A stretch of DNA of 64,000 nt from Halomonas denitrificans (GTDB lineage Bacteria > Pseudomonadota > Gammaproteobacteria > Pseudomonadales > Halomonadaceae). Positions 1-64,000 of the stretch are shown here, in pieces. Made by a program: the position numbers and the translations under genes. The stretch lies in assembly GCF_003056305.1 (NCBI RefSeq), contig NZ_PYVX01000001.1:186001-250000 (forward strand), in the 5' to 3' direction. The notes under the pieces are model-generated. The model did no database searches. It was given only the letters and a program-made list of their open reading frames with translations, and was not told the origin of the DNA. The first letter of the stretch is position 1. Every line of letters begins with the position of its first letter.

Positions 1-196
1 TGCGTGCCAGCACCTCGGCGATCACCGGATGGCCATCGACGAAGGCGTCCACCCGACGGTGGTGGCGGATGCCCTCCGCCGTTTCCTGCGACCACGCCGA
101 GAGATCGCTGCCCTTCACCCCGTCGGCGATCAGGTTGCCATACAGGAAGTCGTCACCGCCGCCGCGGGCGAGCCAGCCATGGGCGAGGAAATTCAC
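1..196 (-). CDS. acpH: Acyl carrier protein phosphodiesterase AcpH (N-terminal part, cut by window edge)
   Basis: This is the first 65 codons of an AcpH/DUF479 protein, which removes the 4'-phosphopantetheine arm from holo-ACP. The translation opens MNFLAHGWLA and continues with GNLIADGVKG, the HHRRVD stretch and FVDGHPV. These match the conserved N-terminus of the family, whose His and Asp residues bind the catalytic metal. I chose the GTG at 196 because the MNFLAH motif begins there; it lies 10 bases after the tusE stop. The rest lies left of the window, so this is a truncation by the window and not a pseudogene. It is on the same strand as tusDCBE and is probably cotranscribed with it. Confidence 0.8.
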   Translation of the reverse strand, partial: MNFLAHGWLARGGGDDFLYGNLIADGVKGSDLSAWSQETAEGIRHHRRVDAFVDGHPVIAEVLAR

Positions 197-206
197 GGGG
201 AGCCGT

Positions 207-560
207 TCACAGGCAGTGGGAAGGCTTGGGCAGCCCGGCCAGTCGCGCCGCCACCTTGGCGGGACTGCCAGGGAAGAGCCGCATCAGGTGGATCGAACGC
301 CCCTTCTCGGGCCCCAGGGCCTTGCCCACCGCCTTGACCAGGGGGCGCATGGCGGGCGCCATCTCATAACGCGCATAGAAGTCGCGCAGCACCCTGAGCA
401 CCTCCCAGTGCTCCTCGGTCAGCTCGATGCCCTCCTCGCGCGCCAGGGCGTCGGCGACCTCGGGCGACCACTGGGTCATGTCGACCAGGTAGTCTTCGGG
501 GTCGAGGCCGTAATGGTGTTCGCCCACGGATAGATAACGGTATATTTCTGTCGAGGCCAT
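207..560 (-). CDS. tusE: Sulfurtransferase TusE (DsrC family)
   Basis: TusE is the last carrier of the Tus sulfur relay. It accepts persulfide sulfur from TusBCD and hands it to MnmA for 2-thiouridine formation at tRNA wobble position 34. The 117-residue protein has the DsrC/TusE fold length. It ends in ...KPSHCL, so the conserved penultimate cysteine that carries the persulfide is present. The second C-terminal cysteine typical of dissimilatory DsrC is absent, which supports the Tus rather than the sulfite-reductase role. Its ATG overlaps the tusB stop in a TGATG arrangement, indicating translational coupling. Confidence 0.93.
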   Translation of the reverse strand: MASTEIYRYLSVGEHHYGLDPEDYLVDMTQWSPEVADALAREEGIELTEEHWEVLRVLRDFYARYEMAPAMRPLVKAVGKALGPEKGRSIHLMRLFPGSPAKVAARLAGLPKPSHCL

Positions 561-850
561 CAGTACCAGCTCACCGTCCGTTCGGCTTCCTCGGTCAGGG
601 TCACGAAGCCATCCACGTCGACCACCTGCACGCTTTCCGCGCAGCGGCCCAGCAGCCCGCGCGCCTCGAGGTCCTCCTTCAGGGCGAAGAGCCGCCCCTC
701 GATCGGCGCGAAATAGCGCACCAGCTGGGGCAGCGCCCCCTGGACGCCATCCTCGATCAGCAGCAGGACATCGTCCGGCCCCATGCCGCTCAGGGCCTGC
801 TCAAAGACCCGACTGTTCGCCGGGGAACGGTTCACCACATGCAACAGCAT
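560..850 (-). CDS. tusB: Sulfurtransferase complex subunit TusB (DsrH family)
   Basis: TusB is a small subunit of the hexameric TusBCD complex in the cytoplasmic tRNA thiolation relay. The 96-residue protein begins MLLHVVNRSP, the usual start of DsrH-like proteins, followed by the DDVLLLIEDGV strand. It ends in VSWY; family members often end in a tryptophan-containing strand. It sits between tusC and tusE and shares one base with tusE. The gene order D-C-B-E is that of the E. coli cluster, so the assignment is secure even though TusB sequences diverge quickly. Confidence 0.9.
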   Translation of the reverse strand: MLLHVVNRSPANSRVFEQALSGMGPDDVLLLIEDGVQGALPQLVRYFAPIEGRLFALKEDLEARGLLGRCAESVQVVDVDGFVTLTEEAERTVSWY

Positions 851-873
851 CCCGGTTCTCCTTGCGACTCGGG

Positions 874-1254
874 CTAGAAGGTCAACACCAGGCGGTGGGC
901 GGACAGGGCCTCGGGGATGGCCTCGGCCGACACCGGCGTCACGTCGAGCATCAGCTCGTCGGACGAGAAGCCAAGCGCCGACAGCGCCTGCGCGTCCACC
1001 AGCAGGGTCTCGATATCATACATCTCCAGCATCTCCAGCGTCGCGGCCGTCCCCTTCTGCCCGAGCGGCCCGGGGCCCTGACCCGGCATCAGCGCCGTGA
1101 CGCCCTCCCCCATGAACAGCAGGGACACGCTCTGGCCGAAGGCGGCGGCGACCAGGGCGGCGTCCAGCCCCTCCTTCAGCCAGCTGCTGCCGTGAGGAGC
1201 ATGGCGCAGGATGACCAGCAGGTCGCGGAGGGTGTCGTCGTGTTCGTGCATCAT
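874..1254 (-). CDS. tusC: Sulfurtransferase complex subunit TusC (DsrF family)
   Basis: TusC is the second structural subunit of TusBCD, needed to assemble the sulfur-relay complex. The 126-residue protein has the DsrE/F-like pattern: a first strand (LLVILRHAPHGSSW), a helix with LDAALVAAAFGQSVSLLFMGEGV, and a C-terminal LVLTF strand. Two ATG codons stand in tandem at 1254 and 1251; a GGAG lies just upstream and either could be used. It sits 21 bases downstream of tusD and 23 bases upstream of tusB in the same operon. Confidence 0.9.
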   Translation of the reverse strand: MMHEHDDTLRDLLVILRHAPHGSSWLKEGLDAALVAAAFGQSVSLLFMGEGVTALMPGQGPGPLGQKGTAATLEMLEMYDIETLLVDAQALSALGFSSDELMLDVTPVSAEAIPEALSAHRLVLTF

Positions 1255-1275
1255 CGCTCCATCGCAAGCAGAGGG

Positions 1276-1668
1276 TCAGGGGCCGAAGGTCACCAGCCGG
1301 TCGCAGCGCGTGCCCAGATCGATCAGCTGCCCGAGCCCCGTCAGCTCGAAGGGCGCGGCCACGCTGCTCCCCTCCTTGCCGTGCCGGGCGGCCTCGCGCT
1401 CGTCGAGCAGGCCGCGGCGCAGCGCGGCGGCGATGCAGACCTGCAGCGAGACCTCGTGCTCGCGGGAGAGGGCCGTCCAGGCGTCCACCAGGTGCGGTTC
1501 GTCCTGAGGGGGAGCGGCCAGCCGGGAGGCATTGTGCACCCCGTCGTGATAGAAGAATACCGCCTCGAGGCGATGGCCGCGCGCCACCAGGGCGCGGGCG
1601 AAGCGCAGGGCCGAGTGGCTGGCCTGATGACTGTAGGGAGCGCCCATCAGCAGGATGGCGTAGCGCAT
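1276..1668 (-). CDS. tusD: Sulfurtransferase complex subunit TusD (DsrE family)
   Basis: TusD is the catalytic subunit of TusBCD. It takes persulfide sulfur from TusA and passes it to TusE. The protein has 130 residues and starts MRYAILLMGAPY. The catalytic cysteine is at residue 78 in the VCIAAALRRG stretch, the position expected in the E. coli protein. It is the first gene of the tusDCBE-acpH run. A good ribosome-binding site (AGGAGG) lies just before the start. Confidence 0.94.
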   Translation of the reverse strand: MRYAILLMGAPYSHQASHSALRFARALVARGHRLEAVFFYHDGVHNASRLAAPPQDEPHLVDAWTALSREHEVSLQVCIAAALRRGLLDEREAARHGKEGSSVAAPFELTGLGQLIDLGTRCDRLVTFGP

Positions 1669-1689
1669 GAAGGTCCTCCTGAAACGACC

Positions 1690-1713
1690 TGGCCCCGCCG
1701 GATGGCGGGGCCA
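1690..1713 (-). terminator. Hairpin downstream of yccA
   Basis: A perfect 10-bp inverted repeat (TGGCCCCGCC / GGCGGGGCCA) with a 4-base loop lies between the yccA stop and the tusD start. The T-rich tail is weak (GTTT after a few bases). It is a likely terminator for yccA, possibly leaky into tus. Confidence 0.6.
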
Positions 1714-1737
1714 GATGATCCTGATACCGCGCGGGGG

Positions 1738-2412
1738 TCAGTCCTGGCTCATGATGCCCAGGATCGACAGCAGGCTGATGAACAGGTTGTAGATCGACAC
1801 GTAGAGGGTGATGGTGGCGAGGATGTAGTTGGTCTCGCCGCTACGATGCACGATCTCGCTGGTCTGGTAGAGGATGGCCGCCGAGGAGAACAGCACGAAG
1901 CCGGCGGAGACCATCAGCGACAGGGCCGGGATCTGCAGGAAGATGCCCGCCAGCATGGCCAGGATCAGCACGATGGCGCCGGCCATCAGGAAGTTGGCCA
2001 GGAAGCTGAAGTCCTTGCGGGTGATCAGCGCCACCGCCGAGAGCCCCACGAAGGTCAGGCCGGTCATGCCCAGCGCGGTCATGATCAGCTGGGCGCCGTT
2101 GGGCAGGGTGAGATAGGCGCTCAGCACCGGTCCGAGCGTGAAGCCCATGAAGCCGGTGAAGGCGAAGGTGGCGAGCAGCCCCATCGCCGAGTTGGCGGTC
2201 TTGTGCACCAGGAACATGAGGCCGTAGGCGCCGATGAAGAACACGAAGATGTTCATGCGCTCGACGCCCATGCTCATGGCGGTGCCCGCCGTGATGGCGG
2301 AGAACAGCAGGGTCATTGCCAGAAGGCCATAGGTGTTGCGCAGGACCTTGCTGGCACCGACCGACTGCGCCTGCGTCTGCTGACGTGTCGTCTGCGTCTC
2401 TTGATAAGCCAT
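1738..2412 (-). CDS. yccA: Bax inhibitor-1/YccA family inner membrane protein
   Basis: This is a 224-residue integral membrane protein of the BI-1/YccA (UPF0005) family. E. coli YccA binds FtsH and modulates its proteolysis of SecY; the wider family includes pH-sensitive calcium leak channels. After a polar N-terminus rich in Q and T (about residues 1-25), seven hydrophobic segments follow. The C-terminal stretch NYILATITLYVSIYNLFISLLSILG is typical of the family. Placement next to tusDCBE is common in gammaproteobacteria (yccA lies near tusE/yccK in E. coli). It appears monocistronic, with a hairpin just downstream. Confidence 0.92.
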   Translation of the reverse strand: MAYQETQTTRQQTQAQSVGASKVLRNTYGLLAMTLLFSAITAGTAMSMGVERMNIFVFFIGAYGLMFLVHKTANSAMGLLATFAFTGFMGFTLGPVLSAYLTLPNGAQLIMTALGMTGLTFVGLSAVALITRKDFSFLANFLMAGAIVLILAMLAGIFLQIPALSLMVSAGFVLFSSAAILYQTSEIVHRSGETNYILATITLYVSIYNLFISLLSILGIMSQD

Positions 2413-2491
2413 GGATCCGAAGCTCCCTGTATGGTTGGACTAGGCACTAGACTTAGGATGCAGCCAGATGGTTCCCGACGCAAGCGCCCGG

Positions 2492-2962
2492 CTAATCAGG
2501 GTTCAACGCCTTTTCCGCGGCCGCGGCCTCCTCGAGGACCCGCCGCGCCACCCGCGCCGCGGTGTCGCAGACCGCCGACCCGGCGCGATCGAGCGCCGCC
2601 AGGTCCATCCAGCAGAGCGCCGTGGCATCGTCCGCGGCCGCCTCGATGCCGCCCCGCCACACAAGCTGGACCACCACGATGACGAAGTGCATGCGCAGCG
2701 CGCCATCGGCGTCGTGATCGAAGAGGTCGAGGGCGGTCAGGATGCGCCGCGGCTCGGCCAGCACGCCGGTCTCCTCGAGAAGCTCGCGGGCCGCGGCCTG
2801 CTGCAGGCTCTCCCCCGCCTCGACCTTGCCGCCGGGCAGCGCCAGCTTGCCTGCGTTGGGGGGATTGCGCCGCCTGATCATCAGGATACGATCTCCCCGG
2901 ACCACCGCGGCCGACACCGCGGGAATGGGCTGCACGGGGGGTGCTGCCGAGCGCTCGGTCAT
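2492..2962 (-). CDS. Nudix hydrolase (ADP-ribose pyrophosphatase-like)
   Basis: This is a 156-residue single-domain Nudix protein that probably hydrolyses a nucleoside diphosphate linked to another moiety, such as ADP-ribose or a damaged nucleotide. The Nudix box is complete: GKVEAGE, seven residues, then RELLEETGV, so the metal-binding glutamates are present. It is preceded by the strand DRILMIRRRNPP. I chose the ATG at 2962 because GGAGGAG stands about 6-10 bases upstream; an ATG at 2977 overlaps that site, and still longer versions run towards the tRNA promoter. The substrate cannot be told from sequence. Confidence 0.85.
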   Translation of the reverse strand: MTERSAAPPVQPIPAVSAAVVRGDRILMIRRRNPPNAGKLALPGGKVEAGESLQQAAARELLEETGVLAEPRRILTALDLFDHDADGALRMHFVIVVVQLVWRGGIEAAADDATALCWMDLAALDRAGSAVCDTAARVARRVLEEAAAAEKALNPD

Positions 2963-3039
2963 AGGGCTCTCCTCCATCGACGTACCCCATTGTGCCCCAC
3001 CCCCGAGCCGGGAGCTAACACCCTGATCCGGATGGGGTC

Positions 3040-3067
3040 TTGACCTGCGGATGAAAACTGGTAGAGT
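3040..3067 (+). promoter_or_regulatory. Candidate sigma-70 promoter of tRNA-Ser
   Basis: TTGACC at 3040-3045 and TAGAGT at 3062-3067 are separated by 16 bases. The mature tRNA begins 16 bases downstream of the -10, as expected for a short tRNA leader. Confidence 0.5.
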
Positions 3068-3082
3068 ACGCATCCGTAAGCC

Positions 3083-3173
3083 GGAGGGATGGCAGAGCGG
3101 TTGAATGCACCGGTCTTGAAAACCGGCGTAGGTTAATAGCCTACCCAGGGTTCGAATCCCTGTCCCTCCGCCA
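3083..3173 (+). tRNA. tRNA-Ser(UGA)
   Basis: A 91-base class II tRNA with encoded CCA. The acceptor stem GGAGGGA pairs with TCCCTCC at the 3' end. The anticodon stem CCGGT/ACCGG closes a 7-base loop with anticodon TGA at 3117-3119. The long variable arm (GTAGGTTAATAGCCTAC region) and the GGTTCGAATCC T-arm are clear. A strong terminator follows at once, so it is transcribed alone. Confidence 0.97.
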
Positions 3174-3183
3174 CCTTTTCAGA

Positions 3184-3217
3184 GAAAACCAGCCCACCGG
3201 GCTGGTTTTCTTGTTTT
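3184..3217 (+). terminator. Rho-independent terminator after tRNA-Ser
   Basis: A 12-bp perfect stem (GAAAACCAGCCC / GGGCTGGTTTTC) with a 3-base loop is followed by TTGTTTT. It lies 10 bases after the tRNA CCA end and is the clearest intrinsic terminator in the left part of the window. Confidence 0.88.
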
Positions 3218-3389
3218 AGTGCACGGACCATGCACCTGGTGGCTCACCGTCGATCGCGCCGCATGCGGGGGCGAAACCCGGGCCCCTCAGACGCTGTCCA
3301 CCCACCAGACGCCACCGGGCAACGCCCGCCGGCATCATCTAGCCGCCCTGCCCCGTAGGGCCGCGCCCCCAACAGAGGTCCATCTCGCC

Positions 3390-3944
3390 ATGGCACTGAA
3401 GGCAACGATACATCGGGTCCAGCTGCAGGTCGCCGACATGGACCGGCACTACTATGCCGATCACGCCTTGACCGTGGCGCAACACCCCTCGGAAACCGAT
3501 GAGCGGATGATGGTCAGGCTGCTCGCCTTCGCACTGAACGCCGACGAGGCCCTGGCCTTCGGGCGCGGCGTGAGCACCGAGGACGAGCCCGACCTGTGGC
3601 GCCGGGACCTCACCGGGAAGATCGAGCAGTGGATCCAGCTCGGCCAGCCCGACGAGAAGAGCATCCGGCGCGCCTGTGGCCGCGCCGACGAGGTCGTCAT
3701 CTACACCTACAGCGGCCATGGCGCGACGCTCTGGTGGGAATCGCTGGCCGGCAAGCTGGCGATCCTCGACAACCTGACCGTGGTTGCCATCGCGCCGGAG
3801 ACGGTGCAGGCGCTTGTCGGGATGGTGGCGAAGAGCATGGCCCTGAGCGCCACGCTCCAGGATGATACGGCGTGGGTGGCCGACGGCGCGCAGGCCGTCG
3901 AGGTCCCCCTCGAGGTGCTCAAGGCGGCGACCCGGCAGGCCTGA
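3390..3944 (+). CDS. yaeQ: YaeQ family protein
   Basis: This is a 184-residue YaeQ protein (E. coli about 181). The family has a compact fold related to PD-(D/E)XK nucleases, and overexpressed E. coli YaeQ suppresses loss of RfaH; its biochemical role is not settled. The start MALKATIHRVQLQVADMDRHYY and the internal LTGKIEQWIQLGQPDEKSIR and VVIYTYSG stretches are highly characteristic. I chose the ATG at 3390 because the family start matches there; an upstream extension to 3219 would run into the tRNA terminator region. It converges on nhaP2 with an 84-base gap. Confidence 0.92.
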   Translation: MALKATIHRVQLQVADMDRHYYADHALTVAQHPSETDERMMVRLLAFALNADEALAFGRGVSTEDEPDLWRRDLTGKIEQWIQLGQPDEKSIRRACGRADEVVIYTYSGHGATLWWESLAGKLAILDNLTVVAIAPETVQALVGMVAKSMALSATLQDDTAWVADGAQAVEVPLEVLKAATRQA

Positions 3945-4028
3945 GCGGCCGCACTCGTCCCTCCCAGCCGCACCCTCGCCCCCCAATGCATCCATCAGGC
4001 TGCTTTGATCAGAGGCGCCGCCTGGCGA

Positions 4029-5735
4029 TTAATAGAGACGCAGACCCACCCGTGTCACGCGATTGCCCTCCATCGCGCTGACCACCCAGTGGATGCCGTG
4101 CCAGTCCACGTCGTCGCCCACCACCGGATGCCCGCCGACCCGCAGCGAGACGAACTCGGCGAGAGTCATGTCCTGCTCACCGGGGCTCAGGGTGAGGCCG
4201 TAGGCGTCGGCGATGTCGCGCATGAAGGCGTCGCCGTCGAAGGTGAAGGTGCCGAAGAAGGCCCGCTCGCGCTTGAGCTTGGCATCCCCGTTGAACAGGC
4301 GGTTCAGCGCCGGCAGGTCATCGGTGCGGCCGATCACGCAGATCACATCGCCCAGCCGCAGCCGAGTGCTGCCCTTGGGGTGCAACATGGCGTGCTCGCG
4401 GAAGAGCGCCGAGATCAGGGCCCCCGAGGGGAAGCGCAGCAACCGGATCGGCACGTCCTCGAGGTCGGCGTTCTCCACCTCGTAGACGAACATCTCGTAG
4501 TCGTTCTCCGGCAGGATACCTAGCGGGCCGCGGCGGTTGGGGGTGACGGTGGGCGGCAGCTCGACCTTCATGCGCCGCGCCATCCACGGCAGCGAGCCGC
4601 CCTGGATCAGCAGCGACAGCAGTACCACCGCGAAGGCGACGTTGAAGTAGAGCGAGGCGTTCTCCACCCCGCCGATTACCGGGAAGATCGCCAGCACGAT
4701 GGGCACCGCCCCGCGCAGCCCCACCCAGGCGATGAAGCCGATCTCCCGCCAGCGAAACTTGAAGAAGGGCTTGACCGCGATCAGCACCGCCAGCGGCCGG
4801 GCGACGAAGATCAACGCCAGGGCCACCAGCAGCGCCGGCAGCGCATAGTCCAGCATCTCGCTGGGGGTGACCAGCAGGCCCAGCACCAGGAAGAGCCCGA
4901 TCTGGGAGAGCCAGGCCAAGCCGTCGTGCACCGGCAGGATGAAGTTGAGGTGGCGACCGGGACGGTTGCCGATCATCAGGCCGGCCAGGTAGATCGCCAG
5001 GAAGCCGCTGCCACCCAGGGCGCTGGTCAGGCCGAACACGCAGAACCCGAGCCCCAGTGCCAGCAGCGAGTAGAGGCCCGGCGCCAGGTCCAGCCAGCTC
5101 AACAGCCGCGCGCTCAGCCAACCGACGCCGAGCCCGATGAGAATGCCCAGGCCGAACTGCTGGACCAGGAAGAGCAGGGTCTCGCCGATGCCGCCGATGT
5201 CGCCGACCAGCACCTCCACCAGCATCAGGGTCAGGAAGATCGCCATGGGGTCGTTGGTGCCCGACTCGATCTCCAGGGTCGCGCCGACCCGCTCGTTGAG
5301 GTTGACGCCGCGCCCGCTGAGCATGGAGAACACCGCGGCGGCGTCGGTGGAGCCGACGATGGCGCCCACCAGCAGGCCCTGCACCAGGCTCAGGTCGAAG
5401 ACCCACATGGCGAAGAGCCCCACCAGGCCGCTGGTGATGAAGACCCCCAAAGTGGCCAGGGAGAGCGCCGGGCGAAAGCCGACGCGAAAGGTCTTGAGGC
5501 GCGTGCGCAGCCCGCCGTCGAGCAGGATCATGGCCAGCGCCAAGTGGCCGATGGAGAAGGCCAGGGAGTAGTCGTCGAACTGGATGCCGAGCAGTCCCTC
5601 CTCCCCGGCCAGCATCCCCAGGCCCAGGAAGATCAGCAGCAGCGGCACGCCGGCCATCGAGGAGAGCCGACTGGCGAGGATGCTCAGGGCCAGCAGGAAG
5701 CCGCTGAGCAGGAACAGACTGTTGATCGAATCCAT
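4029..5735 (-). CDS. nhaP2: K+/H+ antiporter NhaP2/CvrA (CPA1 family)
   Basis: This 568-residue cation/proton antiporter probably exports K+ in exchange for H+ and limits potassium overaccumulation, which matters in a halophile. From MDSINSLFLLSGFLLALS onward there are about 12-13 membrane segments (residues 5-390) with the ion-site stretch GSTDAAAVFS and a later ESGTNDP motif. A cytosolic TrkA-C/RCK_C-like domain follows (about 400-485), then a CorC/HlyC-like C-terminal module (about 490-568). That order is specific to NhaP2. I used the ATG at 5735 because the first membrane helix begins there; longer versions add a non-hydrophobic, Arg-rich extension. Confidence 0.9.
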   Translation of the reverse strand: MDSINSLFLLSGFLLALSILASRLSSMAGVPLLLIFLGLGMLAGEEGLLGIQFDDYSLAFSIGHLALAMILLDGGLRTRLKTFRVGFRPALSLATLGVFITSGLVGLFAMWVFDLSLVQGLLVGAIVGSTDAAAVFSMLSGRGVNLNERVGATLEIESGTNDPMAIFLTLMLVEVLVGDIGGIGETLLFLVQQFGLGILIGLGVGWLSARLLSWLDLAPGLYSLLALGLGFCVFGLTSALGGSGFLAIYLAGLMIGNRPGRHLNFILPVHDGLAWLSQIGLFLVLGLLVTPSEMLDYALPALLVALALIFVARPLAVLIAVKPFFKFRWREIGFIAWVGLRGAVPIVLAIFPVIGGVENASLYFNVAFAVVLLSLLIQGGSLPWMARRMKVELPPTVTPNRRGPLGILPENDYEMFVYEVENADLEDVPIRLLRFPSGALISALFREHAMLHPKGSTRLRLGDVICVIGRTDDLPALNRLFNGDAKLKRERAFFGTFTFDGDAFMRDIADAYGLTLSPGEQDMTLAEFVSLRVGGHPVVGDDVDWHGIHWVVSAMEGNRVTRVGLRLY

Positions 5736-5890
5736 GGCCGCCTGCCTTGGCTGCGAGAACGCCCAGTATCGCATGCCACGACGAACGCGGCGATTGTCGT
5801 TGGCGGTCGCGACTGGCCCTGGCCGACCGCCAGCGGTTAAGCTTGCGCGGCATCTTCGACCGGGTACCGCGCATGCCAGGAATCCTTTCC

Positions 5891-7105
5891 ATGATCCCCC
5901 CCGCCGTTCGTCGGCCTCCCCTGACGACGGCCCTGCTGACGATCGCCTGGCTACTGCCGACCGGGCCGCTCGCCGCCGACGCCGCGCCGGCCGTTGCCGA
6001 ACCGCGGAAGGGCTATCCACCGCTGAACACCGAGGTGATGGTGCTGGATCTCGAGGCCCTGGCCGAGGCGGCGAAACGCGAGATCGCCGAGCGAGAAGCG
6101 ATCCGCCAACGCTACCGGGAGGCCCCGCGCGGCCCGGCGGTCGACACGCCCTCCCGTCCCAGCGTGCCGGCGATCGCCCTGCGCCCGGCGGAGCCCATCG
6201 AGCCACCCCCCGTGACCCCGCTCAGGGTGATGCTGGACTGGACGCCCAGCCCGCGGCATGCCGCGCTGATCGTCGCCCGGGAGCGCGGCCTCTTCGCCAG
6301 CCGCGGGCTGGAGGTGACCCTCTCGACCCCCGCCGATCCGGACGTGCCCATCAAGCTGCTGGCGGCGTCGCGGATCGATCTGGCCCTGGCGCGCCAGCCG
6401 CTGCTGCATCTCGGCGTGGACCGCGGGCTGCCACTGGTGCGCGTCGCCACCCTGGTCGCCATGCCGCTCAGCGCCCTGGTGGTGCGCGAGGACAGCGAGA
6501 TCACCGCGGCGGTCGACCTGGCCGGCGCGCGGATCGGCCATGCCGATGCCGACAGCCGGGACGTGCTGCTGGCGGCCCTGCTGCGCGAGGCCAGCGTGCG
6601 CGACGACGAGGTCGAGACCGAGGAGCTGCATTTCCGCCTCGGCGATGCGCTGCGCGAGGGTCGCGTGGAGGGGGTAATCGGGGCCATGCGCCACCTGCTG
6701 CCGCGCCAGCTGGCCGACGAGGGACTCGCGACCCGGGTGCTGACCAGCGAGGCCCTCGGCATCCCGCTGCACGACGGCCTGGTGCTGCTGGCCAACCGCG
6801 ATCACCTGGGGTCACAGCGCGACGCCATCCGGCGCCTGGTCGAGGCGCTGGAAGAGGCCTCGGCCTGGATCGCCAACCACCCCGAGGAGGCGTGGACGCT
6901 GATCGCCAGCGCCGAGCCGGGGCTCGACACCCCGGTGAACCGGGAGGCCTGGCAGCAGGTTCGCCCGCGCCTGAGCCTGAGCCCCGCGGCCCTGGACCAG
7001 GGCCGCTACCGTCGCTTCGAGGCGTACCTGCTCGAGGCCGGCATCCTGGAGCAGCGCCATCCGGTCTCCCGCCTGGCCGTCGATCCCGGCGCGCTCTCTC
7101 GCTAG
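5891..7105 (+). CDS. NMT1/THI5-like ABC substrate-binding protein (orphan)
   Basis: This is a 404-residue exported protein. An N-terminal signal sequence (about residues 1-27, ending LAADA) is followed by a proline-rich, charged linker of roughly 80 residues. The binding domain then starts at LRVMLDWTPSPRHAALIVARERGLF, the NMT1/THI5 signature. Family members bind pyrimidine, riboflavin-like or alkylsulfonate ligands for ABC uptake. I chose ATG 5891 because AGGAA stands 8 bases upstream. No permease or ATPase gene is adjacent, and the linker is unusual for a simple binding protein, so it may serve a distant transporter or act as a sensor. The ligand is unknown. Confidence 0.8.
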   Translation: MIPPAVRRPPLTTALLTIAWLLPTGPLAADAAPAVAEPRKGYPPLNTEVMVLDLEALAEAAKREIAEREAIRQRYREAPRGPAVDTPSRPSVPAIALRPAEPIEPPPVTPLRVMLDWTPSPRHAALIVARERGLFASRGLEVTLSTPADPDVPIKLLAASRIDLALARQPLLHLGVDRGLPLVRVATLVAMPLSALVVREDSEITAAVDLAGARIGHADADSRDVLLAALLREASVRDDEVETEELHFRLGDALREGRVEGVIGAMRHLLPRQLADEGLATRVLTSEALGIPLHDGLVLLANRDHLGSQRDAIRRLVEALEEASAWIANHPEEAWTLIASAEPGLDTPVNREAWQQVRPRLSLSPAALDQGRYRRFEAYLLEAGILEQRHPVSRLAVDPGALSR

Positions 7106-7133
7106 CTAGCCCGCCGGGCGGCCATCGCTCTCG

Positions 7134-7913
7134 CTAGTCGTCCAGCGCCTCCAGGAAGGCGTTGACCGCGGCCTGGAAGGCCGCCGGCTGCTCGGCATGC
7201 AGCCAGTGGCCGGCCTCCAGGGTCTGGATCTCGGCGTCCGGCAGCACCTCGTGCAGGGCCGGGAGCATCTCGTCGGTGACATAGCGCGACTGGGCGCCAC
7301 GCAGCACCAGCGTCGGCCCCTCGAAGGCCCCCTCGCCCGCCGGCACGCCCATGATCGTCTCGTAGTCGTCCTGAATCTCGTCGAGGCCGATGCGCGGTCG
7401 CAGGATGCCCGCCTCGTCGCGCTCAAGGTTGGTGGCGAGGAACAGCCGCACCGCGGGCTCGTCGACGTGCTCGGCGAGCAGCGCATCAGCCTCGCGCCGG
7501 TTGGTCGGCGAGCCCGCCTCGACGCGGCGCAGGGCGGCGAAGACGCTGTCATGGTCGTGCCCGTAGGCCACCGGGGCGATATCGGCGACGATCAGCGACG
7601 CCACCCGCGCGGGGGCGAGCCTGGCCAGGCTTATCACCACCTTGCCGCCCATCGAGTGCCCCAGCAGGTGGGCACGCTCGACGTCGAGACGATCGAGCAG
7701 GGCCAGCAGGTCCTCGGCCATGGCGTCGTAGCCCATCCCCGCCACGTGGGGCGAGCGCCCGTGGTTGCGCAGGTCCACGGTGATTACCCGCCGGCGACGC
7801 TGCCACTGCTTGGCGTGGGAGCGCCAGTTGTCGGCGCTGCCCAGCAGGCCGTGGACGACCACCAGCGGCGTCTCGTCGCCGCCGCTGTCGAGGAAATGGA
7901 GATCGGTGGGCAT
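7134..7913 (-). CDS. ybfF: Alpha/beta hydrolase, YbfF-type esterase
   Basis: This 259-residue cytoplasmic esterase of the alpha/beta hydrolase fold is related to E. coli YbfF, which cleaves short- to medium-chain acyl esters, including acyl-CoA-type substrates. It shows the oxyanion strand VVVHGLLGS, the DLRNHGRS motif, the nucleophile elbow GHSMGG with Ser87 and a C-terminal GHWLHAEQP containing the catalytic His. Length and motifs fit YbfF well. It stands alone between the orphan binding protein, which converges on it, and yhhQ, which is on the same strand 55 bases upstream. Confidence 0.87.
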   Translation of the reverse strand: MPTDLHFLDSGGDETPLVVVHGLLGSADNWRSHAKQWQRRRRVITVDLRNHGRSPHVAGMGYDAMAEDLLALLDRLDVERAHLLGHSMGGKVVISLARLAPARVASLIVADIAPVAYGHDHDSVFAALRRVEAGSPTNRREADALLAEHVDEPAVRLFLATNLERDEAGILRPRIGLDEIQDDYETIMGVPAGEGAFEGPTLVLRGAQSRYVTDEMLPALHEVLPDAEIQTLEAGHWLHAEQPAAFQAAVNAFLEALDD

Positions 7914-7968
7914 GCAAGCCTCCTTGGCTACGGGGATATCGGGTGCTGAGGGGTCATGTGCTCGAGGC

Positions 7969-8652
7969 TCAGGACGAGGCGCGCGCCTCGTCCGGCCTCA
8001 GGTCGTCGCGCCCCGTCACCGCCACAAGTCGACGGCTCAGCCAGGCCAGCAGCACGCCGTAGAGCGGCAGGAAGAACGCCAGGCTGATGGCCAGCTTGAT
8101 CGCGTAGTCGACCCAGGCGATCTCCGGCCAGTTGGCGGCCATGAAGGGATCGGGACTGCGGTAAAAGGCGATGGAGAAGAACGCGAAGGTATCGGCGAGA
8201 TTGCCGAGCACCGTGGAGACGGCCGGCGCCACCCACCACGCCTTGAGGGTGCGCAGCCGGTCGAAGACCTGCACGTCCAGAAGCTGCCCCAGCACGTAGG
8301 CCATGAAGCTCGCCAGGGCGATGCGGGCGACGAACAGGTTCGCCTCGCCCAGCGCCTCGAGGCCGGCGAAGCCGCCGCGGGGAAAGACCACGGAGACGAC
8401 GTAGGAGATTACCAGCGCCGGCAGCATCACGCGCAGGATGATCGCCCGGGCCGGCTCCTTGCCGAACAGGCGCACGGTGAGGTCAGTGGCCAGGAAGATG
8501 AAGGGGAAGCTGAACGCGCCCCAGGTGGTATGGAAGCCCCACAGGGTGAACGGCAGCTGCACCAGGTAGTTGCTGGCGGCAATGACCAGGATATGGAAGG
8601 CGACCAGCAGCGCCAGGCAGCGCCGGGTCTGGGCCTCGGAGAGCACGAACAT
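7969..8652 (-). CDS. yhhQ: Queuosine precursor transporter YhhQ
   Basis: This is a 227-residue membrane protein of the YhhQ (VUT/ECF-like) family that imports queuosine precursors (preQ0/preQ1 in E. coli) for tRNA queuosine synthesis. It has six or seven hydrophobic segments and the family stretches HTTWGAFSFPFIFLATDLTVRLFG and ASFMAYVLGQLLDVQVFD. GTG 8655 and ATG 8652 are adjacent in-frame; the ATG is better spaced (7 bases) from the AAGGA ribosome-binding site. That site lies in the A-rich tail of a candidate preQ1 riboswitch, which would fit control by the transported compound. Confidence 0.93.
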   Translation of the reverse strand: MFVLSEAQTRRCLALLVAFHILVIAASNYLVQLPFTLWGFHTTWGAFSFPFIFLATDLTVRLFGKEPARAIILRVMLPALVISYVVSVVFPRGGFAGLEALGEANLFVARIALASFMAYVLGQLLDVQVFDRLRTLKAWWVAPAVSTVLGNLADTFAFFSIAFYRSPDPFMAANWPEIAWVDYAIKLAISLAFFLPLYGVLLAWLSRRLVAVTGRDDLRPDEARASS

Positions 8653-8659
8653 CACGGCA

Positions 8660-8690
8660 TCCTTTTTGGGGAGGGGTGAGGGAACCCTGG
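8660..8690 (-). promoter_or_regulatory. Candidate preQ1-I riboswitch in the yhhQ leader
   Basis: On the minus strand the leader reads CCAGGGTTCCCTCACCCCTC, then CCCAAAAAGGA. AGGG (8688-8685) can pair with CCCT (8675-8672) as P1, leaving a 9-base loop. The A-rich tail CAAAAAGGA follows and contains the Shine-Dalgarno site; its GGA can pair with TCC in the P1 loop to form the P2 pseudoknot. The size, the A-rich tail and the pseudoknotted ribosome-binding site match preQ1-I aptamers that control translation. The short P1 makes this tentative. Confidence 0.5.
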
Positions 8691-8776
8691 TGGACGACGC
8701 CCGCTCGGGGCGAGCACGGGCCGAGCATTATACGGCCTGGCCGACACCCTGGCCATGCGACGGCCGGCCCCACACG

Positions 8777-8804
8777 ACGACGCCGCCCATGCTGGCGGCG
8801 TCGT
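8777..8804 (-). terminator. Hairpin downstream of prpE
   Basis: A perfect 11-bp stem (ACGACGCCGCC / GGCGGCGTCGT) with a 6-base loop lies 26 bases past the prpE stop. There is no T tract, so it may be a weak or Rho-assisted terminator. Confidence 0.5.
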
Positions 8805-8830
8805 GGCCTCGCGGCAGGGGCTCGCCGAGA

Positions 8831-10738
8831 TCAGACCTGGCGGGCCTCGTCGGCGGCACCGACTGCGCGCTCCTTCATCGCCTCGTGGACATCCTGGAGG
8901 CTAGCCGGATCGTCGATGGTCGAGGGCACGCCGAACTCCTGGCCGTCGGCGATATTGCGCAGCAGCTTGCGCAGGATCTTCCCGGAGCGGGTCTTGGGCA
9001 GGCGGTCGACCACCAGCACCTGCTTGAAGCAGGCGATCGGCCCGATCTTCTCGCGCACGAGGCCGATCAGCTCGTTCTCCAGGGTCACCTCGTCGCCCTC
9101 GAAGCCGTCCTTGGGGATCACCAGCCCCACCGGCAGCTGCCCCTTGAGGGCGTCGTGGATGCCGATCACCGCGCACTCCGCCACCGCGGGGTGGGCGCCC
9201 ACGACCTCCTCCATCTCGCCGGTGGAGAGGCGGTGGCCGGCGATATTGATGACGTCGTCGGTGCGCCCCATGATGAACAGATAGCCATCCTCGTCGAAGT
9301 AGCCGCCGTCGCCGGTGAGGTAGTAGCCCGGGAATGCGGCCATGTAGGCGCTGTGGAAGCGCTTCGGGTCGCGCCAGATGCCCGCCAGGCAGCCCGGCGG
9401 CAGCGGCTGCTTGATCACCACGCTGCCCTGCTCCATGGCCCCGGACGGCTCGCCCGCCCGGTCGAGGATCTGCACGTCGAAGCCAGGCACCGGCACCGTG
9501 GCGCTGCCGGCCTTGGTGGGCATCGGCTCGAGGCCGTGCAGGTTGGCGGCGATGGGCCAGCCGGTCTCGGTCTGCCACCAGTGATCGATCACCGGCACCG
9601 TCAGCAGGTCGTCGAGCCAGTGGAAGGTCGGCGGGTCCAGACGCTCGCCGGCCAGGAACAGCGCCTTGAGGCAGCTGATGTCGTACTGGGCCATCAGCTT
9701 GGCGTCGGGGTCCTCCTTCTTGATGGCGCGGAAGGCGGTGGGCGCGGTGAAGAAGCTCTTGACCCGGTACTCGCTGATCAGCCGCCAGAAAGCGCCGGCA
9801 TCCGGGGTCTTCACCGGCTTGCCCTCATAGACCACGGTGGTGGCACCGCGCAGCAGCGGCGCATAGACGATGTAGGAGTGGCCGACCACCCAGCCCACGT
9901 CGGAGGCCGAGAAGAAGACCTCGCCCGGCGCCACGTCGTAAATGGTGTCCATGGAGTAGGCCAGCGCCACGGCGTAGCCGCCGGTGTCGCGCACCACGCC
10001 CTTGGGCTTGCCGGTGGTGCCGGAGGTATAGAGGATGTAGAGCGGATCGCTACCCTTGACCGGCACGCAGGCCGCCGGTGCGGCCCGCTCGACCAGCGTC
10101 GACCAGTCATGGTCGATGGCCGCGCCCAGCTCGGCGATGTGCTGCTCGCGCTGCAGGATCACGCAGGCCTCGGGCTTGTAGCGGCTCTGCTCGATGGCGG
10201 CATCGATGATCGGCTTGTAGGGCAGCACCCGGTCGCCCTCGACGCCGCAGGAGGCGGCGATCACGACCTTCGGCTCGGCGTCCTCGATGCGCACCGCCAG
10301 CTCGTGGGGCGCGAAGCCTCCGAACACCACCGAGTGAACGGCCCCGAGGCGGGCACAGGCGTACATGGCGACCAGCGCCTCGGGCACCATGGGCATGTAG
10401 ATCACCACCCGATCGCCCTTCTCGACCCCCAGGTCGCGCAGCGCCCCGGCGAAACGCGCCACCTGGTCGCGCAGCTCGGCGTAGGTGATGGTGCGCTTGC
10501 TGTCGGTGACCGGCGAATCCCAGTAGAGGGCCGGCTGCTCCCCCCGCCCCTGCTCGACGTGATGATCCAGGGCCGCGTGGCAGATGTTGAGCTCACCGTC
10601 GACGAACCAGCGGGCGTGGTTCGCCTCGTCGTACTCGAGGATCGTGGTGGGCGGGGTGAACCAGGGAATACGCTTGGCCTGCTCGGCCCAGAAGGCCTCA
10701 GGGTGATCGATGGAGCGGCGGAACTCGTCTTGATACAT
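8831..10738 (-). CDS. prpE: Propionyl-CoA synthetase PrpE (acyl-CoA synthetase)
   Basis: This is a 635-residue AMP-forming acyl-CoA synthetase that activates propionate, and to some degree acetate, to the CoA thioester. Motifs in order are the ACAS N-terminal block (DHPEAFWAEQAKRIPW), the P-loop TSGTTGKPKG, the WWQTETGWP motif, YLTGDGG, GRTDDVINIAGHRLSTGE and the C-terminal catalytic lysine in TRSGKILRK. The PGCLAGIWRD stretch and overall length favour PrpE over Acs. Starts at 10750 and 10738 are both possible; AGGA is 11 bases from the latter. No prpBCD genes are adjacent, so it is a stand-alone prpE. Confidence 0.88.
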   Translation of the reverse strand: MYQDEFRRSIDHPEAFWAEQAKRIPWFTPPTTILEYDEANHARWFVDGELNICHAALDHHVEQGRGEQPALYWDSPVTDSKRTITYAELRDQVARFAGALRDLGVEKGDRVVIYMPMVPEALVAMYACARLGAVHSVVFGGFAPHELAVRIEDAEPKVVIAASCGVEGDRVLPYKPIIDAAIEQSRYKPEACVILQREQHIAELGAAIDHDWSTLVERAAPAACVPVKGSDPLYILYTSGTTGKPKGVVRDTGGYAVALAYSMDTIYDVAPGEVFFSASDVGWVVGHSYIVYAPLLRGATTVVYEGKPVKTPDAGAFWRLISEYRVKSFFTAPTAFRAIKKEDPDAKLMAQYDISCLKALFLAGERLDPPTFHWLDDLLTVPVIDHWWQTETGWPIAANLHGLEPMPTKAGSATVPVPGFDVQILDRAGEPSGAMEQGSVVIKQPLPPGCLAGIWRDPKRFHSAYMAAFPGYYLTGDGGYFDEDGYLFIMGRTDDVINIAGHRLSTGEMEEVVGAHPAVAECAVIGIHDALKGQLPVGLVIPKDGFEGDEVTLENELIGLVREKIGPIACFKQVLVVDRLPKTRSGKILRKLLRNIADGQEFGVPSTIDDPASLQDVHEAMKERAVGAADEARQV

Positions 10739-11078
10739 GCGCGTCAGCATCCTGTCAGCAATCGAGGAAAGGGCATTGATTGTTGACACTCTAGACGAAG
10801 CCCTACCGCCAAACCTCATACCATCGGCTAATCTTCGACAAAAGAACGAGAAACCTCTCGACTATTGTCAACAAAATACGAGCCCCCACCGCCGATCTCC
10901 GCCCCGCGATCGCATCGTTGATCCGGCGTTAGCCTCCGGAGTGCGCTATTATTGCGCATAAGCTGAATCAGAGGGCCACCATGCGGCCTGTCGCTCCCCC
11001 CAGGCGTGGACTCAGGGGATCCTTTTCACCGCGCAGGCGGCCGACCATGGGCGGCGCCTGCAACGCAGGGCACAGATC
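10739..11078. other. 340-base divergent intergenic region prpE / arsR-type gene
   Basis: This AT-enriched gap separates prpE (minus) from the ArsR-type gene (plus). It holds a TTGT-CA-ACAA half-site pair at 10865-10874, a GAGA/TCTC inverted repeat near 10849-10860, and an AT-rich TATTATTGCGCATAA stretch near 10946-10960 that could be part of the plus-strand promoter. No convincing small gene or RNA was seen; short open frames between 10981 and 11078 lack a ribosome-binding site. Confidence 0.5.
10865..10874. promoter_or_regulatory. Candidate GntR-family operator before prpE
   Basis: TTGT and ACAA half sites flank a 2-base centre. On the minus strand the site overlaps TTGACA, a possible -35 of prpE. 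The form resembles FadR-subfamily GntR operators of the TTGTCGACAA type, which I recall for GntR-type PrpR regulators of propionate genes. The centre is not perfectly symmetric. Confidence 0.3.
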
Positions 11079-11411
11079 ATGGGCACTACCATCAGAGGTG
11101 CGTCAGCACGCCTTCTCGAAGGCGGAGAGGCGGTCATCAACGAGGCCAGCTCCCTACTCAAGGCGATGGCCAACGACAATCGGTTGCGGATACTCTGCCT
11201 GCTGGACGGCACCGAGCTGTCGGTCACCGAGCTGAACCAGCGCCTGGTGCTCAGCCAGTCGGCGCTGTCCCAGCACCTGGCGATCCTGCGTCGCGAGAAT
11301 CTCGTCACGACCCGCCGCGAGTCGCAGACCATCTACTACTCGCTGCAGGGCCAGCGCGCCAGGACGCTGATCGAGGCGCTCGGCCAGCTGGCCCTCGACG
11401 GCCGCCCCTGA
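11079..11411 (+). CDS. ArsR/SmtB-family winged-helix regulator
   Basis: This 110-residue single-domain transcription factor has an N-terminal helix, then AMANDNRLRILCLLDGTELSVTELNQRL and the recognition helix LSQSALSQHLAILRRENLVTTRRE, ending in the wing strand QTIYYSL. This is the classic ArsR fold. Its only cysteine is in RILCLL; the metal-binding CxC motif of ArsR/SmtB and the paired cysteines of BigR/SqrR-type sulfide sensors are missing, so its inducer is not evident. It diverges from prpE, and its stop lies 7 bases from the convergent sohB stop. Regulation of prpE or of itself is possible but not shown. Confidence 0.85.
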   Translation: MGTTIRGASARLLEGGEAVINEASSLLKAMANDNRLRILCLLDGTELSVTELNQRLVLSQSALSQHLAILRRENLVTTRRESQTIYYSLQGQRARTLIEALGQLALDGRP

Positions 11412-11417
11412 GGGCCT

Positions 11418-12458
11418 TCAGCGCTTCTGCCAACGTCCGGCGTCGAGCATCTCCAGCCCCCGCTCGATGCCGCGCTCCACGCCCCGCGAGACCCCCACGC
11501 CCAGCCGACGCGAGAGCGTCGGCTTCTGCTCCAGCTTGACACTGATCACCCGGGCCTCGCCCATGCGCCCGACCAGGTAGGCCTCGCTGGTGCCCAGCTC
11601 ATCCACCAGGCCCCGCCCCAGGGCATCGCTGCCGTACCAGATCTCGCCGGTCGCCACCGCCTCGATGTCCAGGCCCGGGCGCCGTTCGGCCACGTGCCGC
11701 TTGAACAGCTGGTGGGTGGTCTCGAGATCCTCGATGAACTTGTCGCGCCCCTCGTCGGTGTTCTCGCCGAACACCGTGAGGGTGCGCTTGTAGCGCCCCG
11801 CCGTGAGCAGCTCGACGTCGATGTCATGACGCTTGAGCAGGCGATGGAGGTTGGGCAGCTGGGCGACCACCCCGATGGAGCCGATCACCGCGAAGGGCGC
11901 GGCCCGCAGACGATCGGCGCCGCACGCCATCAGGTAGCCGCCGCTGGCTGCCACCTTGTCGACGCAGACCGTGGTGGTGAGCCCAGCCTCGCGGAGCCGA
12001 TCGAGCTCGGCGGCGGCGAGGCCATAGCTGTGCACCAGCCCGCCGGCCGACTCCAGGCGCAGCACCGCCTCGTCGTTGGCGCCGGCCACCTCGAGCACCG
12101 CCGAGACCTCCTCGGCCAGGCGACCGGCTGCGCTGGCCTTGATGTCGCCGTGGAAGTCGAGCACCCAGACCGTGGGACGCGTCTCGTCCGCGCCCTTGGC
12201 ACCGCTGCGGGCCTGTGCCTTGTCATCGCGGCGAAAGGCCTTGAGCAGCCCCTTGCGAGCGCCTGGCTGGCTGGCCGCCAGCTGCATGCGCCGCCGGCGC
12301 TGGCGGCGGGTCTGGTTGAGCTCCTCGAGGCGCAGCCGGGTGCGCTCCCCCGTCTCGCCTCGCGCCTTCATGAAGAGCGCCGCACCGAGGCCCACCACCA
12401 CCGCCAGGGTCAACAGCTGCGCCACGAACATGCCGAAATCCGTCAGCCACTCGTTCAT
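11418..12458 (-). CDS. sohB: Inner-membrane peptidase SohB (S49 family)
   Basis: This is a 346-residue SohB (E. coli 349), a membrane-anchored serine peptidase related to SppA. One membrane segment lies near the N-terminus (residues 7-30), followed by an Arg/Gln-rich cytoplasmic or periplasmic linker to about 90. The S49 domain contains the nucleophile Ser172 in DKVAASGGYLMACGAD and the general-base Lys224 in TAGRYKRTL, the spacing expected for the Ser-Lys dyad. The ATG at 12458 follows a GAGAGGAC ribosome-binding site and gives the family N-terminus. Overexpression of E. coli SohB suppresses htrA (degP) defects; its natural substrates are not known. Confidence 0.93.
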   Translation of the reverse strand: MNEWLTDFGMFVAQLLTLAVVVGLGAALFMKARGETGERTRLRLEELNQTRRQRRRRMQLAASQPGARKGLLKAFRRDDKAQARSGAKGADETRPTVWVLDFHGDIKASAAGRLAEEVSAVLEVAGANDEAVLRLESAGGLVHSYGLAAAELDRLREAGLTTTVCVDKVAASGGYLMACGADRLRAAPFAVIGSIGVVAQLPNLHRLLKRHDIDVELLTAGRYKRTLTVFGENTDEGRDKFIEDLETTHQLFKRHVAERRPGLDIEAVATGEIWYGSDALGRGLVDELGTSEAYLVGRMGEARVISVKLEQKPTLSRRLGVGVSRGVERGIERGLEMLDAGRWQKR

Positions 12459-12530
12459 CGTCCTCTCCGCGTCGATGCGCCCTGCCACCGGCCTGGCCGA
12501 GGCCTTCCGGCGGCGCCGGAGCGCTTGATT

Positions 12531-12544
12531 CAAACAGGTGTTTC
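12531..12544. promoter_or_regulatory. Candidate PsrA-type operator upstream of SCP2 gene
   Basis: CAAAC-AGGT-GTTTC fits the (G/C)AAAC-N2-4-GTTT(G/C) pattern I recall for PsrA, a TetR-family repressor of fatty-acid degradation genes that is released by long-chain acyl-CoA. It lies 63 bases before the SCP2 start, in the gap shared with sohB. A single site read by eye, so moderate confidence only. Confidence 0.45.
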
Positions 12545-12606
12545 AAATACGCTGGCAAGGCTCAACCCCTGCCACGATGCACTCGACTCCCCCACAAGGA
12601 TCCCCG

Positions 12607-12918
12607 ATGTCCGACGCGACCCTCGACAAGCTCAAGCGCCGTTTCGATGCCGACGCCGCCAGCGGCATGCACGAAGTCTTCCAGTTCCACTTCAGCGACG
12701 TCGGCGACCACTACCTGGTGGTGAACGACGGGCAGCTGGAGGTACATGAGGGCGAGCATGACGATCCCTCGGTCAGCCTGAGCATGAGCAGCGACACCCT
12801 CAAGGGCGTGATGAACGGCGAGATCAACGGCATGAGCGCCTTCATGACCGGCAAGCTCAAGGCCACCGGCAACGTCATGCTGGCCACCAAGCTCTCGAGC
12901 CTCTTCCCGAGCCACTGA
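12607..12918 (+). CDS. SCP2 sterol-binding domain protein
   Basis: This 103-residue protein consists of a lone SCP2 domain, a small cavity-forming fold that carries lipids or acyl-CoA. Visible family features are FQFHFSDVGDHYLVVNDGQLEV, then DPSVSLSMSSDTLKGVMNGEINGMSAFMTGKLKATGNVMLATKL; the MNG...FMTGKLK...GN block is the SCP2 signature. ATG 12607 has AAGGA about 7 bases upstream. Stand-alone SCP2 proteins are frequent in gammaproteobacteria and are often linked to fatty-acid catabolism, which would fit the PsrA-like box in front. The ligand is unknown. Confidence 0.88.
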   Translation: MSDATLDKLKRRFDADAASGMHEVFQFHFSDVGDHYLVVNDGQLEVHEGEHDDPSVSLSMSSDTLKGVMNGEINGMSAFMTGKLKATGNVMLATKLSSLFPSH

Positions 12919-12927
12919 GACTCGTCC

Positions 12928-13701
12928 CTAGCCCCTGCCGCCCACCTCCTTGAGGTGGGTCTCGATCAGCGCCCGCGAGATGGAGTAGAGCGGGGGCAGC
13001 TGGGGCAGCTGTCGCGGACTGAACCAGGCGGCGTCGGCGATCTCGACCCCGTCGATGCGGATGCGCCGGCTGGCGGCCTCGGCGAAGAACCCCAGCATCA
13101 GCGAGTGGGGAAAGGGCCAGGGCTGACTCTTGTAGTAGCTGACCCGCCCCACGCTGAGCCCCACCTCCTCGAAGACCTCGCGGCGCACCGCCTCCTCGGC
13201 GGCCTCGCCGGGCTCGATGAAGCCGGCCAGGGTCGAATAGCGCCCCGGCGGGTGGCGCGGGCTGCGCGCCAGCAGCAGCGACTCGCCGTGGGTCACCAGG
13301 GTGATGATGCAGGGCGAGTTCCGCGGATAGGTGCGATGGCCACACGCCTCGCACTGCATGGCGAACTCGGCGTCCAGCCGCGCCGTCGGGGTTCCGCAGC
13401 GGCCGCAAAAGCGATGGTTCTGCAGCCAGGCCGCCACCTGCAGCGCCGTGGCGACCAGCGCGTACCAGGGCTCCGGCAGCCGCCCCAGCCACTCGCGGGC
13501 CTCCGGCCAGTCCTCGCCCGGCTGCTCCTCCAGCGACAGCGCCACCGGCTCCTCGTGCCACCAGCAGAGCGGCTGCAGCCGGGCATGCCAGGGCTGGAAG
13601 GCCTGCAGGGGGCCGTCGTCGATCCCCGGCGCGATGCGCCCGCGGGCCAGGCGGATCACCCGCCCGGCAGGCGCCTCGCTGGGCAGCTCCCGATGCAGCA
13701 T
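12928..13701 (-). CDS. nudC: NADH pyrophosphatase / deNADding enzyme NudC
   Basis: This 257-residue NudC, equal in length to the E. coli enzyme, hydrolyses NAD(H) to NMN(H) and AMP and removes NAD caps from RNA 5' ends. A zinc ribbon is formed by Cys99, 102, 117 and 120 (FCGRCG...QCEACG). The Nudix box (about 160-182) reads GFIEPGE...RREVFEEVGL, and the NudC-specific SQPWPFP motif is at 192-198. The ATG at 13701 shares a base with the dnaQ stop (TGATG), so the pair is translationally coupled. Confidence 0.95.
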   Translation of the reverse strand: MLHRELPSEAPAGRVIRLARGRIAPGIDDGPLQAFQPWHARLQPLCWWHEEPVALSLEEQPGEDWPEAREWLGRLPEPWYALVATALQVAAWLQNHRFCGRCGTPTARLDAEFAMQCEACGHRTYPRNSPCIITLVTHGESLLLARSPRHPPGRYSTLAGFIEPGEAAEEAVRREVFEEVGLSVGRVSYYKSQPWPFPHSLMLGFFAEAASRRIRIDGVEIADAAWFSPRQLPQLPPLYSISRALIETHLKEVGGRG

Positions 13702-14462
13702 CAGCGCGCCCCCTGCTCGCCCACGAGCCCGGCATGGGCGTCCCAGCGGCACTCGCCGGCGGCCTCACGAATGCGATCCAGCTTGGCCTCGTGGGCGGCC
13801 AGCTCCGCCTCGTCGGGGCGCACCACGCGCAGCTGGCCCGGCGAGAGCGACAGCCGGCGGATGGCGAGGCCGTGCTCTTCGCTGCCGGTTCCCTCCGAGG
13901 TTGCCGAGGCGTCCAGCGACAGCGCGGTCTGGCCGCCGGTCATCGCCAGGTAGACGTCGGCGAGGATCTCGGCGTCGAGCAGGGCGCCGTGCAGCACCCG
14001 GTGTCCGTTCTCGATGTCGTAGCGCTTGCACAGCGCATCGAGGTTGTTGCGCTGCCCAGGATGGAGGTCGCGCGCCATCTTCAGCGTATCGAGGATCCGG
14101 CAGTGCTCGGCCACCGGGCCGAGGCGCGGCTCGCCACGCCGCGCGTTGAGCATGTCGAGCTCGTGATCGATGAAGCCCACGTCGAAGGGCGCGTTGTGGA
14201 TCACCAGCTCCGCCCCCTCGATGAAGGCCCAGAAGGCGTCGGCGATCTCGGCGAACAGCGGCTCGTCCGCCACGCGCTCGTTGGTGATGCCGTGGACGCC
14301 GATGGCCTCGGCCTCGATGTCGCGCTCGGGATTGATGAACTGATGGTAGGAGTTGCCGGTGAGCCGGCGGTTGACCATCTCCACCGCCCCGATCTCGATC
14401 AGGCGGTGGCCGTCACGGGGGTCGATGCCGGTGGTCTCGGTATCCAGGATGATCTGACGCAT
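13701..14462 (-). CDS. dnaQ: DNA polymerase III epsilon subunit (proofreading exonuclease)
   Basis: This is a 253-residue 3'-5' exonuclease that proofreads for DNA polymerase III. Exo I reads ILDTETTGID (Asp7 and Glu9), Exo II is HNAPFDVGFID, and Exo III is HGALLDAEILADVY with the catalytic His and Asp, so all catalytic residues are present. A flexible linker and a C-terminal tail that binds the alpha subunit follow. I used MRQIILDTE at 14462; an upstream extension adds a low-complexity Ala/Pro tail. The usual partner rnhA is absent: the next gene upstream is the YafS-like methyltransferase, 78 bases away. Confidence 0.95.
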   Translation of the reverse strand: MRQIILDTETTGIDPRDGHRLIEIGAVEMVNRRLTGNSYHQFINPERDIEAEAIGVHGITNERVADEPLFAEIADAFWAFIEGAELVIHNAPFDVGFIDHELDMLNARRGEPRLGPVAEHCRILDTLKMARDLHPGQRNNLDALCKRYDIENGHRVLHGALLDAEILADVYLAMTGGQTALSLDASATSEGTGSEEHGLAIRRLSLSPGQLRVVRPDEAELAAHEAKLDRIREAAGECRWDAHAGLVGEQGAR

Positions 14463-14540
14463 GGGGTCTCTCGTCGACTCGCGGGTAAGCAGGGGGGAAG
14501 CCGGGGCAGGCGCGGCCACGTCACGGGGGAGCGCCTTGCC

Positions 14541-15323
14541 TCACCCCAGCGGCGCCTTCTCGCGCCGCGCCTCGCCCGGCGCCCCGATGCGGGTAGCGCT
14601 GCCGAGCGTCGGCCCCGCCAGGGGATTGGCCAGGTCGAGCGCCGGCCGCGATGGCGAGACCAGCTGGGCCCGGCGCCGGGCGTGAATCATGTAGCTGTCG
14701 CCCAGCGGCAGGTTGTGGCGCCGCCCGAGGGTCTCGAGCATGGCGTTGTGCGGCAGGCCGCCGGGCAGATGAAAACCGCAGTAGTCTACCCGGTCGATCT
14801 CGAAGTCGACAAACGCGAGCCAGTCCCCCAGCCGCCCCGGGGTGCGCCAGCGCCCCCGCCACGGCATGCGCTCGCGTCGCCCCGGCCAGGCACGCGACAG
14901 CCCGCCGGCGCTCAGCGGATACCAGCCGAAGATGATCAGCCGACCATCGTCGGCGGTGACCCGGGCCGCCTCCTGGAGCATGTGGTGGGGATCGGGCACC
15001 ACCTCCAGCAGGTGGTGGATGACCACCAGGCTCACGCTGTCGTCGGGCAGCGGCAGGCCGTCGGGAGGACAGACCAGGGTCGCCTCATGGGCGGCCATCT
15101 CGCGGGTCGGCGACCAGCTCAGGGCGTGGCGGATCGGGCAGATATCGCTCAGCACGGGGGCCATGCCGAGCTCCAGGCTGTGCCGGCCGAAGAGGCGCTC
15201 GCAGACCGGTCCCAGGCAGGCGCGCTCGGCCCGCCACAGGGCGCGGCCCGCCGGCGATGCCCAGTAGCGGCGGCCGTCGCGTACCAGCTGCGCCAGTCCA
15301 TGGAGATCCCGCGAATTTGACAT
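14541..15323 (-). CDS. SAM-dependent methyltransferase-like protein (YafS type)
   Basis: This is a 260-residue class I methyltransferase-like protein. The methyltransferase_11 core is recognisable in LPLPDDSVSLVVIHHLLEVVPDPHHMLQEAARVTADDGRLIIFGWYP (motifs II to IV). The glycine-rich motif I is weak around ERLFGRHSLELGMA, so SAM binding is likely but not certain. Position between gloB (divergent) and dnaQ is that of E. coli yafS. I used the ATG at 15323 (MSNSRDLHG). The substrate is unknown. The last 25 residues are Arg/Gly/Ala-rich and probably disordered. Confidence 0.8.
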   Translation of the reverse strand: MSNSRDLHGLAQLVRDGRRYWASPAGRALWRAERACLGPVCERLFGRHSLELGMAPVLSDICPIRHALSWSPTREMAAHEATLVCPPDGLPLPDDSVSLVVIHHLLEVVPDPHHMLQEAARVTADDGRLIIFGWYPLSAGGLSRAWPGRRERMPWRGRWRTPGRLGDWLAFVDFEIDRVDYCGFHLPGGLPHNAMLETLGRRHNLPLGDSYMIHARRRAQLVSPSRPALDLANPLAGPTLGSATRIGAPGEARREKAPLG

Positions 15324-15418
15324 AACGCCCTTATCCCTCCACAGTGCCGTGTTTTGCAAGCCATATCGCAACGAATCGCGGCAGCGTCTGGGAACGCCTC
15401 CGTCAAGGATCCTGAGCC

Positions 15419-16186
15419 ATGTTGAGCGTGACACCGATCCCCGCCTTTAGCGACAACTATATCTGGCTGCTTCGCCAGGATACGAGCCAGGCAGTCTGCG
15501 TGGTGGACCCGGGCGATGCAACGCCGGTCATCGAGTGGCTGGAGCGCGAGGGACTCGAACTCGGCGCCGTGCTCATCACCCATCACCACCCGGATCACAC
15601 CGGCGGCCTGCGCGAGCTGATCACGCGCTACTCGCCCCGCGTGATCGGGCCCGACAACCCCGCCATCGACGGCATCGACGAGCGGGTCGGCGATGGCGAC
15701 GAGGTGCGGGTGATGGGCCGTCTGTTCGAGGTGTTCGCCCTGCCCGGCCACACCCTGGACCACATCGGCTTCTTCACGGCGGGCATCCCGCCGCTGCTGT
15801 TCGCCGGCGACGTGCTCTTCAGCGGCGGCTGCGGTCGGCTCTTCGAGGGCACGCCCGAGCAGATGCACGAGTCGCTGTCGCGCCTGGCCACCCTGCCGGA
15901 GGAGACCCTGGTCTTCGCCGCGCACGAGTACACCCAGGCCAACCTGGCCTTCGCCCGCGCCGCCGACCCGGACAACAGCGACGTCGAGGCGGCCCAGGAA
16001 GAGTGCCGCCGCGCCCGCGAACTCGACCGCCCCACGCTGCCGAGCACCCTCGGCCGTGAACGCCGGATCAACCCCTTCCTGCGCTGCGACTCGGCCGGGG
16101 TTCGCCAGGCCGCCGCCGCCCATGGCGACACCGATACCAGCCTGGCAACCTTCACCACGCTGCGCGCCTGGAAAGACGCTTTCTGA
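15419..16186 (+). CDS. gloB: Hydroxyacylglutathione hydrolase (glyoxalase II)
   Basis: This is a 255-residue glyoxalase II that hydrolyses S-lactoylglutathione to D-lactate and glutathione, finishing methylglyoxal detoxification. The metallo-beta-lactamase motif THHHPDH is at residues 54-60 and provides both metal sites. LPGHTLDHIGF, the GDVLFSGGCGRLFEGT loop and the AAHEYTQANL stretch supply the remaining ligands and glutathione contacts. The C-terminal PTLPSTLGRERRINPFLR is typical of proteobacterial GloB. It diverges from the yafS-like gene and is followed by a hairpin before mltD. Confidence 0.96.
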   Translation: MLSVTPIPAFSDNYIWLLRQDTSQAVCVVDPGDATPVIEWLEREGLELGAVLITHHHPDHTGGLRELITRYSPRVIGPDNPAIDGIDERVGDGDEVRVMGRLFEVFALPGHTLDHIGFFTAGIPPLLFAGDVLFSGGCGRLFEGTPEQMHESLSRLATLPEETLVFAAHEYTQANLAFARAADPDNSDVEAAQEECRRARELDRPTLPSTLGRERRINPFLRCDSAGVRQAAAAHGDTDTSLATFTTLRAWKDAF

Positions 16187-16209
16187 ACGCTCTGATGACA
16201 GACGTTTTC

Positions 16210-16233
16210 AGGCCTGCCCCCTGGGGCAGGCCT
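16210..16233 (+). terminator. Hairpin between gloB and mltD
   Basis: An 11-bp inverted repeat (AGGCCTGCCCC / GGGGCAGGCCT) with a 2-base spacer lies 24 bases past the gloB stop. The T tract is missing, so it may terminate incompletely. Confidence 0.5.
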
Positions 16234-16259
16234 TCGCATGACCTGGAGATCACCTCTCG

Positions 16260-17441
16260 ATGACTTACTACACCTCACGTCGACGGATCCTGGGCTTCAC
16301 CAGCTGTCTCGCTCTCATGGGATCCCTGATGGCCGCCGGCAACAGCCAGGCGTCCACCACCCCCGGGAGCGCCTTCAAGGATGATTCGGCCAGCCTGACG
16401 GCCCGCACCGCCACCCTGCCCACCAGCCTGCATTTCTGGGATGCCCTGGCCCTGGAGCCCCAGGACGCCTGGTCGCGCCTCAGCGAGGCCTTCCAGTGGC
16501 AGGCCGACGCCGACCATCCGCGCGTCCAGCACTGGATCGAGCACTATCGCCATAGCCCGCACAACATCGCCGAGATCACCGAGCGGGCCCGGCCGTGGCT
16601 CGCCTGGATCACCGAGCGCGTCGAGGAGCGGAAGCTCCCGGGCGAGATCGCGCTGATCCCGTTCATCGAGAGCTCGTTCGACCCCACCGCCCGCAGCCAT
16701 CGCGGCGCCAGCGGTCTGTGGCAGTTCATGCCCGGCACCGGCAACGCCCTGGGGCTGCACCGCGGCGGCGGCTACGACGGCCGCCTCGACGTGGCACGCT
16801 CCACCCACGCCGCCCTGGACTACATCGAGATGCAGGCCGAGCAGTGGTACGAGGGCGACATCGAGCTCTCCCTGGCCGCTTACAACGCCGGCGCCGGCAA
16901 CGTCAATCGGGCCCGCAGCGCCGCGCTCGCCCAGGGCAAGGCCGGCAACTACTGGGATCTCGACCTGCCGCGGGAGACCATGAACTATGTGCCCAAGCTG
17001 ATCGCCATCGCGACGATCATCGCCGACCCCGAGCGCTACGGCGTCGCGCTGCCCGAGATCGAGGCCGAGCCGGCCGTGGCCGAGGTGCCGGTGACCCGCT
17101 CCCTGGCGCTCGGCGAAGCCGCCCAGCTCGCCGGCGTCTCCCGCTCGGAACTCGAGGAGCTCAACCCCGGCCTGCTCGGCAACCGCGCCGACCCGCGCCG
17201 CGTGACGCGCCTGCTGGTGCCCGCCGAGAGCGCCACCCAGATGGTCGCCCGCCTGCGCAGCGACACCCCCGACCGCGCGACCGGGCGCAGCGACGAGACC
17301 TACGTGGTGCGCCGGGGCGACAGCCTCTCGGCGATCGCCTCGCGCCACTCCGTGGCCCTGGCCGACCTGGCGCGGTGGAACGGCATCGAGCGGCCCGATA
17401 CTTTACAACCGGGGCAACAGCTGACACTTTCCGGTAGTTGA
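16260..17441 (+). CDS. mltD: Membrane-bound lytic murein transglycosylase D
   Basis: This is a 393-residue peptidoglycan lytic transglycosylase. An export signal covers about residues 1-32; SC at 15-16 is a poor lipobox, so it may be a soluble periplasmic or an atypical lipoprotein form. The SLT domain (about 110-240) contains the catalytic Glu137 in ALIPFIESSFDP and the GASGLWQFMPGTG and SLAAYNAGAGNV motifs. A degenerate LysM-like segment (about 280-325) and one clear LysM (about 343-391, TYVVRRGDSLSAIASRHS) follow. It lies just before yejABEF on the same strand, possibly linking wall turnover with peptide uptake. Confidence 0.92.
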   Translation: MTYYTSRRRILGFTSCLALMGSLMAAGNSQASTTPGSAFKDDSASLTARTATLPTSLHFWDALALEPQDAWSRLSEAFQWQADADHPRVQHWIEHYRHSPHNIAEITERARPWLAWITERVEERKLPGEIALIPFIESSFDPTARSHRGASGLWQFMPGTGNALGLHRGGGYDGRLDVARSTHAALDYIEMQAEQWYEGDIELSLAAYNAGAGNVNRARSAALAQGKAGNYWDLDLPRETMNYVPKLIAIATIIADPERYGVALPEIEAEPAVAEVPVTRSLALGEAAQLAGVSRSELEELNPGLLGNRADPRRVTRLLVPAESATQMVARLRSDTPDRATGRSDETYVVRRGDSLSAIASRHSVALADLARWNGIERPDTLQPGQQLTLSGS

Positions 17442-17484
17442 TGACCGGGGCCGCGGCCCCGCCCTGCTACAAGGATGCTGATCG

Positions 17485-19314
17485 ATGCGACACGCTGCCC
17501 CTGGCCTGGGCCTGCTGCTGGGTGCCCTGCTCGGCGGGCCGGCCCTGGCGGCCGAGCCCGCCGAGGTGCCGACCGTTCACGGCCTGGCGCTCTACGGCGA
17601 CCCGGCCCTGCCCGCCGACTTCCCGCACCTGCCCCATGCCGACCCCGAGGCCCCGACCGGGGGCAGCCTGGTCCGCTCGGCCATCGGCAGCTTCGACTCG
17701 ACCAACCCCTTCATCATCCGCGGCACCCCGGCCACCGGGCTCACCGAGATCTACGACACCCTGCTCGCCCAGAACCCCGACGAGCCCTTCTCGATGTACG
17801 GGCTGCTCGCCGAGGGCGTACGCCTGGATCCCGATCGCCAGTGGATCGAGTTCGACCTGCACCCCGAGGCGCGCTTCCACGATGGGCACCCGGTCACCGC
17901 CGAGGACGTGATCTTCAGCTTCGAGACGCTGACCGAGCAGGGCCAGCCGTTCTACGCCGCCTACTACGCCGACGTGGTGGAGGTCCGCGCCGTCGATGAC
18001 GACACCGTGCACATCGACCTGGCCGACAGCGACTCCCGGGAGCTGCCGCTGATCCTCGGTCAGCTGCCGATCCTGCCCGCCCACTACTGGGAAGGCCGGG
18101 ACTTCGAGGCGACCACCCGGGACGCCCTGCTCGGCTCGGGCCCCTACCGCATCGCCACCGTGGAGCCCGGGCGGCGCATCGTCTACGAGCGCGTCGCGGA
18201 CTACTGGGGCCAGGATCTCCCGGTGAACCGCGGCCGTCACAACATCGAGCGACTGGTCTTCGACTACTACCGCGACCAGACCGTGGCCCTAGAGGCCTTC
18301 AAGGCCGGCAACCTCGACCTGCGCATCGAGACCAGCGCCCGCAACTGGGCCACCGCCTACGACTTCCCGGCCCTCGAGGCAGGCTTCGTGAAGCGCCTCG
18401 AGGTGCCGGACGGCCAGCCCGCCGGCATGCAGGCCTACGTGATGAACCTGCGCCGCGAGACCTTCCAGGACGTGCGGGTGCGCGAGGCGCTGAACCTGGC
18501 CTTCGACTTCGAGTGGCTCAACCGCAACCTCTTCTACGGCGCCTACGAGCGCACCGAGAGCTACTTCGCCAACTCCGAGATGGCCGCCGAGGGGCTGCCG
18601 AGCGAGGCCGAGCTCGAGCTGCTCGCGCCCCATCGCGAGGCGCTGCCCGACGAGGTCTTCGAGGCGCCGCTGCCGATCGAGCACCCCGAGGGGCTGCGCC
18701 CGCGGCTGGCCCGGGCGCTGGAGCTGCTCAACGAGGCGGGCTATGCGGTGCGCGACGGCGTGATGACCGATCTCGACAGCGGCACCCCCCTGCGCCTGGA
18801 GGTGCTGCTCTTCGACACCCAGTTCGAGCGAGTCGTGCAGCCGCTGCTGCAGAACCTCGAGCGCCTCGGCATCCAGGGCGACATCCGCATCGTCGACGTC
18901 AACCAGTACCTCAACCGGCTGCGCAGCTTCGACTTCGACATCATCGTCGGCAGCTTCCCCCAGTCGGCCAATCCCGGCAACGAGCAGCGCGACTTCTGGA
19001 CCAGCGAGTTCGCCGACGTGCCCCAGAGCCGCAACCTGATCGGGCTCAGCGACCCGGTGATCGACGACCTGGTCGACGCGCTGATCGCCGCCGACTCCAG
19101 AGAGGCCCTGGACACCGCCGCCCGGGCGCTGGACCGGGTGCTGCGCTGGGGCTTCTACGTGATTCCCCAGTGGCACCTGGGGCAGACGCGGATCGCCCTG
19201 TGGGACAAGTTCGGCTGGCAGGAGCCCTTCCCCGAGTACGGGCTGGACCTGTCGGCCTGGTGGGTGGATCCCGAGCGCGGCCGCGAGATCGAGGCCCGCC
19301 AGCGCAATCGCTGA
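17485..19314 (+). CDS. yejA: Peptide ABC transporter substrate-binding protein YejA
   Basis: This 609-residue periplasmic family 5 solute-binding protein is the first gene of a complete yejABEF operon. A signal peptide ends near ALAA (residue 23). The family 5 core includes LAEGVRLDPDRQWIEFDLHPEARFHDGHPVTAEDVIFSFE and GSGPYRI. Length and gene order match E. coli YejA, which delivers peptides, including the antibiotic microcin C, to YejBEF. It starts 43 bases after mltD. Confidence 0.94.
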   Translation: MRHAAPGLGLLLGALLGGPALAAEPAEVPTVHGLALYGDPALPADFPHLPHADPEAPTGGSLVRSAIGSFDSTNPFIIRGTPATGLTEIYDTLLAQNPDEPFSMYGLLAEGVRLDPDRQWIEFDLHPEARFHDGHPVTAEDVIFSFETLTEQGQPFYAAYYADVVEVRAVDDDTVHIDLADSDSRELPLILGQLPILPAHYWEGRDFEATTRDALLGSGPYRIATVEPGRRIVYERVADYWGQDLPVNRGRHNIERLVFDYYRDQTVALEAFKAGNLDLRIETSARNWATAYDFPALEAGFVKRLEVPDGQPAGMQAYVMNLRRETFQDVRVREALNLAFDFEWLNRNLFYGAYERTESYFANSEMAAEGLPSEAELELLAPHREALPDEVFEAPLPIEHPEGLRPRLARALELLNEAGYAVRDGVMTDLDSGTPLRLEVLLFDTQFERVVQPLLQNLERLGIQGDIRIVDVNQYLNRLRSFDFDIIVGSFPQSANPGNEQRDFWTSEFADVPQSRNLIGLSDPVIDDLVDALIAADSREALDTAARALDRVLRWGFYVIPQWHLGQTRIALWDKFGWQEPFPEYGLDLSAWWVDPERGREIEARQRNR

Positions 19315-19368
19315 GGGCGCCGACTGTCACCCGGCTTGAAGACCCTGATCATCTAGTAAGGACACGCC

Positions 19369-20442
19369 GTGGCTGCCTACGTACTGCGCCGCCTGCTGCT
19401 GATGATCCCCACCCTGCTGGGGATCATGCTGCTCAACTTCATCATCGTCCAGGCCGCCCCGGGCGGCCCCATCGACCAGGTGCTGGCCCGCTTCCAGGGG
19501 CTCTCCAGCCAGGCCAGCACCCGCATGGAGGGCGGCGGCGGCGATGTCGCGGCGGGCGGCGAGTCCCGCGGCGCCCGGGGCATCCCCCCCGCCTTCATCG
19601 AGAAGCTCGAGGCGCAGTTCGGCTTCGACGAGCCGGCCCACGAGCGCTTTCTCGGCATGATCGCCGACTACGCCACCTTCGACTTCGGCGAGAGCTTCTT
19701 CCGCGACGAGCAGGTCACCACCCTGATGCTCGAGCGCCTGCCGGTGTCGATCTCGCTGGGGCTCTGGACCACCCTGGTGGTCTACCTGGTCTCGATCCCG
19801 CTGGGCATCCGCAAGGCGCTCCACCACGGATCGCCCTTCGACGTCTGGAGCTCGGGGCTGGTGATCGTCGGCTACGCCATCCCCGGCTTCCTGTTCGCGA
19901 TCCTCTTGATCGTGCTGTTCGCCGGCGGCAGCTACTGGGATGTGTTCCCGCTGCGCGGCCTCACCTCGGCGGACTTCGACGAGCTCTCCGCCTGGGGCAA
20001 GGTCAAGGACTACCTCTGGCACATCACCCTGCCGGTCGTCGCCTCGGCGATCGGCAGCTTCGCCACCCTGACCATGCTGACCAAGAACAGCTTCCTCGAC
20101 GAGGTGCACAAGCAGTACGTGCTGACCGCCCGCGCCAAGGGCGCCAGCGACCGGCGCGTGCTCTACGGCCACGTCTTCCGCAACGCCATGCTGATCATCA
20201 TCGCCGGCCTGCCCGCCGCGCTGGTGGGGATCTTCTTCACCGGCTCGCTGCTCATCGAGGTGATCTTCTCCCTCAACGGGCTGGGCCTCTTGGGCTTCGA
20301 GGCGGTGATGCAGCGCGACTACCCGGTGATCTTCGGCACCCTCTACCTCTACACCCTGATCGGCCTGGTCCTGAAGCTGATCTCCGACCTGACCTATGTG
20401 TGGGTCGACCCGCGCATCGACTTCGAGACACGGGAGTCCTGA
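19369..20442 (+). CDS. yejB: Peptide ABC transporter permease YejB
   Basis: This is a 357-residue inner-membrane permease of the oligopeptide type. The N-terminal [24 protein letters not shown] segment is the usual first helix, followed by a periplasmic region and five further helices. The cytoplasmic EAA-like loop is around [22 protein letters not shown], and the end reads [15 protein letters not shown]. It uses a GTG start preceded by TAAGGA. A Gly-rich stretch near residues 50-65 is an insertion in the first periplasmic region. It partners YejE. Confidence 0.94.
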
Positions 20443-20445
20443 GTC

Positions 20446-21546
20446 ATGAACGCCCCCGGCACCGACCCCGGCAGCGCCACGCGCCGCCCCTCCCGCCTCT
20501 CGCCGATCACCCGGCGGCGCCTGGCGGTGTTCCGCGACAACCGCCGCGCCCGGCTCTCGCTGTGGATCTTCGCGGCGCTGTTCGTCGTGAGCCTGGTCGC
20601 CGAGCTGATCGCCAACGACCGGCCGATCGTCATGCAGTACCAGGGGCAGTGGTACGCGCCGGTGGTCGCGGACTACCCCGATACCGAGTTCGGCGGCTTC
20701 CTGCCGAGCCCCGCCGACTACCGCGACCCCTTCACCCGGGAGGAGATCGCCGCCAACGGCTGGATGCTCTGGCCGCCGATCCCCTTCTCCTACGAGACCC
20801 TGGACCGGGAGCTGGACCATCCCGCACCCTCGCCGCCCACCGCCCGCCACTGGCTGGGCACCGACGACCAGGGGCGCGACGTGCTGGCCCGGGTGATCTA
20901 CGGCTTTCGGCTCTCGGTGATCTTCGCGCTGGTGCTGACGGCGGGCTCCCTGGTGCTCGGGGTGCTGGCCGGCGGCATCCAGGGCTACTTCGGCGGCAAG
21001 GTCGACCTGATCGGCCAGCGCTTCACCGAGATCTGGTCGGGGCTGCCGATGCTCTTCCTGCTGATCATTCTGGCGAGCCTGGTGGAGCCCAACCTCTGGT
21101 GGCTGCTCGGCATCATGCTGCTCTTCTCCTGGCTCGGCCTGGTCGACGTGGTGCGCGCCGAGTTCCTGCGCGCGCGCAACCTGGAGTACGTGCGCGCCGC
21201 CCGCGCCATGGGCCTGCCGTCGCACCTGATCATGTGGCGCCACGTGCTGCCCAACGCCATGGTCGCGACCCTGACCTTCATCCCCTTCCTGTTCACCGGG
21301 GCGATCACCACCCTCACCGCCCTGGACTTCCTGGGCTTCGGCCTGCCGCCGGGCTCGCCGTCGCTGGGCGAGCTGGTCGCCCAGGGCAAGAACAACCTGC
21401 AGGCGCCGTGGCTCGGCATCACCGCCTTCGTCACCCTGTCGGTGATGCTCTCGCTGCTGGTGTTCATCGGCGAGGGGCTGCGCGACGCCTTCGACCCGCG
21501 CCACATCCAGCACGCCGCCACCCCGAGGACGCCCCGCGATGCCTGA
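20446..21546 (+). CDS. yejE: Peptide ABC transporter permease YejE
   Basis: This is a 366-residue second permease of the Yej importer. A cytoplasmic N-terminus (about 1-35) precedes the first helix. A large periplasmic portion (about 55-130) contains the LGTDDQGRDVLARVIYGFRLS motif of OppC-type subunits. The transmembrane domain includes the EAA loop RAARAMGLPSHLIMWRHVLPNA. The start lies 3 bases after the yejB stop and the end overlaps yejF by 8 bases, so the operon is tightly coupled. Confidence 0.95.
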   Translation: MNAPGTDPGSATRRPSRLSPITRRRLAVFRDNRRARLSLWIFAALFVVSLVAELIANDRPIVMQYQGQWYAPVVADYPDTEFGGFLPSPADYRDPFTREEIAANGWMLWPPIPFSYETLDRELDHPAPSPPTARHWLGTDDQGRDVLARVIYGFRLSVIFALVLTAGSLVLGVLAGGIQGYFGGKVDLIGQRFTEIWSGLPMLFLLIILASLVEPNLWWLLGIMLLFSWLGLVDVVRAEFLRARNLEYVRAARAMGLPSHLIMWRHVLPNAMVATLTFIPFLFTGAITTLTALDFLGFGLPPGSPSLGELVAQGKNNLQAPWLGITAFVTLSVMLSLLVFIGEGLRDAFDPRHIQHAATPRTPRDA

Positions 21547-23125
21547 GCCCCTGCTGCGACTCGACGACCTGACCATCGCCTTCGACGACGTCACCGTGGT
21601 CGACCGGCTCTCGCTCACCGTGGAGCGCGGCGAGACCCTGGCCCTGGTGGGGGAATCCGGCTCCGGCAAGTCGGTCTCGGCGCTCGGCGCCATGAGCCTG
21701 CTGCCCGCCAACGCGCGCATCGAGGGCGGCCGCCGGCTCGGCGACACCGACCTCGCCGACCTCTCGCCGCGGGGCTGGCGGGGGCTTCGCGGCAGCCGGG
21801 TGGGCTTCGTCTTCCAGGAGCCGATGACCTCGCTGAACCCGCTTCACCCCATCGGCAAGCAGATCGGCGAGGCGCTGCGCCTGCATCAGGGACTCACCGG
21901 CAAGGCCGCCCGCCAGCGCACCCGTGCGCTGCTCGAGCAGGTCAAGCTGCCCCGCGCCGAGGAGCTGCTGGACGCCTGGCCGCACCAGCTCTCCGGCGGC
22001 CAGCGCCAGCGGGTGATGATCGCCATGGCCATCGCCAACGAGCCGGACCTCTTGATCGCCGACGAGCCGACCACCGCGCTCGACGTCACCGTGCAGCAGG
22101 AGATCCTCGCCCTGCTGGCCGAGCTGCGCGACCGCCACGGCATGGGCATGCTCTTCATCACCCACGATCTGAACCTGGTGCGCCGCCACGCCGACCGGGT
22201 CTGCGTGATGCATCACGGCAAGGCGCAGGAGAGCGGCGCGGTGGACGCGGTCTTCGACCGGCCCCAGAGCCCCCATACCCGCCTGCTGCTGGAGGCCGAG
22301 CCCACCGGCCGGCCGGCGCCCATCGAGGGCCGGGCGCCGCTACTCGAGGCCCGCGGCATCGGGGTCAGCTTCCAGCGCCCGAAGCGGCTGTTCTCGCGTC
22401 GCCCGCCCCCCTTCGAGGCGGTCAAGCCGCTGAACCTCTCGGTGGCACCCGGCGAGACCCTGGGCATCGTCGGCGAGTCCGGCTCGGGCAAGACCACCCT
22501 GGCCCTGGCGCTTTTACGCCTCGGCCAGGGGAGTGGCGAGATCGAATTCGACGGCACGCGGCTCGATCGCCTGAGCGGCAACGACCTGCGCCGCCAGCGC
22601 CGCAGCCTGCAGGTGGTCTTCCAGGACCCCTACGGCTCGCTCTCCCCGCGCCTGCCGGTCTTCGATATCGTCAGCGAGGGTCTGCGCTTCCACCACCCGG
22701 AGCTTGCCCTGGGCGAGGTCGAGCGTCGGGTGCGCGACACCCTGCGCGAGGTTGGCCTGCCCGAGGAGTGCGCCTCCCGCTATCCCCATGAGTTCTCCGG
22801 TGGCCAGCGCCAGCGCATCGCCGTGGCGCGCGCGATCATCCTCGAGCCGCGCCTGGTGGTGCTCGACGAGCCCACCTCGGCGCTGGATCGCAGCGTACAG
22901 AAGCAGCTCGTCGAGCTCTTGCGCGACCTGCAGGCCAGGCGCCGGCTGAGCTACCTGTTCATCAGCCACGACCTGGCCGTGGTGCGCGCCATGGCGCACC
23001 GCATCCTGGTGCTCAAGGATGGCGAGGTGATGGAACAGGGCGACTGCCGCCAGGTGCTCGAGCGGCCCGCCAGCGACTACACCCGGGCCCTGGTGGCGGC
23101 TGCCGGCCTCGCCGAGGTCGACTGA
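21539..23125 (+). CDS. yejF: Peptide ABC transporter dual ATPase YejF
   Basis: This is a 528-residue protein with two fused nucleotide-binding domains that power YejBE. Domain 1 has Walker A GESGSGKS, signature LSGGQRQR and Walker [13 protein letters not shown]. Domain 2 (about residue 270 on) has Walker [10 protein letters not shown], signature FSGGQRQR and Walker [13 protein letters not shown]. Each has its H-loop histidine (THDLN, SHDLA). All catalytic motifs are intact. It closes the yejABEF operon; the downstream gap of 257 bases carries a short tandem repeat but no clear terminator. Confidence 0.96.
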
Positions 23126-23155
23126 GCCGGCAAACGGCGTGCCCTTGCTATCTGT

Positions 23156-23175
23156 GAAGACCCGCGAAGACCCGC
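23156..23175. repeat. Tandem 10-bp direct repeat after yejF
   Basis: GAAGACCCGC occurs twice head to tail in the yejF-diguanylate cyclase gap. Two copies only; possibly chance. Confidence 0.5.
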
Positions 23176-23382
23176 GATAGGCTCATGACGGGAAGGCGTC
23201 GATCGATGAGCAGGTAGACAAGATAACGGTATAAATACGAACCAGCGAGCGCCACGGCCGTCACCCCATTAGCGAGCCGAGGGCCATTCGTCACCTGCGT
23301 CGTCGGGGCGTTGACAGGCGGCGAGGATGCGCTGATTACGCCGCGTTACACTGTATCTCTTCCAACATGCCGATGAGACGCC

Positions 23383-25119
23383 ATGCGACGCCTCCTTCCC
23401 TCGCTGCTCGCCCCCCTGCTGCTGGCCGCGCTGCTCGTTGCCAGTGCCAACGCCAGGGCGCTGGAGCTCGACGAGGGCTGGGAGTACCGCTGGGGCGACT
23501 CTCCGTTCCAGGCCGACGGCACGCCCGCCTGGGTCGTCGAGCCCGGGGACGAGGCCGCGTGGAAGCCCATCGCCTTCCCCTCCAACCCGCCCGGTCGCGA
23601 TGGGCACAAGCACGCCTGGTTTCGCATCACCCTCCCGGAGGGCGAGTGGCGTGACCCGGTGCTGTACATCTACAGCGTCGACCTGATCACCCAGGTGTGG
23701 TTCGGTGACGAGCGGATCTACCAGTACGGTCGCTTCGATGCGCAGGGAGAGGGGCGCTTCGAGGGCTGGCCCTGGCACATGATCAGCCTGCCCGAGGACT
23801 TCGCCGGCCAGACGCTCTACTTCCGCGTCTTCTCCGACTACACCGACATCGGCCTGTGGGGGGAGGTCAAGCTGATGGACCGCCCCGCTCTGCTGACCTA
23901 TATCCTGGAGCGCTCCGCCGGGGAACTGGTCGTCAGCGCCTTCCTGCTGCTACTGGCCCTGCTCGCCTTCATCTTCACCCTGGTGCAGGCCGATCAGCGC
24001 AGCTTCCTCGGCATCGGGCTCTTTGCCCTGGCATCCGGTACCATGCTGCTGGCCGAGACCCAGGCCAGCCAGCTTCTGATCGAGCGGCCCCTGCTGTGGG
24101 ACTATCTCGCCGCCGCGGGCTACTACACCGTGCCGCTGGCCATGGGCCTGATGCTGGAGCACTGGTTCGCCGACCGGCGCCCGACGCTGTTGCGCCGCCT
24201 CTGGCAGCTCCACCTCGGCTACCTGGTGGTGGCCCTCGGGCTGGCGCTGGCCGGAATCATCGACCTCTCCAGCACCTTCCCGCCCTTCGATGCGCTGCTG
24301 GTGGCGAGTCTCGTGCTGATGTTCATGGCCATCGTCGTGCACCTCGGGGAGCTCAACGGCGAGCAGAGGCTGATCGTGCTGAGCTACGGGCTCTTCGCCC
24401 TGATGCTGCTGGTCGACATGGCCGTGGCCCACGGGCTGCTCAGCTGGCGTCGGGTGCCCGTGCATGGCGGCGCCCTGGGCTTCGCGGTAGCGATCGTGGC
24501 GATCTCGCTCTGGCACTACAGCCGCACCCAGCATGAACTGCGCCGCCTGAATCACTCCCTCGAGCAGCAGGTTGCCCAGCGCACCCGGGAACTCGAGGAG
24601 ACGGTCATGAAGCTTCAGGCCTTCTCCTACCAAGACTCCCTGACCGGCCTGCACAACCGCCGCTACTTCGACGAACTGCTCGAGCACGAGGCCGCCATGG
24701 CGCGTCGCCACGCCACGCCCTTGACCCTGGCGATGATCGATATCGACCATTTCAAGCAGTTCAACGACCGCGAAGGCCACGAGGCGGGAGATACGGTACT
24801 GATCGGCCTGGGCCGCCTGCTGACCCATCATTTCCGCGACAGCGACGAAGTCTGCCGCATGGGGGGCGAGGAGTTCGTCGTGGTCATGCCGGGCGCCACC
24901 GCGGCAATGGTCGAGGCGCGCCTCGCAGAGCTGATGGAGATCATCGACCGAACGCGCTTTCGCTATCGCGGCCAGGTGCTCGACCCCCTGACGATCTCCT
25001 GCGGCATCGCCTCCTATCCCGAACATGCCGGCGAGCCGCTGACGCTGATCGGGCTCGCCGACAAGGCGCTCTATTCGGCCAAGCATCGCGGGCGCGCCCG
25101 CATCGAGACCTACGCCTGA
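23383..25119 (+). CDS. Diguanylate cyclase with 7TMR-DISM sensor
   Basis: This 578-residue membrane-bound sensor makes cyclic di-GMP. A signal peptide (about 1-25) is followed by a periplasmic beta-rich 7TMR-DISM extracellular domain (about 26-170). Seven membrane helices (about 178-385) precede a short coiled coil (ELRRLNHSLEQQVAQRTRELEE region). The GGDEF domain starts at DSLTGLHNRRYF. The active site is GGEEF at 494-498, and the inhibitory I-site RDSD (485-488) lies five residues upstream, so product feedback is expected. No phosphodiesterase domain is present. The periplasmic ligand is unknown. It appears monocistronic. Confidence 0.93.
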   Translation: MRRLLPSLLAPLLLAALLVASANARALELDEGWEYRWGDSPFQADGTPAWVVEPGDEAAWKPIAFPSNPPGRDGHKHAWFRITLPEGEWRDPVLYIYSVDLITQVWFGDERIYQYGRFDAQGEGRFEGWPWHMISLPEDFAGQTLYFRVFSDYTDIGLWGEVKLMDRPALLTYILERSAGELVVSAFLLLLALLAFIFTLVQADQRSFLGIGLFALASGTMLLAETQASQLLIERPLLWDYLAAAGYYTVPLAMGLMLEHWFADRRPTLLRRLWQLHLGYLVVALGLALAGIIDLSSTFPPFDALLVASLVLMFMAIVVHLGELNGEQRLIVLSYGLFALMLLVDMAVAHGLLSWRRVPVHGGALGFAVAIVAISLWHYSRTQHELRRLNHSLEQQVAQRTRELEETVMKLQAFSYQDSLTGLHNRRYFDELLEHEAAMARRHATPLTLAMIDIDHFKQFNDREGHEAGDTVLIGLGRLLTHHFRDSDEVCRMGGEEFVVVMPGATAAMVEARLAELMEIIDRTRFRYRGQVLDPLTISCGIASYPEHAGEPLTLIGLADKALYSAKHRGRARIETYA

Positions 25120-25152
25120 ACGCGACCAGCGCTCAGGCGCCCCGCACCCACA

Positions 25153-25167
25153 CCCCGCAGTGCGGGG
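25153..25167. terminator. Small GC hairpin between convergent genes
   Basis: CCCCGC / GCGGGG with a 3-base loop sits in the 98-base gap between the diguanylate cyclase and rsuA stops. It is short, with no T tract, so only a weak terminator candidate. Confidence 0.3.
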
Positions 25168-25217
25168 CGGGATTCAGGGCGGCATGGCCCGCAGTGCTCA
25201 GGACAGAAGAACGCCCC

Positions 25218-25916
25218 TCAGAACTGGGCTCGCTCGGCCTCGCTGAGTTCCCGCCACTCGCCGGGGGCAAGCTCGCCGAGCGAGAGCGGGCCGATCGCCT
25301 CGCGATGCAGGGCCGCCACATGGTGGCCGATCGCCGCGAACATGCGCTTGACCTGGTGGTACTTGCCCTCGAAGAGGGTGAGCTCCGCCACCCGCGGCTC
25401 GCGCATCGAAAGCTCGGCGGGACGCGTCGGCTTCTCCTCGCCGTCGAGCCACAGCCCCTCGGCGAACTGCGTCACGGCGGCCTCCAGGGCCTCGCCCTCC
25501 AGCGGCTCGGCGAGGGTGACGCGATAGACCTTGCCGCAGCGCCGCTTCGGCGAGGTCACCCGGTGGGACCACTGGCCATCGTCGGTGAGCAGCACCAGGC
25601 CGGTGGTGTCGACGTCGAGGCGCCCCACCGTCTGCAGCCGCTCCACGTGGGGCAGGTCGACCAGCTCGCGCACCAGCGGATAGAGGCCCCGGCGAGCGCT
25701 GCATTCGACTCCCTCGGGCTTGTGGAGCATCACGTAGCGCAGGCCGACCAGCGCCAGCGGCTCGCCGTTCCAGGTGACCCGACGGCTCGCGTCGACCTGG
25801 GTGGCGGGGTTCTTGACCACCTCGCCATCCACCCGCACCTCCTCGCGGTGCAGCGCCTTCTTGGCCAGGCTGCGGGTCAGGTCGGTGGTCTCGCTCAGGA
25901 ATCGGTCCAGGCGCAT
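25218..25916 (-). CDS. rsuA: 16S rRNA pseudouridine(516) synthase RsuA
   Basis: This is a 232-residue pseudouridine synthase (E. coli RsuA 231) that modifies U516 of 16S rRNA. An S4-like RNA-binding domain (MRLDRFLSETTDLTRSLAKKAL, residues 1-60) precedes the catalytic domain with GRLDVDTTGLVLLTDDG, where Asp101 is the nucleophile. KYHQVKRMFAAIGHHV follows near the C-terminus. The ATG at 25916 shares a base with the yafV stop (TGATG), and longer frames lack any family match. RsuA is preferred over RluE/RluF on length and on the MLHKPEGVECS stretch. Confidence 0.9.
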   Translation of the reverse strand: MRLDRFLSETTDLTRSLAKKALHREEVRVDGEVVKNPATQVDASRRVTWNGEPLALVGLRYVMLHKPEGVECSARRGLYPLVRELVDLPHVERLQTVGRLDVDTTGLVLLTDDGQWSHRVTSPKRRCGKVYRVTLAEPLEGEALEAAVTQFAEGLWLDGEEKPTRPAELSMREPRVAELTLFEGKYHQVKRMFAAIGHHVAALHREAIGPLSLGELAPGEWRELSEAERAQF

Positions 25917-26731
25917 CAGAAGCCCACTCCGTCGGCGAGGCCGAAGTGGTCGGCGTCGCGCCAGGCCGGGAACTTCTCGCGGAAGGCCTGCAGCTCGTCG
26001 AGGGAGAGCGTGCCGGTCTTCAGGAAGGGCGCGTCGCGGGGCTCGTCGATCAGCGCCTCGCCCTTGGCATCGATCAGCATGGAGTCGCCGGCGTAGGGGA
26101 GGCCCTTGGCATCCTCGCCGACCCGGTTGACGCCGATCACCGGGCACAGGTTCTCGATGGCGCGCGCCTGCAGCAGCACCCGCCACGGGTGGCGACGCGG
26201 GGCCGGCCAGTTGGCCACGCAGAGCAGGGCGTCGTACTCGAAGTGCTCACCGGGCTCCGGCCGCTGGCGCAGCCAGACGGGGAAGCGCAGGTCGTAGCAG
26301 ACGCTGAGCAGGAGCCGAAAGCCCTTGAGCTCGACGATCACGCGCTCGTGGCCCATGGCGTAGCGCTCGTGCTCGCCGGCCATGCGGAACAGGTGGCGCT
26401 TGTCGTAGTGCACCAGGCTGCCGTCCGGGCGCGCCCAGATCAAGCGATTGAAGTAGTCGCCCTCCTCCACCACGGCCACACTGCCGGTGACCACGCAGCC
26501 GCGGCGGGCCGCCTGCTCCTTGAGCCAGGCCACGGTGCGGCTCTCGGCCATCGGCTCGGCCATCTCGCGAGAGTTCATGGTGAAGCCGGTGGCGAACATC
26601 TCCGGCAGCACGATCAGGTCCGTGTCGTCGGCGCCGAGGTCGCCCAGCGTCTCCTCGAGCATGCGGCAGTTGGCCTCGGGGTCTTCCCAGCGCAGATCGC
26701 ACTGCACCAGGGTGGTTCGCAACTCGCTCAT
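25916..26731 (-). CDS. yafV: Omega-amidase YafV-type (nitrilase superfamily)
   Basis: This is a 271-residue carbon-nitrogen hydrolase. The catalytic Glu44 (LPEMF), Lys111 (YDKRHLF) and Cys145 (SVCYDLRFP) are all present. Length and motifs fit YafV/Nit2-like omega-amidases, which hydrolyse 2-oxoglutaramate or 2-oxosuccinamate formed by glutamine or asparagine transamination. It is the first gene of a two-gene unit with rsuA, overlapping by one base. Confidence 0.9.
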   Translation of the reverse strand: MSELRTTLVQCDLRWEDPEANCRMLEETLGDLGADDTDLIVLPEMFATGFTMNSREMAEPMAESRTVAWLKEQAARRGCVVTGSVAVVEEGDYFNRLIWARPDGSLVHYDKRHLFRMAGEHERYAMGHERVIVELKGFRLLLSVCYDLRFPVWLRQRPEPGEHFEYDALLCVANWPAPRRHPWRVLLQARAIENLCPVIGVNRVGEDAKGLPYAGDSMLIDAKGEALIDEPRDAPFLKTGTLSLDELQAFREKFPAWRDADHFGLADGVGF

Positions 26732-26861
26732 CGGGGCACTCCGTCCGGGGGATGTCTCTGGCCCCCAGACTACCGCAGCACCGGCGTCGCGTCAGCCGGG
26801 CGCGCATGGCGGCGACGCCGATAGCCTGCTAACCTCGAGGGTCTTTGCGACCGAGATCCCC

Positions 26862-27797
26862 ATGACGCGCTCTTCCGCTTCCGTCACCGCCGCCGATGCC
26901 CGGGACACCGGCCGGGGCGTGGCCTTCGGCCTGGCCGCCTACACGATGTGGGGCTGCTTCCCGCTGTTCTTCGCCCTCTTCCAGGGCGTGCCCGCCTTCG
27001 AGGTGCTGATCCACCGGGTGATCTGGTCCTGCGCCTTCCTGGCCGGACTGATCACCCTGCTCGGGCGCTGGTCGCCGGTGCGCCTGGCCCTGGCCGAGCC
27101 GCGGCGGCTGGGGCGGGTGCTGGGCTGCGCGCTACTGATCGCGCTGAACTGGGGGCTCTACATCTATTCGGTGGAGACGCGCCACGTGCTGCAGGCGAGC
27201 CTCGGCTACTTCATGACGCCGCTGGTCAACGTGGCGCTCGGCATGCTGGTGCTGCGCGAGCGCATGGCGCGCCTGCAGGGGGTCGCGGTGGCGCTGGCCG
27301 TCGCGGCCATCGCGATCCAGCTGGTGATGCTTGGCGAGCTGCCCTGGATCAGCCTCACGCTGGCCTTCTCTTTCGGCACCTACGGGCTGCTGCGCAAGCA
27401 GGTGCGTCTCGACGGCCTCTCGGGGCTGTTCGTCGAGACCCTGCTGCTGCTGCCCCTGGCGCTGATGGCGCTGGGGTGGCTCACCCAGGCCGAGCTCTCC
27501 CACTTCCTCGACGAGGGCCGCACCACGCTGCTGCTGATCGCCAGCGGCGTGATCACCGCCCTTCCGCTGCTGGCCTTCGCCGGGGCCGCGCGGCGCCTGC
27601 GCCTGGCCACCCTGGGGTTTCTCATGTACCTCAACCCGACCATCCAGTTCGCGATCGCCCTGTGGGTCTTCCATGAGCCCCTGCCGGCCACGCAGCTGGC
27701 GACCTTCATATTGATCTGGCTCGGCCTGGCCCTCTACTCCTGGTCGGCCTGGCAGACCCATAGCCGGCGCGCCGCCCCCGGGATGGCGGCGCGCTGA
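26862..27797 (+). CDS. rarD: EamA-family transporter RarD
   Basis: This is a 311-residue inner-membrane protein with ten predicted helices in two EamA repeats, matching RarD (chloramphenicol-sensitivity protein family; substrate unknown). Family landmarks are FGLAAYTMWGCFPLFFALF near the N-terminus, EVLIHRVIWS, LNWGLYIYSVE and QASLGYFMTPLVNV. The C-terminal half carries LGFLMYLNPTIQFAIALWVFHEP. The ATG at 26862 gives the normal N-terminus. It diverges from yafV. Confidence 0.92.
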   Translation: MTRSSASVTAADARDTGRGVAFGLAAYTMWGCFPLFFALFQGVPAFEVLIHRVIWSCAFLAGLITLLGRWSPVRLALAEPRRLGRVLGCALLIALNWGLYIYSVETRHVLQASLGYFMTPLVNVALGMLVLRERMARLQGVAVALAVAAIAIQLVMLGELPWISLTLAFSFGTYGLLRKQVRLDGLSGLFVETLLLLPLALMALGWLTQAELSHFLDEGRTTLLLIASGVITALPLLAFAGAARRLRLATLGFLMYLNPTIQFAIALWVFHEPLPATQLATFILIWLGLALYSWSAWQTHSRRAAPGMAAR

Positions 27798-27853
27798 TCG
27801 GCCCGCGCGGGCCGCGTATCGCCCGCGCCTCGCCTTTGGGCTACCATCGCGCC

Positions 27854-28996
27854 ATGACGATCGCCTCTCCCCGCGCCGAGCGTCCCCGCCTGCTGCTGGT
27901 GGGCGCCGGCCATGTCCACCTGCAGCTGCTGTGCCATCGACGCCGCTTCGCGGCGGCCGAGGTGACGCTGGTCGACCCCGGCGGCTTCTGGCACGCCGGT
28001 TCTGCCGCCGGCCTGCTGGGCGGACGGCATGCGGCCAGCGAGGGTCGGCTGGATCCGGTGCGGCTGGCAACCCGGCATGGCGTGACGCCGATCCGCGGAC
28101 GCCTGGCGAGCCTGGATCCCGAGGCGAGACGGGCCCGGCTCGAGGACGGCCGCACGCTGCCCTTCTCGCTGCTCTCCCTGAACCTGGGTTCCGCCAGCCA
28201 CTGCCCGCCCCCCTCGTCGCCGGGCCCCCGGGTCTGGGCGATCAAGCCGGTGGCGCGCCTGCTGGCACTGCGCCACTGCCTGGAGCGGGCGTTCGCCCGC
28301 GGGCTCACCCCGCGGATCGTCGTGGTCGGGGGCGGCGCCAGCGGCGTGGAGATCGCCTGTCAGCTGCGCGAGCTGGCCCGGCGCCGAGGTGGGCATGCCG
28401 AGATCCTGCTGGTGACGCGGGACGACCGGCTGCTGGAGGGCGCCCCGGCGGGGGCCGTACGCTGGCTGATGTGCTATTTAGCGCGCCAGGAGATCGCGGT
28501 GCGCATCGGCGTGAACGTCACCGGCCACGCCCCGGGGGGCGTGACCTTCACCGCCGCCGATCACGGCTGGGGGGAGGACAGCCTGCAGTGGCTGGCGGCC
28601 GACCACGTGGTACATGCGACCGGCCTCGCCCCGCCCGAGGGACTGGAGCGACTGGGCCTGCCGCTGATCCCGGGGCGCGGCCTGGCCGTCGAGGAGACCC
28701 TGCAGAGCCCGGGCTCTCCCGACATCTTCGCCGCCGGCGACTGCGCGGCCCTGATGCATCGGGTGCTGCCAAAGCTGATCCTCCACGACCGGCACCAGGC
28801 CGCCGTGCTGGCCGACAATCTCGGCGCCCGCCTCGCCGGCGAGCCGCCCAGGCCCTATGTGCCCCGGCGGCTCGCCGTCACCATCCTCGACCTGGGCAGC
28901 CAGGGGCTGGCCATCCGCGGCCGGCACTGGTGGGGCGGGCGCCTGGCGCTGGCCTGGAAGCGTCGGCTCGACCGGAGCCTGCTCGACCCGGACTGA
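27854..28996 (+). CDS. FAD-dependent pyridine nucleotide-disulfide oxidoreductase family protein
   Basis: This is a 380-residue flavoprotein with two dinucleotide-binding folds. The FAD motif is LLLVGAGHVHLQLL (residues about 18-31) and the NAD(P) motif is IVVVGGGASGVEIA (about 158-171). The C-terminal ...SPDIFAAGDCAAL binds FAD ribityl. The GxGHxH variant of the FAD motif is typical of the NADH-dehydrogenase-like proteins that in some bacteria are fused to the N-terminus of SelD. Here it is free-standing and no selenium gene is nearby, so a selenium role is doubtful. It could be a type II NADH dehydrogenase-like enzyme. The redox-active CxxC of disulfide reductases is missing. Confidence 0.78.
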   Translation: MTIASPRAERPRLLLVGAGHVHLQLLCHRRRFAAAEVTLVDPGGFWHAGSAAGLLGGRHAASEGRLDPVRLATRHGVTPIRGRLASLDPEARRARLEDGRTLPFSLLSLNLGSASHCPPPSSPGPRVWAIKPVARLLALRHCLERAFARGLTPRIVVVGGGASGVEIACQLRELARRRGGHAEILLVTRDDRLLEGAPAGAVRWLMCYLARQEIAVRIGVNVTGHAPGGVTFTAADHGWGEDSLQWLAADHVVHATGLAPPEGLERLGLPLIPGRGLAVEETLQSPGSPDIFAAGDCAALMHRVLPKLILHDRHQAAVLADNLGARLAGEPPRPYVPRRLAVTILDLGSQGLAIRGRHWWGGRLALAWKRRLDRSLLDPD

Positions 28997-29039
28997 CGCT
29001 CGAGGCCCTGACGCGATGGCGAGGTCCTGGCGATACCCG

Positions 29040-29063
29040 CGGCGCCCCCGACAGGAGGCGCCG
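29040..29063. terminator. Hairpin between convergent oxidoreductase and metY
   Basis: CGGCGCC / GGCGCCG with a 10-base loop lies between the two stops and may serve both strands. There is no T tract. Confidence 0.4.
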
Positions 29064-29082
29064 TGAGAGTGGCCCGGTGCCC

Positions 29083-30357
29083 CTAGGCCTGGCTCGCCGC
29101 CAGGGCCTGATCCAGGTCGGCAATGATGTCGTCGACGTGCTCGATGCCGATGGAGAGGCGCACCATGTCAGGCGTCACGCCGGCCGCCGCGAGCTCCTGC
29201 TCGTTGAGCTGGCGATGGGTGGTCGCCGCGGGGATCGACGAGCAGGTCTTGGCATCGCCGATGTTGACCAGACGCAGGATCATGCCCAGGGCATCGTAGA
29301 AGCGTGCGCCGGCCTCGAGGCCGCCATTGATGCCGAAGCTGAGGATGCCCGAGGCACGACCGTCCATGTAGCGGCGGGCCAGGCCGTTGTCCTTGTGGCT
29401 CTCGAGGCCGGCATACTGCACCCAGGTCACCGCGGAATGCCCCTCGAGGTACTCCGCGACCCGGAGGGCGTTGTCGCAGATGCGCTCGATGCGCAGCGAC
29501 AGCGTCTCGAGGCCCTGCAGCAGGTTCCAGGCCGCCTGGGCGGAGAGCGCCGCCCCCATGTTGCGAAGCGGCACCACCCGCGCCCGGCCGATGAAGGCCG
29601 CCTCGCCCAGGTCACGGGTGTAGCAGACCCCGTGGTAGGAGACGTCCGGCTCATTGAGCAGCGGGAAGCGCTCGGCATGCTCGGCCCAGGGGAACTTGCC
29701 GGAGTCGATGATCACCCCGCCCACGGTGGTGCCGTGGCCGCCGATGTACTTGGTGGCGGAGTGGATGACGATGTCGGCGCCGTGCTCGATGGGCCGCCAC
29801 AGGAAGGGCGTGGGCACGGTGTTGTCGACGATCACCGGCACGCCATGGCGATGGGCCGCCTCGGCCAGGGCGACCATGTCCACCACGCTGCCCGAGGGGT
29901 TGCCCACGCTCTCGCAGAAGACCGCCTTGGTGCGCGCATCGATCAGCGCCTCGAGGCCTTCGATGTCGTCCTTGTCGGCGAAGCGCACCTCGATCCCCTG
30001 GCGCGGCAGGGTGTGGGCGAAGAGGTTGTAGGTGCCGCCGTAGAGCTCGCTGATCGAGACGATGTTGTCGCCGGCCTCGGCGATGGTCTGGATGGCATAG
30101 GTGATGGCCGCCATGCCCGAGGCCACGGCCAGGCCCGCGATGCCGCCCTCCAGGGCCGCCAGGCGCTGCTCGAGCACCGCGCAGGTAGGGTTCATGATCC
30201 GCGAGTAGATGTTGCCCTCGACCTTGAGATCGAACAGGTCCGCGGCGTGCTGGGCGCTGTCGAAGGAGAAGGAGGTGGTCTGGTGGATCGGCACGGCCAC
30301 GGCGTGCTGGTCGTCGGGGGCGTAGCCGTGGTGCAGGGCGAGGGTCTCGGGCTTCAT
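29083..30357 (-). CDS. metY: O-acetylhomoserine aminocarboxypropyltransferase MetY
   Basis: This is a 424-residue PLP enzyme of the Cys/Met metabolism family. It makes homocysteine directly from O-acetyl-L-homoserine and sulfide (direct sulfhydrylation). The PLP lysine is Lys203 in HSATKYIGGHG, and YSRIMNPT and ASGMAAITYAIQ are cofactor-site motifs. Length (about 425) and ETLALHHGY favour MetY over MetB/MetC, which are about 390. The ATG at 30357 has AAGGA about 8 bases upstream; longer frames lack support. It diverges from a SulP sulfate permease across 160 bases, making a small sulfur-assimilation locus. Confidence 0.93.
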   Translation of the reverse strand: MKPETLALHHGYAPDDQHAVAVPIHQTTSFSFDSAQHAADLFDLKVEGNIYSRIMNPTCAVLEQRLAALEGGIAGLAVASGMAAITYAIQTIAEAGDNIVSISELYGGTYNLFAHTLPRQGIEVRFADKDDIEGLEALIDARTKAVFCESVGNPSGSVVDMVALAEAAHRHGVPVIVDNTVPTPFLWRPIEHGADIVIHSATKYIGGHGTTVGGVIIDSGKFPWAEHAERFPLLNEPDVSYHGVCYTRDLGEAAFIGRARVVPLRNMGAALSAQAAWNLLQGLETLSLRIERICDNALRVAEYLEGHSAVTWVQYAGLESHKDNGLARRYMDGRASGILSFGINGGLEAGARFYDALGMILRLVNIGDAKTCSSIPAATTHRQLNEQELAAAGVTPDMVRLSIGIEHVDDIIADLDQALAASQA

Positions 30358-30517
30358 GGCGTGTCCTTGGGCGTTGTCATCGTTGGTGGTGTCACTGCGT
30401 ATCGCTGATTCACCCGATGCTAACCAAGCCTGAACCTCGAGACCAATATCGTTTAGTCTGGTCGGCATGCCCGCGGGCCACTGCCCGCCGCCTCCACCAC
30501 CGACACGGCGTGACAGG

Positions 30518-32239
30518 ATGCTCAAGCGCTACCTCCCGATCCTCACCTGGCTGCCCCACTACACCCGCCGCCTGGCCGGCGCCGACCTGCTGGCCGGCGC
30601 CATCGTCAGCATCATGGTGATCCCCCAGTCGCTGGCCTATGCCCTGCTCGCGGGGCTGCCGGCGGTGGTCGGCCTCTACGCCAGCATCCTGCCCCTGCTC
30701 GCCTACACCCTGCTTGGCACCAGCCGGACCCTGGCCGTGGGGCCGGTGGCGATCATCGCCCTGATGACCGGGGCGGCCCTCTCGGGCGTGGCCACGCCGG
30801 GCACGCCGGAGTACCTCCAGGCGGCACTCGTGCTGTCGCTGCTCTCGGGGCTGATGCTGACCGCCATGGGGCTGCTGCGCCTGGGCTTCTTCGCCAACTT
30901 CCTGAGCCACCCGGTGATCGCCGGCTTCCTCTCCGCCTCGGCGGTGCTGATCGCCGCCAGCCAGGCGGCCCACCTGCTCGGCATCGAGGCCAGCGGCTTC
31001 ACCGCCCTGGACCTGGTGGCGAGCCTCGCCGGCGAGCTCGGCCAGACCCACGGCCCGACCCTGCTGATGGGCCTGGGCAGCCTGGCCTTCCTGGTGGGCA
31101 TCCGCCAGTTCGGCCAGCGCGCCTTCGTGGCGATGGGCCTGCCGGCGGGATTCGCCGCCCTGCTGACCCGCACGGGGCCGGTGATCGCGGTGGTCGTGAC
31201 CACCCTGCTCAGCTGGCAGCTGGGGCTCGCCGAGCGGGGCGTGGCGGTGGTCGGGGCGGTGCCGGGCGGGCTGCCGCCGCTGACCCTGCCGCCGCTGGAG
31301 CCGTCGCTGTGGCAGCGCCTGCTGGTCCCGGCGCTGCTGATCAGCGTGGTCGGCTTCGTCGAGTCGATCTCCATGGCCCAGATGCTCGCCGCCAAGCGCC
31401 GCGAGCGGATCTCGCCGAACCAGGAGCTGGTGGGCCTGGGGGGCGCCAACGTGGCCGCCGCCTTCACCGGCGGCATGCCGGTCACCGGCGGGCTCTCGCG
31501 CACCGTGATCAACTTCGAGTCCGGGGCGCGCACCCCCATGGCGGGGCTGTTCGCGGCGCTCGGCATCGCGGCGGTCACCCTGGCGCTGACCCCGCTGCTC
31601 CACCACCTGCCCATCGCCACGCTCGCCGCCACCATCACCGTCTCCATCCTGACCCTCGTGGACATCCCCCTGGTGCGCCAGACCTGGCGCTACTCGCGCA
31701 GCGACTTCTCGGCCATGGCGGTGACCATCGTGCTGACCCTGGTGGAGGGCGTGGAGGCCGGCATCATCTCGGGGGTGCTGCTCTCCATCGGCCTCTTCCT
31801 CTACCGCACCAGCCGCCCGCACAGCGTGCTGGTGGGTCGCATCGAGGGCACCGAGCACTTTCGCAGCGTGCACCGCCACCAGACCGAGACCGTCAGCCAC
31901 CTGGCCATGCTGCGCGTCGACGAGAGCCTCTACTTCGCCAACGCCCGCTACCTCGAGGACACCCTCTACGCCCTGGTGGCCAGCCGCCCCGAGCTCGACC
32001 ACGTGGTGCTGATCTGCTCGGCGGTGAACCTGATCGACGCCTCGGCCCTGGAGAGCCTCGAGGCGATCAACGCCCGGCTCCAGGACTCCTCGGTCACCCT
32101 GCACCTCGCCGAGGTGAAGGGACCGGTGATGGATCGCCTCAAGCACAGCGACTTCCTCGACGACCTGACCGGCCGGGTGTTCCTCAGCACCTACGCGGCC
32201 TGGCAGGAGCTGCGCCAGCCCCGCGAGGCCGCCGACTGA
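30518..32239 (+). CDS. SulP-family sulfate/anion permease with STAS domain
   Basis: This is a 573-residue SLC26/SulP transporter. About 12-14 membrane segments (residues 15-430) start at LAGADLLAGAIVSIMVIPQSLAYALLAGLP, the sulfate transporter signature. A cytoplasmic STAS domain (about 450-565) ends the protein (VDESLYFANARYLEDTL, SAVNLIDASALESLEAIN). The substrate may be sulfate, but bicarbonate or other anions are possible in this family; the divergent metY favours sulfate. The upstream ATG at 30467 adds a Pro-rich tail without similarity, so I prefer 30518. Confidence 0.86.
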   Translation: MLKRYLPILTWLPHYTRRLAGADLLAGAIVSIMVIPQSLAYALLAGLPAVVGLYASILPLLAYTLLGTSRTLAVGPVAIIALMTGAALSGVATPGTPEYLQAALVLSLLSGLMLTAMGLLRLGFFANFLSHPVIAGFLSASAVLIAASQAAHLLGIEASGFTALDLVASLAGELGQTHGPTLLMGLGSLAFLVGIRQFGQRAFVAMGLPAGFAALLTRTGPVIAVVVTTLLSWQLGLAERGVAVVGAVPGGLPPLTLPPLEPSLWQRLLVPALLISVVGFVESISMAQMLAAKRRERISPNQELVGLGGANVAAAFTGGMPVTGGLSRTVINFESGARTPMAGLFAALGIAAVTLALTPLLHHLPIATLAATITVSILTLVDIPLVRQTWRYSRSDFSAMAVTIVLTLVEGVEAGIISGVLLSIGLFLYRTSRPHSVLVGRIEGTEHFRSVHRHQTETVSHLAMLRVDESLYFANARYLEDTLYALVASRPELDHVVLICSAVNLIDASALESLEAINARLQDSSVTLHLAEVKGPVMDRLKHSDFLDDLTGRVFLSTYAAWQELRQPREAAD

Positions 32240-32358
32240 CCCGGTCAGAATGTCCACCATCGCCGCAAGCGTCCATGTTTTGGTCGTGGAGGCGATGATT
32301 CACCACAGTGGCGATCATTGGGTATGATGATCGGGACACTCAGGACGACAAGCGGGCC

Positions 32359-33045
32359 ATGGACACCATCTCGAAGCAGAACCTCGGCGTCAGTGCCTAC
32401 CACTGGCTGAAACACGACATCATCCGCGGCGTCTTCACGCCCGGTGAGAAACTGCGCATGAGCGGGCTCAAGGAGCGCTACGGCCTCGGCATCGGCCCGC
32501 TGCGCGAGGCCCTCTCGCAGCTGGTGGCCGAGCACCTGGTGGTGGCGATCAGCCAGCGGGGCTATCGGGTCGCCCCCATGTCGCTGTCGGAGCTCGCCGA
32601 CCTCTACGACGCCCGGGCCCAGCTCGAGGGGCTGCTGCTGGAGCTGGCCATCCAGCGCGGCGGCGACGACTGGGAGGCCGAGATCCTGGCCAAGGCCCAC
32701 ACCCTCGCCAAGGTGACCGAGGTCAACAGCCCCGAGGAGCAGCTCGAGGTGTGGGACACCCGCCACAAGGCCTTCCACACCGCCATCGTCGCCGGCTGCG
32801 ACTCGCCCCACCTGCTCAAGGTGCGCGAGAGCCTCTTCGACCAGGTGGAGCGCTATCGCCACCTGTGGCTGCGCGAGACCGTCTTCTCGGGCGAGGCCCT
32901 GGCGCGCAAGCGCGAGGAGCACGAGGCGCTGGTCGAGGCCATCCTCTCCCGCGACGTCCCGCGTGCCGCCCGGATGATGCGCGAGCACCTGATGACGCCG
33001 GTACCGATCATCACCGACGCCATGAAGCGCCAGGGGCTGGCCTGA
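32359..33045 (+). CDS. GntR-family regulator with FCD domain
   Basis: This 228-residue transcription factor has an N-terminal winged helix (YHWLKHDIIRGVFTPGEKLRMSGLKERYGLGIGPLREAL...) and a C-terminal all-helical FCD ligand-binding domain. The FCD metal or acid-binding residues lie in LYDARAQLEG, RHKAFHTAIV and EHEALVEAIL. It resembles the CsiR/GlaR branch, whose ligands are small carboxylic acids. ATG 32359 gives the family start. It stands upstream of the pxp/TRAP region and is a reasonable candidate regulator of that locus, though a role for the SulP permease or elsewhere cannot be excluded. Confidence 0.88.
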   Translation: MDTISKQNLGVSAYHWLKHDIIRGVFTPGEKLRMSGLKERYGLGIGPLREALSQLVAEHLVVAISQRGYRVAPMSLSELADLYDARAQLEGLLLELAIQRGGDDWEAEILAKAHTLAKVTEVNSPEEQLEVWDTRHKAFHTAIVAGCDSPHLLKVRESLFDQVERYRHLWLRETVFSGEALARKREEHEALVEAILSRDVPRAARMMREHLMTPVPIITDAMKRQGLA

Positions 33046-33164
33046 GGGGCCGGCGCCGCCACGGCCGCCGCCCCCGGGGATTTCCCTCGCCCGAACAAGA
33101 CGTCATGATGGTGTCATCCACCGTCGCGACACTCGACTCAGACCCACTGCAAGGAACTAGCCCC

Positions 33165-33374
33165 ATGCCCCACCTGCTGCGTTTTTCCCGCGACATCGAG
33201 ACCCGCCTCGAGCAGGCCTGCCAGCACACCGGCATCACCAAGGCCGAGCTGATCGAGCGCCTGGTGCAGGATGGCCTGAGCGACCTGGAGACCCAGCTGC
33301 TGCTCGAGGGCGGCGCCCCCCGGGCCGAGCGCAGCATCGACCAGCTGCTGCGCGAGAGCGGCCTGGGCGCCTAG
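33165..33374 (+). CDS. Small ribbon-helix-helix protein
   Basis: This is a 69-residue protein of the Arc/CopG-like fold. An N-terminal strand (HLLRFSRDIETRL) is followed by two helices (EQACQHTGITKAELIERLVQDGL and SDLETQLLLE), then a tail. AAGGA stands 9 bases before the ATG. Such proteins are usually DNA-binding dimers, as autoregulators, antitoxins or local repressors. No toxin gene is adjacent; the next gene (pxpC) converges on it. It is probably a small regulator; the target is unknown. Confidence 0.72.
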   Translation: MPHLLRFSRDIETRLEQACQHTGITKAELIERLVQDGLSDLETQLLLEGGAPRAERSIDQLLRESGLGA

Positions 33375-33388
33375 GCGCGACTCCGACG

Positions 33389-33408
33389 CGGCGCCCGGGA
33401 GGGCGCCG
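33389..33408. terminator. Bidirectional hairpin between RHH gene and pxpC
   Basis: A perfect 8-bp GC stem (CGGCGCCC / GGGCGCCG) with a GGGA loop lies in the 36-base gap between convergent stops. Confidence 0.5.
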
Positions 33409-33410
33409 TC

Positions 33411-34355
33411 TCAGGCGAAGGCGGCGCGAAAGCGCCGGTAATCCTCAAGCGCCGGCTCGGTGGCGACCGCCTTCAGCCGCACCTCCTGCCCCGGCAGGCA
33501 CTGGGCCAGCCGGGAACAGGCCAGCGGCGTGAGGGCGCCGAGCCGAGGATACCCGCCGATGGTCTGGCGATCGTTGAGCAGGGCGATGGGCTGGCCGTCG
33601 GGCGGCACCTGCACGGCGCCAAGGCCGATCCCCTCGGAGATCATGCTGGTCATCCGGCAGGATAGCGGCGGGCCGGCGAGCCGGACGCCCATGCGATCGG
33701 CACGATCGTCCACCCGCCAGGGCGCGTTGAAGGCCCGGTAGAGACTCTCCCCGCTGAACTCCCCCACCTGGGCCCCCGGCAGCAGCGACAGCTCGGCGGG
33801 CCGGCGATAGTCGATCCGCGCCTCGGAGGGGGCCTCGTGCCCCAGCTCGCACCCCCTTCCGGCGCGCTGCGGCGTGACCCGCAGGCGATCGCCCTCGGCC
33901 AGCCGATGGCCCCGGCCGTCGTGGCCGCCGAGCCCCTCGCGCACCACGCAGGCGACGCTGCCGAGCACCGGCGGCGCCGCGAAGCCTCCGGCCACCGCCA
34001 GGTAGGCCCTCAGGCCGTTGACCGGCGTGGCGAAGGCGAGGCGCTGGCCGGCCTCGAGTGAGAACGACCGCCAGCCATCGAGCGGCGCGCCGTCGAGGGT
34101 CGCGCCGAGGTCCGCCCCGGCCACGGCCACCGTCAGGTCGCGCTCGGCGACCAGTTCCAGGCCGCCGAAGGTCACCTCCAGGGCCGGCGTGCCCCAGGCA
34201 TTGCCGACGAGGTGGTTGGCCCAGGCCCAGCCGTGCAGGTCCGCCGGCCCGCCCTGGGTCACGCCCAGCCGGCGCACGCCGCAGCGCCCGGCATCCTGAA
34301 GCAGCGCCAGGGGACCCGCGCGCATCACGCGCAGGCCGTCGACGGCATCGCTCAT
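33411..34355 (-). CDS. pxpC: 5-oxoprolinase subunit PxpC (carboxyltransferase C-type)
   Basis: This is a 314-residue subunit of the ATP-dependent bacterial 5-oxoprolinase PxpABC, which opens 5-oxoproline to glutamate. The KipA/biotin-dependent carboxyltransferase-like (AHS2) domain is seen in LQDAGRCGVRRLGVTQGGPADLHGWAWANHLVGN, the LGATLDG loop, and RMGVRLAGPPL with SEGIGLGAVQVPPDGQPIALLNDRQTIGGYPRLG. The start overlaps the pxpB stop by 4 bases (ATGA). It is the last gene of pxpABC. Confidence 0.93.
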   Translation of the reverse strand: MSDAVDGLRVMRAGPLALLQDAGRCGVRRLGVTQGGPADLHGWAWANHLVGNAWGTPALEVTFGGLELVAERDLTVAVAGADLGATLDGAPLDGWRSFSLEAGQRLAFATPVNGLRAYLAVAGGFAAPPVLGSVACVVREGLGGHDGRGHRLAEGDRLRVTPQRAGRGCELGHEAPSEARIDYRRPAELSLLPGAQVGEFSGESLYRAFNAPWRVDDRADRMGVRLAGPPLSCRMTSMISEGIGLGAVQVPPDGQPIALLNDRQTIGGYPRLGALTPLACSRLAQCLPGQEVRLKAVATEPALEDYRRFRAAFA

Positions 34356-35080
34356 CGCGCCTCCTCCATCGGGCGGGCATCGCCGCCCCGTCGTTCGAAT
34401 TCGGCGCGCTCGATGGGCACGAAGCGCACCCGATCGCCCACCTGCAACAGGCTGAACCCCTCGCGGTCGCGATCGAAGAGCACCGCCGGAGTGCGGCCGA
34501 TGAGGTTCCAGCCGCCCGGCGTGACCGCGGGATAGGCCGCGGTCTGGCGGCCGGCCACGGCCACGCTGCCCGCCGGTACCCGGCGACGCGGGGTCTCCAG
34601 GCGCGGCGCCTCGAGCCGCGCATCGACGCTGCCCATGAAGGCGAAGCCCGGGGCGAAGCCCAGGGCGAAGACCCGGTAGGTCCGCTCGCTGTGACAGGCG
34701 ATCACCGCCTCGCGGCTCATCCCCGCGAGCTCGGCCAGTCGGCCAAGCTCCGGCCCCACCGAGGCGTCGTACCACACCGGCAGCTCCTTGACCGGGGCAT
34801 CAGCCGCCTCCTCGTCCGGGGTGAGCCGCGCCAGCAGTGCCCCCAGCCGCTGGCGGGCCTCGGCCGGCGAGAGCCGCAGCGGGTCGAAGATCACCAGCAG
34901 GGTCGTGTAGGACGGCACCAGGTCGACCAGCGTCTCGCCGAAGGCCGCCTCGCACTCCCTCACCAGGGCGGTGAGCCAGGGCATGTTGGCCTCGTCGATG
35001 GTGTCGAACAGGCGCACCATCCAGCCGTCGAGGCCGGCGGGCTCGAGGCGCGGCAGGCCGCGGGGGAGACGCCGGCTCAT
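34352..35080 (-). CDS. pxpB: 5-oxoprolinase subunit PxpB
   Basis: This is a 242-residue KipI/AHS1-type subunit of 5-oxoprolinase that works as a heteromer with PxpC. Landmarks are the N-terminal [12 protein letters not shown] and [13 protein letters not shown], then [24 protein letters not shown], the [19 protein letters not shown] motif and [11 protein letters not shown]. In Bacillus the homologue KipI inhibits the sporulation kinase KinA; in this gene order the enzymatic role is the natural reading. It overlaps pxpA and pxpC by 4 bases on each side. Confidence 0.93.
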
Positions 35081-35832
35081 GAGCCGCTCGCGGAGCCGTC
35101 GAGGGCCTCGCGGATCGCCCGGATGGCGGCGATCGACTCGGCGTTGTCGCCGTGCACGCAGAGGGTGTCGGCGGCCAGCACCAGCTGGCTGCCGTCGCTC
35201 GCCGTCAGCGGCTCGCCACGGGCGATGCGCCGGGCCTGGTCGACGATCACCTCGGGGTCGTGGTGCACGGCGCCCGGCTCGCGCCGGGAGACCAGCCGCC
35301 CCTCGGCGTCGTAGGCGCGATCGGCGAAGGCCTCGAACCACAGGGTCACGCCGTGGCGCTCGGCCAGCTCACGCGTCGCGGACGGGTCCCGGGTGGCCAT
35401 CACCATCAGCGGCAGGCGGGGGTCATAGGCGACCAGCGCGCGCATCACCGCCGCGAGGATCTCGGGGTCGCGCATCATGTCGTTGTAGAGGGCGCCGTGG
35501 GGCTTGACGTAGCCGACCTCCAGCCCCTCGGCCCGACACACCCCGGCCAGGGCGCCGACCTGGTAGAGCACCAGGTTCTCGACCTCCTCGGCCGTGCAGG
35601 CCATCGAGCGCCGGCCGAAGCCGACCATGTCCGGATAGGCGGGGTGGGCCCCCACGGTGACCCCGTGGCGCTTGGCGAGGCGCACGGTCATGCGGATCAC
35701 GTCGGGGTCGGAGGCGTGGAAGCCGCAGGCGACGTTGGCGAGGTCGACGTGGGGCATGACCTCGTCGTCCAGCCCCATGACCCAGGGACCGAAGCTCTCG
35801 CCCATGTCGGCGTTGAGCAGCAGGCGCTTCAT
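35077..35832 (-). CDS. pxpA: 5-oxoprolinase subunit PxpA (LamB/YcsF family)
   Basis: This is a 251-residue LamB/YcsF protein and the third component of 5-oxoprolinase. The family signature [13 protein letters not shown] opens the protein, followed by [38 protein letters not shown] and LCVHGDN near the end. GGAGGAG precedes the ATG at 35832. It is the first gene of a tightly overlapping pxpA-pxpB-pxpC operon and is divergent from the TRAP transporter genes. Confidence 0.94.
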
Positions 35833-36052
35833 GCTCCATCTCCTCCAAACGAGTATTTGACGAGAATTTATCAACGTTTTATCGATAAGACATCGTTCTT
35901 TAGTCTACAGATCGTTGACTCTGACTCCCTCGCCTCCCTAATCTGCCGTCCAGACACCCGCTAGACTGGTTCGTGACGACCCGCCGGCGGCGCCCTGCGA
36001 CGCCGCCCGCCGTCCCGCCACGACCCCACGCATTCGACACGAGGTACCGCCC
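35833..36052. promoter_or_regulatory. Divergent promoter region pxpA / dctP with TTATCGATAA palindrome
   Basis: This 220-base gap is markedly AT-rich on its pxpA side. It contains the perfect 10-bp palindrome TTATCGATAA at 35879-35888, preceded by a TTTATCAACG stretch, so TTATC half sites occur more than once. It is a plausible operator for one of the two flanking regulators, controlling both arms together. No defined consensus was matched. Confidence 0.4.
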
Positions 36053-37054
36053 ATGACCGTCCGCTTCCCGCTCCGCTCCCTGACCTCGGCCGCCGTCCTT
36101 GGTCTCAGCCTAGCCACCCTGGGCGGCACCGCCCAGGCGGCGACCGAGTGGAACATGCCCACGCCCTATGGCGACATGACCTTCCACACCGTCAACATCC
36201 GCGAGTTCGCCGATGACGTGCGCGAGGCCACCGACGGCGAGCTGGACATCACCGTGCACTCCAACGGCTCGCTGATCGGCCACGCCGAGATCAAGAACTC
36301 GGTGCGGCGCGGCATCGTGCCCATCGGCGAGCTGATCATGTCGCGGCTGGCCAACGAGAACCCGATCTTCGAGGTCGACTCCGTGCCCTACCTCGCCTCG
36401 AGCTACGAGAATGCCGAACTCCTCTGGGAGGCCTCCCGCGAGGTGATCGCCGAGGAGCTCGCCGAGCAGCGCCTGCGCCTGCTGTTCGCCGTGCCGTGGC
36501 CGCCCCAGGGCATCTACACCCAGCAGGCGGTGGAAGAACCCGACGACCTCAAGAACCTGAGCATGCGGGCCTACAACACCGCCAGCGAGCGCTTCGCCCA
36601 GCTGGTCGGCGCCGTGCCGACCCAGGTCGAGGTGCCGGACATCCCCACCGCCTTCAGCACCGGGCGCGTCGGCGCCATGATCACCTCGCCGGCCACCGGT
36701 GCCGACACCAAGGCCTGGGACTACCTGAGCCACTTCAACCATGCCCAGCTGTGGCTGCCGAAGAACATGGTGATCGTCAGCGAGAAGGCCTTCTCGCGCC
36801 TCGACGAGGCGACCCGGCAGGCCGTGCTCGAGGCAGCCGAGGCGGCCGAGACCCGCGGCTGGGAGATGAGCCGCCAGGAAACCGCCGACGCCCTCGCGGT
36901 GCTCAAGGAGAACGGCATCGAGGTCAGCGAGCCGACGCCCGAGCTCGCCACCCTGCTCGAGGAGGTCGGCGCGACCATGACCGAGGAGTGGGCCGGCCGC
37001 GCCGGTGACCAGGGCGCCGCCATCCTCGAGGCCTACGAGGCCGCTCGCGACTGA
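36053..37054 (+). CDS. dctP: TRAP transporter substrate-binding protein DctP
   Basis: This is a 333-residue periplasmic DctP-family (TRAP) binding protein. The signal peptide ends at AQA (about residue 29). The mature protein has the family pattern GDMTFHTVNIREFADDVREAT, SNGSLIGHAEIKNSVRRGIVPIGE and a central MRAYNTASERFAQLVGAVPTQVEV with the substrate carboxylate-binding Arg region. It heads dctP-dctQ-dctM. The substrate is not readable from sequence; the divergent pxpABC suggests 5-oxoproline or a related acid. Confidence 0.93.
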   Translation: MTVRFPLRSLTSAAVLGLSLATLGGTAQAATEWNMPTPYGDMTFHTVNIREFADDVREATDGELDITVHSNGSLIGHAEIKNSVRRGIVPIGELIMSRLANENPIFEVDSVPYLASSYENAELLWEASREVIAEELAEQRLRLLFAVPWPPQGIYTQQAVEEPDDLKNLSMRAYNTASERFAQLVGAVPTQVEVPDIPTAFSTGRVGAMITSPATGADTKAWDYLSHFNHAQLWLPKNMVIVSEKAFSRLDEATRQAVLEAAEAAETRGWEMSRQETADALAVLKENGIEVSEPTPELATLLEEVGATMTEEWAGRAGDQGAAILEAYEAARD

Positions 37055-37107
37055 TCCGCCCTCCTCTGCCGGGGCCCTCGCCCCGGCAGCTGCCTCTGGA
37101 CCCTGCC

Positions 37108-37659
37108 ATGACCTATCGCCTCAGACCCCTCTACCAGCTGGGCGGCTACCTGGCCGCCCTCTGCCTGTGCCTGATCTGCGCGCTGATCACCGCCCAGATC
37201 CTCGGCCGCCTCGTCGACCGCTTTGCCACCGCCCTCGGCGGCGACCGCATCGGCCTGGCGATTCCCGGCCTCGCCGAGATCTCCGGCTTCCTGCTGGTCG
37301 GTGCCAGCTTCCTCGGGCTCGCCTATACCTTCGTGCACGGCGGCCATATCCGCGTGACGCTGCTGGTCGGTCGGCTCTCGCCAGCCCCGCGCGCCTTCGT
37401 CGAGGTCTTCTGCCTGAGCATCGCGCTGATCCTCGCCCTCTACCTCGGCTGGTACCTCTACTGGCTGCTGGCCGACAGCATCGCCTTCAACGAGACCTCC
37501 TACGGCCTGCTGCGCATCCCGCTGTGGATTCCCCAGTCCGCCATGCTCACCGGCGTGGTGCTGTTCTGCCTGGCGCTCGCCGAGGCCTGGTGGGCAACCC
37601 TGGTGACCGCCGTGACCCGGCCCTCCTCCTTCACCATCGACGACAGCGGCCAGGAATGA
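37108..37659 (+). CDS. dctQ: TRAP transporter small permease DctQ
   Basis: This 183-residue small membrane subunit has four hydrophobic helices (about residues 10-30, 50-72, 90-115 and 130-155). The Gly/His loop TFVHGGHIRVTLLVGRL between helices 2 and 3 is characteristic of DctQ. It lies between dctP and dctM and is required for the Na+-coupled TRAP importer. The C-terminal 20 residues are polar and cytoplasmic. Confidence 0.92.
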   Translation: MTYRLRPLYQLGGYLAALCLCLICALITAQILGRLVDRFATALGGDRIGLAIPGLAEISGFLLVGASFLGLAYTFVHGGHIRVTLLVGRLSPAPRAFVEVFCLSIALILALYLGWYLYWLLADSIAFNETSYGLLRIPLWIPQSAMLTGVVLFCLALAEAWWATLVTAVTRPSSFTIDDSGQE

Positions 37660-37675
37660 GCCCGGGAGACACACC

Positions 37676-38971
37676 ATGCTCGTGATGATGACGATCCTCT
37701 TCGTCGCCCTGATGCTGCTGCTCGGCAGCGGCGTCTGGGTGGCCTTCTCGCTGCTGGGACTGGGCTGGCTCGGGCTCTCGCAGTTCACCTCGGTGCCCAC
37801 CGGCGACGTGCTCGCCTCCAACGTCTGGGGCGAGAGCTACAGCTGGGAGCTCACGGCGCTGCCGATGTTCATCTGGATGGGCGAGATCCTGTTCCGCTCG
37901 CGGCTCGCCGACGACATGTTCACCGGCCTCTCGCCCTGGATGCAGCGCATCCCGGGGCGCCTGCTGCACACCAACGTGGTCGGCTGCGGCCTGTTCGCCG
38001 CCGTCTCCGGCTCCTCGGCGGCCACCTGCGCCACCATGGGCAAGATGACCATTCCCGAGCTCACCCGCCGCGGCTACGACGAGCAGCTGGTGATCGGCAC
38101 CCTGGCCGGCTCCGCGACCCTGGGCCTGCTGATCCCGCCGTCGATCATCCTGATCGTCTACGGCGTCGCCACCGACCAGTCCATCGCGCGGCTGTTCATG
38201 GCCGGCATCTTCCCGGGGCTGCTGCTGATCTCGCTGTTCGCCGGCTACCTGATGCTCTGGTCCTGGCGCTTCCCGGACAAGGTGCCCCCCGCCGAGGCCG
38301 GCCTGCCGCTGGGCGAGAAGCTGCGCCGGGCGCGCCGGCTGATCCCCCTGCTGGCCCTGATCGTCGGGGTCATCGGTTCGATCTACGCGGGGCTCGCCTC
38401 GCCCACCGAGGCGGCGGCCGTGGGGGTGGTGCTCTCGCTGCTGCTGGCCCGGGTCCAAGGCAACATGAGCGGCGGGGTCTTTCGCGACGCCCTGCTTGGT
38501 GCGGTGCGCACCTCGACGATGATCGCCTTCATCCTCGCCGGTGCCGCCTTCCTCACCGCGGCCATGGGCTTCACCGGCCTGCCCCGGGAGCTCGCCGCCT
38601 GGATCGGCACCCTGGGGCTCTCGCCGGTCATGCTGCTGGCGGCCCTGACGCTGTTCTTCATCCTGCTGGGCTGCTTCCTCGACGGCATCTCGGTGGTGGT
38701 GCTGACCACCTCCATCATGCTGCCGATGGTCGAGGCCGCCGGCATCGACCTGATCTGGTTCGGCATCTACCTGGTCATCGTGGTGGAGATGTCGCAGATC
38801 ACCCCGCCGGTGGGCTTCAACCTCTTCGTGCTGCAGGGCATGACGGGGCGCAACATCCTCTCGATCGCCTGGGCCGCCCTGCCGTTCTTCTTCCTGATGA
38901 TGCTCGGCGTGGTGCTGATCAGCCTCTTCCCCGGCATCGTGACCTGGCTGCCCCAGGCCATGGGCAATTGA
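37676..38971 (+). CDS. dctM: TRAP transporter large permease DctM
   Basis: This is a 431-residue large membrane subunit of the TRAP importer, with about 12 helices and two re-entrant hairpins. Signature stretches are AVSGSSAATCATMGKMTIPEL, GTLAGSATLGLLIPPSIILIVYG (Na+-site region) and, in the second half, ITPPVGFNLFVLQG. The start lies 16 bases after dctQ with a GGGAG site. It completes a functional DctPQM set. Confidence 0.95.
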   Translation: MLVMMTILFVALMLLLGSGVWVAFSLLGLGWLGLSQFTSVPTGDVLASNVWGESYSWELTALPMFIWMGEILFRSRLADDMFTGLSPWMQRIPGRLLHTNVVGCGLFAAVSGSSAATCATMGKMTIPELTRRGYDEQLVIGTLAGSATLGLLIPPSIILIVYGVATDQSIARLFMAGIFPGLLLISLFAGYLMLWSWRFPDKVPPAEAGLPLGEKLRRARRLIPLLALIVGVIGSIYAGLASPTEAAAVGVVLSLLLARVQGNMSGGVFRDALLGAVRTSTMIAFILAGAAFLTAAMGFTGLPRELAAWIGTLGLSPVMLLAALTLFFILLGCFLDGISVVVLTTSIMLPMVEAAGIDLIWFGIYLVIVVEMSQITPPVGFNLFVLQGMTGRNILSIAWAALPFFFLMMLGVVLISLFPGIVTWLPQAMGN

Positions 38972-39005
38972 TCGAACCGTTGGACTCATCGACAAGGAGC
39001 GGCAC

Positions 39006-39524
39006 ATGACGCGCGAACGGACACCCCGCAGCCCCATCGTCTCCTCGGAGCACCTGTCTCGCAGCAGCCAGGAGACCTCGGAGTTCGAGTTCGGCCTGAT
39101 CATCGCCGGGCATGCCTTCGACCGCTGGATGGTGCGCTGCATGACGGCCAGCGGCTACCCGGAGCTCGGCGCCCTGGACGTGCTGGTGCTGCACAGCGTC
39201 AACCACCGGGAGCGGGCCAAGCGCCAGGCGGACATCTGCCTGGTGCTCAACGTCGAGGATACCCACACGGTGACCTACGCCCTGAAGAAGCTGGGGCGCC
39301 TGGGACTGGTGGCCGGCGAGAAGCAGGGCAAGGAGAGCCTGTTTCGCACCACCGACCTGGGCCGTGAGGCCTGCAGCCGCTACGCCGAGATCCGCGAGGC
39401 CTGCCTGGTCGACTCGCTGGCCTCCATGGGCATCGAGCGCGAGGAGATGAGCCGCCTGGCGGGCCTGCTGCGCGCCATGTCCGGCCTCTACGACCAGGCC
39501 GCGCGTTGCGCGGCCTCGCTCTAG
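39006..39524 (+). CDS. Winged-helix (MarR-like) regulator linked to the TRAP genes
   Basis: This 172-residue protein has a central winged helix: the SGYPELGALDVLVLHSVNHRERAKRQADICLVLNVEDTHTVTYALKKLGRLGLVAGEKQGKES region resembles MarR/COG3355-type DNA-binding domains. Helical N- and C-terminal parts probably dimerise. It begins 34 bases after dctM on the same strand and so is likely in the TRAP operon. It probably controls transport, pxp or both in response to a small molecule; the ligand is unknown. Confidence 0.78.
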   Translation: MTRERTPRSPIVSSEHLSRSSQETSEFEFGLIIAGHAFDRWMVRCMTASGYPELGALDVLVLHSVNHRERAKRQADICLVLNVEDTHTVTYALKKLGRLGLVAGEKQGKESLFRTTDLGREACSRYAEIREACLVDSLASMGIEREEMSRLAGLLRAMSGLYDQAARCAASL

Positions 39525-39554
39525 GCAGGCCGTAACGGCTTTCTCTCGGCGGCG

Positions 39555-40355
39555 CTAGGCCGCGCAGCGCGGGTAGCGCCGCCGCGCCTGCCACAGGCTT
39601 AGCATGAACAGCAGGCCGCTGGTCGCCATCGACGAGGCCAGCGACAGGGCGAAGACCAGCAGGCCCGGCAGGTGGCCCACGCCGAGGTAGCTGACGACGC
39701 AGAAGGCGAGCAGGCTCAGCATGCCGCGCTGGGTCATGCTGACCGTGGTGCGGGCCACGTCGATCCCGTAGCGCTCGGAGAGCGCCCAGGCGATGGTCAG
39801 GATCCCTACCGGAAAGCCGAGGATGACGCCGGAGAGGGCCGGCCCGGAACGCGCGGCGAGCGTGGTCGCCAGGCTCACCAGCAGCCCCGCCAGCAGCCCG
39901 CGCAGCACCAGGTCGCCCCAGCCGGTGCTGGCCACCACCACCGGCTGACCCAGCCGCAGCCGGCGGTTGATCCCCTCCGCCATCGCAAGCACCGCCAGGT
40001 AGGCGACGACGACGCCGACCAGCCCGCCCGGCAGCCGGGTGAACAACAGCGCGCCGGGCACCCAGAGCAGGCTCGCGAGCGCCAGGCCCTGCAGAGCCGT
40101 GCGCCGCGCCGTGCTCACCACGAAGCAGACCGTGAAGAGCAGCGTCGCCACCAGCGCCTGCAGGGTGGAGAGCACGGCCTGCTGCACGAAGTCCGCCGAC
40201 TGCTCGCGCAGCATGAAGAAGTAGCCGGGCCCGAGGATCACCGGGGTGCCGGCGACGATGCCGCCGAGCCTCGGGCCCAGGCGCCCCACCGACAGCGCCA
40301 CCAGCATGACGATGCCGGCCGTGGCCAGCAGCTTGATCAGCAACGGCTGGAGCAT
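39555..40355 (-). CDS. Uncharacterised polytopic membrane protein
   Basis: I do not recognise the family with confidence. The 266-residue protein has about nine hydrophobic helices separated by short loops. A glycine-rich stretch GRLGPRLGGIVAGTPVILGPGYFFML follows the first helix. A similar pattern recurs in the second half (SGPALSGVILGFPVGILTIAWAL), which suggests an internal two-repeat transporter architecture. It converges on the winged-helix gene and lies downstream of the kinase gene with a 50-base gap on the same strand, so it may be cotranscribed with it. Confidence 0.75.
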   Translation of the reverse strand: MLQPLLIKLLATAGIVMLVALSVGRLGPRLGGIVAGTPVILGPGYFFMLREQSADFVQQAVLSTLQALVATLLFTVCFVVSTARRTALQGLALASLLWVPGALLFTRLPGGLVGVVVAYLAVLAMAEGINRRLRLGQPVVVASTGWGDLVLRGLLAGLLVSLATTLAARSGPALSGVILGFPVGILTIAWALSERYGIDVARTTVSMTQRGMLSLLAFCVVSYLGVGHLPGLLVFALSLASSMATSGLLFMLSLWQARRRYPRCAA

Positions 40356-40405
40356 AAGCGTCGACCCACCTCCCTGTGCGACGAGAAACCCGGCGAGCGA
40401 ATACC

Positions 40406-42253
40406 CTACTCGCTTTCGCGCGTCGCCGACAGTTCCGCCGCCTGGCGGGGGTTGCGCGGATAGAAGCGCTCGGGCTGGCGTTCGATATGGGCGAAGAAGC
40501 GGGTGTCCTTGTAGGGCATCTTCATGAAGCCCGAGACCCCGAGCCCCTCGATCAGCCCCACCGCATCGAGGATGTCCTCGAGCCGGCGGCGAAACTCCAC
40601 CTCCCGGGAGGGGTCCAGCAGGCGGTAGTGGCTATGGATCTTCAGGTGCTCGGGCAGCGCCTCGAAGATGATCATGCCGGTGTGGTGGATCTCGTTGAGC
40701 GCCTCCAGCGAGGTGATGATCGCCTCGGGCAGCACCAGGAACTCCTCGGGGTCCGGGCCATCCTCGAAGTAGCTGTGCAGGCGCGAGCGGTCCTCGAGCT
40801 CCGGCACCGCGCTGACCTCGTAGTGCAGCCGCATGCCGGGGGTGAGCACGAAGGGGCGATCGACGCTCTCCCGCTCCAGGTGCAGGGTGTCGCGGGCATT
40901 GAACAGGCAGCTCTTGAAGATCCCGCGGCGATGGATCGCCCGGGCGAGGGTCACCATGTTGTTGACCGCGGCGATGAAGGCCGGCTTGAGGCCGGGGTCG
41001 TGGAGGTTGAGCGAGGTGTCGATGTAGACGCCCTCGGCCTCCCAGCGCACCGCCAGCCCGCCGACCACCGGGTAGCGGCCGAGCCGGCTGACCGCGGCCA
41101 GGAAGGCCTTCTCGGTCTCGCCCATGTTCTGCATGAAGTTCTTGTAGTAGCGATCGAGCTGGACGTCGTTGACGTCGTTGAGCGTCTCGCGACCGCCCTC
41201 CTCGCGCAGGAAGGACTTGCGCGAGCTGTAGACCACGGTGTCGATCTCGCGCCCGGCGGGCCGGCTCCAGACCGGCACCAGCGGCGCCTCCTGGGGCGTG
41301 GGCAGGTCGAGCATCACCAACCGCCCCAGGCGCGGCATCTCGCGGATGAAGTGATCGCCGGCGCGCCGGCGTGTCTGCGGGTCGGGATCGAGCATGCCGT
41401 CGAGCATGCGCGCGAACTCCCGGGGCAGGCCGAGCGAGGTGGCGGGGATGGCCCGGTGGCCGAAGCGGCAGGACTGGGCCGAGGCCAGCGCATAGAGGGT
41501 CGCCGCCGCGCCCTGCTCGTCGAAGCGCGGCGAGGAGAGCGCGCCGTTGAGCTGCTCCTCGCCGATGAAATAGACGTCGCCCAGGCGGGCGTTGGTCTGT
41601 TGCAGGTTGTCCGACATCAGCTCCATGACGTTGGTCGCCACGAACTGCTGGTTGGCATCGAGCTGGGCGAACACCGAGGAGCCCCAGTCGATCAGCGCGA
41701 TGGTCTCGTGTTGCGCGTCGAAGACCAGGTTGGAGGGCTTGATGTCGCCGTGCACCACCGGCTTGCCGGCGGGCCCGCTCTCCCGGCGCAGGGCGCGCAG
41801 GATATCGGCCAGCTGGTCGGCGATGCGCACCACCAGGCGCGGCGAGAGCCGCCCCCGCTGCAGCGAGACCTCCTCGAGGTTGTAGCCCGGCGCCCGCTGC
41901 ATCACCAGGATCGACTGGCGGCGGACCCGCTGGAAGACGATCAGCTTCGGTACCCGCGGGTGGTCGACCTGCTCCAGCATGAAGGCCTCCTCCTCGAGGC
42001 GGTCCTGCAGGCGCTGGGGCAGGTTGACCCGGGTGAACTTGAAGACGTACTCCTCGCCCACCCCGGTGAAGCCGGCGAACACGAAGCCGTAGGCGCCCTT
42101 GCCGATCAGCTCGATGCCCCGGTAGCCCAGCTGCTCGAGCTGGGCCTGGCACAGCGACACCCACGCCTTGAGCTTGCGGGCGTCGTCGTGGCTGAGCAGG
42201 TAGATCGACTGCTCTTCCGGGATGTAGAACTGCTGCAGGGACGCCTGCGTCAT
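40406..42253 (-). CDS. Eukaryotic-type Ser/Thr protein kinase with unassigned C-terminal half
   Basis: This is a 615-residue cytoplasmic protein. A bilobal kinase fold spans about residues 43-320. The glycine loop is GKGAYGF (51-57), the ATP lysine is Lys72 in VFKF, the catalytic loop is HGDIKPSN with Asp170, and the metal motif is IDWG with Asp189 in place of DFG. All key residues are present, so activity is expected. The remaining 290 residues show no membrane segment and no family I recognise. It lies downstream of the bkd operon on the same strand (166-base gap), and the unknown membrane protein follows. Its substrate is unknown. The ATG at 42253 is preceded by AAGGAG. Confidence 0.85.
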   Translation of the reverse strand: MTQASLQQFYIPEEQSIYLLSHDDARKLKAWVSLCQAQLEQLGYRGIELIGKGAYGFVFAGFTGVGEEYVFKFTRVNLPQRLQDRLEEEAFMLEQVDHPRVPKLIVFQRVRRQSILVMQRAPGYNLEEVSLQRGRLSPRLVVRIADQLADILRALRRESGPAGKPVVHGDIKPSNLVFDAQHETIALIDWGSSVFAQLDANQQFVATNVMELMSDNLQQTNARLGDVYFIGEEQLNGALSSPRFDEQGAAATLYALASAQSCRFGHRAIPATSLGLPREFARMLDGMLDPDPQTRRRAGDHFIREMPRLGRLVMLDLPTPQEAPLVPVWSRPAGREIDTVVYSSRKSFLREEGGRETLNDVNDVQLDRYYKNFMQNMGETEKAFLAAVSRLGRYPVVGGLAVRWEAEGVYIDTSLNLHDPGLKPAFIAAVNNMVTLARAIHRRGIFKSCLFNARDTLHLERESVDRPFVLTPGMRLHYEVSAVPELEDRSRLHSYFEDGPDPEEFLVLPEAIITSLEALNEIHHTGMIIFEALPEHLKIHSHYRLLDPSREVEFRRRLEDILDAVGLIEGLGVSGFMKMPYKDTRFFAHIERQPERFYPRNPRQAAELSATRESE

Positions 42254-42340
42254 GACATGGGACTCCTTGCACAACCCAGTGGATCAGATCCCGTCGGCAA
42301 GTCTTCGCGAGGGCGCTGTGAACCCATCCCTGGGCGCTAC

Positions 42341-42360
42341 CTTTGCCATCCTTGGCAAAG
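42341..42360 (-). terminator. Hairpin between bkdB and the kinase gene
   Basis: CTTTGCC / GGCAAAG with a 6-base loop lies in the 166-base gap after the E2 gene. It lacks a T tract, so some read-through into the kinase gene is possible. Confidence 0.35.
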
Positions 42361-42419
42361 GACCCTCGCTTCGCCTTGCCCCCGGTATCCGGCATGGCGA
42401 GGAGCCGTGAAAGGCGCGC

Positions 42420-44075
42420 TTATCCAAGGTGCAGGAGCATCGTCTCCGGGGCTTCGAGATAGCCCTTCCAGGCGTTGCAGAAGCGGGCGATGGTGCCGCC
42501 GTCGATCAGCCGGTGATCCCCCGCCCAGGTGACGGTCATGATCGCCCGCTTGACGACGTTGTCGTCGGCGTCGAAGCGCGGCAGCCACTGGGTCTTGCCG
42601 ATGGCGACGATCGCCACCTCCGGGGCGTTGATGATCGGCGCCGCGTAGGTACCGCCCAGCGCGCCGATGTTGGAGATGCTGATCGTTCCCTCCTGCAGGT
42701 CCGCGGAGGCCACCCGGCCCTCGCGGGCATCCTGGGTGAGGCGCTGGATCTCGCCGGCGATCTCCAGCAGGCTCAGCCGCTCCACGCCCTTGACGTTGGG
42801 CACCATCAGGCCCGCCTTGCCGTCCACGGCCATGCCGATGTTGCACGAGGGCAGGTAGTGGATCTCGTCGCCCGCCTCGTTGAGCCGGCTGTTGAGGATC
42901 GGGAAGTCGCGGATCGACAGCGCCATCGCCTTCATGAAGAAGGGCATCAGCGTCAGGCGCGCGTCCCGGGCCTGGGCCTCGGGCTTCAGGCGCTCGCGCA
43001 GCGCCAGAAGCTCCGTGACGTCGAGCTCCTCGCCGTACTGGAAGTGCGGGATCGTGGAGGCCGAGGCGACCATCTTGCGGGCCATGGCGGCGCGGATGCC
43101 GCGCATCGGCTCCACGCGCACCTCGCCCGGGGCGCTCGCGGGCGCGGATGCCCGGGCCGGCTCGGCGGGGCTTTCCGCGGCGGCCGGGGCTTCTGCGCCG
43201 GCAGTCCCGCCGCGGGCCAGGTAGGCCTGGACGTCCTCCTTCAGCACCCGGCCCTGCTTGCCGGAGCCCGGCACCTCGCCCAGGCGCAGCCCGTGCTCGC
43301 GCAGCAGGCGGCGCACCGCCGGGCTCGCCGGGATTCGCCCGTGGGGCCCCTGCCCGCTCGTCTCGCGGGCCACCGTGCCAGACGACGCTTCCGTCGCGGC
43401 CGCCTGCGGGGCTGGCTGGCTCGAGGCGGCGGGCGCGGACGCCTCGCGTTCGGCCGTCTCGGGCTCCCCTTCCGGCTCGGCGTCGGCCGGCGCATAGGCG
43501 AACAGCGGCGCGTGCACCTTGGCGATCTCGCCCTTGGCGACGTGGAGCCGGGTCACCTGCCCCGCCTCCGGAGCGGTGATCTCCATCATGGCCTTGTCGG
43601 TCATCACGTCGACGACCGGCTGGTCCTCCTCGAGCATGTCGCCTTCGGCGATGCGCCACTCCACGACCTCGCACTCGACGATGCCCTCGCCGAGGTCCGG
43701 CAGGATGAAGTCCTTGGCGGCGGCCGTCGCGGCCTTGGCCGGGCGAGCGCCCGCCTCTGCAGCGGAGGGCGAGGGCTCGTCGGCCCGGGGCTCGGATTCT
43801 CGTGCCTCGGACGCCGGGGCCGAGGCACCGGCCTCGCCGCTCTCGGCCTCGTAGGCGAACAGCGGCGCGTGCACCTTGGCGATCTCGCCCTTGGGCACGT
43901 GGAGCCGGGTCACCCGCCCTGCCTCCGGGGCGGTGATCTCGACCAGCGCCTTGTCGGTCATCACCTCGACCACCGGCTGGTCCTCCTCGATGACGTCACC
44001 CTCCTGGATGCGCCACTCCACTACCTCGCACTCCACGATACCTTCGCCGATATCGGGCAGCTTGAACTCTGTCAT
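42420..44075 (-). CDS. bkdB: Branched-chain 2-oxoacid dehydrogenase E2 (dihydrolipoamide acyltransferase), two lipoyl domains
   Basis: This 551-residue E2 core transfers the branched-chain acyl group from lipoamide to CoA. Two lipoyl domains (about residues 1-76 and 122-197) carry lipoyl lysines 42 and 161 in TDKA. Ala/Pro/Glu-rich linkers separate them. A peripheral-subunit-binding domain follows (ASPAVRRLLREHGLRLGEV, about 255-290), then the catalytic domain with HRLIDG at 521-526. Two lipoyl domains are unusual for a BCKDH E2, which usually has one, and the two are very alike. It follows E1beta by 28 bases. No E3 gene is adjacent. Confidence 0.88.
   Translation of the reverse strand: MTEFKLPDIGEGIVECEVVEWRIQEGDVIEEDQPVVEVMTDKALVEITAPEAGRVTRLHVPKGEIAKVHAPLFAYEAESGEAGASAPASEARESEPRADEPSPSAAEAGARPAKAATAAAKDFILPDLGEGIVECEVVEWRIAEGDMLEEDQPVVDVMTDKAMMEITAPEAGQVTRLHVAKGEIAKVHAPLFAYAPADAEPEGEPETAEREASAPAASSQPAPQAAATEASSGTVARETSGQGPHGRIPASPAVRRLLREHGLRLGEVPGSGKQGRVLKEDVQAYLARGGTAGAEAPAAAESPAEPARASAPASAPGEVRVEPMRGIRAAMARKMVASASTIPHFQYGEELDVTELLALRERLKPEAQARDARLTLMPFFMKAMALSIRDFPILNSRLNEAGDEIHYLPSCNIGMAVDGKAGLMVPNVKGVERLSLLEIAGEIQRLTQDAREGRVASADLQEGTISISNIGALGGTYAAPIINAPEVAIVAIGKTQWLPRFDADDNVVKRAIMTVTWAGDHRLIDGGTIARFCNAWKGYLEAPETMLLHLG
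43493..44068 (-). repeat. Duplicated lipoyl-domain coding repeat inside bkdB
   Basis: The segments at about 43493-43710 and 43851-44068 encode the two lipoyl domains. They are highly alike at nucleotide level by eye, including long identical runs such as the AACAGCGGCGCGTGCACC block. This suggests fairly recent intragenic duplication or ongoing gene conversion. Confidence 0.75.
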
Positions 44076-44103
44076 CTTGTCTCTCCTGTCCTGGATCCGG
44101 TCG

Positions 44104-45081
44104 TCAGAAATTCACGCTTTCGCGGATGGCCTCGACGATCTTCAGGTGGTCCGGCAGGTACTCCTTCTCCAGGGTCAGCGGGAAGGGGGTATCCAGGCCG
44201 GTCACCCGGGCGATGGGCGATTCCAGGTACAGGAAGCAGCGCTCCTGGATGGCCGCGGCGATCTCGCCGGCGAAGCCCCCGGTGCGCGGTGCCTCGTGGG
44301 TGATGACCAGCCGGCCGGTCTTCAACACCGACTCGGCCACGGTCTCCTGATCCCAGGGCAGGAGGCTCCTCAGGTCGATCACCTCGCAGGAGATGCCGTC
44401 CTTCTCGGCGAGCTCCACGGCACGCTCGATCACCTCCATCTGGGCGCCCCAGCCTACCAGGGTCACGTCGCTGCCCTCCTTAGTCACCTCGGCCTCGCCG
44501 ATGGGCAGCTGGTAGTCCTCCTCCGGCACCTCGCCCACGGCGGCGCGATAGAGCCGCTTGGGCTCGAAGAAGAGGACCGGGTCCGGGTCGCGGATGGCGG
44601 CCAGCAGCAGTCCCTTGGCCTGGTAGGGATCGCGGGGCACCACGATCTTGAGGCCGGGGGTGTGCGCGAAGTAGGCCTCCGGCGACTGGGAGTGGTAGAG
44701 CCCGCCGGAGATGCCGCCGCCGTAGGGGGCGCGGATGGTCAGGCCGCCGACGTTGAAAAGATCGCCGGAGCGGTAGCGGAACTTGGCGGTCTCGTTGACG
44801 ATCTGGTCGAAGGCCGGAAAGATGTAGTCGGCGAACTGGATCTCGGCGACCGGCACCGAACCCTGGGCGGCCAGGCCGTTGGCGAAGCCGATGATGCCCT
44901 GCTCCACCAGCGGCGTGTTGAAGCAGCGCGCGCGGCCGTACTTCTCCTGCAGGTGGCTGGTGGCGCGGAAGACGCCGCCGAAGCTGCCCACGTCCTCGCC
45001 GAAGCAGAGCACCTTGTCGTCCTCGCCCATGGCGATGTCCAGGGCGTTGTTGATGGCCTGCAGCATGTTCATGGTCGGCAT
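44104..45081 (-). CDS. bkdA2: Branched-chain 2-oxoacid dehydrogenase E1 beta subunit
   Basis: This 325-residue transketolase-like beta subunit forms the alpha2beta2 E1 that decarboxylates branched-chain 2-oxoacids with thiamine diphosphate. The N-terminal [29 protein letters not shown] contains the conserved Glu that activates [47 protein letters not shown] and [13 protein letters not shown] (transketolase C-terminal domain) follow. The ATG at 45081 is one base past the bkdA1 stop (TGAGATG); a second in-frame ATG is at 45072. Confidence 0.92.
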
Positions 45082-45082
45082 C

Positions 45083-46300
45083 TCACTTCTCTCCCTTGGC
45101 CGCGGTGGCATCGGCTTGCACGTCCGGGTCCAGGGCACGCGCCCCCTTGGGGTAGGCCTCCGGGTACTGGCGGATGTGGCGCTTGAGCGCATCGAGCTGT
45201 CGCTGCAGTTCCGGGGTGACGTCGGCGTAGACATCGGTCACAAGACTGTCCAGCGGCGGCGGCGGACGCTTCTCGGCCCGCTTCATGGTCTCCAGGACCT
45301 CGCGGCGCAGGCTCTCCTGGAGCGCCTTCTCCTCGTCGTCGCTCCACCAGCCCAGGTCGCCCAGCCAGCGCTGCATGCGCAGGATGGGATCCTTCTCGCG
45401 CCAGGCCTCCTCTTCCTTCTTGGAGCGATAGCCGGAGGGGTCGTCCGAGGAGGAGTGGGCGGCCAGGCGATAGCTCATGGCCTCGATCAGCACCGGCTGG
45501 TTGTGCTCCACGGCGATCCGGCGCGCCTCGCGGGTGGCCGCGTAGACCGCCAGGATGTCGTTGCCGTCGACGCGGATCACGTGCATGCGATAGCCGAAGG
45601 CCCGTGGTGCCACGCCGTCGGCGGCGAACTGCTCGATGGAGGGGGTGGAGATCGCATAGCCGTTGTTGCGGCAGAAGAAGATCACCGGCACCTCGTGGAC
45701 CGCCGCCATGTTCAGGGCGGCATGGAAGTCGCCCTCGGAGGCCGCCCCCTCGCCGAAGAACACCGTGGTGCACTGGCCGTCGCCGGCGAGCTTCTGGCCG
45801 TAGGCGTAGCCGGTGGCCTGGGGGATCTGGGTCGCCAGCGGCGACGAGATGGTCATGTAGTGCAGCTTGCGCGACCCGTAGTGGATCGGCATCTGGCGGC
45901 CCTTGCCGTAGTCGAGCTCGTTGCCGAACAGCTGGTTCATGAACTCGTCGAAGGTGAAGCCGCGATAGATCAGGGCGCCCTGCTCACGGTACTGCGCCAT
46001 GATCATGTCGGCGTCGTCCAGCGCCGCCGTGGCGCCGATCACCGCGGCCTCCTCGCCGGTGCACTGCATGTAGAAGGAGAGGCGTCCCTGGCGCTGGGCG
46101 GCGAGCATCCGCTCGTCGAGCACCCGGGTGGCGACCATGGCGCGGTAGATGGCCAGCGCCTGCTCCTGGTCGAGCTCGGGCGCCTTCGCCCCCTCGTGGA
46201 GGGTGCCGTCCTGCTGGAGCAGCCGGAAGGTCGGAATGCTGAACTCGTCACCGGCCAGGAAGGTCGGCTCGTGGATGTCCGCTGTTGTTGTCATCGTCAT
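45083..46300 (-). CDS. bkdA1: Branched-chain 2-oxoacid dehydrogenase E1 alpha subunit
   Basis: This is a 405-residue alpha subunit of the branched-chain 2-oxoacid dehydrogenase. The TPP motif runs from [15 protein letters not shown] to CRNNGYAIS. The loop [17 protein letters not shown] corresponds to the region phosphorylated in the mitochondrial enzyme. The N-terminal extension and [13 protein letters not shown] separate it from pyruvate dehydrogenase E1alpha. In-frame ATGs stand at 46300 and 46294; AGGA is only 2 bases from the first and 8 from the second, so the second may be used. It is the first gene of the operon, with a palindromic operator candidate about 90 bases upstream. Confidence 0.92.
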
Positions 46301-46389
46301 GATCCTGTGCCCCTTTTGGGGGCAGTGTTGTCTTTAATGTTCCGCTCCGCCAGGGGGTCGCCCCGGGGCCGGTCAACGCAACAGGATTG

Positions 46390-46399
46390 ACGTTAACGT
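46390..46399. promoter_or_regulatory. ACGTTAACGT palindrome upstream of the bkd operon (LiuR-like)
   Basis: A perfect 10-bp palindrome within TTGACGTTAACGTAAA lies about 90 bases before bkdA1. It resembles, from memory, the ACGT-rich palindrome attributed to LiuR, the MerR-family regulator of branched-chain amino acid degradation in proteobacteria. The operon function fits. The exact consensus was not checked. Confidence 0.42.
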
Positions 46400-46445
46400 A
46401 AACTGTTCTTCTTGGGTAGTCCCCCATCGCACGAGGGAACGCCGC

Positions 46446-46469
46446 GTGCTGCATGCGTGCGAGCAGCAC
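46446..46469 (-). terminator. Hairpin downstream of yehW
   Basis: GTGCTGC / GCAGCAC with a 10-base loop lies between the yehW stop and the bkd promoter region. No T tract; a weak terminator candidate. Confidence 0.35.
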
Positions 46470-46513
46470 TCAGGAGAGAGTTGGACGTAGCACGAAGCGC
46501 GGGCGCGAGGCGC

Positions 46514-47242
46514 TCAGCGCCCGCCGGGGGACGGCAGGCGGCTGAACAGGCTGTCGACGCTGATCGCCAGCAGCCCGATCAGCAGCGCCCCCTGGATCAC
46601 GTAGGCGGTGTTGCCATTGACGATGCCCGAGATGATCGGATCGCCCAGGTTGCTCGCCCCCACGGTGGCGCCGATCGCCGCGGTGGCGATGCTGATGGTC
46701 ACCGAGGTGCGGATGCCGGCAAGGATCACCGGGGCGGCCAGGGGCAGCTCCACCTGGCGAAGGATCTGGCCGCTGCTCATGCCCATGCCGCGCGCCGCCT
46801 CGCGCACCGAGGGGTCGATGCCGAGGATGCCCGCCAGGGTGTTGCGCACGATGGGCAGCAGCCCGTAGAGCAGCAGCGCCACGATGATCGGCAGGGTGCC
46901 GAAGCCGAGCACCGGCACGGCCAGCGCCAGCACCGCCACCGGCGGGAAGGTCTGCCCCATGGAGGCCAGTTGGCTGACCAGCGGCAGGAAGTCGCGGCCC
47001 CGCGGGCGGGTCACGGCGATGGCGGCGCCGACCCCGATCAGGACGGCCAGCACCGCCGCCACCCCCACCACGGTGAGGTGGCGCCCGAGCAGGGTCAGGA
47101 AGTCGGCCCGGGCGTAGATCACCTGGCGGCTGTCGGGCTCGAGGAGGCGAAAGAGCCCCTCCAGCTGCCCCATGCCCAGGGTGGCGGCCAGCAGCAGCGC
47201 CACCCAGCCCAGTGGCACGGCGAGTCGTCGAGCCTCAGTCAT
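46514..47242 (-). CDS. yehW: Osmoprotectant ABC transporter permease YehW-type
   Basis: This is a 242-residue permease of the OpuCB/OpuCD and YehW type with about six helices. The binding-protein-dependent transport signature is visible in LASMGQTFPPVAVLALAVPVLGFG and the EAA loop REAARGMGMSSGQILRQVELPLAAPVILAGIRTS. It is the last gene of yehZYXW. Its start overlaps the end of yehX by 8 bases. E. coli YehZYXW is a low-affinity betaine system induced by osmotic stress; in a halophile uptake of betaine-type solutes is the obvious role. Confidence 0.9.
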   Translation of the reverse strand: MTEARRLAVPLGWVALLLAATLGMGQLEGLFRLLEPDSRQVIYARADFLTLLGRHLTVVGVAAVLAVLIGVGAAIAVTRPRGRDFLPLVSQLASMGQTFPPVAVLALAVPVLGFGTLPIIVALLLYGLLPIVRNTLAGILGIDPSVREAARGMGMSSGQILRQVELPLAAPVILAGIRTSVTISIATAAIGATVGASNLGDPIISGIVNGNTAYVIQGALLIGLLAISVDSLFSRLPSPGGR

Positions 47243-48179
47243 CGCTGCGCGCTCCTACCAGGCGGCGCAGGGAGAGTTCGCCCACCGGCAGGTCGTCGTC
47301 GTCGACCACGGTGAGCCGCTCGGCATGGCGCCACAGCATCAGCGACAGCGCCTCGCGCAGGCTGGCCTGCTGGCCGATCCGCTCGCGCGCCAGCAGACGC
47401 GGCCCCAGCGGCAGCATGCGCTGGCTGACCGGCAGCAGCGCCGCCTCCTTCAGGCCGCGATCCTCGCCGCCCAGCAGCGACTCGACGAAGGCGTCGGCCG
47501 GCTCGCGCAGGAGCTCGAGCGGCCGGCCCTGCTGCTTGATCCGCCCCTGGTGCATCACCACCAGGTGGTCGGCCAGGCGCAACGCCTCGTCCATGTCGTG
47601 GGTGACGAAGACGATGGTCTTCTCGAGCCGCCCCTGCAGCGCGCGCAGCTCCTCCTGCAGGCCCTCCCGGGTCAGCGGGTCCAGGGCGCCGAAGGGCTCG
47701 TCCATCAGCAGGATATCGGGATCCGCCGCCAGCGCCCGGGCGACGCCCACCCGCTGGGCCTGGCCGCCAGAGAGCTGGTGGGGGTACTTGTCGGCGAACT
47801 CTGCCATGGAGAGCCCGAGCAGGCCCATCAGCTCCTCGACCCGCGCCCTGACCCTGGCGGCCGGCCACTTGAGCAGGCGCGGCACCAGGCCGATGTTGCG
47901 GGCCACCGTCCAGTGCGGGAAGAGCCCGGTGCTCTGGATGGCGTAGCCCATGCGCCGGCGCAGGTGCTCCTCGCGGAAGTCGCGAATCTGCTGGCCGTCG
48001 ATATGGATCTCGCCCTCGCTGTGCTCGATCAGGCGGTTGATCATGCGCAGCGTGGTCGACTTGCCGCAGCCCGAGGTGCCGACCAGCACACAGAGCTCAC
48101 CCCGCGCCACGCTCAGCGAGATGTCGTCCACCGCGACGGCATCGCCGAAGCGCTTGGTGACGTGGATCAGATCGATCAT
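47235..48179 (-). CDS. yehX: Osmoprotectant ABC transporter ATPase YehX-type
   Basis: This is a 314-residue ATPase. Walker A is GTSGCGKST, the Q-loop follows at YAIQSTGLF, the signature is LSGGQAQR and Walker B is ILLMDEPFGALD. The region after about residue 240 (LPVSQRMLPLGPRLLARERIGQQASL...LTVVDDDDLPVGELSLRRL) is a CBS-like regulatory segment, as in OpuA/ProV-type ATPases that sense ionic strength. The ATG at 48179 gives MIDLIHVTKRFGD; longer frames only add antisense-like Arg/Gly sequence. It overlaps yehY by 4 bases. Confidence 0.92.
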   Translation of the reverse strand: MIDLIHVTKRFGDAVAVDDISLSVARGELCVLVGTSGCGKSTTLRMINRLIEHSEGEIHIDGQQIRDFREEHLRRRMGYAIQSTGLFPHWTVARNIGLVPRLLKWPAARVRARVEELMGLLGLSMAEFADKYPHQLSGGQAQRVGVARALAADPDILLMDEPFGALDPLTREGLQEELRALQGRLEKTIVFVTHDMDEALRLADHLVVMHQGRIKQQGRPLELLREPADAFVESLLGGEDRGLKEAALLPVSQRMLPLGPRLLARERIGQQASLREALSLMLWRHAERLTVVDDDDLPVGELSLRRLVGARSDD

Positions 48180-49342
48180 GCGGCCCCTCCCGGGCGTAGC
48201 GTATCGGTCAGGGCCCCGAGCAGGGCGTCGGCGACCAGCGCCAGGGCCAGGATGGGCAACGCGCCCAGCAGCACCAGGTCCATGGCGGCCTGGCCGAGCC
48301 CCTGGAAGATGAAGGTGCCGAGGCCGCCGGCGCCGATCAGCGCGGCCACCGCGGTCAACCCGATGGCCTGCACCGTGGTGATGCGCACCCCCTCGAGGAT
48401 CACCGGCAGCGCCAGCGGCAGGCGCACCTGGCGAAACACCTGGCCGCGGCTCATGCCCATGCCGCGGGCGGCATCGATGACGCCGGGATCCACCGCCTCC
48501 AGCGCCACGAAGGTGTTGCGCACCATCGGCAGCAGGCTGTAGCCCACCAGCGCCAGCAGCGCCGGGGCGGCGCCGATGCCGCTCACCCCCAGCGCCGCCA
48601 GCCAGTCGACGTGGGCCGAGAGCCAGGCGAGCGGGGCTAGCAACAGGCCGAAGAGCGCGATGCTGGGGATGGTCTGCAGGACGTTGAGCATGCCGAAGCC
48701 GATCCGCTGGGCGGCCTGCCAGCGGCGCATGGCGAGCGCCGCGGCCACCCCGAGCACGAGGCTTGCGCCGACCGCCGCGCCGACCAGCGCCAGGTGCTCG
48801 AGGACGGCGCCCAGGAACTGGTCGCGGCGCCCCTGGAACTCCTGCCACAGCGCCAGGGGCGCGAGCCACCGGCTGAGACAGAGCCCGAGCACGGCCAGCG
48901 GCAGCGCCAGCAGAGCGACGCCCGCCAGGCGCGACAGTGCCAGGCGACCGCGCAGCTCCACCAGCAGCATCAGCAGCAGGAAGAGCAGCAGCCAGACGCC
49001 GGCGCCGACGCCCAGGCGCGCCCCGGCCGCGCCGGGATCGACCAGGCGATGCGCCGCCAGGGAGAGCCAGAGCGGCAAGGCGGCCAGCATCAGCACGGTG
49101 AGCCCCAGGGCGAGGAGCAGCGCCGCCGGCGTCGGCCGCCGGGAGAGCGCCGCCAGCGCCAGCAGCGGCAGCGCCGAGACCAGGGCGCCGGCCCAGCCGA
49201 GCGATGCTGCCAGGCCATGGGCGGTGCCGGGCACGATGCGGTTGGGCGCCACGCTCACCGTGTCGAGGGTCAGCCAGACCAGCAGGCCGACCAGCGACAG
49301 GCTCAGCAGCACGACATTGTGGCGGGGACGTTCGGCGGGCAA
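48176..49342 (-). CDS. yehY: Osmoprotectant ABC transporter permease YehY-type
   Basis: This is a 388-residue permease close in length to E. coli YehY (385). It is longer than YehW because of an N-terminal block of five or so extra helices (residues 10-190). The conserved transport domain follows, with LNVLQTIPSIALFGLLLAPLAWL and the EAA loop DAARGMGMSRGQVFRQVRLPLALPVILEG. The extra block is a distinctive YehY feature and supports the assignment over OpuCB. It lies 7 bases after yehZ. Confidence 0.9.
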   Translation of the reverse strand: MPAERPRHNVVLLSLSLVGLLVWLTLDTVSVAPNRIVPGTAHGLAASLGWAGALVSALPLLALAALSRRPTPAALLLALGLTVLMLAALPLWLSLAAHRLVDPGAAGARLGVGAGVWLLLFLLLMLLVELRGRLALSRLAGVALLALPLAVLGLCLSRWLAPLALWQEFQGRRDQFLGAVLEHLALVGAAVGASLVLGVAAALAMRRWQAAQRIGFGMLNVLQTIPSIALFGLLLAPLAWLSAHVDWLAALGVSGIGAAPALLALVGYSLLPMVRNTFVALEAVDPGVIDAARGMGMSRGQVFRQVRLPLALPVILEGVRITTVQAIGLTAVAALIGAGGLGTFIFQGLGQAAMDLVLLGALPILALALVADALLGALTDTLRPGGAA

Positions 49343-49349
49343 GGTCGCC

Positions 49350-50267
49350 TCAGTCGCCCAGGGTATCGAGGAACTCGGCGGCCACGGCAGCCGGGGGGCG
49401 CCCGTTCACCGCCACGTCGCCGTTGAGGCGCTGCAGGGTCTCCTTGTCCAGCGCCCGGAAGACCGGGTCGAGCAGCTCGGCGATCTCGGGGTGCTGGTCG
49501 AGGACCGCCTCGCGGACCACAGGCGCCGGCTGATAGACCGGCTGCACGCCAAGGGTGTCGTCCATGACCACCAGGTCCAGGGCCTGCAGGCCGCCGTCGG
49601 TACCGTAGGTCATGGCCGCATTGACGCCGCTGGTCTGCTGGGCGGCGGCGCGCATGGTCGCCGCGGTGTTGCCGCCGGAGAGGATCAACAGCTCCTCCTC
49701 GTCGAGCTCGAAGCCATAGGCCGACTGGAAGGCCGGCAGCGCCTGGGGCGACTCCACGAACTCGGCGCTCGCCGCCAGCTTGAAGTCGCCGCCGTCGGCG
49801 AGGTAGTCCGCCAGGTCCTCGAGGCTCTCGAGGCCGTGCTCGCGGGCCAGCTCGCCGCGCACGCTGATCGCCCAGGTGTTGTTGGCCTCGGCGGGCGTCA
49901 GCCAGACGAGATCGTTCGCCTCGGCGTCACGCTCGCGCACGGTGTCATAGGCCTTGGCGGCGTCGTTCCACACCGGGCTGTCGGTCATGTCGAAGAAGAA
50001 GGCGCCGTTGCCGGTGTACTCGGGGTAGAGATCGATCTCGCCGGCCAGCAGCGCCTCGCGCACGATGCTGGTGCCGCCGAGCTGCAGGCGATCCTCGACC
50101 TCGATGCCGCCCTCCTCCAGTCGCTGCAGGATCAGCTGGCCGAGCACCGAGCCTTCGGTATCGATCTTGGAGGCCACCACCACGGGCTCCTGCGCCTGGG
50201 CCGTGGAGATGGCAATCAGCGACGCGGCCGCCAGGGAGACGCAGCGAGACAGGGGACGAATCATCAT
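49350..50267 (-). CDS. yehZ: Osmoprotectant substrate-binding protein YehZ/OsmF-type
   Basis: This is a 305-residue periplasmic binding protein, equal in length to E. coli OsmF (YehZ). The signal peptide ends at AQA (about residue 25). The mature part opens EPVVVASKIDTEGSVLGQLILQRLEEGGIEVEDR, followed by EIDLYPEYTGNGAFFF, the OpuAC-family pattern with aromatic residues that cage quaternary ammonium groups. It is the first gene of yehZYXW. Two adjacent ATGs at 50267 and 50264 are possible starts; the open frame could also begin at 50321, but that adds a polar tail before the signal sequence. Confidence 0.9.
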   Translation of the reverse strand: MMIRPLSRCVSLAAASLIAISTAQAQEPVVVASKIDTEGSVLGQLILQRLEEGGIEVEDRLQLGGTSIVREALLAGEIDLYPEYTGNGAFFFDMTDSPVWNDAAKAYDTVRERDAEANDLVWLTPAEANNTWAISVRGELAREHGLESLEDLADYLADGGDFKLAASAEFVESPQALPAFQSAYGFELDEEELLILSGGNTAATMRAAAQQTSGVNAAMTYGTDGGLQALDLVVMDDTLGVQPVYQPAPVVREAVLDQHPEIAELLDPVFRALDKETLQRLNGDVAVNGRPPAAVAAEFLDTLGD

Positions 50268-50355
50268 GTTCACCGGGTTCCTTATGAATGTATCCTGAGT
50301 ATAAGGCCTGTATAGCTTCAATGTCAGACACGGGCATCAACGTCGGACCCTCAGC

Positions 50356-51351
50356 ATGCCGCTCACCGCCTCGGCGCAACGCCTCCTCGATCACTGCCGC
50401 CACCCGCTGGTCCGCGACCTCGGCTGGATCCTGTTCGCGCCTTGCCTCGTCGCGCTGCCGGGCGTCCCGCGCCCGACCCGCGCCGAGCTGGGCCTCGCCG
50501 ATGACGACCGGCTGGCGGCCTGGCTGCGGGAACACGAACGCGCGCCGGGCCGCCTCGAGGCGCACCTCGCCCCCACCCTGCGCGGGCGGATGGGGCTCTA
50601 TCACGAGCGACTCTGGCAGTTCCTGCTCGAGGAGGCGCCGGCCACGCGACTGCTGGCCCACAACCTGCGCATCCACCAGGGCAAGCGCACCCTGGGCGAG
50701 CTGGACCTGCTCTACGCCCGGCGCGATGACCCTCGCCCGGTGCACCTGGAGGTGGCGATCAAGTTCTACCTGGGCCTCGACGAGGGGCCCGGCGCGCCGG
50801 ACAGCCAGGCGCGCTGGATCGGCCCGGGCGGGGCCGACAGCCTGCTCGCCAAGCGCGACCACCTCTTTCATCACCAGCTCTGCCTCACGCGCACCCCGGA
50901 GGCCATCGAGGCGCTGCAGCCGCTGCTGTCATCCGCCCAACCGGCAGAGCCGCCCTCCTCGGGCAGCGTACCGGCCACGCCCGTGCGGCTGGCGATGCCG
51001 GGCGTGCTCTTCTACCCCTGGCACGCGCCCCTGCCAGCGCCGCGCGACGCCACCCCCGACCACCTGCGCGGCCGCTGGCTCTGCGCCCGGGACTGGCCCC
51101 GGCTGCGGGCCGGGCTGCCGCCGGGCACGCGCGGCGCCTGGCTGCACAAGCCGCACTGGCTCGCCCTGCCCCGCGGCGAGACGCTTGCGCCCCTGTCGAT
51201 CCTGGACGGGCGGCTCAGGGCGCACTTCCAGGCCGGCGGCGCGCCGCTGCAGCTGGCGCTTGGTCACCCCGAGACCGGCGAGCGGCGCCTGATGCTGGTC
51301 CCAGACGACTGGCCACACCAGATCCCGTTGCCGCCCTCGCCGCCTCGCTGA
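50356..51351 (+). CDS. DUF1853 family protein
   Basis: This is a 331-residue cytoplasmic protein recognised as DUF1853 by HPLVRDLGWILFAP at the N-terminus, the LAHNLRIHQGKRTLGELDLLYARR block and VHLEVAIKFYL. The GELDLL...EVAIK pattern looks like the core of a PD-(D/E)XK nuclease fold, with a possible Asp, Glu and Lys. This is inference; the function is not established. It is divergent from yehZ and convergent with cysS. Confidence 0.82.
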   Translation: MPLTASAQRLLDHCRHPLVRDLGWILFAPCLVALPGVPRPTRAELGLADDDRLAAWLREHERAPGRLEAHLAPTLRGRMGLYHERLWQFLLEEAPATRLLAHNLRIHQGKRTLGELDLLYARRDDPRPVHLEVAIKFYLGLDEGPGAPDSQARWIGPGGADSLLAKRDHLFHHQLCLTRTPEAIEALQPLLSSAQPAEPPSSGSVPATPVRLAMPGVLFYPWHAPLPAPRDATPDHLRGRWLCARDWPRLRAGLPPGTRGAWLHKPHWLALPRGETLAPLSILDGRLRAHFQAGGAPLQLALGHPETGERRLMLVPDDWPHQIPLPPSPPR

Positions 51352-51371
51352 CCCTCCGCCCCGAAACGCGA

Positions 51372-51406
51372 CGCGCCCGGCCCCTGCCGTGCAGGAACCG
51401 GGCGCG
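51372..51406. terminator. Long two-part hairpin between DUF1853 gene and cysS
   Basis: CGCGCCCGG / CCGGGCGCG encloses an inner CCTGC / GCAGG stem-loop, in the 82-base gap between convergent stops. It is likely a bidirectional terminator. Confidence 0.6.
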
Positions 51407-51433
51407 CGTTCACGGCTTCGGGGCGGGCCGCGG

Positions 51434-52888
51434 TCAGTCGCCGGGCGCCTCGAAGACCCAGGTGGTGCCCTCGCGGGAATCCTTGAGGATGATCCCAAGC
51501 GCGGCGAGCTCGTCGCGAATAGCGTCGGCGCGGGCGAAGTCCTTGGCCTTCTTGGCCGCGGCCCGCGCCTCGATCCGCGCCTGGATCTCGGCCTCGGCGA
51601 GCGGCAGGTCGGCGGCGCCGGCCTTGAGGAAGCTCGCCGGGTCCTGCTGCAGGAGCCCCAGCACCGCGCCCAGGCGCTTGAGCTCGGCGGCCAGCGCCGG
51701 GGCCCGCTCCGGCGCCTCCTTGCGGGCGCGGTTAACCTCGCGGGCCAGGTCGAAGAGCACCGAGAGCGCCTCGGGCGTGTTGAAGTCGTCGTCCATGGCG
51801 GCGGCGAAGCGCGCCGCGTGGCCGCCGTCGCTCGACGGCGCGAGCGTCTCCGCCGTCGACTCGTCGAGGGCGACGGCCTCCAGGGCCAGCCCTTCGAGCG
51901 CCAGCCCTTCGAGAGCGTTGTAGAAGCGCTCCAGCGACTTGCGGGCCTCGGCCAGCGACTCGGGGGCGTAGTTGATCGGGCTGCGGTAGTGGCTCGCCAC
52001 CAGCAGGTAGCGAACCACCTCCGGGTCGTGGTGCTCGAGCACGTCGCGGATGGTGAAGAAGTTGCCCAGCGACTTGGACATCTTCTCCTGGTTCACCCGC
52101 ACCGCCCCGGCGTGCATCCAGGTGTTGACGTAGCGCTGGCCGGTGGCGGCCTCGCTCTGGGCGATCTCGTTCTCGTGATGGGGGAACATCAGGTCCGGCC
52201 CGCCGCCATGGATGTCGAAGGTCTCGCCCAGGCAGCAGGTGGACATCGCCGAGCACTCGATGTGCCAGCCGGGACGTCCCTCGCCCCAGGGCGAGGGCCA
52301 GCTCGCCTCGCCGGGCTTGGCCGCCTTCCAGAGCACGAAGTCCAGCGGATCCTCCTTGTGCTCGTCCACCTCGATGCGGGCGCCGGAGCGCATCTCGTCG
52401 GGGTCACGGTTGCTCAGCGCCCCGTAGTGCTCGAAGCGGCGCACCCGGTAGTAGACGTCGCCGTTGTCGGCGGCGTAGGCGAAGCCCTTGTCGATCAGCG
52501 TCTCGATCATGGCGATGATCTCGCCGATGTGACCGGTGGCGCGAGGCTCCCGGTCCGGCGGCAGCACGGACAGGCGCGCCTCGTCCTCGTGCATGGCCGC
52601 GATCATGCGCTCGGTGAGCGCAGTAATGCTCTCGCCGTTCTCGTCGGCCCGCTTGAGGATCTTGTCGTCGATGTCGGTGACATTGCGCACATAGGTGACG
52701 TCGTAGCCCCGGGCGCGCAGGTAGCGGGTGATGACGTCGAAGGCCACCATCACCCGGGCGTGGCCCAGGTGGCAGTAGTCGTAGACCGTCATGCCGCAGA
52801 CGTACATGCGCACCTTGCCGGGCACAAGCGGCGTGAGAGGCTCCTTGCGGCGTGTCAGCGTGTTGTAGATCTGCATCTCGGCGCTCAT
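51434..52888 (-). CDS. cysS: Cysteinyl-tRNA synthetase
   Basis: This is a 484-residue class I synthetase charging tRNA-Cys. The HIGH motif is HLGH at 40-43, KMSKS is in [12 protein letters not shown], and zinc ligands include Cys31 plus the Cys/His set in WHIECSAMS and HHENE. A DALR-type C-terminal domain is present. The ATG at 52888 has AAGGGG 5 bases upstream; a GTG at 52894 overlapping the glnS stop has no room for a ribosome-binding site. A small in-frame tandem repeat ([10 protein letters not shown]) lies before the DALR domain. It is coupled to glnS. Confidence 0.96.
51886..51915. repeat. In-frame 15-bp tandem repeat in cysS
   Basis: The 15-base unit CCAGCCCTTCGAG plus CG (first copy) or AG (second copy) occurs twice, encoding [10 protein letters not shown] on the minus strand in a linker region. 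Confidence 0.65.
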
Positions 52889-52890
52889 GC

Positions 52891-54600
52891 TCACCCCTTG
52901 TTGGCCTGTGCGGTCTTCTGGCTTTCCTGCTTCTTCACCTTGGCCCAGCCGTCCTTGAGGCCCACGGTGCGGTTGAACACCAGGGTGCCGTCTTGGCAGG
53001 CGTGGCGATCGGCGCAGAAGTAGCCCACCCGCTCGAACTGGAAGCGGCTCTCGGGCGTGGCCTCGGCGAGGCTCGGCTCGCCGATCGCCTGCACGGTGAC
53101 CAGCGACTCGGGGTTGAGGTGGTCGAGGAAGTCGGCGTCCTTGTCCTTGTCGGGCTGCTCGACCTGGAAGAGGTTGTCGTAGAGGCGTACCTCCATGGGC
53201 ACGCCGTGCGCGGCGCTGACCCAGTGAATCACGCCCTTGACCTTGCGCCCTTCCGGGTTCTTGCCGAGGGTGTCGAAGTCCACGGAGCAGCGCAGCTCCG
53301 CGATCTCGCCGGCGGCGTCCTTGATCACCTCGTCGCAGCGGATCACGTAGCTGTTGCGCAGGCGCACCTCCTTGCCCGGCGCCAGGCGGAAGAACTTCTT
53401 GGGCGGCTCCTCCATGAAGTCGTCGGCGTCGATATAGAGCTCCCGGGTGAACGGGATCTGGCGCACGCCCATGTCCTCGCGGGCCGGGTGGCCGGGCACC
53501 TCGTAGACCTCCTCGTGATCCTCGGCCACGTTGGTCAGCACCACCTTGAGCGGCTTGAGCACGGCCATGGCCCGCGGGGCGTTGTCCTCGAGGTCCGAGC
53601 GGATGGCGTGGTAGAGCATGGCGATGTCCACCAGGCCGCCGTCGGCGCGGGTCACGCCGATCATGTCGCAGAACTTGCGGATCGAGGCCGGGGTGTAGCC
53701 GCGACGGCGCATGCCGGAGATAGTCGGCAGGCGCGGGTCATCCCAGCCATCGACGATCTGCTCGTCCACCAGCAGCTTGAGCTTGCGCTTGGAGGTCAGG
53801 GTGTAGTTGAGGTTGAGCCGCGCGAACTCGATCTGGCGCGGGGTCACCGGCACCGGCAGGTTGTCGAGGAACCACTCGTAGAGCGGGCGGTGATCCTCGA
53901 ACTCCAGTGTGCAGACGGAGTGGGTCACGCCCTCGAGGGCATCGGACTGCCCGTGGGTGAAGTCGTAGGAGGGGTAGATCTTCCACTTGTCGCCGGTCTG
54001 ATGGTGGCTGGCGTGGCGGATACGGTAGAGGATCGGGTCGCGCAGGTTGATGTTGGGGGAGGCCATGTCGATCTTCGCCCGCAGCACCTTCTCGCCTTCG
54101 GCGAACTCGCCCACGCGCATGCGCTCGAGCAGGTCGAGGTTCTCGTCCGCGTCACGCTCGCGATAGGGGCTCGGCTTGCCCGGCTCGGTCAGGGTGCCGC
54201 GGTACTCGCGGATCTCGTCCGGGGAGAGGTCGTCGACGTAGGCCTTGCCCTCGCGCACCAGATGCTGGGCCCAGGCGTAGAGCTGGTCAAAGTAGTCCGA
54301 GGCGAAGCGCACCGGGCCCGCCCACTCGAAGCCCAGCCAGCTGACATCCTCCTTGATGGCGTCGATGTAGGCCTGCTCTTCCTTGGCCGGGTTGGTGTCG
54401 TCGAAGCGCAGATGACAGTCGCCACCGAAGTGCTCGGCAAGCCCGAAGTTCAGACAGATCGACTTGGCGTGGCCGATGTGCAGGAAGCCGTTGGGCTCCG
54501 GCGGGAAGCGCGTCACGATCTTCCCGGTCCGCCCGGCCTCGATCTCCTCGCGGATCTGGTTGCGGATGAAGTTCGGCGCGCTGGTAGTCTCGGTGGTCAT
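52891..54600 (-). CDS. glnS: Glutaminyl-tRNA synthetase
   Basis: This is a 569-residue class Ic synthetase charging tRNA-Gln directly. The motif [14 protein letters not shown] holds HIGH at 41-44. The variant KMSKS motif is LTSKRKL, followed by the [17 protein letters not shown] block. The two anticodon-binding beta barrels end with [18 protein letters not shown] and [23 protein letters not shown]. It overlaps the GTG option of cysS and is the first gene of a glnS-cysS pair. Confidence 0.97.
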
Positions 54601-54777
54601 GTCGGTGGGGCAACCTCTGGTTGAATCGCGGGCCTGGCTCGATGCGCCGCGCAGGACGTGACGGACACGCTCCCGCCTTCGCGCATCGAGGCAAAACGGC
54701 TATTATAGCGCCACGCCCATGGGCAGCGCCAAGGCGCATCCCCCATTGCTCCCTACATCGCACACAGGAACGGATCG

Positions 54778-55284
54778 ATGATCGTACTGCAGACCAACTT
54801 CGGCGATATCACCATCGCCCTCAACCACGACCAGGCCCCGAAGACCGCCGCCAACTTCGAGCAGTACGTGCGCGACGGCTTCTACGATGGCACCCTCTTC
54901 CACCGCGTGATCCCGGGCTTCATGATCCAGGGCGGCGGCTTCGACAGCGACTTCAACCAGAAGCCGACCCGCGAGGCCATCGACAACGAGGCCGACAACG
55001 GCCTGAAGAACACCCGCGGCACCCTGGCCATGGCCCGCACCCAGGACCCGCACTCGGCGACCGCGCAGTTCTTCATCAACGTGGCCGACAACGACTTCCT
55101 CAACCACAGCGGCAAGAGCATCCAGGGCTGGGGCTACTGCGTGTTCGGCGAGGTCGTCGAGGGCATGGACGTGGTGGAGAAGATCAAGGAGGTGCCCACT
55201 ACCCGTCGCGGCATGCACGCCGACGTGCCCGCCGAGGACGTGGTCATCCAGAAGGCCTACGTGAAGGACGACGCCGAGGCCTGA
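54778..55284 (+). CDS. ppiB: Cytoplasmic peptidyl-prolyl isomerase (cyclophilin) PpiB
   Basis: This 168-residue cyclophilin catalyses cis-trans isomerisation of prolyl bonds in the cytoplasm. It has no signal peptide. The active-site stretch [13 protein letters not shown] contains the catalytic Arg, and [28 protein letters not shown] is the second core motif. Length and sequence match PpiB rather than periplasmic PpiA. It diverges from glnS and is followed by a strong hairpin. Confidence 0.96.
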
Positions 55285-55303
55285 GCCTCGCCACGTTCGC
55301 TGC

Positions 55304-55330
55304 CACGCCCGCCGACCCTTGGCGGGCGTG
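55304..55330 (+). terminator. Hairpin after ppiB
   Basis: A perfect 10-bp stem (CACGCCCGCC / GGCGGGCGTG) with a 7-base loop lies 19 bases past the ppiB stop. A short GTTTC follows; probably a terminator. Confidence 0.6.
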
Positions 55331-55392
55331 ATGCGTTTCGCCAACCGACACGCATCACCGACGCCCCCTTTCCCCTGCCAACCGGGCCGACC

Positions 55393-56154
55393 ATGACCAC
55401 CCTGCTGATCTCCGACCTGCACCTGCAGCCCGCCACCTCCGAACTCACCGACGGCTTCCTGCGCTGGCTCGACGAACGTGCCTCCGGCGCCGAGGCCCTC
55501 TATATCCTCGGCGACTTCTTCGAGGCGTGGATCGGCGACGACCTGCTTGACCTCGGCGCCGGCGACCCGACCGGCACCGCCGAGCTGGCCGCCCGCGTCG
55601 CCGCCGCGCTGAAGCGCCTCGCCGAGGGCGGCACTGCCGTCTACCTGATGCACGGCAACCGCGACTTCCTGCTCGGCGAGCGCTTCGCGACCGCCGCCGG
55701 CGCCCGCCTGCTGCCGGACCCCAGCGTGGTGACCCTGGGCGACCGGCCGGTGCTGCTGATGCACGGCGACAGCCTCTGCACCCGGGACGAGGCCTACATG
55801 GCCTTCCGCCGCCAGGCCCGGGACCCGCAGTGGCAGGCACAGATCCTCGCCATGCCGATCGCCGAGCGGCTCCAGCTCGCGAAACAGCTGCGCGACCAGT
55901 CCGGGGAGGCCAACTCCAACAAGGCCGAGGACATCATGGATGTCACCCCCGAGGAGGTGGTCGCGGCGCTGCGCGACCACGGGGTCGATACCCTGATCCA
56001 TGGCCACACTCATCGCCCGGCGGCGCACGACCTCCAGGTCGACGGCACCCCGGCCAGGCGCCTGGTGCTGGGCGACTGGCAGCCGGACCAGGGCTGGGAG
56101 ATCGTCGTCGAGGACGGCACCGAGCCACGACTTCAGGCGTTCCCGCTCGCCTGA
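55393..56154 (+). CDS. lpxH: UDP-2,3-diacylglucosamine diphosphatase LpxH
   Basis: This is a 253-residue calcineurin-like metallophosphoesterase that makes lipid X from UDP-2,3-diacylglucosamine, the fourth step of lipid A synthesis, at the inner face of the membrane. Metal motifs are DLHLQP (DxH), GDFFEAWIGDD, HGNRDFLLG, the HGDSLCTRD block and HGHTHRPA. All ligands are present. The ppiB-lpxH order is common in gammaproteobacteria. Confidence 0.96.
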   Translation: MTTLLISDLHLQPATSELTDGFLRWLDERASGAEALYILGDFFEAWIGDDLLDLGAGDPTGTAELAARVAAALKRLAEGGTAVYLMHGNRDFLLGERFATAAGARLLPDPSVVTLGDRPVLLMHGDSLCTRDEAYMAFRRQARDPQWQAQILAMPIAERLQLAKQLRDQSGEANSNKAEDIMDVTPEEVVAALRDHGVDTLIHGHTHRPAAHDLQVDGTPARRLVLGDWQPDQGWEIVVEDGTEPRLQAFPLA

Positions 56155-56176
56155 CGCGCGCCGCGGGGCGGACGCT

Positions 56177-57208
56177 TCACCCCCTGGCCCGGCACGCCTC
56201 GAGCATGACTTCCAGCGCTTCGGGGTCCGGCAGCCGCCCCGCCTCGCCGATCAGCTCCAGGCGGGAGTCGCGCCGCCAGGCGGTATCGCCGAGGCTGACC
56301 ACGCCCTCGGCCCGGTTGTAGAGCCGCCAGCCCTCGGTGGTATGCAGCACGCCCTTCACCCGGAGACCGGCGGGCAGCTCGCCGAGGCGCGCCGCGAGGC
56401 GATCCAGGTCGAAGCGCTCCGCGGCGTGCCAGCGCCAGCCCAGGCTCGCGTGCCCGAGCGACGCCCCCTCCTCGCGGACCGGCCGACCGGGGGCCGGCTC
56501 ACGCTCGATCGCGGCCGGCGCTGCCGGCGGGTGGCGCGCCTCGTCCCGCGCCGCCCGATGCGGCGCCGGGGCGGATCCCCCGCCGCCATCGGCGTGGCGC
56601 CCGCCCGCCGCCAGCAGCGCGAGCGGCAGGTCGCCATGGGGCGCCTCGCGAATCCAGCGCTTCGCCGGCCAGAGCGCGCCGAGCCACTCCCTCGCCGCCT
56701 GGACCTGTTCGGGTGTGGCCAGGTCGGTCATGGTCAGCGCCACGCCGTCGGCCATGACCAGCTGATCGCGAAAGGTCTCGTGCGACCGGGCGCGCGGATC
56801 ATCCAGCCGGCGCGGGTCGAGCAGCGCGATCACGTCGTGCACCGCCAGCGCCTCGCCCAGCCCCTCGCCGCGCAGCATCTCAATGAGGCCGGCCGGATGG
56901 CCGAGCCCCGAGGGCTCGATGATCAGCCGGTCCGGGCGATGGCGATGCAGCAGGTTCACCAGCGAGGCCTGAAGCACGAAGGCCAGCTGGCAGCAAAGGC
57001 AGCCCCCGGGCAGCCCCTTGACCACCAGGTCGTCACGCGCCTCGAACATCGCCTGGTCGATGCCCACCCGGCCGAACTCGTTGATCACCACGGCCCAGCG
57101 CTCGTCGTCGGGCTTCTGGTCGATCAGGCGCCGGATCAGCGAACTCTTGCCGCTGCCCAGAAAACCGGTGATCAGGTGGACGGGAATGGCGGAGAGGGGT
57201 GCGGGCAT
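56177..57208 (-). CDS. COG0523/CobW-family GTPase, candidate zinc metallochaperone
   Basis: This is a 343-residue G3E-family P-loop protein. Walker A is GFLGSGKSS (15-23), the metal-binding GCLCC is at 69-73 and the Mg2+ region IIEPSGLGHP follows. A His/Pro/Arg-rich linker (about 198-235) joins the CobW C-terminal domain. The expected NKxD guanine-specificity motif reads TMTD at 159-162, so base recognition may be altered. A Zur-like box lies 28 bases upstream, so it is probably made when zinc is scarce and delivers zinc to a client enzyme (YeiR/ZigA-like). Single gene. Confidence 0.85.
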   Translation of the reverse strand: MPAPLSAIPVHLITGFLGSGKSSLIRRLIDQKPDDERWAVVINEFGRVGIDQAMFEARDDLVVKGLPGGCLCCQLAFVLQASLVNLLHRHRPDRLIIEPSGLGHPAGLIEMLRGEGLGEALAVHDVIALLDPRRLDDPRARSHETFRDQLVMADGVALTMTDLATPEQVQAAREWLGALWPAKRWIREAPHGDLPLALLAAGGRHADGGGGSAPAPHRAARDEARHPPAAPAAIEREPAPGRPVREEGASLGHASLGWRWHAAERFDLDRLAARLGELPAGLRVKGVLHTTEGWRLYNRAEGVVSLGDTAWRRDSRLELIGEAGRLPDPEALEVMLEACRARG

Positions 57209-57232
57209 GGTAACTCCAGGCGGGCATGGCGG

Positions 57233-57253
57233 TATTGTTACAACATAACATTT
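57233..57253. promoter_or_regulatory. Zur-type operator upstream of the CobW-family gene
   Basis: TGTTA-CAACA-TAACA at 57236-57250 is a perfect inverted repeat with the same 15-base geometry as the core of the gammaproteobacterial Zur box (TGTTA-N5-TAACA), with an extra A/T pair one step further out. It is centred 35 bases before the CobW-family start in an otherwise GC-rich region. Confidence 0.72.
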
Positions 57254-57309
57254 TAGGTTCGGGCCGGCACCCGCTCGAGGGTAAGCCCTCCGCCCCTCTT
57301 CGCCCCATC

Positions 57310-57340
57310 AAAAAACCCCTGCGGGCGTGAGCCCGCAGGG
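57310..57340 (-). terminator. Rho-independent terminator after ppiD
   Basis: On the minus strand a perfect 10-bp stem (CCCTGCGGGC / GCCCGCAGGG) with a 4-base loop is followed by G and six T. A textbook intrinsic terminator. Confidence 0.9.
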
Positions 57341-57379
57341 ATCGTCGTGGTCGCGCGACGCAGCATCCGCGCCGATCGC

Positions 57380-59203
57380 TCAGAGCCGCTCGATGTTCGC
57401 CTTCTCGCGAAGGTCCTCGAGCAGGCCCTGGATGGCGGCCTGGGCCCGCAGGCGCTCGGCCATGTTGGCGACGAAGGCCTCCATCTGGGCGTTGGGCTCG
57501 CCGTCCTGGACGCGCTCCAGGGCGATCAGCACCACGCGCTCGCCGTCCACGGCGTGGCCGTAGACCGGCTGCTCGCCCTCGGGGTGCGGCAGGCGGAAGG
57601 CAGCCTGCACCAGCGCCTCGGAGAGCGTGCTGCCGGTCTGGCGGCTGACCGACTCGGCCTGCTGCCAGTCGATGTCGAGCGTCTCGCCCGCCCGCAGGCT
57701 CTCGACGCGCTGGGCCGCGAGCTCGACCAGCGCCTCGCGGGTCTTGGCCTCGAGCACGGCGGCCTCGACCTGGCCGCGCACCTCGGAGAGCGGCAGCGTG
57801 GTGGCCTCGCGATGCTCGGCCACGCGCAGCACCAGGCGGCGATCCTCGTCGAGCTCGATCACCTCGCTGTTGTAGCCGTTCTCCAGCACGTCATCGCTGA
57901 AGGCCTGCGCCATCACGCCGGGCTCGGAGAGCACGCCCTCGTCGACATCGCGACCGACCCAGTCGCTCTGCTGCAGGGTCAGGCCCAGGTCATCGGCCAC
58001 GCTTGCCAGGTCGTCGGCGGCGAAGCTGTCATCGATCAGGCGCTGGGCACGCTCGTTGAAGGCGTCGTCGACCTGCTCGAGGGCCAGCTCGGCGCGCAGC
58101 GCCTCGCGGCGCTCCTCGAAGGCGGGGCGATCGAGCTCGGTGACCTTGATCAGGTGCAGGCCGTTGTCGGTCTCGACGATCCCGGAGACCTCTCCCTCGC
58201 CGAGGGCGAAGGCGGCGTCCTCGAAGGCCTCGCCGAAGAAACCGCGGGAGATGACGCCGAGATCCCCGCCGGCATCGCTGGTCGAGGTGTCGTCGGAGAC
58301 CTCGGCGGCCAGCTCGGCGAACGCCTCGCCCTCGGCGAGACGCGCCTGGACCTGCTCGAGACGCGCCCGGGCCTCCTCGCGGCTGCCGTCGTCGTCGCCG
58401 ACGGCGACCATGATGTGCGAGATGCGACGGTCGGCCTCGGCCGCCCCGGCCTCCCAGGCCTCGCGCAGCGCCTCCTCGCTCACCTCGGCCTCGTCGGCCA
58501 TCTGCTGGCGATCGAGCACCACGTAGTTGACCTGCACCTGCTCGGGGCGGCGGAAGTCGTCCCGGTGGGCGTCGTAGTAGGCCTGGAGGTCCTGCTCGGT
58601 GATCTCGGGCGTGGCCGCGAGGTCGTCCGGCGTCAGGGCGTGGTGGCGGAAGCTGCGGGTCTGGCGCTGCAGTTCGGCGAGGCGCTCCCGCTCCTCCTCC
58701 AGGGTGAAGGTGCTGACGGCCAGGCCCTGCTGCACCTGCTGGCGCTTGAGATCGACGGCGAGCTGCCGGCGGAAGGACAGCGGCGTGAAGCCGGCGCTGG
58801 CCAGGCGATTGCGGAACAGCTCGCGGTCGAAGCGCCCCTGGGCGTCCTGGAACTCCGGCAGGGTGACGATCAGCTGATCGAGCTGCTGCTCGGAGACGTA
58901 GAGGCCTCCCTCCTCGGCGTACTGGGTCAGCAGCCGCTCGGTGATCAGCATGTCGAGCATCTCGGCGCGCAGGGCGCGCTCCTGGTCCGGCGGCACCTGG
59001 CCGCTGCGGATGGCGCGCTGCACCTCGATCTCGAGCTGCTGGCGGGTGATCGGCTCATCGTTGACCTGGGCGACCTCATCGCCGCTGTTGCCCAGCAGCC
59101 CGACCAGCGATTCCACGCCGAACAGCGCCATGGTGACGACCACGGCACCGATGATGATCTTGGCGCCCCAGCTCCTGGAGCGGTCACGAATACTTTGCAG
59201 CAT
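57380..59203 (-). CDS. ppiD: Periplasmic chaperone / peptidyl-prolyl isomerase PpiD
   Basis: This is a 607-residue inner-membrane-anchored chaperone at the Sec translocon. One N-terminal helix (about 15-37) anchors the protein. A SurA_N-like domain follows (about 38-200), then one parvulin domain (about 265-360) with RRISHIMVAV, GDLGVISRGFFGEAFEDAAFAL and GLHLIKVTELD. The long acidic C-terminal part is rich in Glu and Asp, as in halophile secreted proteins. It lies downstream of hupB, as in E. coli (lon-hupB-ppiD). Confidence 0.95.
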   Translation of the reverse strand: MLQSIRDRSRSWGAKIIIGAVVVTMALFGVESLVGLLGNSGDEVAQVNDEPITRQQLEIEVQRAIRSGQVPPDQERALRAEMLDMLITERLLTQYAEEGGLYVSEQQLDQLIVTLPEFQDAQGRFDRELFRNRLASAGFTPLSFRRQLAVDLKRQQVQQGLAVSTFTLEEERERLAELQRQTRSFRHHALTPDDLAATPEITEQDLQAYYDAHRDDFRRPEQVQVNYVVLDRQQMADEAEVSEEALREAWEAGAAEADRRISHIMVAVGDDDGSREEARARLEQVQARLAEGEAFAELAAEVSDDTSTSDAGGDLGVISRGFFGEAFEDAAFALGEGEVSGIVETDNGLHLIKVTELDRPAFEERREALRAELALEQVDDAFNERAQRLIDDSFAADDLASVADDLGLTLQQSDWVGRDVDEGVLSEPGVMAQAFSDDVLENGYNSEVIELDEDRRLVLRVAEHREATTLPLSEVRGQVEAAVLEAKTREALVELAAQRVESLRAGETLDIDWQQAESVSRQTGSTLSEALVQAAFRLPHPEGEQPVYGHAVDGERVVLIALERVQDGEPNAQMEAFVANMAERLRAQAAIQGLLEDLREKANIERL

Positions 59204-59295
59204 GCAGGCCTCTGCGGATCAAATGAGTCGGGTCGCGCACATTATACGCATCGCCTCGCGCCTCGCGACGCGCGGTGTCGATGCCCATGAACGCG

Positions 59296-59327
59296 AACAG
59301 GCGCACCGCCGGGGCGATGCGCCTGTT
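59296..59327 (-). terminator. Hairpin between hupB and ppiD
   Basis: A perfect 10-bp stem (AACAGGCGCA / TGCGCCTGTT) with a 12-base loop that can pair further lies 40 bases past the hupB stop. A short T pair only; it may partly terminate hupB transcription. Confidence 0.5.
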
Positions 59328-59366
59328 GAAGAAACCACCGTCAATGCTACGGCAGGCGCCGTTGCC

Positions 59367-59639
59367 TCAGTTGACGGAGTCCTTGAGCGCCTTGCCGGCC
59401 TTGAAGCTCGGCACCTTGGCAGCGCTGATCTCGATCGGCTGGCCGGTCTGCGGGTTACGGCCAGTGCGAGCGGCACGCTCCTTGACGGTGAAGGTACCAA
59501 ACCCCACCAGGGACACGCTGTCACCCTTCTTCAGGCTCTCTGACACGGTGTCGACCATGGCATCCAGTGCACGGGATGCGGCTGCCTTGGGAATGTCGGC
59601 AGACGCGGCAATGGCTTCGATCAGCTCGGATTTGTTCAC
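59367..59639 (-). CDS. hupB: DNA-binding protein HU-beta
   Basis: This is a 90-residue nucleoid protein. The HU sequence is complete: [21 protein letters not shown], the helix pair and [27 protein letters not shown] is the tip of the DNA-binding beta arm, with its intercalating proline. [12 protein letters not shown]-like [12 protein letters not shown] closes it. It lies between lon and ppiD, the standard order. Confidence 0.98.
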
Positions 59640-59773
59640 ACTTCACCCCTTGACTATTTCGTAAATTGGCTCTAATCGGCGAGACTTTTGGCTGACTGAC
59701 GCGATCACAGCATGGCGATAGTTTATAGCAATGCGGCGAAAGCTCTGTCAAGCAACCTTAGCAGCCAAACCCC

Positions 59774-59803
59774 GCCATACCGGGCTTTTCACTCCGGCAT
59801 GGC
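59774..59803 (-). terminator. Hairpin after lon
   Basis: GCCATGCCGG / CCGGTATGGC (one G-T pair) with a 10-base loop, then GGGGTTTGG on the minus strand, lies 15 bases past the lon stop. It is a likely lon terminator. Confidence 0.6.
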
Positions 59804-59817
59804 AAGGAAAATTACCG

Positions 59818-62226
59818 TTAGTGCGTACTGATCATCGACGATTTGGAGGAGGAGTCTTCCGCAGTGGAACCCTCCTTTTTCGGCCCAGGCTTCTCGGCCA
59901 GGGCCACCTCCAGCACGTCATCAATCCAGCTAACCGGCCGAATATCGAGGGCTTCCTTGATATTGTCCGGGACCTCCTTGAGGTCGCGGCGGTTCTCCTC
60001 CGGTATTAGCACCGTCTTTATACCACCGCGCCTGGCGGCCAGCAATTTCTCCTTGAGTCCGCCGATCGGCATCACCTCGCCGCGCAGGTTGACCTCGCCG
60101 GTCATGGCCACGTCGCAGCGAACCGGACGCCCGGTGTAGGCCGAGACCATCGCCGTGACCATGGCGATGCCGGCGCTGGGACCGTCCTTGGGCGTGGCGC
60201 CCTCGGGGACGTGGATGTGCAGGTCCTCCTTCTCGAAGCGCTCGGGGTCGATGCCGAGCGCCAGGGCGCGAGCCCGCACCACGGTCTGGGCGGCGCTCAC
60301 CGACTCCTTCATCACGTCGCCCAGCGAGCCGGTCTTGTCCAGGCGGCCCTTGCCGGGGGTGATCACCGACTCGATGCTGAGCAGCTCGCCGCCCACCGAG
60401 GTCCAGGCCAGGCCGGTCACGCGACCCACCTGATCCTGCTGGTCGGCCAGGCCGTAGCTGTAGCGCCTCACCCCGGCATAGGGCTCGACATCGGCGGCGC
60501 AGAGCCGCTGCGGCGCCTGGGCGCCCTCCTTGCTCTCCTTCTCGATGCGCTCGCGCAGCACCTTGCGGCACACCTTGGCGATCTGGCGCTCGAGTTCCCG
60601 CACCCCGGCCTCGCGGCTGTAGTAGCGGATCAGCTCGAGCAGCGCATCGTCGGTGAAGCTGAGCTCGTCGTCCTTGAAGCCGTTGGCCTTGAGCTGCTTG
60701 GGCACCAGGTAGCGCTTGGCGATGGCCAGCTTCTCGTCCTCGGTGTAGCCCGGCAGCCGGATCACCTCCATGCGGTCGAGCAGCGGCCCGGGGATGTTCA
60801 TCGAGTTGGCGGTGCAGATGAACAGCGTCTCCGAGAGGTCGTAGTCCAGCTCCAGGTAGTGGTCGCTGAAGGTATCGTTCTGCTCCGGGTCGAGCACCTC
60901 GAGCAGCGCCGAGGAGGGATCGCCACGGTGATCCATGCCGATCTTGTCGACCTCGTCGAGCAGGAACAGCGGGTTCTTGACCCCCGCCTTGCTCATGCGC
61001 TGGATCATCTTGCCGGGCAGCGAGCCGATGTAGGTGCGACGGTGGCCGCGGATCTCTGACTCGTCACGCACCCCGCCGAGCGCCAGGCGCACGTACTTGC
61101 GGTTGGTGGCACGGGCGATGGACTGCCCGAGCGAGGTCTTGCCCACCCCGGGCGGCCCCACCAGGCAGAGCACCGGCCCCTTGAGCTTCTTGACCCGCTT
61201 GTGCACCGCGAGGTACTCGAGGATGCGCGCCTTGACCTCCTCGAGGCCGTAGTGATCCTCGTCAAGCACCTTCTGGGCATGCACCAGGTCGTGCTTGATA
61301 CGGGTACGCTTCTTCCAGGGCACCGCCACGAGCCAGTCGAGGTAGGAGCGCACCACCGTGGCCTCGGCGGAGTTCGGCGACATCATCTTGAGCTTGCCCA
61401 GCTCCTGGAGGGCCTTCTCGCGGGCCTCCTTGGGCATGCCGGACTCCTCGATGGCCTGCTCGTACTTCTCGGCCTCGTTGGGCACGTTCTCGAGCTCGCC
61501 CATCTCCTTCTGGATGGCCTTCATCTGCTCGTTGAGATAGTACTCGCGCTGGGACTTCTCCATCTGGTCCTTGACCCGCGAGCGGATGCGCTTCTCCACC
61601 TGCAGCAGGTCGATCTCGGACTCGATCAGCGCCATCAGATGCTCGATGCGGTCGCGCACCCGGTCCATCTCCAGCAGCTGCTGCTTGTCGTCGATCTTCA
61701 ACGACAGGTGGGCGCAGATGGTATCCACCAGGCGGCTCGGGTCCTCGATGCCGGAGAGCGAGTTGAGCACCTCATTGGGCACCTTCTTCGACATCTTGAC
61801 GTACTGCTCGAACTGGTTGAGCAGCACGCGCACCAGCGACTCCTGCTCGCGCTCGGAGAGCGGCTCGCTCTCGCGCAGGCTCACCTCGGCGCGGCTGTAG
61901 CCGCCGTCGACGGCGACGATCTCGCGGATGTCGGCCCGCGACTCGCCCTCGATCAGCACCTTGACGGTGCCGTCGGGGAGCTTGAGCAGCTGCATGATCT
62001 CGGCGACGGTGCCGATGGCGAACATGTCCTCGCTATCGGGATCGTCCTTGCTGGCCTCGCGCTGGGCCACCAGCAGGACGCGCTTGTCGGCCTCCATGGC
62101 GGCCTCCAGCGCCTGGATCGACTTCTCGCGGCCGACGAACAGCGGGATGACCATCTGCGGGTAGACGACCACGTCCCGCAGCGGCAAAAGGGGCAGACTC
62201 AGGGTCTGTTCGGCGTTCTGCTGCAT
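59818..62226 (-). CDS. lon: ATP-dependent protease Lon
   Basis: This is an 802-residue LonA protease degrading misfolded and regulatory proteins in the cytoplasm. The N-terminal LAN domain ([27 protein letters not shown]) is followed by a coiled-coil region, AAA+ module (Walker [10 protein letters not shown], Walker [11 protein letters not shown]) and the protease domain with Ser684 in KDGPSAGI and Lys727 in [10 protein letters not shown]. The last 25 residues form a Ser/Lys-rich tail beyond the usual E. coli end. Gene order clpP-clpX-lon-hupB is the conserved protein-quality-control cluster. Confidence 0.98.
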
Positions 62227-62321
62227 CGCAGACGTTCCTCACACGAAATCGGATGGATACTCAGGGAGTGGGGGCGAAGCGGCGGCATTGCAAGGCAATG
62301 GCGGGCGACCACACACAAGAA

Positions 62322-62379
62322 GGGGAGCGACCCTCCCCCGGCGTGCCCTTCGGGCATCCCGGGGATGAAGCCGCTCCCT
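62322..62379. other. Nested hairpin in the clpX-lon intergenic region
   Basis: Three concentric stems can form: GGGAGCG (62323-62329) with CGCTCCC (62372-62378), CCCCGG (62336-62341) with CCGGGG (62359-62364), and TGCCC (62344-62348) with GGGCA (62352-62356). It may be a clpX terminator or leader attenuator of lon; there is no T tract. Confidence 0.45.
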
Positions 62380-62407
62380 CATCAGGGCGACGTGCGCCCG
62401 GGGCGTG

Positions 62408-63688
62408 TCAGCCGTCGGTGCCGTCGACCCGCGCTGCTTCCTGCTGGGAGTAGATCAGCAGCGGCTCGCTCTCGCCGGCGATGACCGAGGCATCGATCAC
62501 CACCTTGGAGACTCCCTCGAGCGACGGAATCTCGTACATGGTGTCGAGCAGCACCGACTCGAGGATCGAGCGCAGCCCGCGGGCCCCGGTCTTGCGGGCC
62601 ATGGCCTTGCCGGCCACCGCGCGCAGGGCGTCCTCGCGGAAGTCGAGTTCCACGCCCTCCATCTCGAACAGCCGGCCGTACTGCTTGATCAGCGAGTTCT
62701 TCGGCTCGGTGAGGATCTGGATCAGGGCATCCTCGGTGAGCTCGGTGAGGGTCGCGATCACCGGCAGGCGACCGACGAACTCGGGGATCAGGCCGAACTT
62801 GACCAGGTCCTCGGGCTCGACGTCGAGCAGCAGGTCACCGATGCCCTTGGACTCGTCCTTGCTCTTGACCTCGGCGTTGAAGCCAATGCCGCCCGTCTCG
62901 GCGCGATCGCGGATCACCTTGTCGAGACCGGCGAAGGCGCCGCCGACGATGAACAGGATGTTGCCGGTGTCCACCTGCAGGAACTCCTGCTGGGGATGCT
63001 TGCGACCGCCCTGGGGCGGCACCGAGGCGGTGGTGCCCTCGATCAGCTTGAGCAGCGCCTGCTGCACGCCCTCGCCCGAGACGTCACGGGTGATGGACGG
63101 GTTGTCCGACTTGCGCGAGATCTTGTCGATCTCGTCGATGTAGACGATGCCGCGCTGGGCCTTGTCCACGTCGTAGTCGCACTTCTGCAGCAGCTTCTGG
63201 ATGATGTTCTCGACATCCTCGCCGACGTAGCCCGCCTCGGTGAGGGTCGTGGCATCGGCGATGGTGAAGGGCACGTTGAGCAGGCGTGCCAGGGTCTCGG
63301 CCAGCAGGGTCTTGCCGCTGCCGGTGGGACCGATCAGCAGGATGTTCGACTTACCGAGCTCGACATCGTCTTCCTTGCCGCCGAAGCGCAGACGCTTGTA
63401 GTGGTTGTAGACCGCCACCGACAGCACCATCTTGGCGCGGTCCTGGCCGATCACATAGTCGTCGAGGGTGTGGCGGATCTCGCGGGGAGCGGGCAGGCGC
63501 TCCTCATCGGTCTCGGCATCGGCATCGAGCACCTCCTCGCGAATGATGTCGTTGCAGAGGTCGACACACTCATCGCAGATATAGACGGATGGGCCGGCAA
63601 TCAGCTTGCGCACCTCGTTCTGATTCTTGCCGCAGAACGAGCAGTAGAGCAGCTTGCCGCCTTCGTCCTTGCCTTTGCCGTCGGCCAT
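62408..63688 (-). CDS. clpX: ATP-dependent Clp protease ATP-binding subunit ClpX
   Basis: This is a 426-residue AAA+ unfoldase that feeds substrates to ClpP. The N-terminal zinc domain has Cys16, 19, 38 and 41 (CSFCG...CDECVDLC). Walker A GPTGSGKT is at 120-127, Walker B is [10 protein letters not shown], and the pore loop GYVGEDVE is intact. The ClpP-docking IGF-type loop is seen as [10 protein letters not shown]. The ATG at 63688 ([11 protein letters not shown]) follows GAGGT. It lies 126 bases after clpP. Confidence 0.97.
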
Positions 63689-63814
63689 TCGCGTACCTCT
63701 TTCTTGGTGACGCCCCGTACAGTATGGCTCACGGGACGCCGGGTTCACCACGGTGGCCGGAGCCACCGGGAAACGTCTCAGTGCATGAAGGGCACTCGGA
63801 TGATTTTCACGCTA

Positions 63815-64000
63815 TCAGGATGTCGGGCGCTGTTCCAGCACCGCATCGATCAGGCCGTATTCGGCGGCCTGCGCGCCATTCATGAAGTTGTCGCGATCGG
63901 TATCCTTGGCGATGGTCTCGATCTTCTGGCCGGTGTGGTGCGCCAGGATCTGGTTGAGCCGGTCGCGGATGCCGAGGATCTCGCGGGTGTGGATCTCGAT
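63815..64000 (-). CDS. clpP: ATP-dependent Clp protease proteolytic subunit ClpP (C-terminal part, cut by window edge)
   Basis: This is the last 61 residues of ClpP, the serine protease core. The translation reads [20 protein letters not shown], then [20 protein letters not shown], then [20 protein letters not shown] and a final S before the TGA. The TDRDNFM stretch contains the catalytic Asp, and [11 protein letters not shown] is the canonical ClpP end. The Ser and His of the triad lie beyond the window. Confidence 0.93.

Follow-up and report, generated by a model that had tools for sequence, protein, structure and literature searches.

A probable Zur operator before a YeiR-like COG0523 gene in Halomonas denitrificans, and its changing setting among relatives

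Does the short palindrome just before a COG0523 (G3E) GTPase gene of Halomonas denitrificans place that gene under the zinc regulator Zur, and what would such a gene do? We consider this question for a 64-kb stretch of DNA (the window, 64,000 nucleotides in full), taken from a genome of 3.76 Mb in 13 contigs; the nearest named relatives of the COG0523 protein belong to Halomonas (H. urmiana, 86% identity). The explanation that we prefer, and regard as highly probable on comparative sequence evidence, is that the palindrome is a Zur operator and the gene a zinc-starvation gene, which would very probably be switched on when zinc runs short. The half of this mechanism that concerns regulation by Zn-Zur appears strongly supported by the comparisons below, while the biochemical half is taken by analogy from E. 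coli YeiR; Zur binding, repression, zinc specificity and delivery to clients are steps that we infer. The features of the locus are as follows.

55393..56154, plus strand: LpxH-type gene, downstream and convergent (name from sequence reading, not profile)
56177..57208, minus strand: COG0523 (G3E) GTPase gene, YeiR-like, 343 aa, with P-loop GFLGSGKS, CxCC and a CobW_C domain
57209..57379, minus strand: intergenic region between ppiD and the COG0523 gene, 171 bp, holding the terminator, the box and a Shine-Dalgarno-like GGAG
57236..57250, minus strand: predicted Zur-type operator, TGTTATGTTGTAACA on the minus strand and TGTTACAACATAACA on the plus strand, the best position weight matrix (PWM) site of the window
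57233..57253: extended box of 21 bp, made of the 57236-57250 core and 3 bases on each side; the top PWM match of the window starts at 57233
57314..57343, minus strand: intrinsic-terminator-like stem-loop, 13 pairs with a T tail, which would end the upstream transcript
57380..59203, minus strand: PpiD-type peptidyl-prolyl isomerase gene, upstream (name from sequence reading, not profile)

The earlier note on this DNA had described TGTTA-CAACA-TAACA as a perfect inverted repeat with the geometry of a Zur box, and both parts of that description stand. The arms TGTTA and TAACA pair perfectly, 5 bp on each side of a 5-base spacer. The repeat stops there: the bases at the two ends of the spacer do not pair, and neither do those just outside the arms. 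A search of the window with TGTTATAACATAACA, allowing up to 3 mismatches, finds the box as its sole match; in dinucleotide shuffles the mean is 0.02 matches, with a match in 2 of 100. Compared with the published 23-bp proteobacterial Zur consensus, GAAATGTTATA-N-TATAACATTTC (as given in the available part of PMC4219657), the box agrees at 18 of 23 places, counting the central N as a match, against 14 for the next-best place in the window. A PWM built from the boxes of 50 relatives, with the window excluded, gives the box 33.6 and the runner-up site in the window 4.3, and the maximum over a null of 1620 shuffled 300-bp upstream stretches is 13.5. The RNNNY element described in the available part of PMC4219657 was set aside as being of no use for judging the box: its two-dimer form occurs in 0 of 51 boxes cut to 21 bp, and its one-dimer form is uninformative since 45% of random 21-mers with a matching base composition contain it.

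The core of the box stops 27 bp short of the COG0523 start codon, an ATG. The location proposed for it, at the site of RNA polymerase, seems plausible by position only, as no promoter-like pair near the box passed the threshold of a sigma-70 scan over 57000-57500. Since the stem-loop at 57314-57343 is predicted to end the transcript coming from the ppiD side, the COG0523 gene should need a promoter of its own, and this stem-loop together with the convergent LpxH-type gene means that the gene should be, and from its layout appears to be, monocistronic.

That the gene behind the box encodes a COG0523 GTPase, as had been claimed, is borne out by Pfam, with PF02492 (cobW) at 135.5 bits against a cut-off of 20.7 and PF07683 (CobW_C) at 32.7 bits against a cut-off of 22. 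Two narrower identities were rejected, namely CobW (TIGR02475, 104.9 bits against an equivalog cut-off of 332.1) and ZigA (NF038288), with which the protein shares the COG0523 family and the proposed zinc-starvation role, but only 49.3 bits against an equivalog cut-off of 600. Of the two E. coli proteins compared, YeiR is closer (114 of 320 positions, 36% identity over 320 aa) than YjiA (29.5% identity over 295 aligned positions). YjiA (PDB 1nij, 4ixm, 4ixn) shares the G3E GTPase domain by sequence, and its entries are the only PDB sequence relatives at E 0.001 (1nij at E 2.4e-20), although the phmmer match is limited to residues 7-199. With YeiR, a zinc-binding GTPase, the window protein has in common the domain order, CxCC, EP(S/T)GLGHP and RVKGVL. 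It is best read as a YeiR-like, putative zinc metallochaperone that would be repressed by Zur. The available part of PMC10763504 reports that cells resist EDTA when YeiR expression is raised and are sensitive to it when the gene is deleted; E. coli yeiR is not described as Zur-controlled in that part of the paper, unlike what we propose for the Halomonas gene.

The putative metal motif CxCC, which reads GGCLCCQ in the window protein, is kept in all 93 family rows (56 with the box and 37 without). The guanine-specificity (G4) motif NKxD is not found in its canonical form: it reads TMTD here, against NKSD in YeiR, and is also non-canonical in YjiA (TKTD). In the family as a whole the lysine of this motif is replaced, mostly by methionine, in 77 of 81 members and kept in 4 (5 of the 81 were read by eye), while the 12 outgroup proteins, read by eye, have NKxD in 10 cases and the lysine in all 12. 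The form TMTD makes GTP less certain as the nucleotide, and because the position varies within the family it lowers the claim of GTP specificity and not that of COG0523 membership.

To what extent does the rest of the genome (G000) look like a Zur regulon? A genome search with the COG0523 protein matched this gene only; PF02492 has six matches, of which the two that follow this gene have neighbourhoods pointing to UreG and HypB and the other three are weak. The zinc-starvation candidate is thus the COG0523 protein of the window, the only such protein that turned up in the genome. For motif sites we searched the genome with IUPAC patterns and applied the PWM to the window and nine further stretches, scoring all four sites with at most 2 mismatches but few of those with 3. 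The exact core GTTAYNNNRTAAC occurs 3 times in the genome, against once for the reversed control, and the two occurrences besides the box are at C12:107448 and C1:1074315. High PWM scores belong to two of the exact cores, 33.6 for the box of the COG0523 gene and 28.0 for the site on contig C12; because the PWM covered the window and nine stretches instead of the full genome, the statement that there are two strong sites rests on the patterns.

The motif on contig C12 (107446-107462) precedes an ABC operon made of a small ORF, an ATPase, a permease and a binding protein. The best NCBIfam models for the last three are AztA (188 bits), AztB (256) and AztC (267), all under the equivalog cut-offs of 220, 280 and 350, so that the operon resembles AztABC and departs from it in its sub-cut-off scores, in the LolD-type ATPase that reads from the gene after the binding protein, and in the small His-rich first ORF. 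A PF01297 search of the genome finds two binding proteins, that of the C12 operon and one at C1:890514, whose operon is manganese-type by reading and adjoins a DtxR-type regulator; the same search found no classic znuABC. The AztABC-like operon is thus the sole candidate in this genome, on sequence grounds, for a zinc ABC importer of the PF01297 binding-protein family. The zur gene (C1:112342-112698; PF01475 at 57.9 bits; best NCBIfam model Zur at 139 bits, below the cut-off of 167) has no box, the best PWM score in its 15-kb stretch being 1.2.

The earlier note had pictured a lone gene away from znuABC, had suggested looking for the same motif at znuABC and zur, and had named the lack of a similar motif before znu genes as one finding that would count against it. 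The zinc transporter genes do lie on another contig, but the importer is AztABC-like and not ZnuABC; the motif is found before this only candidate zinc ABC importer operon, but not before zur. Membership of the gene in a Zur regulon, the broader claim, is supported by the comparisons across genomes that follow.

The first gene behind the C12 box is a 49-codon ORF (L027 6491-6640) whose N-terminus is rich in His (MAHRHHRHRPEGPCHF...); it includes a hydrophobic stretch, overlaps the ATPase gene and has a counterpart in L113, there preceded by an extra permease gene.

Three weaker sites of the window genome were set aside as Zur sites. The exact core at C1:1074315 (PWM 15.1, against 33.6 and 28.0 for the two strong sites and 13.5 for the largest shuffled score) precedes a photolyase-related gene (PF04244) and probably belongs to another regulator. 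There, at C1:1074315-1074327 (L031 6316-6328), a perfect GTTATACTATAAC lies between a gene that reads as hemH-like and the PF04244 gene, beside TTGTACAA, and it is perhaps the site of a light or stress regulator rather than of Zur. The site at C6:697597 (PWM 14.6) lies between genes reading as thioredoxin- and CysB-type, and that at C10:155698 (PWM 4.9) is inside a ribosomal-protein gene.

On the scale of the genus, 61 genomes (that of the window included) hold 78 copies of TGTTAYNNNRTAACA, against 5 of its reversed control, and 43 of the 61 have the motif at least once. We inspected 42 of the 78 sites; among the other 36, 16 belong to this gene or its orthologue and were left out, and 20 are outside the count. 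A reference gene starts no more than 350 bp from 37 of those inspected, and 5 are near no known zinc gene. The reference genes, identified by Pfam for FolE2, DksA and BtuF-like and by BLAST similarity for the others, are znuA/znuC (11 sites), an azt-like permease (5), other COG0523 genes (10), the orthologue of the present gene (4), FolE2 (3), a DksA-type gene (1) and BtuF-like genes (3), although the references for FolE2, DksA, BtuF-like, classic ZnuA/ZnuC and two of the COG0523 genes were drawn from these same loci, so that those sites count themselves. One of the 10 sites at other COG0523 genes (L125) is assigned at 25% identity only, and three of them also have a DksA-type gene opposite. 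With the BtuF-like genes left out, 34 of 42 sites are at zinc-type genes, 30 of them not this orthologue.

Boxes recognised by Fur-family regulators are alike, and it is important to consider whether the box is bound by another protein of that family (Fur, Mur) or by some other dimeric regulator. The genome does hold a second FUR-family gene (C7:59938), whose match of 151 bits is stronger than that of the zur gene. The company that the motif keeps speaks against such a protein, as seen in the 34 zinc-type sites out of 42, and so does the 12-kb stretch of the manganese-type ZnuA-type operon at C1:890514, which is boxless with a best PWM score of -4.4. We therefore regard another regulator as very unlikely and retain Zur as the protein that would bind the box.

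In five loci (L104, L119, L137, L220 and L226) the motif precedes the gene for a BtuF-like periplasmic binding protein, and in L104, L119 and L137 the neighbour of this gene reads as magnesium/cobaltochelatase-type. The BtuF-like protein is possibly a further metal-uptake member of the Zur regulon, and is not established as a zinc gene.

We then turn to the box itself before orthologues of the window gene, using two sets of loci. The first contains the best 80 of 123 relatives together with the window (81 loci). The second is a less selected, same-genus sample of 36 relatives besides the window genome, in 29 of which an orthologue is present (5 have no match and 2 a weak one only); 15 of the 29 duplicate the first set. 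Duplicates were removed by exact match over 300 bp, so near-identical strains remain among the 95 loci that result. The box is found in 57 of these 95, with the exact core in 54 and a near form in 3 (PWM 18-22), and is absent in 38. In the set of 81, the exact GTTAN5TAAC lies upstream in 51 loci and a near-box in 3; the distance from the end of the 21-bp box to the aligned start is 8-40 bp in 47 of the 51 exact cases and 49-93 bp in the other 4. The box precedes 17 of the 29 orthologues of the same-genus sample, whose 14 new loci divide into 3 with the box and 11 without. In 54 of the 81 loci a ppiD homologue precedes the gene in the same orientation, 1.4-1.6 kb away in 6 of these. The arrangement of ppiD upstream followed by a gap carries the box in 50 of 51 loci of this set of 81, whose relatives are the best 80 of 123 (6 of the 51 with 1.4-1.6 kb between), and the 14 same-genus loci added 10 that have ppiD and the gap but no box.

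Could the palindrome have arisen by chance and have no function? Its arms are only 5 bp long, and one of the three exact cores in the genome is the one before the photolyase-related gene, which is probably something else. Against this, the corresponding place is occupied in 57 of 95 loci, while the intergenic sequence around the box has otherwise diverged among relatives, and no shuffled upstream sequence scored above 13.5 where the box scores 33.6. We give the idea of a chance palindrome hardly any credence.

The operator reading then suggests the following course of events. With ample zinc in the cell, Zn-loaded Zur, whose gene lies elsewhere in the genome, would bind the box just before the start codon and block the single-gene COG0523 unit, and likewise the AztABC-like operon on another contig. 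As zinc falls, Zur would leave the DNA and the YeiR-like GTPase would be made; it may then bind zinc at its CxCC motif and, through a nucleotide-dependent cycle, hand the metal to priority clients.

A Zur box before a COG0523 gene is a known kind of arrangement: in the available part of PMC2770081, 68 Zur-regulated COG0523 genes are counted, 75% of them in subfamily 1. Like the Zur-regulated genes of that survey (yciC/zagA type and other subfamilies), the window gene lies directly behind the box and encodes a product with CxCC and the P-loop, and the box also marks the importer of its genome; unlike most of them, which fall in subfamily 1, the window protein is YeiR-like. The main text of PMC2770081 contains none of the words Halomonas, Chromohalobacter, molybdenum or moaA. 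Our literature search, as far as its sources were available, returned no description of a Halomonas Zur regulon; zur appears only in a gene table of Halomonas sp. H5, and a mention of a regulon in a Halomonas-related match concerns Cupriavidus in the portion available. The present analysis gives the outline of a compact predicted Zur regulon in a group for which this search returned none.

The evolutionary side story, which is mildly interesting, lies in the loci where the box is absent. The four loci with the COG0523 gene directly against ppiD or overlapping it (L150, L154, L176, L061) all lack it. So do 11 loci with ppiD upstream and a gap, namely L146, a clade of eight (L053-L060), L062 and L063, and 2 loci with other settings (L181, L186); H. 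daqiaonensis, one of the five nearest relatives, is among the boxless loci. The genomes of the L053-L060 clade have the exact motif somewhere in 6 of 8 cases (none in G021 and G024), its setting at the sites inspected being znu genes (G014, G016, G018, G023), an amidase (G022) or a BtuF-like gene (G026).

The remaining boxless state is found in 21 of the 81 loci, of Vreelandella type, in which the orthologue comes last in an operon mobA-moeA-moaA-COG0523. In the exemplar (L197 1036-4999, profile-supported) moaA and the COG0523 gene are 3 bases apart; the locus L214 starts within moeA, so mobA is not seen there. The motif is present in all 12 of the moaA-type genomes searched (of 21), with 26 sites against 4 for the reversed control; 5 of 18 sites inspected precede a reference gene (znu/azt-type 3, BtuF-like 2) and the other 13 do not, which makes the motif less diagnostic in these genomes. 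Our search found no literature that joins COG0523, the molybdenum cofactor and moaA.

We relate these states on a midpoint-rooted tree of 94 of the 95 loci (L064 left out). Rooting with YeiR is impractical (branch length 9.6), so the direction of loss or gain of the box is read from the midpoint tree only. The presence of the box requires 7 changes, the four ppiD-abutting rows require 4, and the 21 moaA rows form one clade (SH-aLRT 99%, and 92% in a smaller tree).

These loci bear on a different account of the gene, in which Zur controls the gene through the box, yet the GTPase matures a single enzyme or pathway that is important at low zinc, and was recruited to molybdenum-cofactor synthesis in Vreelandella. 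The operon position in a single boxless clade speaks for such a role, and in the window genome moaA lies elsewhere (C1:341491) with no COG0523 gene beside it. Yet chance relocation can also yield an operon position, the moaA clade is a single event, and the family is otherwise mostly tied to Zur boxes or to ppiD. The outgroup, 12 loci from other families of the order, also counts against this account, its COG0523 genes lying beside zur/merC or without a clear link and, by reading, in 0 of 12 cases beside moaA. In two other families (L247 and L255), a FUR-family gene and merC are directly upstream of the related COG0523 gene, and in L248 a gene reading as zur is some distance upstream. We consider this account rather unlikely next to that of a zinc-allocating GTPase under Zur.

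The clade-wise rewiring, together with the degenerate NKxD, suggests a nucleotide-relaxed metallochaperone with a changed client or regulation. In full, one YeiR-like metallochaperone may have changed its wiring inside a single family: most Halomonas-type genomes would have it under Zur and with a promoter of its own, four loci have it boxless and directly behind ppiD, and Vreelandella has it as the last gene of the molybdenum-cofactor operon, where it could have a role in the maturation of a molybdenum-cofactor enzyme. As a whole we hold this to be doubtful, and offer it tentatively. The three states (Zur box, ppiD-abutting, molybdenum-cofactor operon) provide natural pairs for asking what COG0523 proteins do.

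Two further sites were observed outside the set of orthologues. Among the outgroup loci, 11 of 12 have no box, with best scores below zero, while in L246 (COG0523 gene at 3021-4016) a box-like site, AAACGTTATATTGTAACAAAC, lies shortly before the start with a score of 22.7, obtained with a flat background and no null. In L118, at 3024, a Zur-like box (TGTTATCTTATAACA) stands before a gene for an N-acetylmuramoyl-L-alanine amidase (Amidase_3 + AMIN), which is possibly a zinc-enzyme member of the Zur regulon.
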